The translations under genes were made by a program, and so were the position numbers. Positions 1 to 64,000 of a stretch of DNA of 64,000 nucleotides are shown piece by piece. Position 1 is the first letter of the stretch, and each line of letters opens with the position of its first letter. Source of the DNA: Bacillus sp. THAF10 (GTDB taxonomy: Bacteria; Bacillota; Bacilli; Bacillales; Bacillaceae_I); NCBI RefSeq assembly GCF_009363695.1, contig NZ_CP045403.1, positions 1,716,001-1,780,000 on the forward strand, in the 5' to 3' direction. The notes beneath the pieces were generated by a model. That model made no database searches and was not told where the DNA came from. It worked only from the letters and a program-made list of their open reading frames with translations.

Positions 1-2154
1 AAAGAATCCACTTTGTATCAGGCCTATCAGTATTTGCAACAAACACGTGCAAGGAAAGAAATGCTTGAGACCATGCAGGGTGACTTCACAGGCTTTTTTC
101 AAGGAGTTAAAGAGGTTCTAAAGGCAAGGGATGAAAATAAGCTCCAAGGTATAAAAGGTGCTGTCGCAGAGCTACTGCAGGTAAAGGAAGAGCATGAGAC
201 GGCGATTGAAATCGCACTTGGTAGTGCCACACAGCATATTGTGGTCGATAACGAACAAAACGCAAGAACGTCCATCCAATACTTGAAGCAAAATGGCTAT
301 GGAAGAGCGACATTCTTACCAATTACGGTAATGAAGCCAAGAACGCTATCAGACTATCAATTAAATCAATTAAATGATCATGATTCATTTATTGGTATTG
401 CTGCAACACTCGTTTCTTTTGATTCTGAGTATAGCAACATCATAAATAACCTCCTTGGCAGTGTCGTCATTGCCAAAGATCTAAGAGGTGCAAATACGCT
501 TGCAAATCTCCTTGGTCATCGTTATAGAATTGTTACACTGGATGGAGATGTGGTAAATCCAGGCGGATCCATGACAGGTGGGGGGCTCAAGCAGAAATCG
601 AATTCGCTGTTAAGCAGAGGAAGAGAGCTTGAATCTATTAGCCACAAATTAGAGGAAATGGAAACGAAGACAAATCTTTTAGAAAACCAAGTGAAAACCT
701 TAAAAGAGAAAATATCCGCAAAGGAAGCTAGCGTACAGGAGCAAAAAATAACGGGAGAAGAACTACGTTATAAAGAGCAACAAATTAATAGTCTTTTAAG
801 AGAAGTTGAGCTAGAAGAAAAAAATGTCAATGAACACCTAAGTTTATACGACTATGAAAAGCTACAATTAACTTCCTCCTTAAAAGATGCCGAAGAAAAG
901 AAAGTTAGTTTGGAAAAAAGCTTAAAAGAGATTGGTCTCCAAATCGTAGAGCTGGATAAGAAAATATCTCAGCTAAACACAATAAAACTCGAACAGAACG
1001 CTTCGAAAGTAACCGTTCAAAACGAGTTAACGCAATTGAAAATAGAGTATGCAAGCAAGAAGGAAAAGCTACACAATCAGTCCGAAAAAGTAGCAGGTAT
1101 TCAACTAGATTTAAAACAGTCAACCGAAAAGCTAACAGATATTAAAGAAGACCTTGCGCTGCTTAATAGTGAAATGGATGATAGTTCATCTGGAGAAGAG
1201 AGGCTCGAACAAGCTGCTATACAAAAGCGAGAAGACAAGGATACCACAGTGAAGCTTATCGCTGAACGACGTGCAGAGCGTCTTGCTTTCTATGAAAAAG
1301 TGGAAAGTGAAGAAAGGGAGCTAAAAGAGCTTAAACGTCAATATAAGCAAGTATCAGAGGTGTTAAAGGCCGAAGAAGTCAAACTCAATCGACTGGACGT
1401 GGAGCTTGATAATAGACTCGAGCATTTAAGGGAAGAGTATATGCTATCTTTTGAAGCAGCAAAAGAAGAATATCCCTTAGATTTGGATATAGAAGAAGCT
1501 AGAAAAAGAGTGAAGCTCATAAAGCTTGCAATCGAAGAGCTTGGAACGGTTAACATTGCTGCGATTGAAGAATATGAACGGGTAAGCGAGAGATATACCT
1601 TCTTAAAAGAGCAGCAGCAAGATCTTCAACAGGCCAAGGACACGTTGTTCCAGGTAATCGGTGAAATGGATGAAGAGATGAAAAAACGCTTCGAGACAAC
1701 CTTCACCAATATCAGGGCTCATTTTCATGACGTGTTTCGTTCTTTATTTGGAGGTGGAAGAGCAGATCTAGTGCTTACAGACCCAAAGGATATGTTAAAT
1801 ACAGGTGTGGATATTGTTGCTCAGCCACCAGGTAAGAAGCTACAAAATCTTGGGCTTTTATCAGGAGGGGAACGTGCATTAACAGCGATTGCGCTTCTCT
1901 TCTCTATCTTAAAGGTGCGCCCTGTACCGTTTTGTATTCTTGATGAAGTAGAAGCGGCATTGGATGAAGCCAATGTACATCGGTTTGCGCAATATCTGAA
2001 ACGCTTTAGCGCCGAAACACAATTCATCGTGATTACCCACCGTAAGGGAACGATGGAATTTAGTGATGTTCTTTACGGTGTAACAATGCAGGAATCTGGG
2101 GTGTCTAAGCTTGTTTCTGTCCGATTAGAAGAATCAAAAGAACTAGTTCAATAG
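1..2154 (+). CDS. smc: Chromosome partition protein SMC, 3' part (5' end outside window)
   Basis: Open from the first base of the window, so the N-terminal ATPase half and first coiled-coil arm are missing; the remaining 717 codons are the C-terminal three fifths of a protein normally near 1,190 residues. Visible in order: the hinge domain (about codons 40-200, ending in a glycine-rich VNPGGSMTGGG turn), a long charged coiled coil, and the C-terminal ATPase lobe with the ABC signature LSGGER (about base 1858), Walker B FCILDEVEAALDEAN and the H-loop VITHRK. Family role: homodimeric DNA clamp that works with ScpA/ScpB to organise and separate chromosomes. It is followed 15 bases later by ftsY, as in B. 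subtilis (rnc-smc-ftsY). Confidence 0.97.
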   Translation, partial: KESTLYQAYQYLQQTRARKEMLETMQGDFTGFFQGVKEVLKARDENKLQGIKGAVAELLQVKEEHETAIEIALGSATQHIVVDNEQNARTSIQYLKQNGYGRATFLPITVMKPRTLSDYQLNQLNDHDSFIGIAATLVSFDSEYSNIINNLLGSVVIAKDLRGANTLANLLGHRYRIVTLDGDVVNPGGSMTGGGLKQKSNSLLSRGRELESISHKLEEMETKTNLLENQVKTLKEKISAKEASVQEQKITGEELRYKEQQINSLLREVELEEKNVNEHLSLYDYEKLQLTSSLKDAEEKKVSLEKSLKEIGLQIVELDKKISQLNTIKLEQNASKVTVQNELTQLKIEYASKKEKLHNQSEKVAGIQLDLKQSTEKLTDIKEDLALLNSEMDDSSSGEERLEQAAIQKREDKDTTVKLIAERRAERLAFYEKVESEERELKELKRQYKQVSEVLKAEEVKLNRLDVELDNRLEHLREEYMLSFEAAKEEYPLDLDIEEARKRVKLIKLAIEELGTVNIAAIEEYERVSERYTFLKEQQQDLQQAKDTLFQVIGEMDEEMKKRFETTFTNIRAHFHDVFRSLFGGGRADLVLTDPKDMLNTGVDIVAQPPGKKLQNLGLLSGGERALTAIALLFSILKVRPVPFCILDEVEAALDEANVHRFAQYLKRFSAETQFIVITHRKGTMEFSDVLYGVTMQESGVSKLVSVRLEESKELVQ

Positions 2155-2169
2155 AGAGGGTGCAAAAAC

Positions 2170-3165
2170 ATGAGCTTTTTTAAAAAACTGAAAGAAAAGC
2201 TAACAACACAAACTGAATCTGTAACTGAAAAATTCAGAGAAGGACTTACAAAAACACGGGACTCCTTTTCTGGAAAAGTAAATGACCTTGTGGCTCGCTA
2301 TCGCAAGGTTGATGAGGATTTCTTTGAAGAACTAGAAGAGATCCTAATTAGTGCTGACGTTGGCGTAAATACCGTAATGGAATTGATTGACGAATTAAAA
2401 ACGGAAGTGAAACGCCGTAACATTCAAGACCCGGCTGAAGTGAAGAGTGTTATCTCTGAAAAACTTGTGGAAATATATGAGTCTGGTGAAGACGTAACGC
2501 CTTCTCTTAACATACAGGAAAATAGCTTAACGGTCATTCTTGTTGTTGGTGTCAATGGAGTTGGAAAAACAACAAGCATAGGTAAAATAGCAAACAAGCT
2601 AAAGCACGAAGGAAAAAGCGTTCTACTTGCTGCTGGAGATACTTTCCGCGCAGGTGCAATTGAGCAGCTAGAAGTATGGGGCGAGCGTGTTGGTGTGGAT
2701 GTCATTAAGCAGTCCTCAGGCTCCGATCCAGCAGCGGTTATGTACGATGCTGTTCAAGCAGCAAAAGCTAGAAAAGTGGATGTGTTACTTTGCGATACTG
2801 CTGGCCGTTTGCAAAATAAGGTAAACCTAATGAAAGAGCTAGAAAAAGTGAAAAAAGTAATTGAGCGTGAAGTACCAGGAGCACCACATGAAGTGCTTCT
2901 AGTCTTAGATGCGACAACCGGCCAAAATGCCCTAAGTCAGGCGAAAATTTTCTCTGAAGCAACAAATGTTACTGGTATTGTTCTAACGAAGCTTGATGGA
3001 ACAGCAAAAGGTGGCATTGTCCTTGCGATTCGAAATGAAATGAGAATTCCAGTAAAGTTTGTAGGTCTTGGAGAAAAAGCAGATGACCTTCAAGAATTTA
3101 ATGCAGAACAATATGTGTACGGTCTTTTTGCTGATATGATGGAAAAAGAAGAAGTACAAGACTAG
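2170..3165 (+). CDS. ftsY: Signal recognition particle receptor FtsY
   Basis: 331 residues, the short form typical of Bacillus, with only a small charged N-terminal region before the NG GTPase domain. GTPase motifs are clear: G1 GVNGVGKTT, the SRP-type DTFRAGAIEQL insertion box, G3 DTAGR and G4 TKLDGTAKGG. Known role: membrane-associated receptor that docks the Ffh-RNA-ribosome complex and hands nascent membrane proteins to SecYEG. The start ATG is preceded by GAGAGGGTG at the usual distance, and the gene is probably co-transcribed with smc. Ffh is encoded two genes downstream. Confidence 0.97.
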   Translation: MSFFKKLKEKLTTQTESVTEKFREGLTKTRDSFSGKVNDLVARYRKVDEDFFEELEEILISADVGVNTVMELIDELKTEVKRRNIQDPAEVKSVISEKLVEIYESGEDVTPSLNIQENSLTVILVVGVNGVGKTTSIGKIANKLKHEGKSVLLAAGDTFRAGAIEQLEVWGERVGVDVIKQSSGSDPAAVMYDAVQAAKARKVDVLLCDTAGRLQNKVNLMKELEKVKKVIEREVPGAPHEVLLVLDATTGQNALSQAKIFSEATNVTGIVLTKLDGTAKGGIVLAIRNEMRIPVKFVGLGEKADDLQEFNAEQYVYGLFADMMEKEEVQD

Positions 3166-3181
3166 GTAGTAAAATCAAACA

Positions 3182-3229
3182 GTCAAGAAAAAAACTTGAC
3201 ATAGTAAGAGTAAGCATGTAAACTATGCT
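3182..3229 (+). promoter_or_regulatory. Likely sigma-A promoter of ylxM-ffh, with inverted repeat over the -35 box
   Basis: TTGACA at 3196-3201 is followed after 17 bases by TAAACT at 3219-3224, about 50 bases before the ylxM start. The -35 box forms the right arm of the inverted repeat GTCAAG-A7-CTTGAC (3182-3200). There is no T-run after the repeat, so it is not a normal terminator; it could be an operator, or a weak end to the ftsY transcript. Confidence 0.5.
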
Positions 3230-3271
3230 AATGTAAAGGTATTTCACTTAACAAGGGGAGAGTGAAAGAGA

Positions 3272-3607
3272 ATGCTTGAAAAAACAACGAGAATGAACTA
3301 TCTCTATGATTTTTACCAATCGTTGTTAACAGAAAAGCAACGTAGCTATATGTCTTTATATTACCTAGACGATCACTCCCTTGGTGAAATAGCAGAGGAA
3401 TATGACATTAGTCGCCAAGCAGTGTACGATAACATTAAACGTACAGAACAAATGCTTGAGCAATATGAAGAAAAGCTTTTGTTATTTCAAAAGTTTCAAG
3501 AGCGTCAGAGCTTGATCGAACAGTTAAAGGAAGAGCTTAAAGATAGCACTATCATGAACTCTTCTAAGCTGAATACTCTTGTTCAGTCGCTTGAGAAATT
3601 AGATTAG
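3272..3607 (+). CDS. ylxM: YlxM family helix-turn-helix protein
   Basis: 111 residues. Residues about 20-65 form a helix-turn-helix resembling region 4 of sigma factors ([21 protein letters not shown]), followed by a charged coiled-coil tail. The family (UPF0122) is nearly always encoded directly before ffh in Firmicutes and is thought to modulate the signal recognition particle pathway; its molecular role is not settled. Start ATG follows AAGGGGAGAG. It ends 12 bases before ffh and surely shares its transcript. The helix-turn-helix could bind DNA or RNA; nothing in the sequence decides this. Confidence 0.9.
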
Positions 3608-3619
3608 GGGGCGGCATAC

Positions 3620-4966
3620 ATGGCATTTGAAGGTTTAGCCGACCGTTTGCAAAATACGATTCAGAAGATTCGTGGAAAAGGAAAAGTAAGCGAACAAGAC
3701 GTAAAAGAAATGATGCGTGAAGTACGCCTTGCTTTGCTTGAAGCGGATGTAAACTTCAAAGTAGTTAAAGATTTTGTCAAACGAGTAAACGAGCGAGCTG
3801 TTGGTCAAGAAGTCATGAAAAGCCTAACACCCGGTCAGCAGGTTATTAAAGTCGTTAAAGAAGAATTAACTGAGCTAATGGGTGGAGAGCAAAGTAAGAT
3901 TGCCGTAAGCAACCGGCCGCCAACTGTTATTATGATGGTTGGATTACAAGGTGCCGGAAAGACGACGACAACTGGAAAGCTTGCAAATCTTCTACGCAAA
4001 AAACATAACAGAAAACCACTGTTAGTTGCTGCCGATATTTATCGACCGGCCGCAATTAAGCAGCTTGAAACTCTAGGAAAACAACTTAGCATGCCGGTTT
4101 TCTCCCTCGGAGATCAGGTTAGTCCGGTCGAAATTGCAAAGCAAGCCATCCAAAAGGCAAAGGATGAACATCATGATTATGTTCTGATTGATACTGCAGG
4201 ACGTTTACACGTGGATGAGCAGCTAATGGATGAGCTAAAACAGGTGAAAGAAATTTCGAAGCCAGATGAAATTTTCCTTGTTGTGGATGCAATGACAGGT
4301 CAGGATGCTGTTAATGTTGCCGAAAGTTTTAATGAACAGCTTGGTCTTACAGGCGTTGTCTTAACAAAACTTGATGGTGATACCCGCGGTGGTGCTGCAT
4401 TATCTGTTAAGGCGGTAACGAACACGCCAATTAAGTTTATTGGTATGGGAGAAAAGCTTGATGCATTAGAAGCATTCCATCCAGAACGCATGGCGTCTCG
4501 TATTCTTGGAATGGGTGATGTGTTAACTCTGATAGAGAAGGCACAAACAAACGTGGATGAAGAAAAGGCGAAAGAGCTGGAACAAAAGCTTCGCACCATG
4601 AATTTTACGTTTGATGATTTCCTAGAACAGCTTGGACAAGTTAGAAATATGGGTCCTCTTGATGAACTCCTTGGTATGATTCCTGGAGCAAACAAGATGA
4701 AAGGCTTAAAAAATGTTCAGGTTGATGAAAAACAGATTGGGCATGTCGAAGCAATCATTCAATCGATGACGAAAGCAGAAAGAGACAACCCAGACTTAAT
4801 GAATGCTAGCCGTAAAAAACGGATAGCAAAGGGTAGCGGAAGACCTATTCAAGAGGTTAACCGTCTCTTAAAACAATTTGAAGAGATGAAAAAAATGATG
4901 AAACAAATGACCAGTATGCAAAAAGGAAAAGGCAAAAAAGGTGGCTTTAAATTTCCTTTCATGTAA
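3620..4966 (+). CDS. ffh: Signal recognition particle protein Ffh
   Basis: 448 residues with the full N-G-M architecture. N domain about 1-90, then the GTPase with G1 GLQGAGKTT, the insertion box DIYRPAAIKQL, G3 DTAGR and G4 TKLDGDTRGG. The C-terminal M domain holds the methionine-rich signal-peptide groove and the 4.5S/scRNA-binding RIAKGSGR helix, and ends in a lysine- and methionine-rich tail (EEMKKMMKQM). Known role: binds signal sequences of emerging membrane proteins and docks with FtsY. It is preceded by the strong ribosome-binding site GGGGGCGG. Confidence 0.98.
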   Translation: MAFEGLADRLQNTIQKIRGKGKVSEQDVKEMMREVRLALLEADVNFKVVKDFVKRVNERAVGQEVMKSLTPGQQVIKVVKEELTELMGGEQSKIAVSNRPPTVIMMVGLQGAGKTTTTGKLANLLRKKHNRKPLLVAADIYRPAAIKQLETLGKQLSMPVFSLGDQVSPVEIAKQAIQKAKDEHHDYVLIDTAGRLHVDEQLMDELKQVKEISKPDEIFLVVDAMTGQDAVNVAESFNEQLGLTGVVLTKLDGDTRGGAALSVKAVTNTPIKFIGMGEKLDALEAFHPERMASRILGMGDVLTLIEKAQTNVDEEKAKELEQKLRTMNFTFDDFLEQLGQVRNMGPLDELLGMIPGANKMKGLKNVQVDEKQIGHVEAIIQSMTKAERDNPDLMNASRKKRIAKGSGRPIQEVNRLLKQFEEMKKMMKQMTSMQKGKGKKGGFKFPFM

Positions 4967-5017
4967 CGATCGTTTCCCATTTTTTCTCTAAATAAATAAA
5001 GTGACAAGAAAAAACAC

Positions 5018-5359
<342 letters not shown>

Positions 5360-5367
5360 GAGGCAAA

Positions 5368-5598
5368 ATGACAAATTTAATCGAAACAATTGTGACGTCG
5401 TTAGTAGATCATCCAGAAAATGTGGTTGTTACGGAAAAAAATACAGGTAACTCTGTGACGTATCAGCTTACAGTGCATCAAGATGATTTAGGGAAAGTGA
5501 TTGGCAAGCAAGGGAGAATTGCTAAGGCAATCCGCACGGTTCTTTTCTCTGCAGCCGCACATGAAAATAAACGAGTACAATTAGAGATTATGGAGTAG
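5368..5598 (+). CDS. khpA: KH-domain RNA-binding protein KhpA (YlqC)
   Basis: 76 residues making up one KH domain. The RNA-binding GxxG loop is GKQG, within LGKVIGKQGRIAKAIRTVL. In Firmicutes KhpA pairs with KhpB (Jag/EloR), and the complex binds many RNAs and affects cell elongation and division. Its position straight after rpsP is conserved. Only eight bases separate it from rpsP. In B. subtilis the next gene is ylqD; here a hairpin and rimM follow instead. Confidence 0.93.
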   Translation: MTNLIETIVTSLVDHPENVVVTEKNTGNSVTYQLTVHQDDLGKVIGKQGRIAKAIRTVLFSAAAHENKRVQLEIME

Positions 5599-5599
5599 G

Positions 5600-5630
5600 G
5601 GGAGGCTATTTAGCTTCCCTCTTTCTGTTT
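5600..5630 (+). terminator. Hairpin with T-rich tail between khpA and rimM (partial terminator or attenuator)
   Basis: GGGAGGCT (5600-5607) pairs with AGCTTCCC (5612-5619) around a four-base loop, followed by TCTTTCTGTTT. It starts right behind the khpA stop and ends about 50 bases before the rimM start, so it would lower read-through within the operon. Confidence 0.6.
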
Positions 5631-5677
5631 GAATGGGGCATCCTAAAAAGAAGTCCTTTATCCTGGAGGTGCGTAAG

Positions 5678-6196
5678 TTGGCAAAATGGTTTAATGTTGG
5701 TAAGCTCGTCAATACTCATGGTATCAGAGGCGAAGTTCGTGTCGTATCAAGAACAGATTTTCCTGAAGAAAGATATCAAAAGGGAAATCGCCTTTACCTT
5801 TTTTTAGAAAATCACACGGAGCCGATGGAAGTAATCGTAGAATCAAGACGGGTACATAAATCCTTCGACCTTTTGACCTTCAAAGGTTTTAACAATGTTA
5901 ACGACGTGGAAAAGTTTAAAGGTGCGATAATTAAAGTACCTGAGGATCAACTAGGGGACCTAGAAGAAGGGGAATACTACTTTCACGAAATAATTGGCTG
6001 TAAAGTACTTCTTCAAGAATCAATGGAGGAAATCGGAACAGTCAAAGAAGTGTTAACACCTGGTGCAAATGATGTGTGGGTTGTGAAACCGAAAAAAGGA
6101 AAAGAAATTTATATTCCATATATCGATTCTGTTGTTAAAAAGGTAGATATAGCGGAGAAAACCATCATCATTGAACCTCTTGAGGGGCTGTTTTAA
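5678..6196 (+). CDS. rimM: 16S rRNA processing protein RimM
   Basis: 172 residues from a TTG start. The N-terminus [20 protein letters not shown] matches the RimM family, and TGGAGGTG sits eight bases before the TTG; an in-frame ATG 45 bases further upstream adds unrelated residues and lacks a good ribosome-binding site. Two beta-barrel domains are expected: the N-terminal RimM domain (about 1-85) and a PRC-barrel (about 95-172, including [10 protein letters not shown] and IPYIDSVV). Role: binds S19 and helps the 30S head mature. The stop codon touches the trmD ATG, so translation is coupled. Confidence 0.95.
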
Positions 6197-6931
6197 ATGA
6201 AGATTGATATTTTATCTATCTTTCCTGAAATGTTTTCTGGAGTTTTAGAGTCGTCCATTCTAAACAAAGCAGCTGAAAAAGGTGCGGTACAATATCGAGT
6301 AACAGATTTTAGAGAATATGCTGATAATAAACATAAAACCGTGGATGACTATCCTTATGGTGGAGGAGCAGGGATGGTCCTAAAAGCTCAGCCCATTTTT
6401 GATGCCATAACGAGTTTAACTTCTGAGTCTGAGAAAAAGCCTAGGGTGGTTTTAATGTGTCCGCAAGGCGAAAGATACTCTCAAAGGAAAGCAGAAGAAT
6501 TGGCTAAGGAAGAACATATAATTCTTATCTGTGGTCATTACGAAGGGTATGATGAAAGAATCAGAGAACATATGGTAACCGATGAAATTTCCATTGGTGA
6601 CTATGTGTTAACCGGTGGGGAGTTAGCAGCAATGGTTGTTGTCGATAGTGTCGTTCGACTCTTGCCAGACGTGCTAGGGAAGGCTGCTTCTCATGAACAG
6701 GATAGTTTTAGTACAGGTTTGTTAGAGCATCCACATTATACAAGGCCAGCTGATTTCCGCGGCATGAGGGTACCAGATGTGCTTTTATCAGGAAATCATG
6801 CCAATATTGAAGAATGGCGCACGAAGGAAACGTTGCGAAGAACATGGAATCGCCGTCCGGATTTATTAGAAGCGTTTCCTTTAACAGATCAACAAAAGAA
6901 CTGGCTGGAAGAGATAAAAAAAGAGCGTTAA
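6197..6931 (+). CDS. trmD: tRNA (guanine-37-N1)-methyltransferase TrmD
   Basis: 244 residues of the SPOUT superfamily. The trefoil-knot S-adenosylmethionine pocket is seen as [13 protein letters not shown] and [15 protein letters not shown]; the catalytic-loop stretch [15 protein letters not shown] follows. Role: methylates G37 next to the anticodon of tRNAs for Leu, Pro and Arg and so prevents +1 frameshifting. It begins at the base after the rimM stop, the widespread rimM-trmD pairing. rplS follows behind its own promoter. Confidence 0.97.
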
Positions 6932-6935
6932 ATGA

Positions 6936-6964
6936 TTGATTTTACTTATTCATTATGCTATGAT
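6936..6964 (+). promoter_or_regulatory. Sigma-A promoter of rplS
   Basis: TTGATT at 6936-6941, a 17-base spacer, and TATGAT at 6959-6964 with an extended TGC just before it. Transcription from here would make a leader of about 90 bases before rplS that includes the L19 leader element. Confidence 0.7.
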
Positions 6965-7002
6965 ATCATTTGTGACTTAGCTTAAGCTATGTCTAAAAAC
7001 GA

Positions 7003-7050
7003 TGTTCCGCTGCATCTTTATGAATGGAATGAGCATCTGTGGAAAAGGAG
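7003..7050 (+). ncRNA. Ribosomal protein L19 leader (5' UTR regulatory RNA)
   Basis: The segment TGTTCCGCTGCATC...GCATCTGTGG just before the rplS ribosome-binding site has the layout I recall for the L19 leader of Firmicutes (Rfam L19_leader): CCGC at the left pairs with GTGG at the right around an inner stem, and the element ends in the Shine-Dalgarno AAAAGGAG. Family knowledge suggests L19 autoregulation. The match is from memory, not from a covariance search. Confidence 0.65.
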
Positions 7051-7059
7051 TAGAAAAAC

Positions 7060-7404
7060 ATGCAAAAATTGATTCAAGAAATTACTCAAGAGCAGTTAAA
7101 AACTGATCTTCCTTCTTTCCGTCCTGGTGACACTGTACGTGTTCATGTTAAGGTTGTTGAGGGAACTCGTGAGCGTATCCAGGTGTTTGAAGGTGTAGTA
7201 ATCAAACGTCGTGGTGGCGGAATTAGCGAAACATTCACAGTACGTAAGATTTCTTACGGGGTAGGTGTCGAGCGTGCATTCCCAGTTCACTCTCCAAAGA
7301 TTGAGGGAATTGATGTAGTTCGTCGTGGTAAAGTACGTCGTGCGAAGCTTTACTATCTACGCGCATTACGTGGTAAAAAAGCACGTATTAAAGAAATCCG
7401 ATAA
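7060..7404 (+). CDS. rplS: 50S ribosomal protein L19
   Basis: 114 residues, full length for the family, starting [20 protein letters not shown] and containing the conserved [22 protein letters not shown] and [19 protein letters not shown]. Role: large-subunit protein at the interface with the 30S subunit. ATG follows AAAAGGAG. It is the last gene of the rpsP cluster, has its own promoter and leader, and is closed by a strong terminator. Confidence 0.98.
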
Positions 7405-7411
7405 TAAAAGT

Positions 7412-7442
7412 GGGGAGCTTGGAGACAAGCTCCCTTTTTTAT
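7412..7442 (+). terminator. Rho-independent terminator after rplS
   Basis: GGGAGCTTG pairs with CAAGCTCCC around a short GAGA loop, followed by a run of six T. Confidence 0.92.
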
Positions 7443-7461
7443 AGAATCAAACCTCAAATAG

Positions 7462-7491
7462 TTTTCATAAAAACCTTTTAAAGTATATAAT
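7462..7491 (+). promoter_or_regulatory. Sigma-A promoter of the signal peptidase gene
   Basis: TTTTCA at 7462-7467, an 18-base spacer and a perfect TATAAT at 7486-7491, about 65 bases before the start codon. Confidence 0.55.
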
Positions 7492-7558
7492 GATAATTAC
7501 TCGTACATAAAAAGTAACCTGGCACGAGAAACCTAACGTAAACAGCGGAGGAACTAAA

Positions 7559-8110
7559 ATGGCACGATCTAAAAATGAGCTATGGGAATGGATAAAAGCA
7601 TTAGCTATTGCTGTCATTTTAGCAGCAGCAATACGATATTTTTTCTTTGCACCAATTGTAGTCGATGGAGATTCTATGATGCCAACCCTCTATAATCAAG
7701 ACAGAATGATTGTTAATAAAGTCGGTTATATGATAGGTGAACCAGACAGGTTTGATATTGTCGTATTTCATGCCACAGAGGACAAGGACTATATCAAACG
7801 AATTATTGGCCTTCCAGGTGATGAAATAGAGTATAAAGATGACGTTCTTTATATTAATGGAAAGGCATATGACGAGCCATATTTAGAAGAGTACAAAGTG
7901 CAGTATCCTGATGGTCCGTTAACAGAAAACTTTACACTTGAGGAAAAAACAGGACATCAAAAAGTGCCAGATGGACATTTATTTGTATTAGGTGATAACC
8001 GCAGATTCTCAAAGGACAGCCGTCATATTGGCATGATTCCTAAAGAAGAAGTACTCGGTAAAACCAATGTCGTTTACTGGCCGCTCCAAGATCTAAGAAA
8101 AGTAAAATAA
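7559..8110 (+). CDS. lepB: Type I signal peptidase (SipS/LepB type)
   Basis: 183 residues. One N-terminal membrane anchor (about 11-32) precedes the external catalytic domain. The serine-lysine dyad is Ser39 in VDGDSMMPT and Lys80 in [12 protein letters not shown], and the conserved box [11 protein letters not shown] follows near residue 145. Role: cuts signal peptides from secreted proteins on the outer face of the membrane. Bacilli usually have several paralogs; this one, between rplS and rbgA, occupies a position where sip genes are found in other Bacillaceae. The ribosome-binding site is CGGAGGAAC. Confidence 0.94.
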
Positions 8111-8145
8111 CAAAAAGCTTTTATGTTTTTCAGGAGGCTTTATTC

Positions 8146-9003
8146 ATGACAATACAGTGGTTTCCCGGGCATATGGCGAAAGCCCGGAGGCAAGTAACAG
8201 AAAAACTTAAATTGATTGACATCGTTTATGAGTTAGTAGATGCAAGAATTCCTGTTTCATCAAGAAATCCAATGATAGATGAAATTATCTCAAATAAACC
8301 TAGAATTATCCTTCTTAATAAAGCGGATATGGCTGATTCCAACATCACACGTGAGTGGCTGGATTACTTTAACGTTGAGGGTTCTACTACAAAAGCAATT
8401 GCCATTGACTCACAAACTGGAAAGGGAATTCAAAAAATTTCCTCACTCTCAAAAGAACTTTTACGTGAGAAGTTTGAAAAAATGCAATCCAGAGGCATTC
8501 GTCCAAGAGCAATCAGAGCTTTAATCGTGGGAATTCCTAATGTCGGTAAATCAACACTTATCAATAGACTCGCAAAGAAAAACATCGCTCAAACCGGAGA
8601 CAGACCAGGCGTGACAAAGGCGCAGCAATGGGTAAAGGTAGGCAAGGAACTGGAGTTACTCGATACCCCCGGAATACTCTGGCCGAAATTTGAAGATCAA
8701 CAAGTAGGATACCGCTTAGCTACTACAGGAGCGATTAAGGATACCATAATCAACCTGCAAGACATTGCTGTTTTTGCTTTGCGATTTTTAACGGAGCATT
8801 ATCCTGATAGACTAAAGGAACGCTACGCTCTCGATGAAATTCCAACAGATATTGTCGATCTTTTTGATGCAATTGGGTCAAAACGTGGCTGTATGATGAG
8901 TGGCGGAATGATTGATTATGACAAAACAGCAGAATTGATTATCAGAGAAATACGTTCTGAAAAGCTTGGTAAACTGAGCTTCGAACGTCCAGAAACCCTT
9001 TGA
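8146..9003 (+). CDS. rbgA: Ribosome biogenesis GTPase RbgA (YlqF)
   Basis: 285 residues with the circularly permuted GTPase order: G4 NKAD (58-61) comes before G1 GIPNVGKST (129-137) and G3 DTPG (173-176). The C-terminal domain (about 200-285) holds the acidic helices that contact rRNA. Role in B. subtilis: essential for late 50S assembly, promoting entry of L16 and nearby proteins. ATG follows CAGGAGGC. The neighbouring ribosomal genes and rnhB are the usual company. Confidence 0.96.
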
Positions 9004-9040
9004 AAAGGCTCGCATCATGACGTGAGCCTTTTTCTTTATT
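9003..9040 (+). terminator. Rho-independent terminator after rbgA
   Basis: AAAAGGCTCGC pairs with GTGAGCCTTTT around an eight-base loop, followed by T-rich sequence. It overlaps the rbgA stop region. Confidence 0.9.
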
Positions 9041-9072
9041 TTTAGACAAAAAGCAATCAAGGAGTCAACGTT

Positions 9073-9846
9073 ATGAGAGAAAAGTCGATAAAAGAAATAG
9101 AGGCAATTATACAAGAGTTATCAGAAGAAGATTCCTCCATTTTAAATAGTTTGCAAAAAGATGAGCGAAAAGGAGTCCAAGCACTACTAAGACGATGGGA
9201 AAAAAGCAACATACAAGAAAAAGCGTTTAAACAGCAATTCGAGGAAATGTTAAGCTTTGAGCGTGACCTTTTTGACAAGGGCTATCGTGCAATTGCTGGA
9301 GTGGATGAAGTTGGTCGGGGTCCTTTAGCAGGCCCGGTCGTGGCTGCTGCAGTGGTGTTACCACAACATTTTTATCTGAGGGGTTTAACAGACTCCAAAA
9401 AGCTATCTCCAGCAAAACGGAAAGAATTTTATTCCTACATAAAAGAACATGCATTAAGCTATAGTATAGGCATTATTGATTCACATGAGATAGATCAAAT
9501 AAATATATACGAAGCGACGAAACGAGCGATGATACAAGCAATCAATAGCCTGGCTGAAAAACCCGATTATCTTTTAATTGATGCGATGAAACTCGAGATT
9601 ACCATTCCTCAAACTTCTATTATTAAGGGAGATGCCAGAAGCGTTTCCATTGCTGCAGCGTCAGTGCTTGCAAAAGAAACTAGAGACAGATACATGGAGG
9701 AGTTAAGCACGATGTATCCGGGCTTTGGTTTTGAACGGAACATGGGATATGGGACAAAAGAGCATCTGCAAGCTTTAGAAGAAATCGGGGTGACTAAAGA
9801 ACATCGAATCAGCTTTTCACCAGTAAAAGAGATGGTCCGTCGCTAA
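9073..9846 (+). CDS. rnhB: Ribonuclease HII
   Basis: 257 residues. A charged N-terminal extension of about 65 residues, typical of Bacillus RnhB, precedes the RNase H fold. The catalytic pair is Asp78-Glu79 in AGVDEVGRGPLAGP; a further conserved aspartate lies in LLIDAMKL, and ASVLAKETRD is a family signature. Role: removes ribonucleotides misincorporated in DNA and RNA of hybrids. The ATG follows AAGGAGTC. Ends 12 bases before ylqG, so the two are probably co-transcribed. Confidence 0.96.
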   Translation: MREKSIKEIEAIIQELSEEDSSILNSLQKDERKGVQALLRRWEKSNIQEKAFKQQFEEMLSFERDLFDKGYRAIAGVDEVGRGPLAGPVVAAAVVLPQHFYLRGLTDSKKLSPAKRKEFYSYIKEHALSYSIGIIDSHEIDQINIYEATKRAMIQAINSLAEKPDYLLIDAMKLEITIPQTSIIKGDARSVSIAAASVLAKETRDRYMEELSTMYPGFGFERNMGYGTKEHLQALEEIGVTKEHRISFSPVKEMVRR

Positions 9847-9858
9847 TAGGGAGAACGT

Positions 9859-10914
9859 ATGAATATTTGGCAACTACTACAGGCGAAAATTCCAAATTCA
9901 TCTATATCACACGTAGTAAGGGACAGTTCTGTTGTGAAAGAAGTAGCTACTACTGCATTGCTTTCTTCCGCTATTGTCAAAGAGCAGTCCCCTTTGCAAG
10001 GTAACTTGACGGATGTTCACAAGACTATTGAAATCCTCCCTCCACAAAAAAAGGGGGTTGCTTTAGCGTTTGTAGGTGAGGTTTTACAAAGAAGCGCTTC
10101 CCCCTTAAAAGTGAATGAGCTACCAGGTATTATAAAAGCTATGTTTGACTCTCAAACTTTTTCAGAATCTCTTACAAAGCTTGAAGTCTTACTTAGTAAA
10201 ACAGATAAACCAACACCTGTTCAACAGCAATTAATTTCTCTGTTAAAAAGCTTGCCGTTGTCTTTCTCTGACTCAACAACAATAGAACTTGTTCATCAAC
10301 TAAAAACAAGTTTTACAAAGCTGGGATTAAACTTTGAAAATAGTATTGCTTCCATGCTTGCAAAAAATCAAGCTCTCACTAGCATAAAAATGGAACAGCT
10401 TAAGCCCCTTTTAATAGAATACTTGCACTCTTTGAAGGCACCATCAGAAAAGGCAATCGTTTCAGCTGTACTGTCAAAAATAGCAGGCTTTCAGCTTCTC
10501 TCGAAGGAAGACGCAAATATGGGGCAGTGGTTTATCCCTTTCCCAATGCAGTATGAGGAAAAAAGAAAAGATTGGTACATCCATATTAATGCAAGAAAAA
10601 GAGAAGGAGCAATTGATCCTGATTATTGTAGGATTGTGCTTTTTTTAGACATGCCTATCTTTTCTACCCTCATGCTTGATATGTTCGTTCAAAACAAATC
10701 AGTTAATTTGCACATCCAACATGAATATCCACCTCTTGCTAAACTTATAGAAAATAGCGCTAACACATTAAAAGAATCATTAACAGATCAAGGTTATGTC
10801 CTCACCTCTGTTAAAACCGAGTTTCTAGAGAAAGAGGCAACAGCTGGGATATCCTTACGTCTTTTAGAGCGAGTGTTGACACCACCAGAGAAAGGATTGG
10901 ATATTAGAGTATGA
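9859..10914 (+). CDS. YlqG-like protein with FliK-like C-terminal region
   Basis: 351 residues, shorter than B. subtilis YlqG (around 500). The N-terminal 200 residues are leucine-, serine- and lysine-rich without a recognisable fold. The C-terminal part (about 215-340: WFIPFPMQYEE, IVLFLDMPIFSTLMLDMFVQ, VNLHIQHEYPPLAKLI) resembles the hook-length-control domain of FliK-type proteins. The next gene resembles the C-terminal domain of FlhB, which is the natural partner of FliK in the export apparatus. The two overlap by four bases, so a joint role in export specificity is likely but unproven. Identification rests on gene position and these partial similarities. Confidence 0.7.
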   Translation: MNIWQLLQAKIPNSSISHVVRDSSVVKEVATTALLSSAIVKEQSPLQGNLTDVHKTIEILPPQKKGVALAFVGEVLQRSASPLKVNELPGIIKAMFDSQTFSESLTKLEVLLSKTDKPTPVQQQLISLLKSLPLSFSDSTTIELVHQLKTSFTKLGLNFENSIASMLAKNQALTSIKMEQLKPLLIEYLHSLKAPSEKAIVSAVLSKIAGFQLLSKEDANMGQWFIPFPMQYEEKRKDWYIHINARKREGAIDPDYCRIVLFLDMPIFSTLMLDMFVQNKSVNLHIQHEYPPLAKLIENSANTLKESLTDQGYVLTSVKTEFLEKEATAGISLRLLERVLTPPEKGLDIRV

Positions 10915-11207
10915 CCGATGAGCGGGAGAAACGAATCAAAGCGGTAGCATTAAAATATGAGCAATCCAAAAAGTCGGCACCGGTTGTCAACGCAAAAGGG
11001 GCAGGGCTAATTGCCAATAATATTTTGCGAGAGGCCGAAAAAAATAATATTCCCATTCAAAAGGATGAAGCGCTTATCGAACTCTTAATGCAAGTAGAGT
11101 TAAATGACACGATTCCAGAGGAGTTATATGAGGTTATTGCAGAGGTATTAGCCTATGTATATAGCCTTCATTCAGAAGAAGAAAAGAATGTGAAAAAGGG
11201 CACGTGA
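10911..11207 (+). CDS. FlhB C-terminal-domain homolog (YlqH type)
   Basis: 98 residues that align along their whole length with the cytoplasmic tail of the FlhB encoded at 38881 (ALKYEQSKKSAPVVNAKG here, ALKYDESKGDAPIVLAKG there; IPEELYEVIAEVLAYVYSL here, IPEEFFGAVAEILAYVYRL there). The self-cleaving NPTH motif is missing and there is no membrane part. Translation is coupled to the preceding FliK-like gene through an ATGA overlap. Homologs occur widely in Bacillaceae; a role as a free FlhB-like switch module in flagellar export is inferred. Confidence 0.8.
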   Translation: MTDEREKRIKAVALKYEQSKKSAPVVNAKGAGLIANNILREAEKNNIPIQKDEALIELLMQVELNDTIPEELYEVIAEVLAYVYSLHSEEEKNVKKGT

Positions 11208-11434
11208 AGGTTTATTAGGATAATGAAAAAAGATTGAATAATCAGTCAATTCTCCCTCACTGACGCTCAACAATCATATTCTAAAGGTACTGGAAGAATG
11301 GTTATATTTTATTTTTTTGAAAATAGTATAATATTTTTGCAGAAAGGTAGACATTTGTATGCGCATTTTATAAAATGAAAGCGCAGTCTATTTTTAAATA
11401 ATAATCTGTTATACATAAGATTGGAGGATGGGAA
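11208..11434 (+). promoter_or_regulatory. Promoter region of sucCD with possible cre site
   Basis: A perfect TATAAT lies at 11327-11332; the best -35 candidate (TTATAT, 11302-11307) is weak and 19 bases away. At 11376-11389 TGAAAGCGCAGTCT resembles a catabolite-responsive element bound by CcpA (consensus TGWAANCGNTNWCA), matching 12 of 14 positions; downstream of the start site it would act as a roadblock. Part of it forms an inverted repeat with an upstream TGCGC. No clear terminator for ylqH is seen. The ribosome-binding site is TTGGAGGATGG. Confidence 0.4.
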
Positions 11435-12595
11435 ATGAATATCCATGAATATCAAGGAAAAGAGATCCTCAGAAAATACGGGGTTGCTGTTCCAAACGGC
11501 CGCGTTGCCTTCACTGTGGAAGAAGCAGTAGAAGCAGCAAAAGAATTAGGAACAAAAGTTTGTGTTGTGAAAGCACAAATTCACGCTGGTGGGCGTGGTA
11601 AAGCTGGTGGTGTAAAGGTTGCGAAGAATTTGGACGAGGTTCGTGAATATGCGAACGAAATTCTTGGAAAAACGTTAATTACACACCAAACAGGTCCAGA
11701 AGGTAAGGAAGTAAAACGCTTACTTATTGAAGAAGGATGCGATATCAAAAAGGAATATTACATTGGTTTAGTTCTTGATCGTGCGACTTCTCGTGTTGTC
11801 TTAATGGCATCTGAAGAAGGCGGAACGGAAATTGAAGAAGTGGCAGAGCAAACGCCTGAAAAAATCTTCAAAGAAGTAATTGATCCTGTTGTAGGTCTTA
11901 CAGGCTTCCAGGCTCGTCGTGTAGCATTTAACATCAATATCCCTAAGGAACTGGTTGGAAAAGCAGTTAAGTTCATGATGGGCCTTTATACAGCATTTGT
12001 AGAAAAGGACTGCTCTATTGCGGAAATCAACCCACTCGTTGTAACGGGTGATGGCAATGTAATGGCACTTGATGCGAAGATGAACTTTGATTCCAATGCC
12101 TTATACCGTCATAAGGATATCGTAGAGTACCGTGACCTTGAGGAAGAAGATGCAAAAGAAATCGAGGCATCTAAATATGACCTTAGCTATATCAGCTTAG
12201 ATGGTAACATTGGTTGTATGGTAAACGGTGCTGGTCTTGCGATGGCAACGATGGATATCATTAAACACTACGGTGGGGACCCTGCTAACTTCCTTGATGT
12301 TGGGGGCGGTGCAACTGCTGAGAAAGTAACGGAAGCTTTCAAAATTATCCTATCCGATGATAACGTAAAAGGAATTTTCGTTAATATTTTCGGTGGAATT
12401 ATGAAATGTGACATCATCGCTACTGGAGTTGTAGAAGCAGCGAAACAAGTAGGACTAAGTGTACCGCTAGTAGTTCGTCTAGAGGGTACGAACGTTGATT
12501 TAGGAAAACAAATTTTAAATGAGTCCGGTTTAAATATTGTGGCAGCAGAATCTATGGCTGATGGTGCACAAAAAATCGTATCACAAGTAGGATAA
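11435..12595 (+). CDS. sucC: Succinyl-CoA synthetase, beta subunit
   Basis: 386 residues, full length. The N-terminal ATP-grasp domain contains [13 protein letters not shown], and the C-terminal ligase domain contains [22 protein letters not shown] and [13 protein letters not shown]. Role: with SucD converts succinyl-CoA, ADP (or GDP) and phosphate to succinate, ATP (or GTP) and CoA in the citric acid cycle; the beta subunit fixes nucleotide specificity. It is followed 19 bases later by sucD, the invariable pair. Confidence 0.98.
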
Positions 12596-12614
12596 GAAAG
12601 GCAGGGGACATTTG

Positions 12615-13517
12615 ATGAGTGTTTTTATTAATAAAGATACAAAAGTAATCGTACAAGGTATTACTGGATCTACAGCGTTGTTCCATACAAAGCAAATGCT
12701 TGAATATGGTACACAAATCGTTGGTGGAGTTACTCCAGGTAAAGGCGGCACGGAAGTAGAAGGTGTGCCTGTATTTAACACAGTAGAAGAAGCAGTGAAG
12801 GCTACTGGTGCTAATGCTTCTGTTATCTATGTTCCTGCTCCATTTGCAGCAGATGCAATTTTAGAAGCAGTGGATGCAGAACTTGATCTTGCTATTTGTA
12901 TTACGGAACATATACCAGTTCTTGATATGGTAAAAGTAAAACGTTATATGGAAGGGAAAAAGACTCGTTTAGTTGGTCCTAACTGCCCTGGCGTTATTAC
13001 TCCAGACGAGTGCAAAATCGGGATCATGCCTGGCTACATCCATACTAAAGGACATGTTGGTGTTGTATCCCGTTCTGGTACGTTAACATATGAAGCCGTT
13101 CATCAATTATCTCAAGCAGGTATTGGTCAATCCACAGCAGTAGGTATCGGTGGCGATCCTGTAAACGGAACGGACTTCATCGATGTGTTAAAAGCATTCA
13201 ATGAAGACGAAGATACTTATGCGGTTATTATGATTGGTGAAATCGGTGGGACAGCTGAAGAAGAAGCTGCTCTATGGGTAAAAGAGAACATGACTAAGCC
13301 AGTTGTTGGCTTTATTGGCGGACGCACAGCACCTCCAGGTAAACGTATGGGTCACGCTGGTGCGATTATCTCTGGTGGTAAAGGTACTGCTGATGAGAAA
13401 ATCCGTGTTATGAATGAGTGTGGCATTGAAGTTGCGGACACACCATCTGTTATGGGAGAAACACTAATCAAAGTAATTAAAGAGCAAGGAATTTTTGATA
13501 AGTGTAAAACACATTAA
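12615..13517 (+). CDS. sucD: Succinyl-CoA synthetase, alpha subunit
   Basis: 300 residues. [19 protein letters not shown] is the family start; ATG at 12615 is preferred to the in-frame TTG three bases earlier because AGGGGA (12603-12608) is six bases from the ATG and too close to the TTG. The CoA-binding Rossmann domain is N-terminal; the histidine that carries the phosphate is in MGHAGAII (about residue 246). It works as a heterodimer or heterotetramer with SucC. Confidence 0.98.
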
Positions 13518-13526
13518 TAGGAAGAA

Positions 13527-13560
13527 AAAAGGGATAGTCACAATGGCTATCCCTCTTTCT
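13527..13560 (+). terminator. Rho-independent terminator after sucD
   Basis: AGGGATAG pairs with CTATCCCT around a nine-base loop, flanked by an A-run upstream and CTTTCT downstream. Confidence 0.85.
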
Positions 13561-13564
13561 AATA

Positions 13565-13744
13565 AGCTTTTTTCTATAAGATTGTTGCTGTAAACATGGA
13601 AAAAGTCGGCTTTAGGACTTTTTTCATCATTATGCGAAGAACAATTGCCACAAGTTTAAAGCTACCTCCACGAAATAAGCACGACAGCGGAAGTTACGTG
13701 TGGCTTAACTATACGCAGTAGCAACAAGTTTTTCGAAAACATCC
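13565..13744 (+). mobile_element. MITE-like intergenic element, copy 1 (eroded)
   Basis: About 180 bases related to the elements at 21529 and 59375. Shared landmarks: left end GCTTTTTTC..AGATTGTTGCT, an AAAAGTCGGCTTTAGGACTTTT hairpin-like box (13600-13623), TTGCCA, CTCCACGAAA, AGCACGACA, CTTAACTATACGCAGTAGC and right end AGCAACAAG..CGAAAACATCC. The ends are imperfect inverted repeats. No clear target duplication remains, so this looks like the oldest copy. It has no coding capacity and fills the gap between the sucD terminator and dprA. Confidence 0.8.
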
Positions 13745-13782
13745 TGCTAAAAAAACTAGATAAAATGAGGTGATTATTTTTC

Positions 13783-14664
13783 ATGAAACAGGTAAGAAAA
13801 AGGCTAATTCTTCTCCATCATTGCCCTCATATTAGCCGATTACTATTAAGTAACATTCTTAAGCTAGATCCCACCTTACAATTCCTTTTTACATCCTCTC
13901 CAGATAAGCTTTCTACATCCCTTCGTATTTCACAAGATAAAGTTCAAAAAATCTATCGCTATATAATAGAAACAGATGTAGACCTTCTATTAAAAAAGTA
14001 TGAGCAAAACAACATTTTCACAACCACTATACTTGACAAAGAATATCCCCGGTTACTTAAAGAGATTTACGATCCTCCGTTTGTGCTATACGTTAAAGGG
14101 AATCTCGCACTCTTTAAGACCCGCATGATTGCTGTAGTTGGCTCAAGAGATATGACAGTCTATGGCAATCAATCCATCCGCAAATTACTTCCACCTTTAA
14201 TAGATAAACAATTCACCATTGTCAGCGGTCTTGCAAAAGGCATCGACATCTCCGCCCACAGAATAACCCTTGAAAATCAAGGCAGGACAATTGCAGTTCT
14301 CGGTGGAGGTATCCTCAAGCTATATCCAAAAGAACACCATGCTATTGCAGATGAAATTGGGAAGAATCATTTGTTAGTGTCAGAATATCCTCCTTATGAA
14401 TCTCCTAAAAAATATTACTTTCCTGAAAGAAATAGAATCATCAGTGGTCTTTGTGAAGGAGTCATTGTTATTGAAGCAAAAGAGAGAAGCGGCTCCCTGA
14501 TCACGGCTGATCAAGCCGTTGAACAGGGACGTGAAGTCTTTGCAGTTCCTGGTTCCATCCTTTCGGTAACATCACGAGGTCCTAATACTCTGATTAAGCA
14601 AGGAGCAAAATTAGTGCTACAACATGAAGATATTTTAGAAGAATTAACACCACCCCAATACTAG
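13783..14664 (+). CDS. dprA: DNA-processing protein DprA
   Basis: 293 residues. An N-terminal helical region precedes the Rossmann-like DprA fold (about 105-290) with VVGSRDMTVYGNQ, IVSGLAKGIDISAHR, AVLGGGI, FPERNRIISGL and the SGSLITADQAVEQGREVFAVPG signature. Role: loads RecA on incoming single strands in transformation and protects them. In B. subtilis the gene is likewise between sucD and topA. The ribosome-binding site is TGAGGTGATT. No promoter is evident between the repeat element and the gene. Confidence 0.95.
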   Translation: MKQVRKRLILLHHCPHISRLLLSNILKLDPTLQFLFTSSPDKLSTSLRISQDKVQKIYRYIIETDVDLLLKKYEQNNIFTTTILDKEYPRLLKEIYDPPFVLYVKGNLALFKTRMIAVVGSRDMTVYGNQSIRKLLPPLIDKQFTIVSGLAKGIDISAHRITLENQGRTIAVLGGGILKLYPKEHHAIADEIGKNHLLVSEYPPYESPKKYYFPERNRIISGLCEGVIVIEAKERSGSLITADQAVEQGREVFAVPGSILSVTSRGPNTLIKQGAKLVLQHEDILEELTPPQY

Positions 14665-15090
14665 CTTTATCCTTGTACTCAGAATAGTGTAGAAATTTCA
14701 TGATAAATACAGAATTATGTCAAAAAATATATATTTTTTTAGTTAATTTTCTTTTTTTACTTTACAAATGAATATATGTCTATATTATTATAGGGTACAA
14801 TGATATTGCAGATTGTACCTTTTTCCTGTTGGAGAAGTATATAAAACTAATTCTGTGTCTACATATAATACATAAGGATTTAATGGTTTAACAGAATGTC
14901 AACAAGGAAAATAGAGATAGTATGAACTACTCTAGTTTGACAAACCGTCTCTTTCTATTTAATAATGGGGAAGATTTGTAAATTGTAAAATGATAACCTT
15001 AAATAGAATAAATATAGAAGCTAAAAACTTTGAAGAAACGGTGAGAATGTTTTTTCTAAAGAATTTACCCTCTTGAGGAGGATTACCTGA
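14665..15090 (+). promoter_or_regulatory. Intergenic region dprA-topA with hairpin terminator and topA promoter
   Basis: This 426-base AT-rich stretch has no gene. A strong hairpin, GGTACAAT (14794-14801) pairing with ATTGTACC (14812-14819) and followed by TTTTT, lies 130 bases after dprA and probably ends its transcript. A good sigma-A promoter, TTGACA (14937-14942), 17-base spacer, TAATAA (14960-14965), points to topA with a leader of about 120 bases. A TTTACA/TATTAT pair (14761-14788) also lies just before the hairpin. The topA ribosome-binding site is GAGGAGGA. Confidence 0.6.
14794..14825 (+). terminator. Rho-independent terminator downstream of dprA
   Basis: Eight-base perfect stem GGTACAAT/ATTGTACC with a ten-base loop and a run of five T. 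Confidence 0.75.
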
Positions 15091-17169
15091 ATGTCAGATT
15101 ATCTAGTAATAGTTGAATCACCAGCGAAAGCAAAAACTATTGAACGCTATCTTGGAAAAAAATATAAAGTAAAAGCATCCATGGGTCATGTTCGCGACCT
15201 TCCGAAAAGTCAAATGGGGGTAGATGTGGAACATCATTTTGATCCTAAGTACATAACCATTCGAGGAAAAGGACCTGTTTTAAAAGAATTAAAAACAGCA
15301 GCCAAAAAAGCAAAAAAAATCTATCTCGCGGCTGACCCCGATAGAGAAGGAGAAGCAATTGCATGGCATTTGGCACACAGCCTTGATATCGACATTTCTT
15401 CTGATTGTCGAGTGGTTTTTAATGAAATTACCAAAGATGCCATAAAAGAATCCTTTAAGCATCCAAGACCGATCAATATGGATGTTGTGGATGCACAGCA
15501 AGCAAGAAGAATCCTCGATCGCCTTGTAGGCTACAATATTAGTCCATTACTATGGAAGAAAGTGAAAAAAGGGCTCAGTGCTGGACGTGTTCAATCGGTT
15601 GCTGTTCGCCTTATCATTGAAAGGGAACAAGAGATTAAAGCTTTTGTACCTGAAGAATACTGGTCCATAAAAAGTATGTTCGTAACAAATAAATCAAAAG
15701 AGTTCGAAGCAAGCTTTTATGGTGAGCATGGCAAGAAAACAGAACTTCGCTCAGAGGAAGAAGTTCAAAAGGTTCTTAAAAAGTTACAGGGTAACTCTTT
15801 TACAGTTAACAGCGTGACGAAAAAGGAACGAAAACGAAACCCAGCGCTTCCGTTCATAACATCTTCTTTGCAACAAGAAGCAGCTCGTAAACTTAATTTC
15901 AGAGCGAAGAAAACAATGATGCTCGCTCAACAGCTTTATGAAGGAATTGAGCTAGGCAAACAAGGAACGGTCGGTCTTATCACTTATATGCGTACAGATT
16001 CCACAAGAATCTCTGAAACAGCTAAAAAGGAAGCTGCAGAATACATTGAGAAGACCTATGGTGAAAAGTTTCTTTTAACAGAAGAAAGAAAAGAAACGAA
16101 AAAAGCCAATGCACAGGATGCGCATGAAGCTATTCGTCCAACCTCTACAATAAAGGATCCACAATCGCTAAAAGAGTACTTATCAAGAGATCAGCTCCGT
16201 TTATACAAGTTGATTTGGGAAAGATTTGTTGCTAGTCAAATGGCACCGGCAATATTGGATACTGTTAGTATAGACCTTTCTCAAAATGAGGTTATTTTCA
16301 GAGCAACTGGTTCGACAGTAAAGTTTCCTGGATTTATGAAGGTCTATGTCGAAGGAAACGATGACCAGCAAGAGGAAAAAGAAAATCTTTTGCCTCCGTT
16401 GGAAAAAGGGGATACGGTTTTCTCGAAAGACCTAGAACCAAAGCAGCATTTCACTCAGCCTCCACCACGTTATACAGAAGCTAGGCTAGTCCGAACACTA
16501 GAAGAGCTTGGAATAGGGCGTCCGTCCACTTACGCTCCAACCTTGGATACAATCCAAAAAAGGGGCTATGTAGCACTCGATAACAAGCGTTTTGTTCCTA
16601 CTGAACTAGGGGAAATTGTGATTCAGCTCATCTTGGAGTTTTTCCCTGAGATTATCAATGTGGAATTCACTGCAGATCTTGAAACGAATCTAGATAATGT
16701 AGAAGTAGGGAAAGTGAACTGGGTAAATATCATTGACGGCTTTTATCATGAATTTGCTAAAAGGCTAGAAAAGGCCGAGAAGGAAATGCAGGAAATAGAA
16801 ATTAAGGATGAACCTGCTGGTGAAGATTGTGAATTATGTGGTCATGAAATGGTTTATAAAATGGGCAGATATGGTAAATTCATGGCATGCTCTAATTTTC
16901 CTGATTGTCGCAATACTAAAGCAATTGTCAAGGATATTGGTGTTCCCTGTCCAAAATGTGATAAAGGGACAATCGTGGAGAGGAAGAGTAAGAAGAAACG
17001 AATCTTTTACGGCTGTGATCAATATCCTGCTTGTGAATTTCTTTCATGGGATAAACCAATTGCCCGAAAATGTCCGAAGTGTGAAGCAATGCTCGTCGAG
17101 AAAAAACTCAAAAAAGGTGTACAAGTACAATGTGTGGAATGTGATTACAAGGAAGAAGCTCAAGGCTAA
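15091..17169 (+). CDS. topA: DNA topoisomerase I (type IA)
   Basis: 692 residues. The TOPRIM domain comes first ([14 protein letters not shown] at 8-21 and the acidic DPDREGEA at 82-89). The catalytic tyrosine is Tyr299 in [10 protein letters not shown]. Three cysteine-pair zinc modules close the protein ([16 protein letters not shown] and CPKCEAMLV, from about residue 573). Role: relaxes negative supercoils by a single-strand passage and limits R-loops. Its own promoter and a leader of about 120 bases precede it. Confidence 0.98.
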
Positions 17170-17194
17170 TTTCCAATTTGAATGTTCATCCACT

Positions 17195-17238
17195 AAAAAA
17201 GGGGACTGGCACTTAAGCAGGAATGTCAGCCCTTTTTC
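17195..17238 (+). terminator. Probable terminator between topA and trmFO
   Basis: An A-rich arm AAAAAGGG pairs with CCCTTTTT; the inner part of the stem (CTGGCAC against GTCAG) is imperfect. Confidence 0.6.
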
Positions 17239-17268
17239 CTTTGCCACAAAAGTTAGGAGGAATTCAAC

Positions 17269-18570
17269 ATGACAACAACAGTAAACGTAATTGGCGCTGG
17301 TCTTGCTGGGAGCGAAGCAGCATGGCAGCTTGCTAACCAAGGAATTAATGTCCATTTATATGAGATGCGTCCAGTGAAGCAAACACCTGCTCACCATACG
17401 GATAAATTTGCAGAGCTAGTTTGTTCTAACTCTCTTAGAGCAAATAATCTTACAAATGCAGTCGGAGTGTTAAAGGAAGAAATGCGGATGCTTAATTCCG
17501 TTATTATTAAATCAGCAGATGACTGTTCAGTACCTGCTGGTGGTGCGCTTGCTGTGGACCGCCATGAATTTGCTCAAAGAGTAACCGAGAGAGTGAAAGA
17601 GCATCCAAATGTTACCGTTTTTCATGAAGAAGTAAATGAAATACCAGAAGGTCCAACAATCATTGCCACAGGACCTTTAACGTCCAAATCTTTATCAGAG
17701 CAGCTTCAATCGTTAACAGGAGAAGAGTATCTTTACTTTTATGATGCAGCTGCGCCAATTCTTGAAAAAGACAGTATTAATATGGATATTGTCTATCTTA
17801 AATCAAGATACGATAAAGGTGAGGCAGCTTATTTAAACTGTCCGATGAACGAAGAAGAATTTAACAGATTCTATGAAGCACTCATCGCAGCGGAAACGGT
17901 TCCTTTAAAAGAATTTGAAAAAGAGATATTTTTCGAAGGGTGCATGCCTATTGAAGTCATGGCGAATCGCGGAAAAAAGACCATGCTTTTTGGTCCATTA
18001 AAGCCTGTTGGACTAGAAGATCCGAAAACAGGAAAAAGACCTTATGCAGTGGTTCAACTTCGTCAAGATGATGCAGCTGGTACGTTGTATAATATTGTTG
18101 GTTTTCAGACACATTTAAAATGGGGACCCCAAAAGGAAGTCATTCGTCTTATTCCAGGCTTGGAAAATGCAGAAATCGTTCGCTACGGCGTAATGCATCG
18201 TAACACATTTATCAATTCACCAAACCTGTTAAAGCCTACCTATCAATTCAAGGAAAGAGATGATTTATTCTTTGCCGGACAAATGACAGGGGTAGAAGGG
18301 TATGTGGAATCTGCAGCTTCGGGCTTAATTGCAGGATTAAATGCTGCTAGACTCGTACAAGGCCAAGAGCCATTAGTATTCCCAAAAGAAACAACCATCG
18401 GAAGTATGGCTCATTATATTACTTCCACAAACGCGAAAAACTTTCAGCCAATGAATGCTAATTTTGGACTCTTACCAGATCTGCCTGTTAAGATAAAAAA
18501 CAAGCAAGAGCGCAATGAAGCGCATGCTAGGAGAGCGTTGGAAACAATTCAGAATTTTGTAAAAAGTTAA
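17269..18570 (+). CDS. trmFO: Methylenetetrahydrofolate-tRNA-(uracil-5)-methyltransferase TrmFO
   Basis: 433 residues. The FAD-binding dinucleotide fold is at the N-terminus ([16 protein letters not shown], about 8-23), followed by the family boxes [13 protein letters not shown] and [14 protein letters not shown], with the cysteine proposed to act in catalysis, and [17 protein letters not shown]. Role: makes 5-methyluridine 54 in the T loop of tRNA using methylenetetrahydrofolate. Formerly called Gid. The ribosome-binding site is TTAGGAGG. topA-trmFO-xerC is the B. subtilis order. Confidence 0.97.
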
Positions 18571-18581
18571 TCAAATTAATT

Positions 18582-18622
18582 GCAAGGGCTACTAAATTGT
18601 GATAATATTTAGTAGCCCTTGT
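18582..18622 (+). other. Long perfect hairpin abutting the xerC ribosome-binding site
   Basis: GCAAGGGCTACTAAAT (18582-18597) pairs with ATTTAGTAGCCCTTGT (18607-18622): 15 Watson-Crick pairs plus one wobble and a nine-base loop. It is not followed by a T-run but directly by GAGGTG, the Shine-Dalgarno sequence of xerC. It could stabilise the mRNA, be an RNase III site, or modulate xerC translation. Confidence 0.7.
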
Positions 18623-18634
18623 GAGGTGAAAAAG

Positions 18635-19543
18635 ATGGAAAATGTTAAAGTTGCGTTACAGTCTTTTTTAGAATATTTACAAATCGAGAGAAACTATTCA
18701 AAATATACTATTGTATTTTATGAAAAAGATATTGAGGAATTTTTTGAATTCATGAAAGAGGAAGCGATTCCGCAATTGTTTGAAGTGACACATGTTGAAG
18801 CGCGTTTGTATCTAACAAAGCTTCATCAAAAAAAATACGCGCGAAGAACAATTGCTAGAAAGGCATCAAGCTTAAGAAGCTTTTTTAAGTTCCTTTTAAA
18901 AGAAAATAAAATGGATCAGCATCCATTCTCAGCGATTTCCGTTCCAAAGCTAGAGAAATTGCTTCCAAAATTTCTTTATGAGGAGGAATTAGAAAAACTT
19001 TTTGAAATCTCTGACACCTCCACTGCTTTAGGTCAACGCAATCAAGCACTACTTGAGCTCCTTTATGGCACAGGTATTCGTATTAGTGAATGCTGTGGAA
19101 TTGAGCTTAAAGATATTGATCTGCAGCTTGAAACAATTTTGGTTAGAGGTAAGGGAAATAAGCAGCGATACGTGCCGTTTGGTAGCTACGCTCATAAGGC
19201 TCTTTGTACATATTTAGAAAATGGCCGAGTGGAGCTCGCACAAAATCAGCAATCTGCAAACGAGACAAGGCATCTCTTCTTAAATTTCCGGGGAGGTCCC
19301 CTCTCGCCACGTGGAGTGAGGGTTGTGTTAAATGATATGGTAAAGAAGGCAAGTGCTACATTACATATCAGTCCACACACACTGCGCCATACATTCGCTA
19401 CCCATCTCTTGAATGAAGGCGCTGATTTAAGAGTTGTTCAAGAGCTTTTAGGGCACGCGAACCTTTCATCCACTCAAATTTATACTCATGTGACTAAAGA
19501 GCACTTGAAACGAACGTACAATCAATTTCACCCTCGTGCTTAG
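18635..19543 (+). CDS. xerC: Tyrosine recombinase XerC (CodV)
   Basis: 302 residues. N-terminal SAM-like DNA-binding domain (about 1-95), then the catalytic domain with Arg149 (GTGIRISE), a lysine in RGKGNKQR (171-178), His248 and Arg251 (HTLRH), His274 (LGHANLSS) and nucleophile Tyr283 (IYTHV). Role: with XerD resolves chromosome dimers at dif. ATG at 18635 is chosen because GAGGTG lies six bases before it; an in-frame ATG 36 bases upstream falls within the hairpin and adds non-homologous residues. First gene of the xerC-hslV-hslU-codY group. Confidence 0.96.
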
Positions 19544-19568
19544 GGAAAGAAAAGAGGAGGAGCATTTC

Positions 19569-20111
19569 ATGTCATCATTTCATGCAACGACAATTTTTGC
19601 TGTTCAACATAATGGAAAATGTGCCATGTCAGGTGACGGACAGGTTACCTTTGGAAATGCAGTGGTGATGAAACACACAGCCAGAAAAGTACGCAAGCTT
19701 TTCAACGGTAGAATTCTTGCTGGCTTTGCCGGTTCAGTGGCTGATGCCTTTACGCTGTTTGAAATGTTTGAAGCAAAGCTTGAAGAGTATAATGGAAATA
19801 TCCAGCGCTCAAGTGTCGAGCTTGCAAAGGAATGGCGTAGTGACAAAGTTCTGAGAAAACTAGAAGCGATGCTCATTGTCATGGACGAATCTACTTTGCT
19901 GCTTGTTTCAGGTACTGGTGAGGTCATTGAACCTGACGACGGCGTCCTTGCCATTGGCTCTGGTGGAAACTACGCACTGGCTGCTGGTAGAGCATTAAAA
20001 AGATATGCCGGAGAAACCTTAACAGCTCACGATATTGCAAAAGCAGCGCTTGAAACTGCCGGCGAGATATGTGTGTATACAAATGACAATATTATTGTAG
20101 AAGAACTATAG
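19569..20111 (+). CDS. hslV: ATP-dependent protease subunit HslV (ClpQ/CodW)
   Basis: 180 residues beginning [25 protein letters not shown] at 19569 is chosen: AGGAGGAG lies seven bases before it, and the upstream in-frame codons are inside xerC. The proteasome-beta-like fold is complete to [10 protein letters not shown]. As in B. subtilis CodW, a short Ser-Ser-containing N-terminus precedes the TTI that starts the E. coli enzyme; in B. subtilis an N-terminal serine was reported to act as nucleophile. It forms the proteolytic double ring capped by HslU, encoded 17 bases downstream. Confidence 0.96.
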
Positions 20112-20128
20112 AAAAGGCGGTTGTGGAG

Positions 20129-21529
20129 ATGAGTACAAAATTAACCCCTAGGCAAATAGTAGATATGCTTGATCAATATATTGTAGGACAAACAAATGCT
20201 AAAAAAGCTGTTGCTGTAGCTTTAAGGAACAGGTATCGGAGAAGTCTTTTAAAAGGTAGCTTGCGTGAAGAGGTGGTTCCGAAAAATATTTTAATGATTG
20301 GGCCAACCGGAGTGGGTAAAACAGAAATAGCCAGAAGAATCGCAAAGCTTGTGGGGGCCCCCTTCATTAAGGTGGAAGCAACCAAATTCACAGAAGTAGG
20401 CTATGTAGGTCGAGATGTGGAGTCTATGGTACGTGATCTCGTAGAAACCTCCGTTCGCCTTGTAAAAGAGGAAAAGATGACAAGCGTAAAGGATAAGGCG
20501 CTTGAGAATGCCAATAAACGAATCGTTGAATTATTGGTTCCTGGAAAACAAAAAAACACCTCCTATAAAAATCCCTTAGAAATGTTTTTTGGCGGCAATA
20601 CTGCCTCACAGGATACAGAGGAGCAAGAAAAACAAGAGGAACTATCGATAAAAGAACAACGTAGAAGAATAGCCCATCAATTAGCGCTTGGTGAACTTGA
20701 AGACAGATATATTACGGTTGAGGTGGAAGAACAGTCGGGCTCCATGTTTGATATGCTTCAAGGGTCGGGTATGGAACAAATGGGCATGAACATGCAGGAT
20801 GCCTTAAGCAACCTCATGCCAAAGAAAAAGAAAAAGCGTAGACTTACTGTTAGAGAAGCGAGGCCGGTACTGACAAATGAGGAAGCGCAAAAACTCATTG
20901 ATATGGATGAAGTTACTCAGGAAGCAATTGTAAGAGCAGAGCAAACTGGAATTATTTTTATTGATGAAATCGATAAAATTGCGAAGAAAAACAGTGGTTC
21001 CTCTGCAGATGTTTCCCGAGAAGGAGTACAACGTGATATTCTCCCGATTGTAGAAGGTTCCACCGTCGTAACGAAATATGGCCAAGTAAAAACGGATCAT
21101 GTCTTGTTTATCTCAGCAGGAGCGTTTCATATTGCAAAACCTTCCGACCTTATACCGGAGCTTCAAGGGCGCTTCCCAATTCGTGTGGAGCTTACTAAGC
21201 TAACCGTGGAGGATTTTGTAAGAATTCTAATTGAACCTGATAATGCCCTGCTTAAGCAATATATTGCTTTACTGGAAACAGAAGGTATAAAAGTCGAATT
21301 TTCTGACGATGCTATTCGTAAACTAGCAGAAGTAGCCTATAGTGTGAATCAAGAAACGGATAATATCGGTGCCAGGAGATTGCATACGATCCTTGAAAAG
21401 CTTCTTGAGGATTTATCCTTTGAAGCTCCAGATATCAATTTAGAAAAAATCGTCATCACCCCACAATACGTAGATGATAAACTAGGTAGTATTGTTAAAA
21501 ATAAAGATTTAAGTCAATTTATTTTATAG
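20129..21529 (+). CDS. hslU: ATP-dependent protease ATPase subunit HslU (ClpY/CodX)
   Basis: 466 residues of the AAA+ Clp/Hsp100 group. Walker A GPTGVGKT is at 58-65 and Walker [11 protein letters not shown] near 274; between them lies the charged I domain. The C-terminal sensor arginine region is [10 protein letters not shown] and the tail DLSQFIL contacts HslV. ATG at 20129 is preferred to GTG at 20123, which is only two bases from AAGGCGG. The last base of the TAG stop is the first base of a MITE-like element: without the insertion the stop would read TAA. Confidence 0.97.
21521..21528. repeat. Left copy of 8-bp target-site duplication (ATTTTATA)
   Basis: Identical to 21712-21719 on the other side of the element; it covers the last codons of hslU. 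Confidence 0.85.
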
Positions 21530-21711
21530 GCTCTATTCTAAAAGATTGTTGCTAAAAACCTAAGAAAAAGTCGGAATTAGGACTTTTTCCAATAACACAA
21601 TCAAGATATTGCCACCTATTTAAAACTACTTCCCAAGAAAAGAGCACGACAGCAACGATAATTACGGAAATTCTAATAATACCCAGAGCAACAAAGTTTG
21701 TGAAAACAGCC
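21529..21711 (+). mobile_element. MITE-like intergenic element, copy 2, with 8-bp target duplication
   Basis: 183 bases, GGCTCTATTC at the left and GAAAACAGCC at the right. The outer 25 bases are imperfect inverted repeats: the left end runs GGCTCTATTC..GATTGTTGCT, and the right end, reverse-complemented, runs GGCTGTTTTC..CTTTGTTGCT. ATTTTATA flanks it on both sides (21521-21528 and 21712-21719), an exact 8-bp target duplication. Non-coding. End sequence and duplication length recall ISL3-family transposons (inference). It lies between hslU and codY. Confidence 0.88.
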
Positions 21712-21719
21712 ATTTTATA
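21712..21719. repeat. Right copy of 8-bp target-site duplication (ATTTTATA)
   Basis: Identical to 21521-21528. Joining the two flanks without the element restores an uninterrupted hslU end with a TAA stop. Confidence 0.85.
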
Positions 21720-21752
21720 AAAAGTGAATGTAGATTCTAGGAGGAAATAAAC

Positions 21753-22532
21753 ATGCCATTATTACAGAAAACGAGAACTATTAACGCAATGCTACAAAGA
21801 GCAGCTGGTAAGCCAGTAAACTTTAAAGAAATGTCAGAAACATTATGCAATGTGATTGAAGCGAATGTATTCGTTCTTTCTCGCCGCGGTAAACTATTAG
21901 GCTATTCCATTAACCAACAAATAGAAAACGAGCGCATGATTAAAATGCTTGAAGATCGCCAGTTTCCAGAGGAGTATACGAAAAACCTTTTCAATATTTC
22001 AGAAACTTCTTCTAACCTTGATGTAGAGAGCGAGTACACTGCTTTCCCTGTTGAAAACAAGGAGCTGTTTAAATCTGGCTTAACGACAATCGTTCCAATC
22101 ATTGGAGGTGGAGAGAGATTAGGAACACTAATCCTTGCTCGTTTACAAGAGCCATTCTCCGATGATGATTTAATATTAGCAGAATACGGAGCAACCGTTG
22201 TAGGAATGGAAATTCTCCGTGAAAAAGCAGAAGAAATTGAAGAAGAGGCAAGAAGTAAAGCAGTCGTGCAAATGGCGATCAGTTCCTTATCCTATAGTGA
22301 GCTTGAAGCAATTGAACATATTTTTGAAGAACTTGATGGAAAAGAAGGATTGCTCGTAGCAAGTAAAATTGCTGACAGAGTTGGAATTACCCGTTCTGTA
22401 ATTGTAAATGCATTGCGTAAATTAGAGAGCGCTGGTGTTATTGAATCTCGTTCATTAGGAATGAAAGGAACGTATATCAAAGTCTTAAACGACAAGTTCC
22501 TATTTGAATTATCAAAATTAAAATCCCACTAA
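21753..22532 (+). CDS. codY: GTP- and branched-chain amino acid-sensing repressor CodY
   Basis: 259 residues, exactly the family length. The N-terminal GAF domain (about 1-155) binds isoleucine, leucine and valine; the C-terminal winged helix-turn-helix carries [21 protein letters not shown] (about 203-223). Role: represses stationary-phase, nitrogen and virulence genes when nutrients are plentiful, and in B. subtilis represses the fla/che operon that follows here. It is normally the last gene of the codV-clpQ-clpY-codY operon; here a 183-base element separates it from hslU. The ribosome-binding site is CTAGGAGGAAA. Confidence 0.98.
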
Positions 22533-22544
22533 ATTTATCATTAT

Positions 22545-22596
22545 TAAAAAGGTCCGACAAATTACTACATATTGTAGTAATGTCGGACCTTTTTTT
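22545..22596 (+). terminator. Strong terminator after codY
   Basis: AAAGGTCCGACA pairs with TGTCGGACCTTT and an inner ATTACTACA pairs with TGTAGTAAT; seven T follow. It separates the codY transcript from the flagellar operon. Confidence 0.93.
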
Positions 22597-22794
22597 GTGA
22601 ATAATGCCTTTCGATAAAAATGGAATATTTATCTAGGTCTTTGTATCTATGAACAAAAATGAGCCAAAATGCTGATTTTTTTTAACATTTGACACATAGA
22701 CATATTCGTTACCTTAATTTACAATTAAACAAGACATACAATTTTCGACAAAACTATATATTTCGAAACAAAAGACAGATTTACGGGGGTAGAA
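22597..22794 (+). promoter_or_regulatory. Promoter region of the fla/che operon
   Basis: 198 bases without a gene. TTGACA at 22689-22694 with CTTAAT 18 bases on (22713-22718) is the best sigma-A candidate. AATTTTCGACAAAAC (about 22740-22754) is a poor match to the CodY box AATTTTCWGAAAATT (five mismatches), so CodY control is only suggested by analogy with B. subtilis. I found no convincing sigma-D promoter (TAAA-N15-GCCGATAT). The flgB ribosome-binding site is weak (GGGGGTAG). Confidence 0.45.
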
Positions 22795-23184
22795 ATGAAG
22801 GTTTTTTCGACATCAATCCAAGCTTTGGAAAAGGGGATACAATATTCCAGTGCGAAGCATAAAGCAATTTCACATAATATAGCAAATGTTGATACTCCTA
22901 ACTTTAAGAGAAGAGAGGTTACACCAAGCTTTGGTCAGGAATTTAATAAGGCTCTTCAATCGACAAAAACAGATAAACGACACCATGAATTCCAAGGTAG
23001 GGGTAATCAATCTTTTCAAATAGCATCTTCCAACCATTCATATTCACCTAATGGTAATAATGTAGACATTGATAAAGAAATGTCAGAGCTTGCGGAAAAT
23101 CAAATCTATTACTACACGCTTGTTGATCAATTGAATGGAAAGTTTCAATCCATACAGAATGTGATTAAAGGAGGCAAAGCGTAA
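22795..23184 (+). CDS. flgB: Flagellar basal-body rod protein FlgB
   Basis: 129 residues. The N-terminal rod motif is AISHNIANVDTPNFKRREV (about 23-41), and the C-terminal heptad region ends EMSELAENQIYYYTLVDQLNGKF, where the two ends pair into a helical bundle. Role: proximal rod subunit next to FliE. First gene of the fla/che operon, preceded by the codY terminator and the operon promoter. Its stop overlaps the flgC ATG by one base (TAATG). Confidence 0.96.
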   Translation: MKVFSTSIQALEKGIQYSSAKHKAISHNIANVDTPNFKRREVTPSFGQEFNKALQSTKTDKRHHEFQGRGNQSFQIASSNHSYSPNGNNVDIDKEMSELAENQIYYYTLVDQLNGKFQSIQNVIKGGKA

Positions 23185-23636
23185 TGTCTATGTTTAACAG
23201 TATGAATATTTCCGCTTCTGCTCTCACGGCGCAACGACTCAAAATGGATGTTATTTCCTCTAATATGGCAAATGTTGATACAACAAGAGGAGAGTACCGA
23301 AACGGCCAATGGGAGCCATATCGAAGAAAATTGGTGGAAACAGCTCCGCGGGAGAATAGTTTTCAATCCTATCTTCAAAAGGCGACTGGATCTGGAAGTG
23401 GAGCTGGAAATGGTGTGAAGGTGACTAAAATTATCGAAGATCAAACACCTTTTCGATTAGTGTTTGATCCGGAGCATCCTGACGCTAATGAAGCGGGCTA
23501 TGTAGAGTTGCCAAACATTGACCCTCTTAAAGAAATGGTAGACCTCATGGGAGCTACCCGTTCCTATGAAGCAAACGTTACCGTTTTTAACGCTTCTAAA
23601 GGACTTATGATGAAAACGTTGGAAATAGGGAAATAA
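23184..23636 (+). CDS. flgC: Flagellar basal-body rod protein FlgC
   Basis: 150 residues. N-terminus MSMFNSMNISASALTAQRLK followed by the rod signature ISSNMANVDTTRGE; the C-terminal motif is VDLMGATRSYEANVTVFNASK, the heptad zone shared by axial flagellar proteins. Role: rod subunit above FlgB, exported through the flagellar type III apparatus. One-base overlap with flgB indicates coupled translation; fliE follows after ten bases. Confidence 0.97.
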   Translation: MSMFNSMNISASALTAQRLKMDVISSNMANVDTTRGEYRNGQWEPYRRKLVETAPRENSFQSYLQKATGSGSGAGNGVKVTKIIEDQTPFRLVFDPEHPDANEAGYVELPNIDPLKEMVDLMGATRSYEANVTVFNASKGLMMKTLEIGK

Positions 23637-23646
23637 AGGGGGCTAA

Positions 23647-23943
23647 ATGATGATAAGCAAAATAGGAAACAGTCCGCAAATGACTTTTCAAGGAGACAAG
23701 CTGAAATCAAGCAGTGAAGTTCAACAGCAATTTTCGAGTTTTTTAAAAAATGCCTTAAACGAGGTAAACACATCACAAATTCATTCAAATGACATGACGA
23801 CTAAGCTAGTTCACAATCAAGGCGTGGAACTACACGATGTATTGATTGCACAACAAAAAGCTAGTGTTGCGATGCAACTCACATTAGAAGTTAGAAACAA
23901 AGGTGTAGAAGCTTATCAGGAAATCATGCGAATGCATGTTTAA
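23647..23943 (+). CDS. fliE: Flagellar hook-basal body protein FliE
   Basis: 98 residues, ending with the FliE signature QQKASVAMQLTLEVRNKGVEAYQEIMRMHV. Role: joins the MS ring (FliF) to the rod and is the first axial protein exported. Two ATG codons stand side by side (23647 and 23650); the second is better spaced, seven bases from GGGGG, but the difference is one residue. Confidence 0.95.
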   Translation: MMISKIGNSPQMTFQGDKLKSSSEVQQQFSSFLKNALNEVNTSQIHSNDMTTKLVHNQGVELHDVLIAQQKASVAMQLTLEVRNKGVEAYQEIMRMHV

Positions 23944-24000
23944 ATGCGGTTATTTACTGCATAATGTTGCTGCAAGATAATAACCGGGGGAATTGACGGA

Positions 24001-25590
24001 ATGAAAGAGAAATTACAAGCCTTTAAGACGAAGACAGCTTCATTTTGGAGCAATAGAAGCAAAGCCCAAAAGACAGCCGTAATCAGTTCAGTGATTGTAT
24101 CATTTTTTGCAATTTTAGCCATTATTTTCTTTATGTCAAAAACAAATATGGCCCCTCTATACAAAGACTTGACCGTACAAGAAACAGGACAAATTAAGGA
24201 AGTTTTGGACAGCAGAGGGATCGCTTCAGAAATAACAAACAATGGTACTTCCATTTTAGTTCCAGAACAAGTGGTGGACAGCTTGAAAGTGGAACTGGCT
24301 GCAGAGGGTGTACCAAAAAGCGGAAGCATAGATTACAGCTTTTTTGGCGAGAGATCTGGCTTCGGAATGACAGATAACGAGTTTCAAGTAATGAAACTCG
24401 ATGCTATGCAAACGGAGCTAGCAAACCTGATCAAAGGAATAGAAGGAGTTAAGAATGCACAAGTAATGCTTAGTTTGCCACAAGAGGGTGTATTTGTCAG
24501 AGAATCCACCCAGGAGGCATCAGCGTCTATTGTTATACATAATGAACCTGGCTACAACTTTGATCAATCTCATATAGACGCACTTTATCACCTGGTATCC
24601 AAAAGCATTCCTAATTTATCTACAGATAATATCGTCATCATGAACCAAAATGTTGAGTATTTTGATTACAAAAATAATCAAAATAGTGAAAATTCTTTTA
24701 CTGCGGCTTCTCAGCTTGAGTTGAAAAAAGAAATAGAAAGAGATATTCAAAGACAAGTTCATCAAATGCTTGGTGTAATGATGGGCTTTAACAAAGTAGT
24801 CGTATCTGTGACTACTGATATTGACTTTACGCAAGAAAACAGTGAAGTGAACCTTGTAACCCCTGTGGATGAAGAAAACATGGAAGGTCTTGCCGTTAGT
24901 GTGGAAAGGATAACAGAAACCTACACTGGTAATGAGAACGAAGCAGGTGGAGTCGGAGGTACAGGTGAAGCGGACATCCCTAATTATGTAGCGGGTGGAG
25001 GCAATGGCAGTGGCGATTACGAGAGAATGGAAGAAAGAATTAACAATGAAGTAAATCGAGTAAGAAAAGAAATAGTAGAAAGTCCATATAAGATAAGAGA
25101 CATGGGCATACAGGTTATGGTGGAACCGCCAATTGCGGATGACCCGCTTTCCATGCAGGAAAATACGGTCGAGGACATCAGACAAATCCTTTCTACCATT
25201 GTCCAAACCTCCATTGATAAAAAAACATTAGGTGAAAATCAAGAAATAGAGAATTTAGAGGAGAAAATCGTCGTTTCTGTCCAGCCGTTTAACGGAAAAA
25301 TGGAAATAGCTGAAACCGAATCTCCTGTCATTCCGGTGTTTGTGTATGTTATCGCAGGAATTCTACTTGTGGTTATCTTAATTCTATTATTCTTGTTATT
25401 ACGCAGAAAACGAGAAGAACCAGAAGAAGAAGAATTGGTAGAGGAAGAGGAAGTTGTTCCAGTATCCGTTCCTGACATTCACAACGAAAAAGAATCAGAA
25501 AGCTCTGTGCGCAGAAAGCAGCTGGAAAAATTAGCGAAAGATAAACCAGATGAGTTTGCAAAGCTGCTGCGATCATGGTTGTCTGAATAA
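24001..25590 (+). CDS. fliF: Flagellar MS-ring protein FliF
   Basis: 529 residues. Two membrane segments (about 23-43 and 442-467) bracket a large external region with ring-building motifs (MAPLYKDLTVQETGQI, SGFGMTDNEFQVMKLDAMQTELANLI) and a low-complexity glycine/glutamate loop (about 310-345). The cytoplasmic tail LEKLAKDKPDEFAKLLRSWLSE is the FliG-binding end. Role: forms the membrane ring on which rod, C ring and export gate are built. A 57-base gap separates it from fliE; the ribosome-binding site is CCGGGGGAA. Confidence 0.97.
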   Translation: MKEKLQAFKTKTASFWSNRSKAQKTAVISSVIVSFFAILAIIFFMSKTNMAPLYKDLTVQETGQIKEVLDSRGIASEITNNGTSILVPEQVVDSLKVELAAEGVPKSGSIDYSFFGERSGFGMTDNEFQVMKLDAMQTELANLIKGIEGVKNAQVMLSLPQEGVFVRESTQEASASIVIHNEPGYNFDQSHIDALYHLVSKSIPNLSTDNIVIMNQNVEYFDYKNNQNSENSFTAASQLELKKEIERDIQRQVHQMLGVMMGFNKVVVSVTTDIDFTQENSEVNLVTPVDEENMEGLAVSVERITETYTGNENEAGGVGGTGEADIPNYVAGGGNGSGDYERMEERINNEVNRVRKEIVESPYKIRDMGIQVMVEPPIADDPLSMQENTVEDIRQILSTIVQTSIDKKTLGENQEIENLEEKIVVSVQPFNGKMEIAETESPVIPVFVYVIAGILLVVILILLFLLLRRKREEPEEEELVEEEEVVPVSVPDIHNEKESESSVRRKQLEKLAKDKPDEFAKLLRSWLSE

Positions 25591-25609
25591 AGTGAAAGGG
25601 GATAGGTAA

Positions 25610-26629
25610 TTGGCAAAGGCTAATCAAACAAAAGCATTTACCAATAAACAAAAAGCAGCCATATTATTAATCTCACTTGGACCTGACGTGTCAGCATACG
25701 TTTATAAACATCTTTCTGAAGAAGAGATAGAAAAGTTGACATTAGAAATAAGTGGAGTTAGAAAAGTGGACTCTCATATTAAAGAAGATGTTTTAGAAGA
25801 GTTCCATCAAATCGCATTGGCTCAAGATTATATCTCGCAAGGTGGAATCGGCTATGCGAAAACGGTGTTGGAGAAGGCGTTAGGAAAAGAGCAAGCATCC
25901 GCTATTATTACTAGACTCACTTCTTCTTTACAGGTTAAGCCCTTTGATTTTGCTAGAAAAGCGGATGCATCACAAATTTTAAATTTCATTCAAAATGAGC
26001 ATCCACAAACCATCGCTCTAGTTCTTTCCTATTTGGAACCAACTAAGTCTGGTCAGATTCTCTCAGAACTGCCTCAAGAGCTACAAGCAGATATTGCGAA
26101 AAGAATCGCTGTCATGGATAGCACCTCACCTGAAATTATTAATGAAGTAGAGCAAATCTTGGAAAGAAAGTTATCAACAACTGTTACACGCGATTATACG
26201 AATACAGGTGGAATTGATGCGGTGGTTGATGTTTTAAATCAAGTGGACAGAAGCACAGAAAGAACTATTCTGGATTCCCTTGAAATCCAGGATCCAGAGC
26301 TAGCGGAAGAAATTAAAAAACGCATGTTTGTGTTTGAAGATATCGTTACATTAGATAATATGGCCATTCAACGAGTGATTCGTGATGTGGAAAACGAAGA
26401 CCTTATGCTTGCCTTAAAGGTGGCGAGTGAAGAAGTGAAAGAAATTGTCTTTAAGAACATGTCCAAACGTATGGTCGAAACAATGAAAGACGATATGGAG
26501 TATATGGGACCTGTACGTTTAAAGGATGTTGAAGAGGCACAATCAAGAATTGTTGGCATTATTAGAAAGCTAGAAGAAGCTGGGGAAATCATTATTGCCC
26601 GTGGTGGAGGAGATGACATCATTGTCTAA
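25610..26629 (+). CDS. fliG: Flagellar motor switch protein FliG
   Basis: 339 residues from a TTG start, eight bases after AAGGGGA. All three domains are recognisable: FliF-binding N-terminus (KAAILLISLGPDVSAYVYKHLSEEEIEKL), the middle domain with the EHPQTIALVLSYLEP box, and the C-terminal torque domain with the charged MFVFEDIVTLDNMAIQRVIRDVE helix that meets MotA. Role: rotor protein linking stator force to the C ring. The end overlaps fliH. Confidence 0.97.
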   Translation: MAKANQTKAFTNKQKAAILLISLGPDVSAYVYKHLSEEEIEKLTLEISGVRKVDSHIKEDVLEEFHQIALAQDYISQGGIGYAKTVLEKALGKEQASAIITRLTSSLQVKPFDFARKADASQILNFIQNEHPQTIALVLSYLEPTKSGQILSELPQELQADIAKRIAVMDSTSPEIINEVEQILERKLSTTVTRDYTNTGGIDAVVDVLNQVDRSTERTILDSLEIQDPELAEEIKKRMFVFEDIVTLDNMAIQRVIRDVENEDLMLALKVASEEVKEIVFKNMSKRMVETMKDDMEYMGPVRLKDVEEAQSRIVGIIRKLEEAGEIIIARGGGDDIIV

Positions 26630-27398
26630 GTTGATCAAATCTACTCTTTTACAGGAAAAGAAAAGTACGTCGGTCGCAATTAAGGTCGCCCCAATTTTTA
26701 TAGAACGAAAAAAAGATCAAGGGCTGACAGAAGACCATACCCTTTCTATTGATTCCATAAACCAATTGCTTGCACAGGCTAAGCAAGATGCTGATCAAAT
26801 TCTAATGGAAGCTAATCAAATCAGACAGGCGATGGAAGAAAAAATTCAACAAGAAAAACAAGCCTGGGATACAGAGAAACAAGCGCTAGAAAAGGCGGCA
26901 AGAGAAATAGGTCTTGAACAGGGCTTTCAAGAAGGAAAAGAATCAGCATCACTTCAATACAGTGCTTTAATTGAAGAGGCCGAAGATGTATTGAAGCTAG
27001 CAAAAAAGGATTATCATGACAAGCTAGACAACTCGGTGGAAGACATCATGTTTCTTAGTATGAAGGTAGCAGAGAAGATCCTTGGTTTTACACTAGATTC
27101 TAATCCAGAGGCATTTACGAAAATGGTAAAAGAAGCCCTTAAAGAAGTAAAGGAAAAGGAAGAGGTTCGCATCTATACCAGTCCTATTCATTTCCCATAC
27201 CTTTTAGAGAACAAAGATTTTCTGCAAAGCGCCTTAAACAGTCAATACGAACTTCTCATCTTTCCAGATTCCGACCTTTCTCAGGGAGGCTGTTACATTG
27301 ATTCTTCTGCCGGAAGGATGGAAGTATCCATTCAAATTCAGTTAGGTGAGATAAAAGAGCATTTGTTGCAGTTGATAAATTCGGAGTCTAACTCATGA
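26613..27398 (+). CDS. fliH: Flagellar export ATPase regulator FliH
   Basis: About 261 residues: a variable N-terminus, a long glutamine- and lysine-rich coiled coil (about 50-110, GLEQGFQEGKESA) and a C-terminal globular part that binds the FliI ATPase. Role: holds FliI at the C ring and restrains its ATPase. ATG at 26613 gives MTSLSKLIKS but has GGAGG only two bases away; TTG at 26622, nine bases from that site, is an alternative, as is TTG at 26595. It overlaps fliG, and its stop overlaps the fliI ATG by four bases. Confidence 0.88.
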   Translation: MTSLSKLIKSTLLQEKKSTSVAIKVAPIFIERKKDQGLTEDHTLSIDSINQLLAQAKQDADQILMEANQIRQAMEEKIQQEKQAWDTEKQALEKAAREIGLEQGFQEGKESASLQYSALIEEAEDVLKLAKKDYHDKLDNSVEDIMFLSMKVAEKILGFTLDSNPEAFTKMVKEALKEVKEKEEVRIYTSPIHFPYLLENKDFLQSALNSQYELLIFPDSDLSQGGCYIDSSAGRMEVSIQIQLGEIKEHLLQLINSESNS

Positions 27399-28708
27399 TA
27401 ACAGTCACAGATTTAATCAAAGAAGTCGAAGCTATTAGTTCCTATAAAAGGTATGGAAAGGTAAAGCGAGTGATTGGCCTGATGATTGAATCTAAAGGTC
27501 CAGAAAGTTCCATCGGCGATGTCTGTAATATCATCATAAGTAAAAATAAAAAAAAGATCGTTCAAGCAGAGGTAGTCGGCTTTCGAGATGAACATGTTAT
27601 TCTAATGCCTTTTACAGATATTCATGATATAGGACCTGGTTGTATGGTAGAAGCCACAAACAACCCATTAGAAATTAGAATAGGGGAAGAACTACGTGGG
27701 AAGGTACTAGATGCGTTAGGAAAACCCTTAGACCCAGAAGAAAAGCTGCCACTCGGGCTGAAAAAATATACCACAGATCAAACCCCGCCAAATCCTATGT
27801 CAAGACCATCTATTTCAGAAGAGCTTGAAGTAGGAGTGAAAGTGATTGATGGCCTCTTGACCGTAGGAAAAGGACAAAGGGTAGGCATTTTTGCAGGAAG
27901 TGGTGTTGGCAAAAGTACGTTACTTGGAATGATTGCGAGAAATACAACAGCAGATATTAATGTGATTGCACTGATAGGAGAACGTGGAAGAGAAGTAAAG
28001 GATTTTCTCGAACGGGATTTAGGCCATGAAGGCTTAAAGCGCTCCATCGTCGTGGTGGCAACTTCAGATCAACCGGCTTTAATGCGAATAAAAGGAGCTT
28101 ATACTGCTACTGCTATTTCTGAATATTTTCGAGACTTAGGCTACAATGTCATGCTAATGATGGACTCTGTGACTAGGGTAGCAATGGCACAAAGAGAGGT
28201 CGGTTTGGCAATAGGCGAACCGCCAACGACAAAAGGATACACTCCTTCTGTATTCTCCATGCTTCCAAAGCTATTAGAACGAACTGGTACGAACAAAAAT
28301 GGCACGATTACCGCCTTTTATACCGTATTAGTGGATGGTGATGACATGAACGAACCTATCGCAGATACCGTACGAGGAATTCTTGATGGTCATTTTGTAT
28401 TAGACCGCGATTTAGCGAATAAAGGTCAATATCCTGCCATTAACATTCTAAAGAGTGTAAGTCGTGTGATGAATCACTTGGTAGAAAAAGATCACAAGCT
28501 ATGTGCTGAAAAATTAAGAAATAAATTATCAAAATATTATCAAGCAGAAGACCTTATCAACATAGGAGCCTATAAACGTGGTAGCTCCATAGAAATAGAT
28601 GATGCCATTCAATCCCATCCAGCCATTATAAATTTTATTAAGCAAGAGGTAGATGAAAAGTGGGAGTATACAGAAACATTGAATAAACTCACAGATCTTA
28701 TGAAGTAG
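27395..28708 (+). CDS. fliI: Flagellum-specific export ATPase FliI
   Basis: 437 residues, related to the beta subunit of F1 ATPase. Walker A is GIFAGSGVGKST (about 165-176), Walker B lies in YNVMLMMDSVTRVA, followed by AQREVGLAIGEPPTTKGYTPSVFS. Role: hexameric ATPase that energises and unfolds substrates of flagellar export together with FliH and FliJ. Starts inside the last codons of fliH (ATGA overlap), so expression is coupled. Confidence 0.98.
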   Translation: MITVTDLIKEVEAISSYKRYGKVKRVIGLMIESKGPESSIGDVCNIIISKNKKKIVQAEVVGFRDEHVILMPFTDIHDIGPGCMVEATNNPLEIRIGEELRGKVLDALGKPLDPEEKLPLGLKKYTTDQTPPNPMSRPSISEELEVGVKVIDGLLTVGKGQRVGIFAGSGVGKSTLLGMIARNTTADINVIALIGERGREVKDFLERDLGHEGLKRSIVVVATSDQPALMRIKGAYTATAISEYFRDLGYNVMLMMDSVTRVAMAQREVGLAIGEPPTTKGYTPSVFSMLPKLLERTGTNKNGTITAFYTVLVDGDDMNEPIADTVRGILDGHFVLDRDLANKGQYPAINILKSVSRVMNHLVEKDHKLCAEKLRNKLSKYYQAEDLINIGAYKRGSSIEIDDAIQSHPAIINFIKQEVDEKWEYTETLNKLTDLMK

Positions 28709-28716
28709 GTGTAAGA

Positions 28717-29166
28717 ATGCTCATACAGAAGGATAGATTGGAAAAAATTCTTGTTGTAAAAAATGCGGAAAAAAATCAAGCAAGCTCAGAATACCAACTT
28801 GCCTTAAACATCTTCGAAACAGAAGGACATGCTTTATATGAGCTCTTGAAAAAGAAAGAGACGTTAGAAGCTGAGTTGCAAGATCAATTAAAATCAGGTA
28901 TTCCAATTGCAACACTCAAACAACAACAATTTTTCATGGGTAACTTGGAAAAAAACCTGATGCACCAGCAAAAGAAAGTGAGTCATGCAAGAGCATATAT
29001 GACCCTCAAGGAAGAAAAGCTGAAAGAGCATTCGGTTGAATACAAAAAATATGAGGTACTAGACGATAAAGGAAAGATCTATCGAAAACAGGTTGATTCA
29101 AAAATGGAGGCAACCTTTATAGATGAAATTTCCATTCTCCACTATTCGCAGCACACAAATAGGTGA
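28717..29166 (+). CDS. fliJ: Flagellar export chaperone FliJ
   Basis: 149 residues, almost wholly alpha-helical and charged, as expected of the antiparallel coiled coil of FliJ (RLEKILVVKNAEKNQASSEYQLAL at the start, LKEEKLKEHSVEYKKYEVL later). Role: central stalk of the FliI hexamer and link to the FlhA gate. Sequence conservation in this family is low; position between fliI and the YlxF gene supports the call. The ribosome-binding site is a weak TAGGTG. Confidence 0.9.
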   Translation: MLIQKDRLEKILVVKNAEKNQASSEYQLALNIFETEGHALYELLKKKETLEAELQDQLKSGIPIATLKQQQFFMGNLEKNLMHQQKKVSHARAYMTLKEEKLKEHSVEYKKYEVLDDKGKIYRKQVDSKMEATFIDEISILHYSQHTNR

Positions 29167-29170
29167 GTAA

Positions 29171-29755
29171 ATGATGAAAAAAGAAAAAAATATTGAAACG
29201 GAAGAAGAAAAATACTCTTTTATGCAAAGGCTTCTATATTTGTTTGTCATACCACTTCTTTTCGCCGCTGTCCTTTTATTAGGCTATCTTACGTATCAGG
29301 GCAAAAATGTGTTTGAAATAGCACAAACCTTTATTCCGGATAAAGTGGAAACGGCTTCTGAACAAGAAGATCAAGGAAAAAAGGACACAAAGACTAATGA
29401 AAAACAGCCAGCAGAAAAAGAAACTTCTTCTCAGGAAATGGTACAGCTTGAGCGTGAGATTAATAGAAAGCAACAAGAAATTACGAAGCTAGTCGCTCAG
29501 CTAGAACAAGCAAATAAACGAATTGAGGACCTTGAAACAGAACAGGAAAACGTGAAAGCATCGACAAAAGAGTTAGCAAAGTTATATGAAGGGATGTCTA
29601 CCAGAAAAGCATCCGAAATTATTTTAGAGCTTGAAGAAGAAATGGCCATTCGTATTTTACAAGAGTTAAGCACAGCCAAAACCTCTTCTATTCTCGGACA
29701 GATGCCCCCTGAACAAGCGGCTAGAATAACAACGCGCTTAGCAAATGAAGAATAA
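29171..29755 (+). CDS. ylxF: YlxF/MotE-family protein
   Basis: 194 residues. One membrane segment (about 21-43, LYLFVIPLLFAAVLLLGYLTY), a charged linker, a coiled coil (about 88-130) and a C-terminal MgtE-N/MotE-like domain (MSTRKASEIILELEEEMAIRILQELSTAK ... MPPEQAARITTRL). It occupies the ylxF position between fliJ and fliK. MotE-type proteins in proteobacteria act as periplasmic chaperones of motor parts; in Bacillus the role is not established. Topology suggests the coiled coil and C-terminal domain are outside the membrane. Confidence 0.85.
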   Translation: MMKKEKNIETEEEKYSFMQRLLYLFVIPLLFAAVLLLGYLTYQGKNVFEIAQTFIPDKVETASEQEDQGKKDTKTNEKQPAEKETSSQEMVQLEREINRKQQEITKLVAQLEQANKRIEDLETEQENVKASTKELAKLYEGMSTRKASEIILELEEEMAIRILQELSTAKTSSILGQMPPEQAARITTRLANEE

Positions 29756-29778
29756 GCTACTGGAAAGGAATGAGCGCC

Positions 29779-30972
29779 TTGAACGTTATGGTTTCAAGCG
29801 ATGTTACAGCTCTTCGCAAGGGGGATACACCCAAAACAACTAGAAGTCAAAACGAAAATAACTCCGTAAGTGAGTTAGCTGGGCAGTTTCATCACTTATT
29901 GAGTGCAGGTTTAATTAGCCAAAATAACCGGTCTGGAGATATCAATAAGCTAAATGAGACGGTAAAGACAGATGAGGATCTAGAAATTACAACTGAAGAT
30001 TTGGGTAGCATGGAAGAATTGCTCTCTTTGCAAATTTCCATATTAAATAAATTGCAGGAATTAATTAGTAGTAAGAATCAAGAAACTACTCCCTTACCAG
30101 AAGAATTCTATGCTGTTCTTGAGCAGTCTTTTCTTATGCTTGAAATTCTTGCAGTTTATGGATCTCAGCAGCCGCAACAATCATCACTTCCATCGCTTGA
30201 GGAAGTGAGTGAACAGCTTGCAAGTTTATCTAATCGTGTAGTTTTACTAGTAAAAGATTTTTTGGCGAAACAAGAAAATCAGCAAGCTACAGAGTTGAAT
30301 GAAACTAAAGAGAATTCCAGCATGAAAGAGCTGTTAATGTTGGTGGAACAAAGGTTAAAGGCACAAATTCCTGATAGAAGATTACCATCTGAACAACAGG
30401 ATAAAACAATTAAATTTACGAGTCTTCCTTCATGGAATGAAGCAAACCAATCAATGGGACCAGTATCCATCACTACCCTTCAACAGCCTAAGCAAGCAGT
30501 GTTGCAATGGACAATAGATACAACCACATTCGATAAAGCTAGAGAACAGCTTTTACAAAAGCTAGAAGGTGTGCTGTCTAAAGCCCAATCCAGATTTGTC
30601 AATGGAAATCAAGCTATGACTATTAGATTAACTCCAGATCATCTTGGAACCCTACACATTAAATTACAAGAAACACAACAAGGACTTGTTGCCAAAATTA
30701 TTGTTCACTCAAAATCTGCTGCTAGTCTTCTAGAAAGTCAATTAGCGACATTAAAACAAAACTTAACCACTTCTACAATAAATATAGACAAGCTTGATAT
30801 CGTGTTTCATGAGCAAGAACAACGCTTCTCTCAGCAGCATAAAGAAACTTTTCAAGAGCGGCAACAGGATAGAAATTCTTCTGAACAAGATAAAAACAAG
30901 GAAGATGCTCCTTCATTTGAAGCGTTACTCATAGAAGAATTAGAACAAGAAAAATCAGAAGGTGAGCAATAA
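29779..30972 (+). CDS. fliK: Flagellar hook-length control protein FliK
   Basis: About 397 residues. The N-terminal ruler part is glutamine-, serine- and glutamate-rich without clear fold; the C-terminal domain (about 245-345) has the FliK core MTIRLTPDHLGTLHIKLQETQQGLVAKIIV, and the tail is charged. Role: exported ruler that stops hook growth by switching FlhB specificity. The exact start is uncertain: AAAGGA directly touches ATG 29770, whereas TTG 29779 is nine bases away and is preferred. The stop overlaps flgD by one base. Confidence 0.88.
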   Translation: MNVMVSSDVTALRKGDTPKTTRSQNENNSVSELAGQFHHLLSAGLISQNNRSGDINKLNETVKTDEDLEITTEDLGSMEELLSLQISILNKLQELISSKNQETTPLPEEFYAVLEQSFLMLEILAVYGSQQPQQSSLPSLEEVSEQLASLSNRVVLLVKDFLAKQENQQATELNETKENSSMKELLMLVEQRLKAQIPDRRLPSEQQDKTIKFTSLPSWNEANQSMGPVSITTLQQPKQAVLQWTIDTTTFDKAREQLLQKLEGVLSKAQSRFVNGNQAMTIRLTPDHLGTLHIKLQETQQGLVAKIIVHSKSAASLLESQLATLKQNLTTSTINIDKLDIVFHEQEQRFSQQHKETFQERQQDRNSSEQDKNKEDAPSFEALLIEELEQEKSEGEQ

Positions 30973-31622
30973 TGACCAATAAAATTTCAGCCGATTTGTT
31001 TATCCAGAATCGCCCTGATGAAAAAGCTAAAAACAATAATGTAATGGGGAAGGATGACTTTCTTCGCCTGTTAATTGCCCAGCTTCAAAACCAAGATCCT
31101 CTCAATCCGATGGAAGACAGAGAGTTCATCTCACAAATGGCAAATTTCACATCTTTAGAACAGATGACAAATTTAAACAAAAGCATGGAAGGGTTTATCT
31201 CTTCTCAAAATAAGATGAACGTTCTTTCACTTCAAGCATACTTAGGAGCGAATCTAACCTATCAAAATATTTATGAAGTAGATGGCGAACAGTTTGTGGA
31301 AGAAAAAACAGGGACTGTTGAGAGAATTTCTTTACAAGAAGGGAAAGCAAGACTAGTCATGAATGATGCTACTGAAATTGCAGTAGAGCAGATTACAAAA
31401 GTGAACCAAGGAGAAAGCACGGAAGCTTCTGCTAACGCCCTCCTTTCAGCAAGTAATCTCATAGGCAAACAAGTATCAATCAATCAAGACAACGAAACGA
31501 TAGAAAATGCGCTGGTCCAATCTGTCGTAATCAAAGAAGGGAAAATCTTTCTTATCTCAGAAGATCCGCGATTAACAAATAGACACATTCCACTGGATGC
31601 AATAACGAAAATCTCGCAATAA
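30972..31622 (+). CDS. flgD: Flagellar hook cap / assembly protein FlgD
   Basis: 216 residues. The N-terminal signature MGKDDFLRLLIAQLQNQDPLNPMEDREFISQMANFTSLEQM is unmistakable. The C-terminal part forms a small beta domain (LGANLTYQNIYEVDG). Role: scaffold cap for hook polymerisation. In B. subtilis this gene was called ylxG. Starts in the fliK stop (TAATG). Confidence 0.96.
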   Translation: MTNKISADLFIQNRPDEKAKNNNVMGKDDFLRLLIAQLQNQDPLNPMEDREFISQMANFTSLEQMTNLNKSMEGFISSQNKMNVLSLQAYLGANLTYQNIYEVDGEQFVEEKTGTVERISLQEGKARLVMNDATEIAVEQITKVNQGESTEASANALLSASNLIGKQVSINQDNETIENALVQSVVIKEGKIFLISEDPRLTNRHIPLDAITKISQ

Positions 31623-31636
31623 GTAAACTACTATTC

Positions 31637-31660
31637 TGGCTTTGTAAGAAAGCAAAGCCA
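31637..31660 (+). other. Hairpin between flgD and flgE
   Basis: TGGCTTTG (31637-31644) pairs with CAAAGCCA (31653-31660) around an eight-base loop. No T-run follows; it may tune mRNA stability or processing before the highly expressed hook gene. Confidence 0.55.
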
Positions 31661-31680
31661 ATATATGAGGGGGAAATTAC

Positions 31681-33165
31681 ATGCTTCGTTCCATGTATTC
31701 AAGTATAGGGGCCCTAAGAAACTTTCAGACCAAGTTGGATGTTATCGGTAATAATATTGCCAACGTAAATACGTATGGCTTTAAAAAGGGAAGAGCAACT
31801 TTCCAAGAAATGATGGTACAACAGTTATCTGGAGCAAGCGGACCAGCAGCTGGCAGAGGTGGTATGAATGCAAAGCAAGTGGGACTAGGATCTATGATTA
31901 GTAGCATCGATTCTATACAAACACAAGGGTCCTTGCAAACTACTGCAAGACCACTTGACCTTGCGCTATCTGGTGATGGCTTCTTTGCAGTAGCATCGAT
32001 AGCAGATATCACAAGAGTAAACGTTGATTCCGATACTATGTATGGCGATAATCGAATTTTGGGTGGAGCCGTTGATAATGCGATGTCTCTTAACTACACT
32101 CGTTCTGGTAATTTTTATCTTGATAATAATGGATATATTGTAAATGCCAATGGTATGTATTTGATTGGGGAAACTGGAGAAAAGAAGATACCAAACGATG
32201 ATATCATTGGTGCCTCTAATGCAGCATTAAATGCCGGGGAAATTTTCTTTGATGAATATCGTGATTTCCGTAATGATACCAACAAATTTCTTGATTTAGC
32301 AATGAGATTTTTAGAGGCACAACGCACGTATGAAGATGCTGAAAAAGCTAGCTTAGAAGCAGGTGGAACAGATCCACAGCTTTTAGCAGCGGCACAAGCA
32401 GCGCTTGAAGCAAGGGATAATGCAGGTGACCAGTTTAATGATTTTTACGATAATATTTACTCCGGTGAGTTCGATGCTTTTAATCAATCAGGAGTAGCAT
32501 TAAATGATGCCATTGCTAGCTTTATAAGTGATAGTGGGGAAATTGTTTATCAGCTTAATGATCCAGTTGTGCAAGATAACAATTTTGGGGCAATGCCAAC
32601 CAAAGATACTGCTAATATTAATAATCTTTCTAACCTTGTGAGTTATGCTCAATCAGTCAAAGGCAATCTAGATACCGCTTATCGTACGTTTGAAAATTTT
32701 GTTGCCACTGCTGAAATGGTCCAATTGCCAACATGGACGGATTCTTTAAGCGGAAGTGCCGGTTTGATTCAGATTCCTCCTAATGCCAGAAGCTTTAGTA
32801 TTTCTGGTGATGGAAAGGTAAACTTTATCGATCAGTTCGGTAATTTGAAAGTTGCAGGACAACTGATGCTTGCTAAGTTTCCAAACGATGCCGGTCTTGA
32901 AAGAGTTGGGGAAAATCTTTTCCAACAATCCAACAATTCAGGGACGATGGACAAAAATGGAGATGGCATACAGTTAGAAGAAATGTTCCGCCCTGGTGAT
33001 AATGGTGCAGCTTCTATCATATCTGGAACTTTAGAGATGTCCAATGTAGACCTCTCAGAAGAGTTTACAGAGATGATTACAGCCCAAAGAGGATTCCAGG
33101 CAAACACGAGAATCATTACAACATCCGATGAAATATTGCAGGAGCTTGTCAATCTGAAGCGGTAA
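31681..33165 (+). CDS. flgE: Flagellar hook protein FlgE, enlarged
   Basis: 494 residues. The N-terminus MLRSMYSSIGALRNFQTKLDVIGNNIANVNTYGFKK and C-terminus SNVDLSEEFTEMITAQRGFQANTRIITTSDEILQEL are canonical axial-protein ends. The B. subtilis protein is about 264 residues; here about 230 extra residues (roughly 150-385) sit in the middle, including an alanine- and glutamate-rich helical stretch (FLEAQRTYEDAEKASLEAGG). Near the end DKNGDGIQLEE (424-434) resembles a calcium-binding loop. Role: hook subunit. The ribosome-binding site is GAGGGGGAAA. Confidence 0.92.
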   Translation: MLRSMYSSIGALRNFQTKLDVIGNNIANVNTYGFKKGRATFQEMMVQQLSGASGPAAGRGGMNAKQVGLGSMISSIDSIQTQGSLQTTARPLDLALSGDGFFAVASIADITRVNVDSDTMYGDNRILGGAVDNAMSLNYTRSGNFYLDNNGYIVNANGMYLIGETGEKKIPNDDIIGASNAALNAGEIFFDEYRDFRNDTNKFLDLAMRFLEAQRTYEDAEKASLEAGGTDPQLLAAAQAALEARDNAGDQFNDFYDNIYSGEFDAFNQSGVALNDAIASFISDSGEIVYQLNDPVVQDNNFGAMPTKDTANINNLSNLVSYAQSVKGNLDTAYRTFENFVATAEMVQLPTWTDSLSGSAGLIQIPPNARSFSISGDGKVNFIDQFGNLKVAGQLMLAKFPNDAGLERVGENLFQQSNNSGTMDKNGDGIQLEEMFRPGDNGAASIISGTLEMSNVDLSEEFTEMITAQRGFQANTRIITTSDEILQELVNLKR

Positions 33166-33173
33166 AGGAGGAA

Positions 33174-33199
33174 GGGCTAAGCTGATAAAAGCTTAGCCC
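33174..33199 (+). promoter_or_regulatory. Hairpin placing a distant Shine-Dalgarno next to swrD
   Basis: GGGCTAAGC (33174-33182) pairs perfectly with GCTTAGCCC (33191-33199), loop TGATAAAA. AAAGGAGG (33164-33171) lies just upstream and the swrD ATG (33207) just downstream with no other ribosome-binding site. When folded, the effective spacing is about nine bases instead of 35. Confidence 0.65.
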
Positions 33200-33206
33200 G
33201 ACTGTC

Positions 33207-33425
33207 ATGATAAAGTTAACCAAACTTAATGGCAAAGAATTCACGGTAAACGTCTGGCATATAGAACAGATAGAAGAAACTCCTGACACCATGATTACAC
33301 TCAACAATGGTAAGAAATTGATTGTTAAAGAAAGAATGCAGGACGTGCTCCTACTTAGCAAGGCATTTTATGCACATATGCATCATGGTACATATTTGGA
33401 GGCGGAAAAAGATGTTTCGCAATAA
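33207..33425 (+). CDS. swrD: Swarming motility protein SwrD (YlzI, FlbD family)
   Basis: 72 residues, [42 protein letters not shown]. The FlbD/YlzI family is a small single-domain protein encoded between flgE and fliL; in B. subtilis SwrD raises flagellar power and is needed for swarming. The start is certain from the conserved N-terminus, yet no Shine-Dalgarno lies at normal distance (see the hairpin at 33174). It overlaps fliL by 14 bases. Confidence 0.93.
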
Positions 33426-33843
33426 ACTACTTAATGCAATGATCGTTATTTTACTAGTTATTTCACTTTTAGGCGTAGTAGCTCTCGTCTCCATGGATAA
33501 ATTTTTTGCAGATGAAGAAACAGGTGAACCAAGTATTGATGAGGTCTTGAAGTATTCTGTTGATTTTGAAGAAATCACGACGAATTTGAAGAGCGGTGGA
33601 TACGTTCGTCTTACGATGAAGGTGCAAACTGACGGAAAAAAAGCAACTTCCGAGCTCCAAAAACGTGAATTTCAAGTGAAAAATATCGTCATTCATGAAA
33701 TTTCAAATCTATCTTCCGCTGATTTAAGTGGTGGGGAAGGCATTACAAAGCTTGAAGGGGATATTCAAGCGAAAATAAACGAAATTATGCAAGAGGGAGA
33801 AATTGTGAAGGTATACGCAACCTCCTTTCTTCTTCAAAATTAA
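33412..33843 (+). CDS. fliL: Flagellar basal body-associated protein FliL
   Basis: 143 residues from ATG 33412, after GGAGGCGG; an in-frame codon 90 bases upstream falls in swrD and is not used. One membrane helix (about 7-27, [21 protein letters not shown]) precedes an external domain ending [10 protein letters not shown]. Role: inner-membrane protein near the stators that supports motor torque. Overlaps the end of swrD. Confidence 0.94.
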
Positions 33844-33879
33844 TCACCAAGAAGGCGACAAGAGAATAGGTGGTGGGTT

Positions 33880-34878
33880 ATGTCTACTGAAATAATGTCA
33901 CAGAGTGAAATAGATGCCCTTCTTTCTGCACTATCAACAGGAGAAATGAATGCAGAAGAATTAAAGAAAGAACAGCAGGACAAAAAAGTAAAAGTTTATG
34001 ATTTTAAAAGGGCGTTAAGGTTTTCAAAGGATCAAATTAGAAATTTAACAAGAATACACGAGAATTTTGCTAGATTACTGACTACCTATTTCTCAGCGCA
34101 ATTGCGCACGTATATTCAGATTAGTGTTGCTTCAGTTGATCAGCTTCCTTATGAAGAATTTATTCGGTCCATTCCAAAGATGACCATATTAAATGTCTTT
34201 GAGGTAGCTCCACTTGAAGGCAGGGTTGTGCTTGAAATAAACCCTACCATTGCCTATGCGATGCTAGATAGACAGCTAGGTGGCAAAGGGTCAGGAGTAA
34301 ATAAGGTAGACAGCTTAACTGAGATAGAGACAAGGCTAATGACATCCCTTTTTGAAGGGGCTATTGAGAACTTTGGAGAAGCATGGGATAACATTGCTAC
34401 TATCCAGCCCATTCTAACTGATTTAGAAGTGAATCCCCAGTTTCTGCAAATGGTTTCTCCAAATGAAACAGTTATTGTCATTTCAATGAATATTACGATT
34501 GGGGATGTAACAGGAGTAATAAACATCTGTATTCCACATGTAGTGCTAGAACCAGTAATACCTAAGCTGACTGCACATTATTGGATGGAAGAAAAAAACA
34601 AAGTAAGGCAACCGCATGAAATTGCAGCCCTTGAAAAAGCAATTCGAGCCACACCGTTAATGGTAAGTGCGGAGCTTGGCACCTCAGAGATATCGTTTGC
34701 AGATTTATTAAATATTAGCATAGGCGATGTGATCGCACTGGATCAAAAAATAGACTCACCCATTATTCTCAACGTGGATAGTAAGCCTACTTTTAAAGCA
34801 CAAGTAGGCCAGGTGAAGAAAAACTTAGCAGTACAAATTATCGAAAAAATCAAGGAGGGATCAGAAGATGATGAGTGA
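33880..34878 (+). CDS. fliM: Flagellar motor switch protein FliM
   Basis: 332 residues. The N-terminal CheY-P-binding motif MSQSEIDALLSAL (about 5-17) is followed by the FliM core (FKRALRFSKDQIRNLTRIHENFARLLTTYFSAQLR) and a C-terminal SpoA domain (ISFADLLNISIGDVIALDQKID). Role: middle ring of the switch that receives phosphorylated CheY. Ribosome-binding site AGGTGGTGG. Ends inside the start of fliY. Confidence 0.97.
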   Translation: MSTEIMSQSEIDALLSALSTGEMNAEELKKEQQDKKVKVYDFKRALRFSKDQIRNLTRIHENFARLLTTYFSAQLRTYIQISVASVDQLPYEEFIRSIPKMTILNVFEVAPLEGRVVLEINPTIAYAMLDRQLGGKGSGVNKVDSLTEIETRLMTSLFEGAIENFGEAWDNIATIQPILTDLEVNPQFLQMVSPNETVIVISMNITIGDVTGVINICIPHVVLEPVIPKLTAHYWMEEKNKVRQPHEIAALEKAIRATPLMVSAELGTSEISFADLLNISIGDVIALDQKIDSPIILNVDSKPTFKAQVGQVKKNLAVQIIEKIKEGSEDDE

Positions 34879-36088
34879 TGGAATGTTATCTCAAGATGAG
34901 ATAGATGCCCTGCTTCGAGGGACAGATAACAACGATGAAGAACCCCTCTATGCTGATCTGAATACAGAGGATTATCTTTCAATGATGGAACAGGATGCCT
35001 TAGGTGAAATAGGAAACATATCTTTTGGTAGTTCAGCAACTGCCTTATCCACTTTGTTAAATCAAAAAGTGTCCATCACTACTCCTAGAGTATCACTGAT
35101 AGAAAAAAGTAAGCTTGAAAGTGAGTTTCCAGAACCCTATGTCGCCATTCGTGTAAGTTACACAGAAGGTTTTTCAGGTTCAAATATATTGGTGGTGGAG
35201 CAAAAGGACGCCGCTATTATTGCTGACTTGATGCTTGGTGGGACAGGAGAAAATCCGCAAATAGAATTTGATGAAATCCATCTAAGTGCCGTTCATGAAG
35301 CCATGAACCAAATGATGGGATCTGCAGCAACTTCTATGTCTACTGTTTTTGCAAAAAAAATAGACATTTCTCCACCATCTGTGTTACTCCTTGATTTCAA
35401 GGAAGGAGAAGGTACGACAGAGCTTCCGGAAGATGAGCTTTTAATAAAAGTTGCTTTTTCTATCAGAATAGGAAGCTTAATAGATTCATCTATCATGCAA
35501 ATTCTCCCTTTAGAATTTGCGAAGAGCCTAGTGGGGGAACTTTTGAATCCAAAAGGTTCTAATGAAGTGGAACAAAAGCTTGATGAGCCTGACACATTTT
35601 CAAATGACGCGACTAATTTTTATGAACAGGAGCACTCGTTGCCACCTTCCTACACCGAAAGCGCCGCATCTGCTTCTAGGTATGAAGACAAAGGATATGG
35701 TTCAAATCACCAAAGTCCTCCAGTAGAAAGAAAAGTAGAAAATCACCAACAAGCAAAACAGCAACATGTAAACGTCCAACCTGCAGTTTTTTCAAGCTTT
35801 GAAACAACAGCAGTAGAAGAAACAGAATCAAACAACTTAAATATGCTCTTAGATATTCCACTACAAGTTACGGTTGAGCTTGGCAGAACAAAACGTTCTG
35901 TAAAAGACATTCTGGAATTATCAACAGGCTCGATTATCGAATTGGATAAGCTTGCAGGTGAGCCGGTAGACATTCTTGTCAATAATAAGCTCATTGCCCA
36001 AGGAGAAGTAGTTGTAATAGATGAAAGCTTCGGAGTGAGAGTAACAGATATCGTTAGTCAGTCTGATAGAATTAGAAAACTTCGTTAA
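34868..36088 (+). CDS. fliY: Flagellar motor switch phosphatase FliY
   Basis: 406 residues combining three parts: an N-terminal FliM-like peptide (MLSQDEIDALLRG), a CheC-like CheY-P phosphatase region with two active motifs (DALGEIGNISFGSSATAL near 39-56 and SAVHEAMNQMMGSAATSM near 140-157), and a C-terminal SpoA domain (about 320-406). The linker (about 225-315) is rich in Gln, Ser, Glu and His. Role: C-ring component of Bacillus that also removes phosphate from CheY-P. Start ATG 34868 or 34871; it overlaps fliM. Confidence 0.96.
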   Translation: MMSDGMLSQDEIDALLRGTDNNDEEPLYADLNTEDYLSMMEQDALGEIGNISFGSSATALSTLLNQKVSITTPRVSLIEKSKLESEFPEPYVAIRVSYTEGFSGSNILVVEQKDAAIIADLMLGGTGENPQIEFDEIHLSAVHEAMNQMMGSAATSMSTVFAKKIDISPPSVLLLDFKEGEGTTELPEDELLIKVAFSIRIGSLIDSSIMQILPLEFAKSLVGELLNPKGSNEVEQKLDEPDTFSNDATNFYEQEHSLPPSYTESAASASRYEDKGYGSNHQSPPVERKVENHQQAKQQHVNVQPAVFSSFETTAVEETESNNLNMLLDIPLQVTVELGRTKRSVKDILELSTGSIIELDKLAGEPVDILVNNKLIAQGEVVVIDESFGVRVTDIVSQSDRIRKLR

Positions 36089-36107
36089 AACACTAGGAGG
36101 AATTGAC

Positions 36108-36470
36108 ATGGGAAAAAGAATACTAATTGTAGACGATGCAGCATTTATGAGAATGATGATAAAGGATATTTTATCAAAAAACGGCTATGAAGTGGTAGGA
36201 GAGGCAGCTGATGGTGCCCAAGCTGTAGAAAAATATAAAGAGCTTCATCCTGATTTGGTGACAATGGATATTACGATGCCAGAAATGGATGGGATTACAG
36301 CCCTGAAAGAAATAAAAGCAATTAATGCAAATGCAAAAGTCATCATGTGTTCTGCTATGGGGCAGCAAGCAATGGTTATCGATGCTATTCAAGCTGGAGC
36401 AAAAGATTTCATCGTTAAACCATTTCAAGCTGACAGAGTAATTGAAGCCATTCACAAAACATTGGCGTAG
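36108..36470 (+). CDS. cheY: Chemotaxis response regulator CheY
   Basis: 120 residues, a single receiver domain. The acidic pocket is Asp9-Asp10 (LIVDDAAFMRMM), the phosphorylation site Asp54 (VTMDITMPEMDG), and Lys104 lies in DFIVKPFQ. Role: phosphorylated by CheA and binds FliM; in Bacillus CheY-P promotes counter-clockwise rotation, that is smooth swimming. Preceded by CTAGGAGGAA. Nested in the operon between switch and export genes as in B. subtilis. Confidence 0.98.
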   Translation: MGKRILIVDDAAFMRMMIKDILSKNGYEVVGEAADGAQAVEKYKELHPDLVTMDITMPEMDGITALKEIKAINANAKVIMCSAMGQQAMVIDAIQAGAKDFIVKPFQADRVIEAIHKTLA

Positions 36471-36487
36471 AGGTGTTCCTTTTGTGT

Positions 36488-37153
36488 GTGAAAAAGCGTC
36501 ACATCATGATATTGGTGACAGTTATTTTTATGGTCACCTTGCCATTTCAACAGGTAGCATTTGCAGTTGGAGATAGCGTTCGGGATGCCTATGATAAAGA
36601 AAAACCCTCAGGGGAAAGTAGTGATCCTGATGAAAATAACATCTCGGATTCCGAACCTGTTGACAAGGAGCTGGTGGCCAATGCTCCTTCTGTTACATTT
36701 TTTGATTTTATCAAAATGATATTTGCATTAATGTTTGTGCTTGCACTGCTTTACCTTGCGCTGAAATTTATCAATAAGCGAAATAAACTTGGTGGTACAA
36801 GGGCAATAGAGACAATAGGTGGAACGAGCTTAGGAGCTAACAAGTCACTTCAGCTTGTTAAAGTAGGGGACAACATCTTAGTAGTGGGTGTTGGAGAATC
36901 TATCAGTCTATTGAAGGAAATTACTGATGAAGAGGAAAGAAAACGCATCCTAACATCCTATCAAGAGCAAATAGATTCTCAAGCGTTACCACCAAATCTA
37001 TTAGCGAACATATCGGATAAATGGAACCATTACCAAAAAGCAAAACGTACCTCCACTTTTTCCTCTTTGTTAAAAGAGCAGCTTGGAAAAATATCAGAAG
37101 ACAGAAAGACTAAAATGAATGATATGCAAAACAAGGAAGGATTTAAGAAATGA
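36488..37153 (+). CDS. fliO: Flagellar biosynthesis protein FliO (FliZ)
   Basis: 221 residues from GTG 36488, close to the B. subtilis FliZ length. A signal peptide (MKKRHIMILVTVIFMVTLPFQQVAFA) is followed by a short acidic external part, a membrane helix (about 76-97) and a cytoplasmic tail containing RAIETIGGTSLGANKSLQLVKVG, the FliO core. Role: helps assemble FliP in the export gate. In-frame TTG 36482 or GTG 36473 are alternative starts; GAGGTG is at 36470-36475. Stop overlaps fliP by four bases. Confidence 0.9.
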   Translation: MKKRHIMILVTVIFMVTLPFQQVAFAVGDSVRDAYDKEKPSGESSDPDENNISDSEPVDKELVANAPSVTFFDFIKMIFALMFVLALLYLALKFINKRNKLGGTRAIETIGGTSLGANKSLQLVKVGDNILVVGVGESISLLKEITDEEERKRILTSYQEQIDSQALPPNLLANISDKWNHYQKAKRTSTFSSLLKEQLGKISEDRKTKMNDMQNKEGFKK

Positions 37154-37815
37154 TTGGTTTTATTGAATTATTCAGTGGAAATGAAGCATCCACTGTTTCA
37201 AGTTCTATCCAATTACTATTACTATTAACTATTTTTTCCTTAGCACCTGCTATTCTCATCTTAATGACAAGCTTTACACGAATCATTATTGTGTTGTCCT
37301 TTGTAAGAACTTCTCTTGCAACACAGCAAATGCCACCAAATCAGGTGTTAATCGGACTTGCCTTGTTTTTAACGTTCTTTATCATGGCGCCGACCTTTGC
37401 TGAAGTAAATGATACCGCTTTGCAGCCTTTGTTTAATGAAGAGATTTCTTTAGATGAAGCCTACGAACGGGCAAGCATACCAATGAAAGAGTTTATGAGT
37501 AAGCATACAAGGCAAAAGGATTTGGCGTTGTTTATGGATTATGCCCAAATGGAAAGGCCGGAAACGATTGAAGATATTCCTTTGACTGTATTAGTTCCAG
37601 CTTTCGCAATTAGTGAATTAAAGACAGCCTTTCAAATTGGGTTTATGATTTTTATTCCATTTCTAGTCATCGACATGGTGGTAGCAAGTGTGCTTATGAG
37701 TATGGGTATGATGATGCTTCCGCCAGTAATGATTTCTTTGCCCTTTAAAATCCTTCTTTTTGTGTTAGTAGATGGATGGTATTTAATCGTGAAGTCTTTA
37801 TTGCAAACATTTTAA
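37150..37815 (+). CDS. fliP: Flagellar export gate protein FliP
   Basis: 221 residues with four membrane segments. Family signatures: APAILILMTSFTRIIIVLSFVRTSLATQQMPPNQVLIGLALFLTFF near the start and IPFLVIDMVVASVLMSMGMMMLPP near the end. Unlike many proteobacterial FliP proteins it has no long signal peptide. Role: with FliQ and FliR forms the core channel of the export gate. Coupled to fliO (ATGA). Confidence 0.97.
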   Translation: MIGFIELFSGNEASTVSSSIQLLLLLTIFSLAPAILILMTSFTRIIIVLSFVRTSLATQQMPPNQVLIGLALFLTFFIMAPTFAEVNDTALQPLFNEEISLDEAYERASIPMKEFMSKHTRQKDLALFMDYAQMERPETIEDIPLTVLVPAFAISELKTAFQIGFMIFIPFLVIDMVVASVLMSMGMMMLPPVMISLPFKILLFVLVDGWYLIVKSLLQTF

Positions 37816-37829
37816 TACGAGGTGTAAAC

Positions 37830-38099
37830 ATGAGCCCGGAATTTGTAATCTCAATGGCTGAAAGAGGCGTGTATACGATTCTGTTGATCAGCGCCCCTCT
37901 TTTAATACTGGCTCTAGTTGTGGGGTTAATTGTCAGCATTTTTCAAGCAACAACACAAATACAAGAGCAAACCCTTGCATTTATTCCGAAAATTGTTGCA
38001 GTACTTGTGGGGTTGGTTGTATTCGGACCGTGGATGTTGTCCACCATGCTTTCTTACGCATTGGAAATTTTCAATAACATTCACCGATTTGTAAACTAG
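37830..38099 (+). CDS. fliQ: Flagellar export gate protein FliQ
   Basis: 89 residues, two membrane hairpins: VYTILLISAPLLILALVVGLIVSIFQATTQIQEQTLAFIPK is the family core. ATG at 37830 follows CGAGGTG by six bases; an in-frame upstream ATG lies inside fliP and would add 18 foreign residues. Role: four copies wrap around the FliP-FliR core of the gate. Confidence 0.96.
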   Translation: MSPEFVISMAERGVYTILLISAPLLILALVVGLIVSIFQATTQIQEQTLAFIPKIVAVLVGLVVFGPWMLSTMLSYALEIFNNIHRFVN

Positions 38100-38103
38100 T
38101 ACT

Positions 38104-38880
38104 ATGCTAGAATGGATTAATTATTTTCCGGCATTTTTACTGGTACTAACGAGAGTAACAGCCTTTTTTGTCACGCTCCCACTCTTTTCATATCGGAATG
38201 TTCCTGCCACTTTTAAAGTGGGATTGGGATTTTTCTTTTCACTTGTAATGACATTTTCGATGGATCTACCTGTTTTAGGAATTGATGGTGCATATATATT
38301 CCTTGTTATCAAAGAAATGATGATTGGGCTATTAATCGGGCTGGTTGCCTATATGGTTCTTGCCGCCATACAAATCGCAGGTGGATTTATTGATTTTCAA
38401 ATGGGTTTTGCTATTGCCAATGTTATTGATCCGCAAACAGGCATTCAAAGTCCAATAATCGGTCAATTTTTCTATATGTTTTCTTTGCTGTTACTACTTT
38501 CAGTCAATGGACATCATCTTATGCTCGATGGAATTTTCTATAGCTATGAGCTCATTTCTATAACGCAGTCATGGTTACCTCTTGGAGAGGAAGCGGTATT
38601 TGAAAGAGTTTTAAACACCGTGAATGGGATGTTTGTGATCGCCTTGCAAATGGCCCTCCCAATCGTTGGAGTGTTGTTTTTAGTAGACGTAGCTCTTGGA
38701 ATTGTCGCACGAACGGTTCCACAGCTTAATGTGTTTGTCGTTGGGTTGCCCCTAAAGATTGGCGTTAGTTTTGTGACAATCATCTTTTCCCTGACGATCC
38801 TTTTTACCCTTTTCTATAAGTTGTTTGAAATGATGCTTCATACCATGAGAGGTTTGATGGAATTGCTTGGAGGTTTCTAA
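38104..38880 (+). CDS. fliR: Flagellar export gate protein FliR
   Basis: 258 residues with about six membrane segments, including GGFIDFQMGFAIANVIDPQTG and the C-terminal VNVFVVGLPLKIGVSF-like box (LNVFVVGLPLKIGVSFV). Role: single FliR closes the FliP5FliR ring of the gate. Starts five bases after fliQ. The stop is directly followed by the flhB ATG. Confidence 0.96.
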   Translation: MLEWINYFPAFLLVLTRVTAFFVTLPLFSYRNVPATFKVGLGFFFSLVMTFSMDLPVLGIDGAYIFLVIKEMMIGLLIGLVAYMVLAAIQIAGGFIDFQMGFAIANVIDPQTGIQSPIIGQFFYMFSLLLLLSVNGHHLMLDGIFYSYELISITQSWLPLGEEAVFERVLNTVNGMFVIALQMALPIVGVLFLVDVALGIVARTVPQLNVFVVGLPLKIGVSFVTIIFSLTILFTLFYKLFEMMLHTMRGLMELLGGF

Positions 38881-39969
38881 ATGGCAACAATGCTGAAATT
38901 AAATTTACAATTTTTTGCTGGTGAGAAAACCGAAAAAGCTACTCCGAAAAAAAGGCAAGATTCAAGGAAAAAAGGGCAGGTAGCTAAGAGCTCTGACGTA
39001 AACACAGCTATTGTGTTACTCGCTGTTTTTCTTTGTTTACTTGCAATCGGACCTTGGATGAAAAACGGTGTGTTGGCTCTTTTTGTTCAATCTTTTCAAA
39101 CTAATATGTTAGAGGAAGTAACCCCAGATAAAATCCATCTAATATTTATTGATATTTTGCTTGAATTAATTTGGATTGTCGGACCCATTATGCTTGCAGC
39201 AATTATTGGAGCACTCGTTGCAAACTTTCTGCAGGTGGGACCATTGTTTTCAACAGAAGCCATTCAAATGAAATTGAATAAGCTTGATCCGATTCAAGGG
39301 TTTAAGAGGATTTATTCCGTTCGTGCTATTGTTGAATTTGTAAAATCCATGCTGAAAATTGTCGTGGTTGGTGTTATTACTTTTGCGATTTTATGGTTTA
39401 GTCTTGATGAGGTGCTGATTCTCTCACAAAAAAATATTCATGAGGCATTATCGTTTCTAGGTTCGCTTACCATTCGAATGGGATTGTTTGCAGGCGGCGC
39501 GTTGTTGTTTTTATCTGTTTTTGATTATTTATATCAAAAATATGATTTTGAAAAAAACATCAGAATGTCTAAGCACGATGTGAAGGATGAGTATAAGAAA
39601 ACAGAAGGGGATCCGTTAATTAAATCAAAAATAAAGCAAAAGCAGCGGGAAATGGCGATGCAGAGGATGATGCAAGATGTTCCGAATGCGGATGTAGTCA
39701 TTACCAATCCAACGCATTATGCTATCGCATTAAAATATGACGAGTCAAAAGGGGATGCCCCAATCGTTCTTGCAAAAGGTGTGGATTATGTTGCGAAAAA
39801 AATTAAAGAAAAAGCAGCAGAGCACCAAGTTGTGACCATAGAAAATAAACCACTGGCACGTTCCCTATATAGTCAGGCTGAAATCGGTGATGCCATTCCT
39901 GAAGAGTTCTTTGGAGCAGTTGCAGAAATTTTAGCTTATGTTTATCGATTAAAAAACGAAGTAAAGTAG
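38881..39969 (+). CDS. flhB: Flagellar export switch protein FlhB
   Basis: 362 residues. N-terminal GEKTEKATPKKRQDSRKKGQVAKS, four membrane segments, and the cytoplasmic tail with the self-cleaving NPTH at 276-279 (VVITNPTHYAIALKYDE). Role: changes export specificity from rod/hook to filament substrates after contact with FliK. A free homolog of its tail is encoded at 10911. ATG follows TTGGAGGT inside the fliR end. Confidence 0.97.
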   Translation: MATMLKLNLQFFAGEKTEKATPKKRQDSRKKGQVAKSSDVNTAIVLLAVFLCLLAIGPWMKNGVLALFVQSFQTNMLEEVTPDKIHLIFIDILLELIWIVGPIMLAAIIGALVANFLQVGPLFSTEAIQMKLNKLDPIQGFKRIYSVRAIVEFVKSMLKIVVVGVITFAILWFSLDEVLILSQKNIHEALSFLGSLTIRMGLFAGGALLFLSVFDYLYQKYDFEKNIRMSKHDVKDEYKKTEGDPLIKSKIKQKQREMAMQRMMQDVPNADVVITNPTHYAIALKYDESKGDAPIVLAKGVDYVAKKIKEKAAEHQVVTIENKPLARSLYSQAEIGDAIPEEFFGAVAEILAYVYRLKNEVK

Positions 39970-39994
39970 AGTCGAAAAGGAGAGATAGAAAAAG

Positions 39995-42034
39995 ATGTCA
40001 GCAAGAGATTTATCCGTTTTACTTAGTGTCATCCTGATTATTGCCATGTTAATTATTCCATTTTATCCATGGATGCTAAGTATCTTTATTATTATTAATA
40101 TCTCCCTTGCTCTAATTGTACTGTTAACAACGATGAACATTCAGGAGCCTTTGCAATTTGCAATTTTTCCTTCATTACTATTACTACTGACCTTATATCG
40201 GCTAGGATTAAACGTTTCTACCACAAGATCCATTCTGAGTGAAGGAACTGCGGGTACTGTTGTAGAAACGTTTGGTACATTCGTTGTTGGAGGAAACGTT
40301 GTGGTAGGATTGGTTGTTTTTATTATCCTCGTTGTCATCCAATTTGTTGTTATTACAAAAGGAGCCGAGCGTGTATCAGAAGTTGCTGCACGATTCACTC
40401 TTGATGCGATGCCTGGTAAGCAAATGAGTATTGATGCTGATTTGAATGCAGGAATGATATCAGAGCAGGTTGCCAAAGAAAGACGGGAAAAAATTGCGAA
40501 AGAAGCCGATTTTTATGGAGCGATGGATGGTGCCAGTAAATTTGTAAAAGGGGACGCAATCGCAGGAATTATTATCGTCTTTATCAATGTTATCTTTGGA
40601 ATTGTAATAGGGATGGCGCAAATGGGTTTAAGCTTTGGAGAATCGGCTCAAAAATTTACGCTTTTAACGGTAGGGGACGGCATAGTATCTCAAATTCCTG
40701 CCCTCTTAATTGCGACTGCAACAGGTATTGTCGTAACGAGAGCATCCTCTGAAGGGAATCTTGGTGGAGATATAAGCAAGCAATTATTTGCTTATCCTCA
40801 AATGCTGTATGTGGCAGGTTGCACAATATTGTTGTTAGGGATTGTCACTCCAATTGGACCACTCCTTACTGCACCTATTGCGGCACTTATCATCGTTGGT
40901 GCGTATCTAATAAGTAAAAAACAAAAAGAAAGTGCCTTTGTAGAAGAAGAGCCAGAAGAAGAGGTAGTATCTGATGAAATGCGGAGTCCAGATAGTGTTG
41001 TAAATCTATTGTCCGTTGATCCTATCGAGTTTGAGTTTGGTTATGGACTGATTCCACTTGCGGATTCCAAACAAGGTGGGGACCTTCTTGATCGGATTGT
41101 TATGATAAGAAGGCAATTAGCACTTGAGCTTGGCTTGGTTATCCCCGTTGTTCGAATTCGGGATAATATACAGCTTCAGCCTAACGAATACAGATTGAAA
41201 ATAAAAGGCAATGAAGTAGCAAAAGGAGAACTACTTCTAGACCATTACCTTGCCATGAGTCCAGGAATGGAAGAGCAAGTGATTGAAGGTATTGATACGA
41301 TAGAACCGTCTTTTGGCTTACCTGCTAAATGGATAAGTGAGGAGCTTAAGGACGAAGCAGAAATGTATGGGTATACGGTGGTAGATCCTCCATCGGTAGT
41401 CTCCACCCATATTACAGAAAAAATGAAGCAGCATGCCTACGAACTTCTTGGCAGACAGGAAACAAAGCAACTTATTGATCATTTAAAGGAAAACGCACCA
41501 ATACTAGTAGAAGAAGTAACACCATCCCCTCTATCCGTTGGTGATGTGCAAAAGGTGCTTGCAAAACTATTAAAGGAAAACGTCTCTATTAGAAACTTAC
41601 CTATCATTTTTGAAACATTAGCAGACTATGGAAAAATGAGCTCGGATACTGATCTGCTTGCTGAGTATGTTAGGCAGGCGTTAAGCAAACAAATTACCAA
41701 CCAGTATGTAGTGGAAAATGAAACCTTTAAAGTTGTCACGCTTTCTGGAAAGATAGAAAAAATGATTGCCGATCACATCCAACAAACAGATCATGGAAAT
41801 TTTCTTTCCTTAGATCCTAACCGTGCCATGGATATAGTACAAAAAGTGGGAGAACAAATGGAGCAGTTTACTATTTATGAACAAACACCGATTTTATTGT
41901 GTTCACCTGCTGTAAGAATGTATGTAAAACAATTACTAGAGAGGTACCTGCCACAAGTTCCGGTTATCTCTTATAATGAATTAGAAGCCAGCATTGAAGT
42001 ACAAAGCATCGGGGTGGTGAATGTGGAAGGATGA
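39995..42034 (+). CDS. flhA: Flagellar export gate protein FlhA
   Basis: 679 residues. The N-terminal half carries about eight membrane segments with the FHIPEP-type box LYRLGLNVSTTRSIL and the conserved cytoplasmic loop KQMSIDADLNAGMI; the C-terminal half (from about 320) is the cytoplasmic ring that docks chaperone-substrate complexes. Role: proton-driven component of flagellar export. Ribosome-binding site AAAGGAGAGA. Its stop overlaps flhF by four bases. Confidence 0.98.
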   Translation: MSARDLSVLLSVILIIAMLIIPFYPWMLSIFIIINISLALIVLLTTMNIQEPLQFAIFPSLLLLLTLYRLGLNVSTTRSILSEGTAGTVVETFGTFVVGGNVVVGLVVFIILVVIQFVVITKGAERVSEVAARFTLDAMPGKQMSIDADLNAGMISEQVAKERREKIAKEADFYGAMDGASKFVKGDAIAGIIIVFINVIFGIVIGMAQMGLSFGESAQKFTLLTVGDGIVSQIPALLIATATGIVVTRASSEGNLGGDISKQLFAYPQMLYVAGCTILLLGIVTPIGPLLTAPIAALIIVGAYLISKKQKESAFVEEEPEEEVVSDEMRSPDSVVNLLSVDPIEFEFGYGLIPLADSKQGGDLLDRIVMIRRQLALELGLVIPVVRIRDNIQLQPNEYRLKIKGNEVAKGELLLDHYLAMSPGMEEQVIEGIDTIEPSFGLPAKWISEELKDEAEMYGYTVVDPPSVVSTHITEKMKQHAYELLGRQETKQLIDHLKENAPILVEEVTPSPLSVGDVQKVLAKLLKENVSIRNLPIIFETLADYGKMSSDTDLLAEYVRQALSKQITNQYVVENETFKVVTLSGKIEKMIADHIQQTDHGNFLSLDPNRAMDIVQKVGEQMEQFTIYEQTPILLCSPAVRMYVKQLLERYLPQVPVISYNELEASIEVQSIGVVNVEG

Positions 42035-43152
42035 AGGTGAAAAAATACAAAGCAGATACCATGCAAGAAGCGATGGAGCTTGTCCGGTTAGAGTTAGGGA
42101 ATGATGCAGTCATCTTGAACTCAAAAGCTGTAAAAACAAACAAATTTTTTGGTCTGGTCACGAAAAAAAGTGTCGAAGTAATTGCTGCTGTGGATGATGT
42201 TGTCATGGAACAGAACATAAAAAGTAAGCATTCTGCACGTAATGAGGTACCTCCACAACCTAACAATATTTCTTCCTTTGAACAAGAAAAGCTTTTAGAC
42301 AGCATCCAGGAAATGAAAAGGATGATGAAGCACTTAACAAAGAATGCAGGCAGAAATCCGGATGTACCTGATTATTTAATCCTGCTGGAAGAAAAGGTGA
42401 CCAAACTTGATTTAGATCCATCCTTTACAGAGGAGATAAACGATTACCTCTATCGTATGTGGCAAAATAATCATCCGAGTTTACAAGAATTGTTAGAGCA
42501 TACGGAAGAAAAAATGCAAGAAGCGATTTCCGATGTTTATTTTGAGAATCGGTCATTTCTGCAAAAATACATTTGCCTTGTTGGTCCTACCGGAGTAGGG
42601 AAAACTACAACACTTGCTAAGCTTGCAGCAACTGCGAAATTAAAGCATGGGAAAAAAGTAGGCTTTATCACTACTGATACCTACAGGATAGCAGCTATAG
42701 AACAGTTAAAAACGTATGCAAATATTTTAGAGGCTCCTATTGAGGTTTGCTATTCCGCTGAAGACTTTCATAAAGCAAAGATGAAGCTAACTGACTTGGA
42801 TGTGGTGTTTATTGATACAGCAGGAAGGAATTATCTGAATAAACAGTACGTAAAGGAATTAGAAGAAATCCTGAATTTTGGGGATGAAATGAGTACTTTT
42901 TTAGTCTTGTCTTTAGCCTCTAAAGTACAGGACATGAAAAAGATTACCGAACAGTTCTGGGATATTGGAATTGACCAATTTATTTTTACCAAAATGGATG
43001 AAACGACAGGACCTAGCGCTTTGTTTGAAATGACGAGGCATTATAAAAAAGGGACAGCCTTTGTTACAAATGGACAAAACGTTCCAGAGGATCTTTTAGA
43101 GATGACAAAGGATAAGATGGTGGATTGTGTCATTGAGGAACTAAAAATATGA
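42031..43152 (+). CDS. flhF: Flagellar placement GTPase FlhF
   Basis: 373 residues. N-terminal basic/coiled B domain (MKVKKYKADTMQEAMELVRLELG), then the SRP-type NG GTPase with [15 protein letters not shown] (about 185-199), DTYRIAAIEQLKTYA, DTAGRN and FTKMDETTGPSA. It is the third SRP GTPase in this window with Ffh and FtsY. Role: positions flagella and recruits FlhG as its activator. Overlaps flhA (ATGA) and flhG (ATGA). Confidence 0.97.
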   Translation: MKVKKYKADTMQEAMELVRLELGNDAVILNSKAVKTNKFFGLVTKKSVEVIAAVDDVVMEQNIKSKHSARNEVPPQPNNISSFEQEKLLDSIQEMKRMMKHLTKNAGRNPDVPDYLILLEEKVTKLDLDPSFTEEINDYLYRMWQNNHPSLQELLEHTEEKMQEAISDVYFENRSFLQKYICLVGPTGVGKTTTLAKLAATAKLKHGKKVGFITTDTYRIAAIEQLKTYANILEAPIEVCYSAEDFHKAKMKLTDLDVVFIDTAGRNYLNKQYVKELEEILNFGDEMSTFLVLSLASKVQDMKKITEQFWDIGIDQFIFTKMDETTGPSALFEMTRHYKKGTAFVTNGQNVPEDLLEMTKDKMVDCVIEELKI

Positions 43153-44021
43153 TTGATCAAGCTCAGTCTTTAAGGGATAGCATGAAAAGTTTAGGTAGTG
43201 ATCAAGGCAAGAAGGAAGCAAAAACATTTGCCGTTATCAGTGGCAAGGGCGGAGTAGGTAAATCGAATTTTTCTCTAAATTTTTCGCTAGCACTTCAAAC
43301 AAAGGGCTATAAGGTATTGTTACTAGATTTGGACATTGGGATGGCAAATATTGATGTCCTTATGGGAATGACGCAGAAATACAGCATTGTCGATTTATTT
43401 GAGCGAGGACTTACCATAGAAGATATTACTAGAAAAGGTCCTGAAGGGCTTTCTTATATTGCAGGAGGCTCAGGTCTAAGAGATATTTTCTACTTTAATG
43501 AACAAAAAAGAAATCAATTTTTCTTACAGCTTCAACAAATTTCCGTTAACTATGATTTTATTCTTTTTGATATGGGAGCTGGAATTACCACTGAAAGCAG
43601 AAAAATAATATTATCCTGTGATGAAGTATTTGTCCTCTCAACGTGTGAACCAACATCAATGACAGATGCCTATTCGGCAATTAAATTTGTTTGTAGTCAT
43701 CCTGAAGCGGATTCTATTAAATTTCAACTTCTTATTAACAGAGCCATTGATTCCTTTGGAGCAAAAAGCACAGCTAGAAGGTTGAATTCTGTTGCAGCAA
43801 AATTCCTAAAAAAAGAACTTTGTTATATTGGCTATTTACCAGATGACAAACATGTACCGAAAGCTGTAATGGAACAAACGCCTTTCTTCCTAAGGTTTCC
43901 ATCATGTCAGGCAAGCAAAGCATTAAAAAAGCTCACTTCTACATACCTAAGTAATAATACAGTTCAAACGGTCATTGAGTCACAAAACTTTTTTACAAAG
44001 TTGCGTAGTTTATTTGGATAG
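43149..44021 (+). CDS. flhG: Flagellar number regulator FlhG (YlxH, MinD-like ATPase)
   Basis: 290 residues of the ParA/MinD family. A short N-terminal helix with a DQAQSLRDSM motif, known to stimulate FlhF, precedes the deviant Walker A GKGGVGKSNF (32-41). The further motifs are LLDLDIGMANIDVLMG and LFDMGAGI. Role: controls flagellar number and placement with FlhF. Coupled to flhF by overlap. Confidence 0.96.
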   Translation: MIDQAQSLRDSMKSLGSDQGKKEAKTFAVISGKGGVGKSNFSLNFSLALQTKGYKVLLLDLDIGMANIDVLMGMTQKYSIVDLFERGLTIEDITRKGPEGLSYIAGGSGLRDIFYFNEQKRNQFFLQLQQISVNYDFILFDMGAGITTESRKIILSCDEVFVLSTCEPTSMTDAYSAIKFVCSHPEADSIKFQLLINRAIDSFGAKSTARRLNSVAAKFLKKELCYIGYLPDDKHVPKAVMEQTPFFLRFPSCQASKALKKLTSTYLSNNTVQTVIESQNFFTKLRSLFG

Positions 44022-44044
44022 GATGGAAGGAGAGAGAGTAAAGG

Positions 44045-45127
44045 ATGAAAAAAGTAAAGGTACTCATTACAGATGATTCTATCTTTATGAGAAAGCTTTT
44101 GTCCGATATGCTGTCAAAACACCCTTCCATTGAGGTGATTGCGACGGCAAATAACGGCCTAGATGCGCTAAACAAAATTAATGATTTTGCACCAGATGTA
44201 GTCACCTTGGATGTTGAAATGCCGAAAATGGACGGACTAGAAGCGTTGAAAAAAATCATGAAAGAGCACCCTCTCCCCGTGATTATGTTATCAAGCACAA
44301 CCTTAACGGGTTCCTTGAATACCATTGTTGCGATGGAATATGGGGCAGTAGATTTTGTTGCCAAGCCTTCGGGTGCCATTTCATTAGATATACATAAAGT
44401 AAAAGAGGAATTAGTAGAAAAAATACTTCTGGCCTCCAAAACGAATATAAAAACGTTAAAAAATTTCTCTGAAGAGAATAAAAATATACCCTTTGCAATA
44501 ACAGGTAATAGTAAAATAGAACTATTAGAAAAGACAAGCGAAAATAAGAATACACTCGTTTGCATTGGTACATCGACAGGAGGACCTAGAGCACTACAAA
44601 CCATCTTAGCTTCGCTTCCTGAATCGTTTCCTGCACCAATATTAATTGTCCAGCACATGCCTAAGCATTTTACCAAATCATTAGCTAATCGCTTAAACAC
44701 GATGAGTAACATTACTGTGGTGGAGGCAGTACATAATCAAAAGGTGGAAAATGCAACTGCATACATTGCACCGGGTGATTACCATATGGGCATAGTTAAA
44801 AAAGGCAGAGATTTGTATATACATCTACATGACTCTCCTCCGTTAAAGGGGCACAGACCATCTGTTGACTTTCTTTTTACATCGGTAAATCATCTGCAAA
44901 ACTATCAAAAAATTGCAGTTGTGTTAACTGGAATGGGAAATGACGGTACGGAGGGTATCCGTTTATTGAAGCAAACTAAACCACCCAATACAATCTGCAT
45001 CGCAGAGTCAGAGGAAACGGCTGTTGTATATGGGATGCCTAAGGCCGCGCTTCACACAGGGCTAGTAGATGAAGTACATCCCATCAATGATATTGCAAAA
45101 AAGATCCACCAATATACTATTAAATAG
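44045..45127 (+). CDS. cheB: Chemotaxis protein-glutamate methylesterase CheB
   Basis: 360 residues. N-terminal receiver domain with Asp10-Asp11 and phosphorylation site Asp56 (VTLDVEMPKMDG). The C-terminal esterase domain carries the Ser-His-Asp triad: GTSTGGPRAL, VQHMPKHFTKSLA and GMGNDGTEG. Role: removes methyl groups from, and deamidates, receptor glutamates during adaptation. ATG follows AAGGAGAGAG. Confidence 0.97.
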   Translation: MKKVKVLITDDSIFMRKLLSDMLSKHPSIEVIATANNGLDALNKINDFAPDVVTLDVEMPKMDGLEALKKIMKEHPLPVIMLSSTTLTGSLNTIVAMEYGAVDFVAKPSGAISLDIHKVKEELVEKILLASKTNIKTLKNFSEENKNIPFAITGNSKIELLEKTSENKNTLVCIGTSTGGPRALQTILASLPESFPAPILIVQHMPKHFTKSLANRLNTMSNITVVEAVHNQKVENATAYIAPGDYHMGIVKKGRDLYIHLHDSPPLKGHRPSVDFLFTSVNHLQNYQKIAVVLTGMGNDGTEGIRLLKQTKPPNTICIAESEETAVVYGMPKAALHTGLVDEVHPINDIAKKIHQYTIK

Positions 45128-45138
45128 GGGTGCGAAGT

Positions 45139-47166
45139 ATGGATTTAAACCAATATTTAGATGTTTTTCTGGAAGAAAGTAAAGAGCATTTGCAGGAGAT
45201 AAATAATAAGCTTGTGGAACTTGAAAAGTTTCCAGGAAATCTTGAACTTGTAAATGATATTTTTCGTTCCGCGCATACCTTAAAAGGGATGTCTGCGACG
45301 ATGGGATATGAGGACCTTGCAGCATTGACACATCAAATGGAAAACGTCCTAGACTTAATTCGCAATAGTAAACTAACGGTTACTTCTGACTTGATTGATG
45401 TTATTTTTCAATCTGTAGAGCTTCTTGAAGAGATGGTACTGTCCATTTCACAGGGTGGAGATGGGAAAAAAGATGTGAAAGAGGTTGTATCACTCCTTGT
45501 AAAAATTGAAAAAGGTGATGCTATTAGCGCTTCAAGCACTCCTAAAAAAAGTGAAAATGCAGAACACTCTTATGATTCCTACGAACTAACTATTTTACAA
45601 CAATCAGAAGAACAAGGATATTCGCCGTATGAACTTACCATTACACTTCGCAAGGACTGCTTATTAAAAGCTGCAAGAGTATTTATGGTGTTTGAAGTGT
45701 TAGAAGGTTTAGGTGAGGTGATAAAATCCCATCCTTCTGTTGACATGCTGGAAGAAGAAAAGTTTGAGCAAAGCTTTCAGGTAACGATCGTGACGAAAGA
45801 AGATACAGATTCATTGAAAGCAAAAATAATGAAGGTGTCTGAGCTAGAAAGTGTAAACATTCATAAACTAGATGTTGCCACTTTGACAGAGAAGGATTCA
45901 GACAATTTCGATTCAGAAAGTGCCATTTCTGAAGCTGTTGCTGCCAACACGGAGGTTGCTACCACAGCAGTCCCTGCTAAGGAAGAAAAAACAGCAACCT
46001 CAAAAGTAGCAGCTGGGAATAAAACTATAAGAGTCAGTATCGACCGTTTGGACGCTTTGATGAATCTTTTCGAAGAGCTTGTCATTGACAGAGGCAGATT
46101 GGAGCAGATCTCCAAAGATTTAAATGAAGGAGAGTTATTGGAAACCGTAGAGAGGATGTCTAGAATCTCTAATGATTTGCAAAACATTATCTTAAATATG
46201 CGGATGGTGCCAATTGAAACAGTCTTCAATCGTTTCCCACGGATGGTACGACAATTAGCAAGGGACCTTGGAAAAAAGGTCGAAATTGAGATTGAAGGGG
46301 CAGAAACAGAGCTAGATCGGACTGTGATGGATGAGATTGGAGATCCTTTAGTCCATCTACTACGTAATGCCATTGATCATGGGATAGAAAAACCTGAAGT
46401 ACGTGTGAAGAACGGAAAGCAAGAGGAAGGTACCATTATTCTAAAAGCCTACCATAGCGGAAACCATGTATTCATTGAAATTATTGATAATGGGGCAGGT
46501 ATTTCCCGTGATAAAGTGCTAAAAAAAGCGATTGGAAATGGGGTAATATCCCAGCAAGATGCCGACAGAATGTCTGATCTAGAAGTGTATCAGCTTATCA
46601 TGTCCTCTGGATTCTCTACTGCAGAAGTAATTTCTGATATTTCTGGTAGAGGTGTCGGCCTGGATGTTGTGAAAAACACCATTGAATCACTTGGAGGCAA
46701 TATAACGATTACTTCAACAGAAGGGCATGGAACGACATTTTCCATTCAATTGCCTTTAACATTGTCCATTATTTCTGTTTTATTAACGGAAGTCGGAACG
46801 GAAAAATATGCCATACCACTTTCCTCTATTATAGAGACATCTATTATTAAAAAAGAAGAAATTGTGACTGCGCACAATCAGAAGGTTATTGATTTTAGAG
46901 GGAAAATTGTTCCTGTAATCTATTTAAATGAAGTGTTTCAGGTGGAACAGGCAAGCGACCTGAATGAGGATTATTATTCTCTTGTTCTTGTAAAAAAAGG
47001 AGAAAAAACGGCAGCGCTGGTTGTGGATTCGTTCATTGGCCAGCAAGAAGTTGTACTTAAATCTTTAGGGCAATACTTAAGCACTACCTTTGCCATAAGT
47101 GGAGCTACGATTTTAGGGGATGGACAAGTTGCGCTCATTCTCGATTGTAATGCCTTGATAAAATAA
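45139..47166 (+). CDS. cheA: Chemotaxis histidine kinase CheA
   Basis: 675 residues from ATG 45139, six bases after AGGGGTG; an in-frame GTG at 45130 is part of that site. Domains in order: histidine phosphotransfer (His46 in FRSAHTLKG), CheY/CheB-binding P2 (about 155-255), dimerisation P3 (about 300-350), ATPase P4 with HLLRNAIDHGIE and the G boxes IDNGAGIS and SGRGVGLDVV, and CheW-like P5. Role: autophosphorylates in response to receptors and passes phosphate to CheY and CheB. Confidence 0.98.
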   Translation: MDLNQYLDVFLEESKEHLQEINNKLVELEKFPGNLELVNDIFRSAHTLKGMSATMGYEDLAALTHQMENVLDLIRNSKLTVTSDLIDVIFQSVELLEEMVLSISQGGDGKKDVKEVVSLLVKIEKGDAISASSTPKKSENAEHSYDSYELTILQQSEEQGYSPYELTITLRKDCLLKAARVFMVFEVLEGLGEVIKSHPSVDMLEEEKFEQSFQVTIVTKEDTDSLKAKIMKVSELESVNIHKLDVATLTEKDSDNFDSESAISEAVAANTEVATTAVPAKEEKTATSKVAAGNKTIRVSIDRLDALMNLFEELVIDRGRLEQISKDLNEGELLETVERMSRISNDLQNIILNMRMVPIETVFNRFPRMVRQLARDLGKKVEIEIEGAETELDRTVMDEIGDPLVHLLRNAIDHGIEKPEVRVKNGKQEEGTIILKAYHSGNHVFIEIIDNGAGISRDKVLKKAIGNGVISQQDADRMSDLEVYQLIMSSGFSTAEVISDISGRGVGLDVVKNTIESLGGNITITSTEGHGTTFSIQLPLTLSIISVLLTEVGTEKYAIPLSSIIETSIIKKEEIVTAHNQKVIDFRGKIVPVIYLNEVFQVEQASDLNEDYYSLVLVKKGEKTAALVVDSFIGQQEVVLKSLGQYLSTTFAISGATILGDGQVALILDCNALIK

Positions 47167-47195
47167 GTTAAAAAGAGAATGGGAGGCAATGAATC

Positions 47196-47660
47196 ATGCA
47201 GGATACCGCTCAAATGTTAAAACTAATCGTATTTGAACTAGGTGACGAAGAATATGCCATTCCTGTTCATCAGGTAAGGTCTATTGAAAAGTTAATGAAA
47301 TTTACCAGAGTTCCCAATGTGCCTGCTTTTATAAAAGGTGTAATAAATCTTCGAGGTGTGATTACCCCCATCATTGACCTTAAAAGTAGATTGGAAATGG
47401 AGGAGAGTCCTCCTTCCCATTCTTCTAGGATAATTATTACAGTAGTAGATGATATTGAAGTTGGTTTTATTGTAGATGCAGCAAATGATGTGGTAGATAT
47501 TACAGAAGAAGATATCGAACCTTCACCAGAAGTAGTGGGGACAGTTGCCAAAAAGTATGTACAAGGTGTTGTGAATGTGAACAAAAGGCTGTTCGTGTGT
47601 TTGGACTTATCCGAAATTTTGCAAATGAATTACCCTAAAGGTAGCGATAATGAAAAATAA
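47196..47660 (+). CDS. cheW: Chemotaxis adaptor protein CheW
   Basis: 154 residues, one CheW domain: LIVFELGDEEYAIPVHQVRSIEKL at the start and VKGVINLRG-type box (IKGVINLRGVITPIIDLKSRL). Role: couples receptors to CheA. Ribosome-binding site TGGGAGGC. Its last 11 bases overlap cheC, and cheW-cheC-cheD are translationally coupled. Confidence 0.97.
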   Translation: MQDTAQMLKLIVFELGDEEYAIPVHQVRSIEKLMKFTRVPNVPAFIKGVINLRGVITPIIDLKSRLEMEESPPSHSSRIIITVVDDIEVGFIVDAANDVVDITEEDIEPSPEVVGTVAKKYVQGVVNVNKRLFVCLDLSEILQMNYPKGSDNEK

Positions 47661-48279
47661 GTCAGAGAATTTAGTAGAATTAGATCTTTTAAAGGAATTA
47701 GGCAATATAGGGTCAGGAAATGCAGCAACAGCCCTTTCCCAACTTCTTAATAAAGAAGTGACCATGAATGTTCCTCAGGCAAAGGTTGTTAATTTTAACG
47801 AAATGATGGAACTTATGGGTGGATCAGACAGGCCTGTTGCGGCTGTTTTTCTTAGAATGGAAGGAGAGCTCTCCGGAAGCTTGTTTTTTGTTCTTTCCAT
47901 TGATGATGCCACGAAACTTATTAATCAACTGATCCCAGATAAAGAGATGAAGGTTGAGAACCTGGCAAATCATGAACTTGGGCTATCTGCTCTCCAGGAA
48001 TTAGGAAATATTATATCCGCACATTATTTGACGGCGCTTTCAGATTGTATTGGAATAATGGTCACTCCATCTGTTCCAGAGGTAACTATTGATATGGTTG
48101 GTGCGATCGTCGTGACTGCACTTCTTGAAATTTCGGAAGCAAGCGAGCAGGTCATCTTTATTGATACAGAGCTAACAGAAACGACCGCGGAATATACGGA
48201 AAAAGCAAAAGGACATTTTTTTCTCATTCCTTATCCAGATTCCTTTGAGAAAATCTTAGCCTCATTAGGAGCGGTATAA
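47650..48279 (+). CDS. cheC: CheY-P phosphatase CheC
   Basis: 209 residues with both phosphatase motifs of the CheC/CheX/FliY family: DLLKELGNIGSGNAATALSQ (about 9-28) and LSALQELGNIISAHYLTALS (about 113-132). Role: removes phosphate from CheY-P and is stimulated by CheD, which it also titrates away from receptors. FliY, encoded earlier in the operon, has the same domain. Overlaps cheW and touches cheD (TAATG). Confidence 0.97.
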   Translation: MKNKSENLVELDLLKELGNIGSGNAATALSQLLNKEVTMNVPQAKVVNFNEMMELMGGSDRPVAAVFLRMEGELSGSLFFVLSIDDATKLINQLIPDKEMKVENLANHELGLSALQELGNIISAHYLTALSDCIGIMVTPSVPEVTIDMVGAIVVTALLEISEASEQVIFIDTELTETTAEYTEKAKGHFFLIPYPDSFEKILASLGAV

Positions 48280-48779
48280 TGTTAGAGATGGGAACAGTCG
48301 TTAAGGTTGGTATTGCTGAGTGTGAGGTCATTAAAGAGCCACAGTTGATTCGTACATCCGGCCTCGGCTCTTGTGTGGGTGTAGTGATTTATGATAATAC
48401 AGTAAAAATTGCGGGAATGGTGCATGTCATGTTGCCAGATTCGAAGCTAGCAAGAATGTCTTCCTTTAATCAATATAAATATGCGGACACTGGAGTGGTG
48501 CAATTGGTTCAAAAGTTGATAAGGACTGGAACCAAAATGACTAGCTTAAGAGCAAAAATTGCCGGTGGCGCACAAATGTTCCAATTTAAAGGAGCAAGCA
48601 ATGATTTAATGAGAATTGGACCTAGAAATGTAGAAGCTGTAAAAACCAAACTAGCGGAGCTACAAATTCCATTGCTTAGTGAGGACTGTGGTGGAAATAA
48701 TGGAAGAACGATAGAGTTTAATCCTGACAGCGGTGTTCTTATGATTAAAACCGTCAATAAAGGCATTAGCTATATCTAA
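48279..48779 (+). CDS. cheD: Chemoreceptor glutamine deamidase CheD
   Basis: 166 residues. The catalytic cysteine is Cys32 (LGSCVGVVIYD) and the histidine His49 (GMVHVMLPDS); KIAGGAQMF is a further family box. Role: deamidates receptor glutamines and works with CheC in adaptation. Starts one base inside the cheC stop. Confidence 0.96.
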   Translation: MLEMGTVVKVGIAECEVIKEPQLIRTSGLGSCVGVVIYDNTVKIAGMVHVMLPDSKLARMSSFNQYKYADTGVVQLVQKLIRTGTKMTSLRAKIAGGAQMFQFKGASNDLMRIGPRNVEAVKTKLAELQIPLLSEDCGGNNGRTIEFNPDSGVLMIKTVNKGISYI

Positions 48780-48817
48780 TCATTTTTAGGTTTTAGGAAT
48801 ATATAAGGAGGAAAGCC

Positions 48818-49576
48818 ATGACTACTACAACGAACGAGTCCTACTATTGGAGCTTATGGAAAACAAAAAAAGATGCAGACGCTGGTGATTTCCTTGTGAG
48901 AAAATATATGCCACTTGTACAATATCATGTGCAACGGATAGCTGTAGGGCTTCCTAAAACTGTAAAAAGAGAAGAAATTAAAAGCTTAGCCTTTGTAGGG
49001 TTATTTGATGCCATTGAAAAATTCGACCCGACAAGAGATTTAAAGTTTGATACATATGCTTCCTTTCGAATTAGGGGTGCCATTATTGATGGCCTAAGAA
49101 AAGAGGATTGGCTTCCTAGAAGCGTGCGGGAAAAAGCCAAAAAAATTGAAGCGGCAATGGAAGAGCTGGAACAAGAGTTGATGCGAAATGCTACCTTAGA
49201 GGAGGTTTCTAAACAAGTTTCCATGCCACAAGATGAAGTTTCAACCGTGATTCATGAAGTATTTTATGCGAATGTGTTATCCATGGATGACATGCCTAAG
49301 GATCAAGAAGAATCACACCACGGCACTTACATCCTAAAGGATGAAAAAACATTATCCCCCGAAGAAGAAGCAATTAAATCAGAAGCAGTTCATCAGCTTG
49401 TGCAAGAAATAGAATCTCTCTCTGAAAATGAAAAGCTTGTGGTTAGTCTTTTTTATAAAGAAGAATTAACACTTACTGAAATTGGTCAAGTTCTAGGTTT
49501 GACTACTTCAAGGATTTCTCAGATTCACTCCAAGGCGATCTTTAAGTTAAGGAAGCAACTTGAACCAGTATGGTAG
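48818..49576 (+). CDS. sigD: Flagellar sigma factor SigD (FliA/WhiG type)
   Basis: 252 residues. Region 2 (LVQYHVQRIAVGLPKTVKREEIKSLAFVGLFDAIEKFD, FDTYASFRIRGAIIDGLRKEDWLPRSVR), region 3 and region 4 (LTLTEIGQVLGLTTSRISQIHSKAIFKLRKQL) are complete. Role: transcribes late flagellar genes (flagellin, motAB, autolysins). Being near the end of a 26-kb operon makes its level sensitive to transcript length in B. subtilis. The anti-sigma factor FlgM is not in this window. Ribosome-binding site AAGGAGGAA. Confidence 0.98.
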   Translation: MTTTTNESYYWSLWKTKKDADAGDFLVRKYMPLVQYHVQRIAVGLPKTVKREEIKSLAFVGLFDAIEKFDPTRDLKFDTYASFRIRGAIIDGLRKEDWLPRSVREKAKKIEAAMEELEQELMRNATLEEVSKQVSMPQDEVSTVIHEVFYANVLSMDDMPKDQEESHHGTYILKDEKTLSPEEEAIKSEAVHQLVQEIESLSENEKLVVSLFYKEELTLTEIGQVLGLTTSRISQIHSKAIFKLRKQLEPVW

Positions 49577-49597
49577 AAGAAATGCATCAATAAAGGT

Positions 49598-50083
49598 GTG
49601 ATAGAAACAGTGATTATTTTTACCATTATAAACTTCATATTAATACTACTTGTCATCTTGTTCACCATTATTCTCTATAGTAAATTTTCGAATGTTCAAC
49701 GACTTGAACAAGAATACCGACAGCTGTTGTCAGAAGCAGAAGAGTCGATATCTGGATTTATCATGGAGTTAAAGGAAGAAAATGACCGCTTTTTAAAAAA
49801 TATGACGAACAAAAACGGTGAACGAGAAGTGTCCAATGAAAAAAACACTTCTCAACACTTCCATGAAATAGAAGAGAATCTTACCCTAACGGATGTTACG
49901 GAGCTACTTTCAGAAAACAATAATGAGTTAAATAAAGAACCAAAAGAAATGTCATTTGAGGAATTAAGTCTAAAGGAACAGGCAATTCTGTTACGTGAAA
50001 GAGGCTATTCTATTGAAGAAACAGCAAGAAAGTTAAACAAGGGAAAAACAGAAATCGAGCTTTTATTGAAATTTCAGCACTGA
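49598..50083 (+). CDS. swrB: Swarming motility protein SwrB (YlxL)
   Basis: 157-161 residues depending on the start (GTG 49598, or GTG 49610 which is 11 bases from AAAGGTG). One N-terminal membrane helix (about 6-27, FTIINFILILLVILFTIIL), a coiled coil (about 35-75), and a C-terminal helix-turn-helix-like tail (LSLKEQAILLRERGYSIEETARKLNKGKTEI). Position between sigD and rpsB identifies it as SwrB, which in B. subtilis promotes export-gate activation through FliP. Sequence is poorly conserved between genera. Confidence 0.8.
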   Translation: MIETVIIFTIINFILILLVILFTIILYSKFSNVQRLEQEYRQLLSEAEESISGFIMELKEENDRFLKNMTNKNGEREVSNEKNTSQHFHEIEENLTLTDVTELLSENNNELNKEPKEMSFEELSLKEQAILLRERGYSIEETARKLNKGKTEIELLLKFQH

Positions 50084-50097
50084 GTTGCATTTATAAC

Positions 50098-50126
50098 TTG
50101 ATTGTAAAAAGTGATTGTGATATATT
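50098..50126 (+). promoter_or_regulatory. Sigma-A promoter of rpsB
   Basis: TTGATT at 50098-50103, a 17-base spacer and TATATT at 50121-50126, with TGA just before giving an extended -10. Confidence 0.65.
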
Positions 50127-50150
50127 TATTTTCGGTGTTATAAATACACA

Positions 50151-50947
<797 letters not shown>

Positions 50948-50960
50948 TTTGATGTTTTAG

Positions 50961-51001
50961 AAAAGGTGATAAGGGGGGTAAGCCTTTTATCACCTTTTTT
51001 T
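50961..51001 (+). terminator. Terminator/attenuator between rpsB and tsf
   Basis: AAAGGTGATAA pairs with TTATCACCTTT around a GC-rich loop, followed by seven T. As tsf follows within 52 bases, it probably sets the S2 to EF-Ts ratio. Confidence 0.88.
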
Positions 51002-51052
51002 GGAAATAAGCTTAAATGAAACTTTTTACATACCCTAAGGAGGACGAAAAAC

Positions 51053-51934
51053 ATGGCTGTAACTGCTCAAATGGTAAAAGAACTACGCGAAAAAACTGGC
51101 GCAGGTATGATGGACTGCAAAAAAGCGTTAACAGAAACAAACGGAGATATGGAAAAAGCAATTGATTTCCTACGTGAAAAAGGAATCGCTAAAGCTGCTA
51201 AGAAAACAGATCGTATCGCTGCAGAAGGATTAACTGCAATCGCGACAAACGGTAACGATGCAGTAATCTTTGAAGTAAACTCTGAAACTGACTTTGTTGC
51301 GAAAAACGAAGGCTTCAAAACACTTGTAAGTGAGCTAGGTGAATTCCTTCTTGCGAACAAGCCTGAGTCTGTTGAAGTTGCTTTAGAAACAAAGATGTCT
51401 AACGGATCTACTGTAACAGAACATATCAATTCTGCAATTGCTAAAATTGGGGAAAAATTAACGCTTCGTCGTTTTACAGTTGTTACAAAAACAGATGCTG
51501 ATGCATTTGGTGGCTACCTTCACATGGGTGGACGTATCGGAGTTCTAACTCTACTTGAAGGTACTACGGATGAAGCTGCGGCGAAAGATGTTGCAATGCA
51601 CATCGCAGCAATCAATCCTAAATATGTATCTCGTGACGAGGTTTCTGCTGAAGAAACGGAGCGTGAGCGTAAAGTATTAACGGAGCAAGCACTAAACGAA
51701 GGCAAGCCTGAAAACATTGTGGCAAAAATGGTAGAAGGTCGTCTTGGAAAATACTTCGAAGATATCTGCCTACTTGATCAATCTTTCGTTAAAAACCCTG
51801 ACATGAAAGTACGTCAGTTTGTGGAAAGCAAAGGCGCTACAGTGAAATCTTTCGTTCGTTATGAAGTGGGCGAAGGTATTGAAAAGCGTCAAGACAACTT
51901 TGCTGAGGAAGTAATGAGCCAAGTTAAAAAATAA
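51053..51934 (+). CDS. tsf: Elongation factor Ts
   Basis: 293 residues. UBA-like N-terminus ([37 protein letters not shown]) and the EF-Tu-contacting [11 protein letters not shown] near 80, followed by the two core subdomains. Role: nucleotide exchange on EF-Tu. Strong ribosome-binding site TAAGGAGGAC. Confidence 0.98.
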
Positions 51935-51953
51935 GAGGAACAACGATGTATAG

Positions 51954-51981
51954 AGAGGAACACTTTTGTGTTCCTCTTTTT
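51954..51981 (+). terminator. Rho-independent terminator after tsf
   Basis: AGAGGAACAC pairs with GTGTTCCTCT around a four-base TTTT loop, followed by a T-run. Confidence 0.9.
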
Positions 51982-52046
51982 AGGAAAACGATATTCTTTG
52001 TTCACTTGTTGAAAATTTCGAATCCTTTTATTAACTGGAGGTTATT

Positions 52047-52769
52047 ATGGCTCAAGCAAAATATCAGCGTATTGTATTAAAATTAAGTGGAGAAGCGCTT
52101 GCAGGTGAACAAGGCTTCGGAATTAATCCAACTGTCATCAAATCCGTTTCAAAACAAGTAAAAGAGCTAACAGAACTTGGCGTGGAAGTAGCGGTTGTTG
52201 TTGGCGGTGGCAATATCTGGCGTGGAAAAGTAGGCAGTGAAATGGGTATGGACCGTGCTTCTGCTGACTATATGGGTATGTTAGCAACAGTAATGAATTC
52301 TTTAGCTCTTCAAGACAGCCTTGAAAATTCTGGCGTACAAACGAGAGTGCAAACATCCATTGAAATGCGTCAGGTAGCAGAGCCTTATATTAGAAGAAAA
52401 GCAATTCGCCACCTTGAAAAGAAACGTGTTGTTATTTTTGCAGCGGGTACAGGAAATCCGTATTTCTCAACTGATACAACAGCAGCATTAAGAGCTGCAG
52501 AAATTGAAGCTGATGTTATTTTAATGGCTAAAAATAATGTAGATGGCGTATACAGTGCAGATCCTACTGTTGATGCGTCAGCAACAAAATATGATACGTT
52601 ATCCTACTTAGATGTACTTCGTGAAGGCCTAGCTGTAATGGATTCAACAGCGTCATCCTTGTGCATGGATAATGATATTCCTATTATTGTTTTCTCCATT
52701 ATGGAGGAAGGAAATATTAAACGAGTGGTTCTTGGTGAAAATATCGGAACGATTGTAAGGGGGAAATAG
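52047..52769 (+). CDS. pyrH: UMP kinase
   Basis: 240 residues of the amino-acid-kinase fold: [49 protein letters not shown] and the C-terminal VDGVYSADP. Role: phosphorylates UMP to UDP, feeding cell-wall and nucleic-acid synthesis. Ribosome-binding site CTGGAGGTT. Ends two bases before frr. Confidence 0.98.
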
Positions 52770-52771
52770 AC

Positions 52772-53329
52772 ATGGCAGCTCAAATTATTAACGCAGTAAA
52801 AGAAAAAATGGAAAAAGCAGTACAAGCTTATTCTAGAGAATTGGCGAGCATTCGTGCTGGTCGTGCAAGTGCTGCACTTCTAGATAAAGTAACAGTTGAT
52901 TATTATGGTGCGCCAACTCCGGTGAATCAACTAGCATCATTAAACGTGCCAGAAGCGCGTCTATTAGTTGTTCAGCCTTATGACAAATCTTCTTTAGGTG
53001 ATATTGAAAAAGCAATCATTAAAGCTGATTTAGGTCTAAATCCAACGAATGATGGGACAGTCATCCGCATTAGCATTCCTGCATTAACGGAAGAGAGACG
53101 TAAAGAATTAGTGAAACAAGTGAAAAAATCCTCTGAGGATGCTAAAGTAGCAATTCGTAATATTCGTCGTGATGGAAACGATGATCTTAAGAAGGCTGAG
53201 AAGAATGGCGAGATCACAGAAGATGAATTACGCGGATATACCGATGACATTCAAAAGCAAACAGATTCTTTCATTGCAAAGGTAGATACTGTAACGAAAG
53301 AAAAAGAAAAAGAAATAATGGAAGTATAA
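52772..53329 (+). CDS. frr: Ribosome recycling factor
   Basis: 185 residues: [35 protein letters not shown] at the start, then [22 protein letters not shown] and [14 protein letters not shown]. Role: with EF-G splits post-termination ribosomes. Coupled to pyrH, only two bases away. Confidence 0.98.
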
Positions 53330-53357
53330 GCAATTTCCATGTAAAATAGAAAGATAG

Positions 53358-53391
53358 AAAAGACCCTCTAATGTTTACAGGGGGTTTTTTT
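53358..53391 (+). terminator. Rho-independent terminator after frr
   Basis: ACCCTC pairs with GGGGGT (one wobble) around an 11-base loop, followed by seven T. Confidence 0.75.
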
Positions 53392-53448
53392 GTTAATACT
53401 GTTACTATAAATGGACGCTTGTCTATTTATCTCTAATGGAGGATTTTT

Positions 53449-54222
53449 ATGCTGAAGAAAATACAAGAGTGGAGAGGCAAAGAAACCTCTAAATCATTTA
53501 GCTTAAAAGAAGAGATTCTGAAGCACCCTATCCCCGAACATATTGCAATAATTATGGATGGAAACGGGAGATGGGCAAAAAAGCGTGCACTTCCTAGAGT
53601 AGCTGGACATCACGAGGGCATGAAAACTGTTCGAAAAGTAACGAAGGCGGCAAATAGCTTAGGTGTTAAAGTTCTGACAATGTATGCTTTTTCCACAGAG
53701 AACTGGAAGAGGCCCAAGCTTGAAGTCGATTTTCTGATGAAGCTTCCCGAAGAATTTTTAGGAACATTCCTACCAGAATTAATGGAGGAAAATGTCCAAG
53801 TAAGATTAATGGGAAACAAAAACGATCTGCCAGAACACACACTTAGGGCTGTAGAAAATGCCATGGAAAAAACGAAAGACAATACAGGCCTTATTTTAAA
53901 CTTTGCGTTAAATTATGGAGCACGCGATGAAATACTCCGTGCTGTAAAAGATGTAGCAGTTGATTTGAAGGAAGGGAAAATCTCCTCTGATCAACTAACG
54001 GAAGAGATGTTCGGTGAATATCTTTTCAGCAATTTATTACCAGACCCAGATCTCTTAATTCGTACAAGCGGTGAAATAAGATTAAGTAATTTTATGCTGT
54101 GGCAATTAGCCTATGCTGAATTTTATTTCACAGACGTGTTATGGCCTGACTTTGATGAACAAAACCTCTATGAGGCCATCAACAGTTTCCAAACACGTGG
54201 ACGAAGATTTGGTGGTATATAA
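53449..54222 (+). CDS. uppS: Undecaprenyl diphosphate synthase (isoprenyl transferase)
   Basis: 257 residues. The catalytic aspartate is Asp37 in HIAIIMDGNGRWA; further family boxes are MYAFSTENWKRP, LNYGARDEI and RTSGEIRLSNFMLWQLAYAEFYF. Role: builds C55 undecaprenyl diphosphate, the lipid carrier of peptidoglycan and teichoic-acid units. Ribosome-binding site ATGGAGGAT. First of the run uppS-cdsA-dxr-rseP. Confidence 0.97.
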   Translation: MLKKIQEWRGKETSKSFSLKEEILKHPIPEHIAIIMDGNGRWAKKRALPRVAGHHEGMKTVRKVTKAANSLGVKVLTMYAFSTENWKRPKLEVDFLMKLPEEFLGTFLPELMEENVQVRLMGNKNDLPEHTLRAVENAMEKTKDNTGLILNFALNYGARDEILRAVKDVAVDLKEGKISSDQLTEEMFGEYLFSNLLPDPDLLIRTSGEIRLSNFMLWQLAYAEFYFTDVLWPDFDEQNLYEAINSFQTRGRRFGGI

Positions 54223-54240
54223 GAAGGTGTTGGACATACA

Positions 54241-55032
54241 ATGAAACAGAGAATCATTACTGCCCTGATAGCAGCAGCCATTTTTTTGCCTGTTGTCATT
54301 TATGGCAATTTACCATTTGTACTTATGATTTACTTATTGGCGTCAGTTGGTCTATTTGAAGCGCTTAGAATGAAAAAGCTATCCGTTCTAAGTATTCCTG
54401 GAATTTTATCTTTGGCTTTATTGTGGTTTCTCATGATGCCATCAGATTTTTTTTCAGTAGAGAGATTTTTGCTTTCTAAAATGGAATTTTTACTTTTGAT
54501 TGTCCTTTTGTTACTGGCATACACGGTACTTTCAAAGAACAAATTTAATTTTGATGATGTGGGCTTTACTTTGCTTTCCACTATTTATGTTGGCTTAGGG
54601 TTTTATTATTTTATCGAAATCCGTGAGCTTGCGCTGGCATACGTATTCTTCGCGTTATTTGTCATCTGGACAACGGATTCTGGAGCATACTTTATTGGGA
54701 AGAGCATGGGGAAAACAAAATTATGGCCACATATTAGTCCAAATAAAACAGTTGAAGGCTCCATTGGAGGTGTGGTATGCGCTATTATCGTCGCAATAAT
54801 CTTCCAAATAGTAGTTGGATTTGATTATTCTATCTTTACTACTATCATCGTGGCTGCACTGTTGTCTGTTTTTGGACAAATAGGTGACCTTGTTGAATCA
54901 GCTTTAAAAAGACATTATCAGATAAAAGATTCTGGAAGTATTTTACCAGGACATGGTGGGATTTTGGATCGCTTTGATAGCCTTCTTTTTGTACTGCCAC
55001 TGTTGCACTTTATACATATCTTTCTTTTCTAA
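54241..55032 (+). CDS. cdsA: Phosphatidate cytidylyltransferase
   Basis: 263 residues, about seven to eight membrane segments. The signature near the C-terminus is GQIGDLVESALKRHYQIKDSGSILPGHGGILDRFDS, preceded by ISPNKTVEGSIGG. Role: makes CDP-diacylglycerol from phosphatidic acid and CTP, the branch point of phospholipid synthesis. Ribosome-binding site AAGGTG. Confidence 0.96.
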   Translation: MKQRIITALIAAAIFLPVVIYGNLPFVLMIYLLASVGLFEALRMKKLSVLSIPGILSLALLWFLMMPSDFFSVERFLLSKMEFLLLIVLLLLAYTVLSKNKFNFDDVGFTLLSTIYVGLGFYYFIEIRELALAYVFFALFVIWTTDSGAYFIGKSMGKTKLWPHISPNKTVEGSIGGVVCAIIVAIIFQIVVGFDYSIFTTIIVAALLSVFGQIGDLVESALKRHYQIKDSGSILPGHGGILDRFDSLLFVLPLLHFIHIFLF

Positions 55033-55070
55033 CACGAGAAAAAAAGAAGGTTAAAAAGAGGTGAGTGTTG

Positions 55071-56222
55071 GTGAGGAAAATTAGTTTACTAGGGGCATCA
55101 GGATCTATCGGATTACAAACCCTAGATGTGATAAAAACACACAAAGAACAGTTTCAATTAGTTGCATTTAGTGTGGGGAAAAATATTGAAGTAGTAGAGA
55201 GAATCCTTGCTGATTTTTCACCTAATCTTGTATCTGTTCAGACCAAAGAAGATTGTGAAAAACTGACGCTTCAATACGGTTCAAGAGATGTGCGTTTTGT
55301 TTATGGTGAAGAGGGATTAATGGAAGTAGCTGGTATCCCGAGTGCGGATGTCTTAGTTAATGCAGTTATGGGAAGTGTGGGACTTTTACCTACCCTGCAT
55401 GCCATTCAACAAAGAAAGGTCATTGCACTAGCGAATAAGGAAACGCTTGTTACCGCAGGACACATTGTGATGGAAGCTGCCAGAAAATATGGTGTACCAA
55501 TCTTGCCAGTTGACAGTGAACATTCGGCCATATATCAATGTTTGCAAGGGGAAAAAGAAAAAAACATTGAATCAATCATTCTGACTGCATCAGGGGGGAG
55601 TTTTCGCGACCGCTCACGTGAGGACCTACAAGGTGTCACTAGAGATGAAGCGCTAAATCACCCTAACTGGTCAATGGGTGCTAAAATCACGATTGATTCT
55701 GCGACCATGATGAACAAGGGCTTAGAAGTGATTGAAGCGCATTGGCTCTTTGATATTGCTTATGAAAATATTCAAGTTGTCATGCACCGTGAAAGTGTCA
55801 TTCACTCGATGGTAGAATTTCATGATACGAGTATCATTGCTCAGCTTGGGACACCGGATATGAGAGTGCCCATTCAATATGCGCTCACCTTTCCAGACAG
55901 ATTGCCGCATCCTACAGGTAAAAGAATAAACTTCATGGAAATTGGCAAGCTTCATTTTGAAAAAATGGATATGAATCGATTCCGATGCTTACAATATGCG
56001 TATGATGCCGGTCGTGCGGGTGGTACTATGCCAACTGTTTTAAATGCAGCCAATGAAATTGCAGTAAGTGCATTTTTAGAGAATAAAATAGAATTTCTAA
56101 CAATTGAATCGTTAATTGAGTCTGCTATGACTAGACATACGCTTCAGAAAAACCCTGACTTGGACACAATTAAAGAAGTGGACATGGAAACAAGGCAATA
56201 TGTTCGTTCACTAATCGATTAG
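55071..56222 (+). CDS. dxr: 1-deoxy-D-xylulose 5-phosphate reductoisomerase
   Basis: 383 residues from GTG 55071, the length of the B. subtilis enzyme; the two in-frame start-like codons before it (55065, 55068) overlap or crowd AGAGGTGA. NADPH-binding GASGSIG is at 8-14, the metal-binding [12 protein letters not shown] near 145-156, and [21 protein letters not shown] follows. Role: second step of the MEP pathway that supplies isoprenoids, matching the neighbouring uppS. Confidence 0.97.
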
Positions 56223-56235
56223 AGGTGGAAAACTG

Positions 56236-57495
56236 GTGAATACAGTTATCGCATTTATCATTATTTTTGGAGTCCTCGTGTTTGTTCACGAGCTCGGACA
56301 TCTAGTTTTTGCAAAAAGAGCAGGTATACTATGCAGAGAGTTCGCGATAGGCTTTGGACCGAAAGTGTTTACATTTAAAAAGAATGAAACTGTCTATACT
56401 ATCAGGCTTCTGCCAATCGGTGGATTCGTTCGTATGGCAGGAGAAGATCCTGAAACCATCGAATTAAAGCCTGGCTATCATGTTGGTCTCCTGTTTAATT
56501 CTGCTGGAGAAGTGAACAAAGTCATAGTTAATAATAAAGAGAAATTTCCAGAAGCAAAAATGCTTGAAGTGGAACATGCAGATTTAGAAAAAGAGCTAGT
56601 CATCAGAGGGTTCGAATTAAGTGATGAAGAAACTCTCCGTGAATACAAGGTTGCAGAGGAAGCATACTTTGTCATGGATGGTCAAGAAATTCAAAATGCT
56701 CCATATAACAGACAGTTTGGCTCTAAAACTTTATGGCAGCGCACGATGGCCATTTTTGCTGGTCCGATGATGAACTTTATTTTGGCATTTGTCATTTTCG
56801 CCTTTCTCGGAATTGTACATGGGTATCCAGTGAATGATGCTGTGATTGGCCAATTGACAGAAGATGGAGCTGCTCAAGACGCGGGCCTTCGTCAAGGAGA
56901 TAAAGTAGTGGCCATTGATGACTCATCTGTTGCTTCTTGGGAAGAACTAGTGAGTGTCATTCAAGCAAATCCAAATAAAGAGCTAGAATTTAATATCACG
57001 CGAGATGGAGAAAGTCTCTCTATCCCTGTTACCCCAAAAGCAGAAACAGTAGAAGACAAAAGTATCGGGATCATTGGCGTTTATATGCCAATGGAAAAAT
57101 CATTCCTAGGCTCGTTTCCAAAAGCAGCAACAGAGACCTTTAATTGGTCTAAAGAGATTGTAGTTGGATTAGGTAAGCTCATCACAGGTCAGTTTTCATT
57201 AGATATGCTCTCTGGTCCTGTTGGTATATATAAATCAACAGAAGTTGTTGCTGAATCAGGCGTGATTATGTTGATGAGATGGGCAGCCGTTCTTAGTATC
57301 AATCTAGGGATTATCAATCTCCTACCAATTCCTGCACTAGATGGTGGAAGACTGATGTTCTTTGCAGCAGAAGCGGTCAGAGGTAAACCAGTAGATCGTC
57401 ATAAGGAAGGTCTTGTCCATTTTATCGGCTTTGCTCTCTTGATGCTGTTAATGCTAGTGGTAACATGGAATGACATCCAGAAGTTTTTCCTGTAA
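56236..57495 (+). CDS. rseP: Intramembrane zinc metalloprotease RseP (RasP)
   Basis: 419 residues from GTG 56236, eight bases after GAGGTGG. The site-2 protease motif HELGH (18-22) lies in the first membrane helix and LDGG (Asp369) in the third; a PDZ domain (about 195-275, LTEDGAAQDAGLRQGDKVVAID) sits between. Role: cuts membrane-bound anti-sigma factors such as RsiW and clears signal-peptide remnants and FtsL in B. subtilis. Confidence 0.97.
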   Translation: MNTVIAFIIIFGVLVFVHELGHLVFAKRAGILCREFAIGFGPKVFTFKKNETVYTIRLLPIGGFVRMAGEDPETIELKPGYHVGLLFNSAGEVNKVIVNNKEKFPEAKMLEVEHADLEKELVIRGFELSDEETLREYKVAEEAYFVMDGQEIQNAPYNRQFGSKTLWQRTMAIFAGPMMNFILAFVIFAFLGIVHGYPVNDAVIGQLTEDGAAQDAGLRQGDKVVAIDDSSVASWEELVSVIQANPNKELEFNITRDGESLSIPVTPKAETVEDKSIGIIGVYMPMEKSFLGSFPKAATETFNWSKEIVVGLGKLITGQFSLDMLSGPVGIYKSTEVVAESGVIMLMRWAAVLSINLGIINLLPIPALDGGRLMFFAAEAVRGKPVDRHKEGLVHFIGFALLMLLMLVVTWNDIQKFFL

Positions 57496-57516
57496 AATAA
57501 ATGATAGAACACACAG

Positions 57517-57555
57517 ACTTGCATCATTCATGTGGTGCAAGTTCTCTTTCTTTTA
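57517..57555 (+). terminator. Terminator after rseP
   Basis: ACTTGCATCA pairs with TGGTGCAAGT around a short loop, then TCTCTTTCTTTT. Confidence 0.75.
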
Positions 57556-57603
57556 CAGAGTTTATTAGATGATACTTACATATTTACTTAAGAGGTGTAT
57601 GAA

Positions 57604-59298
57604 ATGAGACAAAGCATGACACTTATTCCAACGTTAAGGGAAGTGCCAGCGGATGCAGAAGTGAAAAGTCATCAGCTTTTATTAAGGGCAGGCTTCATCC
57701 GTCAAAACACGAGCGGAATTTATAGCTTTCTTCCACTTGGAAAAAAAGCATTGAAAAACGTAGAGGATATTATTAGAGAAGAAATGGACCGCTCTGGTGC
57801 TGTGGAATTACTAATGCCGGCAATGCAAGCAGCAGAATTGTGGCAAGAGTCAGGAAGATGGTACTCTTATGGACCGGAATTGATGCGACTAAGAGATAGA
57901 CATGACCGTGAGTTTGCACTTGGAGCTACACATGAAGAAGTAATTACAACAATTGTAAGAGACGAAGTGAAATCCTACAAAAAACTTCCATTATCTCTCT
58001 ATCAAATTCAAACTAAATTTCGTGATGAAAAGCGTCCGCGTTTTGGGTTGTTAAGGGGACGAGAATTTTTAATGAAGGATGCATATTCCTTCCACGCAAA
58101 CCAAGAGAGTTTGGATGAAGTATATGAAAAAATGTACACAGCATACTCTAACATCTTTAGTCGCCTTGGTTTGAACTTCCGCGCTGTTATCGCAGATTCT
58201 GGTGCGATGGGTGGGAAAGATACACATGAGTTTATGGTCCTATCTGAAATTGGCGAGGACACAATTGCCTATTCATCTGATTCTTCCTTTGCGGCAAATA
58301 TCGAAATGGCACCAGTTGTTGTCTCATATGAAAAGAAAGCAGAAGCTGAAAAAGAGCTTCAAAAGGTATCTACTCCTAATCAAAAAACGATAGAAGAAGT
58401 AGCGGCTTATTTGAATATGGAGAAAGTAGATTTAATTAAATCCATCCTCTTTAAGGTGGACGACAAGTTTGTTTTGACATTAGCAAGAGGCGACCATGAA
58501 ATTAATGATGTGAAACTAAAGAATCTGTATCAAGCATCTGTTGTCGAAGTAGCTAGCAGTGAAGACGTCCAAAAAGTAATGGGAGCAAGCATTGGCTCTG
58601 TTGGTCCAATATCTGTAGCGGAGGAGTTAGAAATTGTCGCTGATACCGCAGTAGAGTATATGGTTAATGCAGTCTGTGGAGCAAATGAAGAGGGCGTTCA
58701 TTATCAGCATGTCAATCCTTCACGTGATTTTAGTGTTTCTCAATTCACAGACTTACGCTTCATCAAAGAGGGAGATCCTTCACCAGATGGACAAGGAATC
58801 ATTCAGTTTGCTAAAGGAATTGAAGTCGGCCATATCTTTAAGCTTGGAACGAGATACAGTGAAGCAATGGGAGCCACGTTCCTTGATGACAACGGCCGAA
58901 GCCAGCCAATGATTATGGGCTGTTACGGAATTGGAGTGTCCCGTGTCCTTGCAGCAGTTGTAGAACAGTACCATGATGATAATGGGATTGTGTGGCCAAA
59001 AGCTGTAACTCCTTACCATGCACATGTTATCCCTGTAAATGCCAAAAATGAAACGCAACTAAACTTAGCAGAAGAAATTTACCAAAAGCTCAAGGATTCA
59101 GGTAAAGATGTTCTATTTGATGACAGGCAAGAACGTCCTGGTGTAAAATTTGCAGATGCAGATCTCATCGGCTTACCTGTGCGCATTACTGTTGGGAAAA
59201 AGGCAGAAGAAAACATGGTTGAGGTTAAATGGAGAGCAACTGGTGAAATGGAAGAAATGACTGTAGAAGAATTAATTCAAACAATGCAAAAAAAATAG
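57604..59298 (+). CDS. proS: Prolyl-tRNA synthetase
   Basis: 564 residues from ATG 57604, exactly the B. subtilis length; the in-frame GTG at 57595 is part of the AGAGGTG ribosome-binding site. Class II motifs are present (motif 2 [27 protein letters not shown], motif 3 [17 protein letters not shown]), with the YbaK-like editing domain inserted between them (about 230-385). Anticodon-binding domain at the C-terminus. Role: charges tRNA-Pro and clears Ala-tRNA-Pro. I see no T-box leader in front of it. Confidence 0.98.
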
Positions 59299-59320
59299 TA
59301 CAATAAAATAGAATCTAAGA

Positions 59321-59349
59321 GAAGGTACCTCCACTTTGAGGTACCTTCC
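59321..59349 (+). terminator. Perfect hairpin after proS
   Basis: GAAGGTACCTC (59321-59331) pairs with GAGGTACCTTC (59338-59348), loop CACTTT. The tail is only moderately T-rich, so it may be an inefficient terminator or an mRNA 3' stabiliser. Confidence 0.6.
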
Positions 59350-59366
59350 ATTATGTCAGTTATCTT

Positions 59367-59374
59367 TTAATTTA
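59367..59374. repeat. Left copy of 8-bp target-site duplication (TTAATTTA)
   Basis: Identical to 59558-59565 on the other side of the element. A ninth base (G) also matches. Confidence 0.82.
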
Positions 59375-59557
59375 GCTCTTTTCTAAAAGATTGTTGCTAC
59401 AAACTAGGCAAAAGTCGGCTTTAAGACTTTTTCCAGTCATTAATAGTAGAAAAGTTGCCATATACCTAAAACTATCTCCACGAAAAGAGCACGACATCAA
59501 CGTCGATTGCGTGTTGCTTAACTATACGCAGTAGCAACAAAGTTTACGAAAACAGCC
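59375..59557 (+). mobile_element. MITE-like intergenic element, copy 3, with 8-bp target duplication
   Basis: 183 bases from GCTCTTTTCT to CGAAAACAGCC, related to copies at 13565 and 21529. The ends are imperfect inverted repeats (left ..AGATTGTTGCT, right AGCAACAAAGT..). TTAATTTA flanks it on both sides (59367-59374 and 59558-59565). No coding capacity. It fills the gap between the proS hairpin and the polC ribosome-binding site, so any polC promoter must be within or upstream of it. Confidence 0.87.
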
Positions 59558-59565
59558 TTAATTTA
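59558..59565. repeat. Right copy of 8-bp target-site duplication (TTAATTTA)
   Basis: Identical to 59367-59374. Confidence 0.82.
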
Positions 59566-59592
59566 GAAACAAAGGGGAAAGGAGTCCATACA

Positions 59593-62500
59593 TTGCTAGA
59601 AGAGATATCACAAGAAAAAATAGATAGATTTCGTCTTCTGCTTCAACAGCTTGAATTATCAAGTGATGATATTTTTCCTTATTTTTCAAATGGAGCAATA
59701 GAAAGGCTAACCGTTGAAAAAACAAACAAACGATGGCATTTTCATTTCATACTACAAAAGGTCTTACCTGTAAATGTCTATCACCTTTTTTATGAAAGGC
59801 TAACGAAAAGCTTTTCTCATATCGCAAATGTTTCTTTTAACATTACGGTTCAAGAAAGAACATTTGAAGAGTCTTCTATACGTGATTACTGGCCACTTTG
59901 TTTAAAGGAATTGGACGGCTGCTCGCCTCCTCTTTTAATGCTATTACAAGGTCAAACACCAACACTCCAAGGAAACAAGTTAATGTTGTCGGCGAGAAAC
60001 GAGGCAGAAGCGATTGCGCTTAAGAAGAAGCTAGCCCATACCATTGGCAGTACGTATGAAAGTTTTGGGTTTCCAGCCTTTCTTTTAGATACAAGCCTTT
60101 CGCAATCTGATGAAGAATATCAACAATTTGTTGAGCAAAAACAGCAAGAGGATAAACAAAAAGCACTTGCTGCCGTAACAGAAATGCAAAAGAAGGAATC
60201 CGCAAAAGATGACAACACGGTTAGTGGTCCTGTCATGATAGGTTATAACATCAAAGATGATGTGGAGATAAAAACATTAGACGAAATTGTCGAAGAAGAA
60301 CGAAGGGTTGCCGTTCAAGGGTATGTTTTTGATGCGGAAACCAAGGAACTTAGAAGTGGAAGAACGCTTTTAACCTTTAAAATTACAGACTATACCAACT
60401 CCATTATGGTAAAAATGTTTTCCCGTGACAAAGAAGATGTCCCGCTTTTACAGGCTGTAAAAAAAGGAATGTGGCTTAAGGTGAGGGGAAGTGTGCAAAA
60501 CGATACATTTGTACGTGATCTAGTCATGATGGCCAATGATATCAACGAATTTAAAGGGAAAGAAATCATTGATACCGCACCAGAGGACGAGAAAAGAGTC
60601 GAGCTGCACGTGCATTCTCCTATGAGTACGATGGATGGAATTAGCTCCATTTCCTCCTTGGTTGCTCAGGCAAAAAAATGGGGTCATAAAGCAATTGCCA
60701 TTACCGATCATGCAGTCGCACAAGGCTACCCTGAAGCGTATTCGGCAGGTAAGAAAAATGGAGTCAAAATCTTATATGGATTGGAAGCAAATTTAGTAGA
60801 TGATGGGGTTCCAATTGCCTATAATTCTGCACACCGCAACCTGGCTGAAGAAACGTATGTAGTGTTTGACGTAGAGACTACCGGTTTATCTGCCATGTAT
60901 GACACCATCATTGAGCTTGCCGCTGTTAAGATAAGGGGTGGGGAAATAATTGATCGTTTTGAATCATTTGCAAACCCTCATCATCCCCTTTCGGCAACAA
61001 CAATAAATTTAACTGGAATTACCGATGACATGGTAAGAGATGCTCCGGAAGTAGAAGATGTGCTAAGAGATTTCTCTCAATGGATGCAGGAGGATATTTT
61101 AGTAGCGCATAACGCTAGCTTTGATATGGGCTTTTTAAATATCGGTTTTCAACGAATCGGGTTAGGTAAAACTAAAAATCCGGTAATTGACACCCTTGAG
61201 CTAGGTAGACTTTTGTTTCCTGATTTAAAGAACCACCGCCTTAATACGTTGTGTAAAAAGTTTGATATAGAGCTAACTCAACACCATCGAGCCATTTACG
61301 ATGCAGAGGCAACAGGGTATTTGCTGGTGAAAATGTTAAAGGACGCACTAGAGAAAGGCATCGTTTACCATGATGAATTAAACGAGCACTCCGGTACAAC
61401 AGACGCCTTTAAAAGAGCAAGGCCATCCCATGTGACGCTTCTTGCTGTAAATGACATAGGCTTAAAAAATATCTATAAAATTGTATCCATCTCCCATATG
61501 AACTATTTTTATCGCGTGCCAAGAATCCCAAGATCACAGCTGCAAAAGTACAGAGAAGGAATTATTGTCGGTACAGCCTGTGATAAGGGAGAAGTGTTTG
61601 AGGGGATGATGCAAAAGGCACCTGACGAAGTAGAAGCAATTGCAGAATTCTATGACTATATTGAGGTGCAGCCACCAAGTAACTATGAGCACTTAATAGA
61701 ACTAGAGCTTGTCAGAGATCATAAAGCATTAAAAGAAATCATTTCAAACATTGTGAAACTAGGTGACAAACTAGAAAAACCAGTAGTAGCAACTGGAAAT
61801 GTTCACTATTTAAAAGAAGAAGATAAGATACACCGTGAAATATTGGTACGATCTCAATCGGGTGCCAATCCGTTAAACAGACATAAGCTTCCGGATGTAC
61901 ATTTCAGAACAACAGATGAGATGCTAGCACAATTTTCGTTTCTAGGAGAAGAAAAAGCGAAGGAAATTGTCGTTTTTAACACTCAAAAAGTAGCGAGCAT
62001 GATTGAGGAAATCAAGCCAATAAAAGATGATCTATACACACCAAAAATCGAAGGTGCCGATGATGAGATTCGTGATATGAGCTATTCTATGGCTAGAAGA
62101 ATTTACGGAGACAACTTGCCTGAGATTGTGGAAAAACGAATTGAAAAGGAACTAAAAAGTATTATCGGACATGGGTTTGCCGTTATTTATCTAATTTCTC
62201 ATAAGCTTGTTAAGAAATCTCTAGATGATGGCTATCTGGTAGGGTCTCGAGGGTCTGTTGGATCGTCTTTTGTTGCCACCATGACAGAGATTACGGAAGT
62301 AAACCCATTGCCTCCACATTATGTGTGTCCATCCTGCCAGCATTCGGAGTTTTTTGATGATGGTTCGGTAGGCTCAGGGTTCGATTTGCCTGATAAAGAT
62401 TGCCCTAAATGTGGCGAAGCGTTTAAAAAAGATGGCCACGATATCCCCTTTGAGACCTTCCTTGGCTTTAAAGGAGATAAGGTGCCGGATATTGATTTGA
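59593..62500 (+). CDS. polC: DNA polymerase III PolC, first exon, interrupted by a group II intron
   Basis: TTG start eight bases after AAAGGAG; 969 codons plus one base before the intron. Domains: N-terminal region (about 1-215), OB fold (about 225-315), first PHP part (from about 335), proofreading exonuclease ([21 protein letters not shown] near 424, [23 protein letters not shown]), second PHP part, and the zinc module CPSC..CPKC (about 912-945). The family is about 1,440 residues; here reading stops inside PDIDL-N, the motif with catalytic Asp966 and Asp968. Unspliced mRNA would end at a TAA at 62515-62517 after five foreign residues. The rest of polC must lie beyond the intron. Confidence 0.93.
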
Positions 62501-63193
62501 GTGCGACACGTTCTTAACTGAAAAGGTTAAGCACTAGCATTGTCTAGTAGAACTGCTATTCCAATGTGTGGAATGATGGGGTAACGTCCTGAAACACACA
62601 CACTAAAGCTACGGCAAGCGAATGCGATAATGCAAACATCAACATCGTTTGAAGCCCGTTAAAGTAGGCTGAAGTTCACCCTAACATTTTAGGATGAGGA
62701 AAGGGAGATATTAATCTTCTGTGAATGATAGGTCTGGTGTCTATAAAATTCCTATGGTTAGAATCAGTAAAATCACTGGGACGAACCCTCGATTGACTTT
62801 TCGTGAATGTCACGCAGCAGAAATGTTGTGGGGTCCTAAGAGGACTTCTGAGTGTGGATGAGTAAGCGTTTGGTTATGAAAATCCATCCTGTGTTACAGG
62901 CACAGGCAAGCTCAGCGGAATTTAGGGGGAACCTAAGGGAATAAAATAAAGATAGGAATAGTGGAACGTGTGAAGCTCCTGACGTAAGAGAAGGTTGCAC
63001 TTCTATGACAATGGTGTATGGAAAGGCGTATAGCTATAACATACTTTACAGGAGTGGCAGTAGTGCCGTAGTACTGTTGAAGAAATGCTGATGATGACTG
63101 AATAACAAATAGGTCGGAGGATAAAACATTTCAGAGGGAAGGGCACAAGTCGTTAACGTCGAAACAAAAACCTACAAAAAGTCAGATTCGCGT

Positions 63194-63247
63194 ATGACTA
63201 AAGAAAAACGAAAGCTTCATAAGGAAGTGATTAGTTGGCTGACTTAA
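63194..63247 (+). CDS. Possible 17-codon upstream ORF in the intron
   Basis: ATG at 63194 opens MTKEKRKLHKEVISWLT and stops at TAA 63245-63247, whose last base is the A of the in-frame maturase ATG (TAATG). No good ribosome-binding site precedes it. It may couple translation to the maturase gene, or be chance. Confidence 0.3.
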   Translation: MTKEKRKLHKEVISWLT

Positions 63248-64000
63248 TGATTCAAAAGCTAAGAAACAACGAATATTTTGGCTTACAATCAACTTTTGAT
63301 AATCTTTATGAGGAAAGCAAAAAGGGTCGATATTTTAAAAACATTTTTCAGCTTATTATTTCTGAAGAGAACATTCAATTAGCCTTTCGAAACATAAAAA
63401 GTAATATTGGGAGCAAAACGAAAGGTACGAACGGTCACACAATAAAACATCTTAATAAAATAGATGCTCTCAAGCTGATTGGATTAACAAAAAAGAGACT
63501 GGATAACTATAATCCACATGCAGTAAGGCGTGTGCTAATACCAAAGCCTAACGGAACAATGAGACCTTTAGGAATTCCAACAATTGAGGACAGATTAATA
63601 CAACAAATGTTTTTACAGGTTCTTGAGCCGATTGTTGAAGGTAAGTTTCATTCGCAGAGCTATGGTTTTAGACCAAAAAGAAGCACTCATGATGCTTTAG
63701 CAAGGTGCTATCATATGGTCAATCACAGTCATCAACATTTTGTGGTGGATATAGATATTAAAGGTTTCTTCGATAATGTCAATCATAAAAAGCTAATGAG
63801 GCAACTATGGACAATAGGAATACGGGACAAAAAAGTTTTATCTATCATCAAAATGATGCTAAAGGCAGAAATAAAGGGTAAAGGTATACCTGTTAAAGGA
63901 ACTCCTCAAGGCGGCATATTATCCCCATTACTAGCCAATGTGGTGTTAAACGAACTTGACTGGTGGATTTCAAATCAATGGGAAACAAAGCCAACAAGAG
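63235..64000 (+). CDS. ltrA: Group II intron-encoded reverse transcriptase/maturase (partial, 3' end outside window)
   Basis: At least 255 codons, still open at the window end. RT blocks seen: RRVLIPKPNGTMRPLGIPTIEDRLIQQMFLQVLEPIVEGKF, QSYGFRPKRSTHDAL, FVVDIDIKGFFDNVNHKKLMRQLW (first catalytic aspartates), and GTPQGGILSPLLANVVLNELD. The YADD box, maturase and any endonuclease domain are outside. It resembles Bacillus class B intron proteins. Start TTG 63235 is seven bases from AAGGAAG; ATG 63247 in the same frame is an alternative. Role: assists splicing and retrohoming of the intron. Confidence 0.9.
   Translation, partial: MADLMIQKLRNNEYFGLQSTFDNLYEESKKGRYFKNIFQLIISEENIQLAFRNIKSNIGSKTKGTNGHTIKHLNKIDALKLIGLTKKRLDNYNPHAVRRVLIPKPNGTMRPLGIPTIEDRLIQQMFLQVLEPIVEGKFHSQSYGFRPKRSTHDALARCYHMVNHSHQHFVVDIDIKGFFDNVNHKKLMRQLWTIGIRDKKVLSIIKMMLKAEIKGKGIPVKGTPQGGILSPLLANVVLNELDWWISNQWETKPTR

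Follow-up and report, generated by a model that had tools for sequence, protein, structure and literature searches.

The only polC gene of Bacillus sp. THAF10 is split by a complete and probably mobile group II intron

The polC gene of Bacillus sp. THAF10 is broken directly behind the codons for PDIDL. This raises the question of whether a group II intron resides in the only replicative polymerase gene of a bacterium and how the cell would live with it. The window, a stretch of 64,000 nucleotides (G000:C1:1716001-1780000), was analysed together with sequence fetched downstream of it (L006). It belongs to a genome assembled as a single 4.09-Mb contig with 99.95% completeness.

Structure of the intron and of the polC exons

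The 5' exon of polC (59593..62500, plus strand) extends from a TTG start to PDIDL and the first base of an Asn codon (969 aa and 1 nt). It matched the NCBIfam model PRK00448 (PolC-type DNA polymerase III) with 1294.7 bits at profile positions 5-976 of 1445. A sequence-only reading had described PolC homology as unbroken to PDIDL, and indeed the exon ends ...GATTTGA at 62500, with GTGCGACAC as the first intron letters from 62501. The 3' exon, located past the window end, matched the same model at positions 978-1444. It starts with ATTTTT, in frame and of the predicted form AT-TTY, and runs to a stop at L006:8575. At the exon junction A|AT gives Asn, followed by Phe; the intron interrupts this Asn codon, which follows PDIDL, after its first base. 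The joined exons encode 1,437 aa without internal stops and read PDIDLNFSGEY. The insertion site adjoins what we take to be the catalytic aspartates of PolC.

Only one full PolC is encoded in the single-contig genome, the remaining matches being partial (26-37% identity); the intact second polC that the sequence-only reading had considered was not found in it. PolC is essential in Bacillus subtilis. Given this essentiality and the single copy, a cell unable to splice should not live, and the intron must very probably splice itself out for the cell to replicate.

The intron proposed from the window turned out to be complete, with exons that join in frame. It covers 2,668 nt on the plus strand, from 62501 to 64000 and a further 1,168 nt past the window to genome position C1:1781168. 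Its boundaries are GTGCG..TAT, and the 3' end (..CACTAT) carries the expected AY. The 5' ribozyme core matched RF02004 (group-II-D1D4-5) at 62548..62747 (plus strand, 153.1 bits, E 4.2e-34), and domains 5/6 matched RF00029 at L006:7084-7169 (52.1 bits, gathering score 40), both above the Rfam gathering scores. Domain 5 was thus present as anticipated, with the difference that its catalytic triad, read from the RF00029 alignment, is CGC and not AGC. In the drawn D5/D6 structure, domain 6 contains an unpaired A 8 nt from the intron 3' end. IBS1 (GATTTGA, 62494..62500, plus strand), the 7-nt end of the 5' exon, pairs at 6/7 positions, many of them G-U, with EBS1 (TTTGGTT, 62869..62875, plus strand, intron positions 369-375), which is placed immediately 5' of ATGAA.

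A complete RT/maturase ORF of 608 aa with a TTG start is encoded on the same strand (63235..64000, end at L006:7062 past the window). The 734 nt between intron start and ORF correspond to the approximately 730 non-coding bases noticed before. The protein matched the group II RT model TIGR04416 with 356.9 bits (cut-off 300) and RVT_1 with 144.6 bits, and has YADD at residue 281. An HNH match at residues 525-570 reached 20.7 bits, just below the cut-off of 21.4 (E 4.7e-4). An intact RT/maturase, YADD and an endonuclease domain, as used to recognize a mobile intron, were accordingly all found, the last with a score just under its cut-off. The best solved-structure match by sequence was 6me0, which represents the cyanobacterial T.el4h intron. 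THAF10 carries this maturase gene once; a single further RT match, of 39% identity, was obtained in its genome.

Distribution and horizontal spread at the polC site

Among THAF10 and 60 relatives, the 3' half of PolC lies in a frame of 1,435-1,487 aa in 58 of 61 genomes and in a frame of ~490 aa in THAF10, G046 and G038. The polC frame is open in all 15 congeners, and an empty site was seen in all nine of these whose stretch was examined. The pattern of an interrupted site occurred in 8 of 397 sampled genomes of the own order and in 22 of 261 genomes of a second family. One candidate carrier of this family (G842) was dropped, as polC was absent at the pattern match, which left 21/261 and reduced the carriers from 30 to 29. 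From the contig pattern scan, 32 of 47 stretches were discarded as not being polC by tblastn, and 15 encode polC. In a class-wide sample the interrupted site was detected in 1 of 299 genomes, THAF10 itself, with no further carriers.

With the 5' 734 nt of the intron as query, 29 long matches (at least 72% identity over at least 644 nt) were obtained, all of them in polC (21/261 and 8/397 genomes). The same intron clade occupies the same polC nucleotide in 29 species-level genomes. Carriers in 15 named loci comprise Priestia abyssalis, Domibacillus antri, three Kurthia, two Caryophanon, five Lysinibacillus, two Metasolibacillus and Metalysinibacillus jejuensis. No second polC was found in the 28 other carriers (26 genomes searched at E up to 1e-50; G038 and G046 separately). 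The polC intron of THAF10 is one member of a recurrent, site-specific family and no isolated oddity.

Introns and host genes were compared pairwise. G195 and G228 share 97.6% identity in the introns and 67.5% in the polC exons, G346 and G866 share 97.0% and 69.2%, and THAF10 and Priestia abyssalis 89.8% and 72.6%, respectively. For the latter pair, RT dS was 0.65 while polC dS was saturated. Within one genus, the exons of G308 and G346 are 82.2% identical and the introns only 75.5%; exons closer than introns point to separate acquisition. The disagreement between intron tree and host tree indicates horizontal spread. Still, intron and exon distances correlate overall (Spearman 0.52, 406 pairs), and one Lysinibacillus subclade is held together in both trees. 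In nine selected pairs of intact copies, RT dN/dS ranged from 0.034 to 0.082. We propose that this polC-specific intron clade homes into the conserved PDIDL motif and spreads horizontally in this way.

No recent vector of the intron was found across plasmid, phage and viral-contig searches. For the RT, the best of the matches listed in plasmids (at least 5,000 records) had 48.5% identity and all those listed were below 60%; in phages (82 records) the best among the matches listed had 43.2%, all being below 60%, and there was no match in viral contigs. The 5' part of the intron gave only partial matches of 60-80% in plasmids (23 records).

Exon recognition and related introns in other genes

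Weaker matches of the intron search led to 37 related introns outside polC whose 5' end could be recognised. They constitute a non-exhaustive selection from 39 loci outside the THAF10 genome (L125-L143, L145-L164), two of which (L131 and L133) are without a 5' end. By their translated flanks, 12 are located in pcrA (HVDEYQD|T or a close variant), 6 in addA (DEYQD|), 14 in recJ (GDYD.|) and 2 in radC (HNH|PSGDP); the remaining three lie in a VirD4-like conjugation gene (1) and in small unidentified ORFs (2). One example each of pcrA, addA, recJ, radC and the VirD4-like gene was confirmed by NCBIfam. The insertions in pcrA, addA, recJ and radC fall at catalytic motifs, and several of these introns have no maturase ORF.

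EBS1 was assigned as the 7 nt before the conserved ATGAA. In 59 introns it pairs with the last 7 nt of the own 5' exon at 359 of 413 positions (mean 273 and maximum 302 in 2,000 shuffles), with the register chosen on the same sequences and 7 of 66 introns dropped because the loop was not parsed. The weakest own pairings were 5/7 in two polC introns and 4/7 in one recJ intron. Some cross-target pairings equal the own ones: EBS1 of the pcrA and addA introns pairs at 7/7 with the target of L154, and EBS1 of L147 pairs with polC targets at 5.7 positions on average. The pcrA and addA introns share their EBS1, since both are inserted at DEYQD. In 28 of 29 polC introns EBS1 has a G opposite both degenerate pyrimidines of GAY-YTN, L109 differing at one of them, so that synonymous target variants would be tolerated. 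A candidate EBS2 was weak.

The related intron in the VirD4-like conjugation gene (L154, G311:C23:119100-125100) is a possible mobile reservoir.

Further introns were observed in the THAF10 genome and in related genomes. In THAF10 a second, distant group II intron interrupts radC on the minus strand (L144, G000:C1:2860000-2868000), after NASIVHPREI and before FKEAFRRSAAS; its RT is 39% identical to that of the polC intron, and RF00029 matched with 59.6 bits. Two group II introns reside in addA of G693 (L129, ending at 5495) and G721 (L137), both on the minus strand, at DEYQD| and GDVKQSI|YRFR. The second addA introns matched RF00029 with 64.7 (G693) and 62.6 bits (G721) and begin with GTGCGCCCATAAGG, like the radC intron of THAF10. 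In polC of G228, a break of the frame was initially considered an assembly error. This was rejected, as the break corresponds to a second group II intron (L100 300-1379, minus strand, 1,080 nt) at MFPK|AHAAAY, with 55 bits to RF00029, a restored frame and a 76-aa open frame of unknown kind. The polC gene of G228 is thus predicted to be a three-exon bacterial polC.

Predicted splicing and loss of the maturase

All 29 polC introns start with GTGYG and end with AT, L112 (G711) only after its end was moved one base later. The PolC frame is restored across the GUGYG..AY boundaries in 28 of 29 copies as computed, and in L112 with the shifted end. In the 5' 680 nt of the 29 introns, the consensus structure contains 175 pairs, 70 of which show compensatory change. 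In the D5/D6 alignment 94.3% of the cells are paired, and covariation was 0.187 compared to 0.104 in shuffled alignments (reached in 0 of 500). Changes on both sides were seen in 6 D5/D6 pairs, an unremarkable number given a shuffled value of 4.5 and 63 of 500 shuffles reaching it. In the drawn structure, two pairs in upper D5 are for the most part unpaired. The in-frame junction and the conserved ribozyme indicate that the intron of THAF10 is almost certainly spliced. Separately, L112 has a polC frame break ~78 codons past the 3' splice site as well as a broken RT frame; assembly errors are suspected there.

Considering the computed anatomy, reading frame, copy number and ribozyme conservation, we hold with high confidence that a complete group II intron of a polC-specific clade, probably mobile and, we infer, spliced, splits the sole polC of THAF10. 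In the proposed mechanism, EBS1 would pair with IBS1 at the end of the 5' exon, the bulged A in domain 6 would drive splicing and the PolC reading frame would be rejoined, probably with assistance of the own maturase. Imprecise loss of an intron from an essential gene should be lethal. Selection would consequently keep the ribozyme, while the maturase ORF would be free to decay or to be deleted. In some species lacking the maturase, splicing would then depend on host factors or the maturase of another intron, or the RNA would splice unaided.

In line with such decay, the 29 polC introns comprise 13 with an open RT frame (607-608 aa), 5 of full length with a broken frame and 11 in which the ORF is mostly lost. 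These 11 are 767-1,674 nt long, and all of them retain matches to RF02004 (143-154 bits) and RF00029 (47-51 bits). Close sisters differ in this respect: G812 contains the maturase ORF, G806 and G816 do not, and PolC identity over the compared part is 99.6% between G806 and G812 and 99.8% between G806 and G816. When the 16 carriers whose maturase ORF is deleted or broken were searched for the RT at E 1e-15, no match was obtained in G679, which was matched to Caryophanon tenue, a species with an 847-nt intron, and only the remnant in the own intron in G046. Neither genome had a match to the group II RT model or to RVT_1, although the RVT_1 search did detect the THAF10 genome; as both are drafts of ~40 and ~70 contigs, respectively, an RT gene may have been missed. 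In G702 and G816 the RTs outside polC are all more distant. The other carriers of ORF-deleted introns encode RTs of ~43-47% identity elsewhere in the genome, which might act in trans. Whether polC mRNA in G679 and G046 is spliced without any intron-encoded maturase, as a bacterial counterpart of the step from a mobile to a host-dependent intron, we consider evenly balanced. If so, a protein-free resident group II intron would sit in the only replicative polymerase gene of some bacteria.

Other readings of the locus have to be weighed against a spliced intron. As computed assemblies are the sole data, an assembly or contamination artefact could be suspected; given a single 4.09-Mb contig and the identical junction in 29 species-level genomes, we regard this as exceedingly improbable. 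The intron could also be dead, with PolC made as two reassembling polypeptides, since without splicing the frame encodes 974 aa and a GTG-start ORF at L006:7124 covers the 3' half. However, the break would lie directly behind the PDID motif and the GTG inside domains 5/6. Moreover, the compensatory changes, the ribozyme retained in 11/11 ORF-deleted copies and the frame restored at the exact boundaries (28/29, and L112 after the one-base shift) all argue for splicing, making a split PolC very unlikely. A domesticated intron, with a PolC level determined by splicing that is slow or responds to Mg2+, growth rate or temperature, would explain retention without maturase by a benefit and not by an inability to lose the intron. 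It is consistent with the persistence of ORF-deleted copies with intact ribozyme domains, and PMC6003770 speculates that introns of essential genes may be regulatory. On the other hand, the uninterrupted polC frame in 15/15 congeners makes the intron dispensable there, and horizontal spread suffices to explain its presence. Domestication is therefore rather improbable, and a spliced intron held in place by the essential gene remains our preferred reading.

Known systems share single features with the polC introns. Chee and Takami reportedly described in 2005 a group II intron in recA of Geobacillus kaustophilus, a case cited in PMC4424553 and PMC3522654; Geobacillus belongs to the same broad group, the Bacillales. 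This is likewise a DNA-metabolism housekeeping gene, whereas the polC intron occupies a different gene, where the very same site is interrupted in 29 species-level genomes, 11 of them with the ORF deleted. In the cyanobacterium Trichodesmium, dnaN and ribonucleotide-reductase genes contain group II introns and one maturase serves several of them. Here, too, replication genes are interrupted and ORF-less copies may be served in trans by a maturase; in contrast to this cyanobacterial case, two draft genomes with a polC intron have no detectable reverse transcriptase. Inteins and homing endonucleases occupy active-site motifs of replication proteins. The likeness lies in the choice of the most conserved codons of replication and repair enzymes and in the tolerance of synonymous target variation, but the polC intron would be removed as RNA, not as protein, and recognize its target by RNA pairing.

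PMC4424553 (2015) states that ORF-less introns are uncommon in bacteria and that a related maturase almost always accompanies them, the sole known exception being C.te.I1 of Clostridium tetani, which is ORF-less in a genome without related maturase. C.te.I1 has a shifted 5' splice site and four 3' splice sites (PMC4424553) and is located in a surface-layer protein gene according to PMC3919590. Unlike C.te.I1, the polC introns keep standard boundaries; they interrupt a replicase gene present in one copy, and some of their sister introns carry the maturase. Group II introns of plant and fungal organelles also lost the protein and were retained in needed genes (PMC4424553); the polC introns differ in being bacterial and in the evidence of horizontal spread.

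A report of a group II intron in polC was not found among open-licence PMC papers. PMC3522654 describes group II introns as virtually absent from housekeeping genes and names recA of G. kaustophilus, and PMC6003770 explains the scarcity of such introns in essential genes by lowered host expression, offers mRNA targeting as the reason and notes rare cases. The view of the sequence-only reading that housekeeping cases are few agrees with these papers and with PMC4424553, yet the polC case itself is a recurrent family. In contrast to the explanation in PMC6003770, by which essential bacterial genes remain free of group II introns, the polC introns recur at one replicase codon. While the kind of element, a group II intron, is known, the repeated residence in an active-site codon of the replicase and the repeated loss of the maturase are new. 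As close sisters exist with and without the maturase ORF, the shift from a selfish mobile to a host-dependent intron, a step proposed towards spliceosomal introns, is directly testable in bacteria. Moreover, an essential gene would be available in a natural series of alleles that depend on splicing.

Other structured RNAs were observed besides the introns. Bacillaceae-1 RNA (RF01690) matched in four polC loci, namely L108 4432-4502 (inside the intron), L113 6349-6415, L118 6021-6086 and L120 5880-5943. In the window, an L19 leader (RF00556) was detected at 6999-7039 with 37.4 bits.
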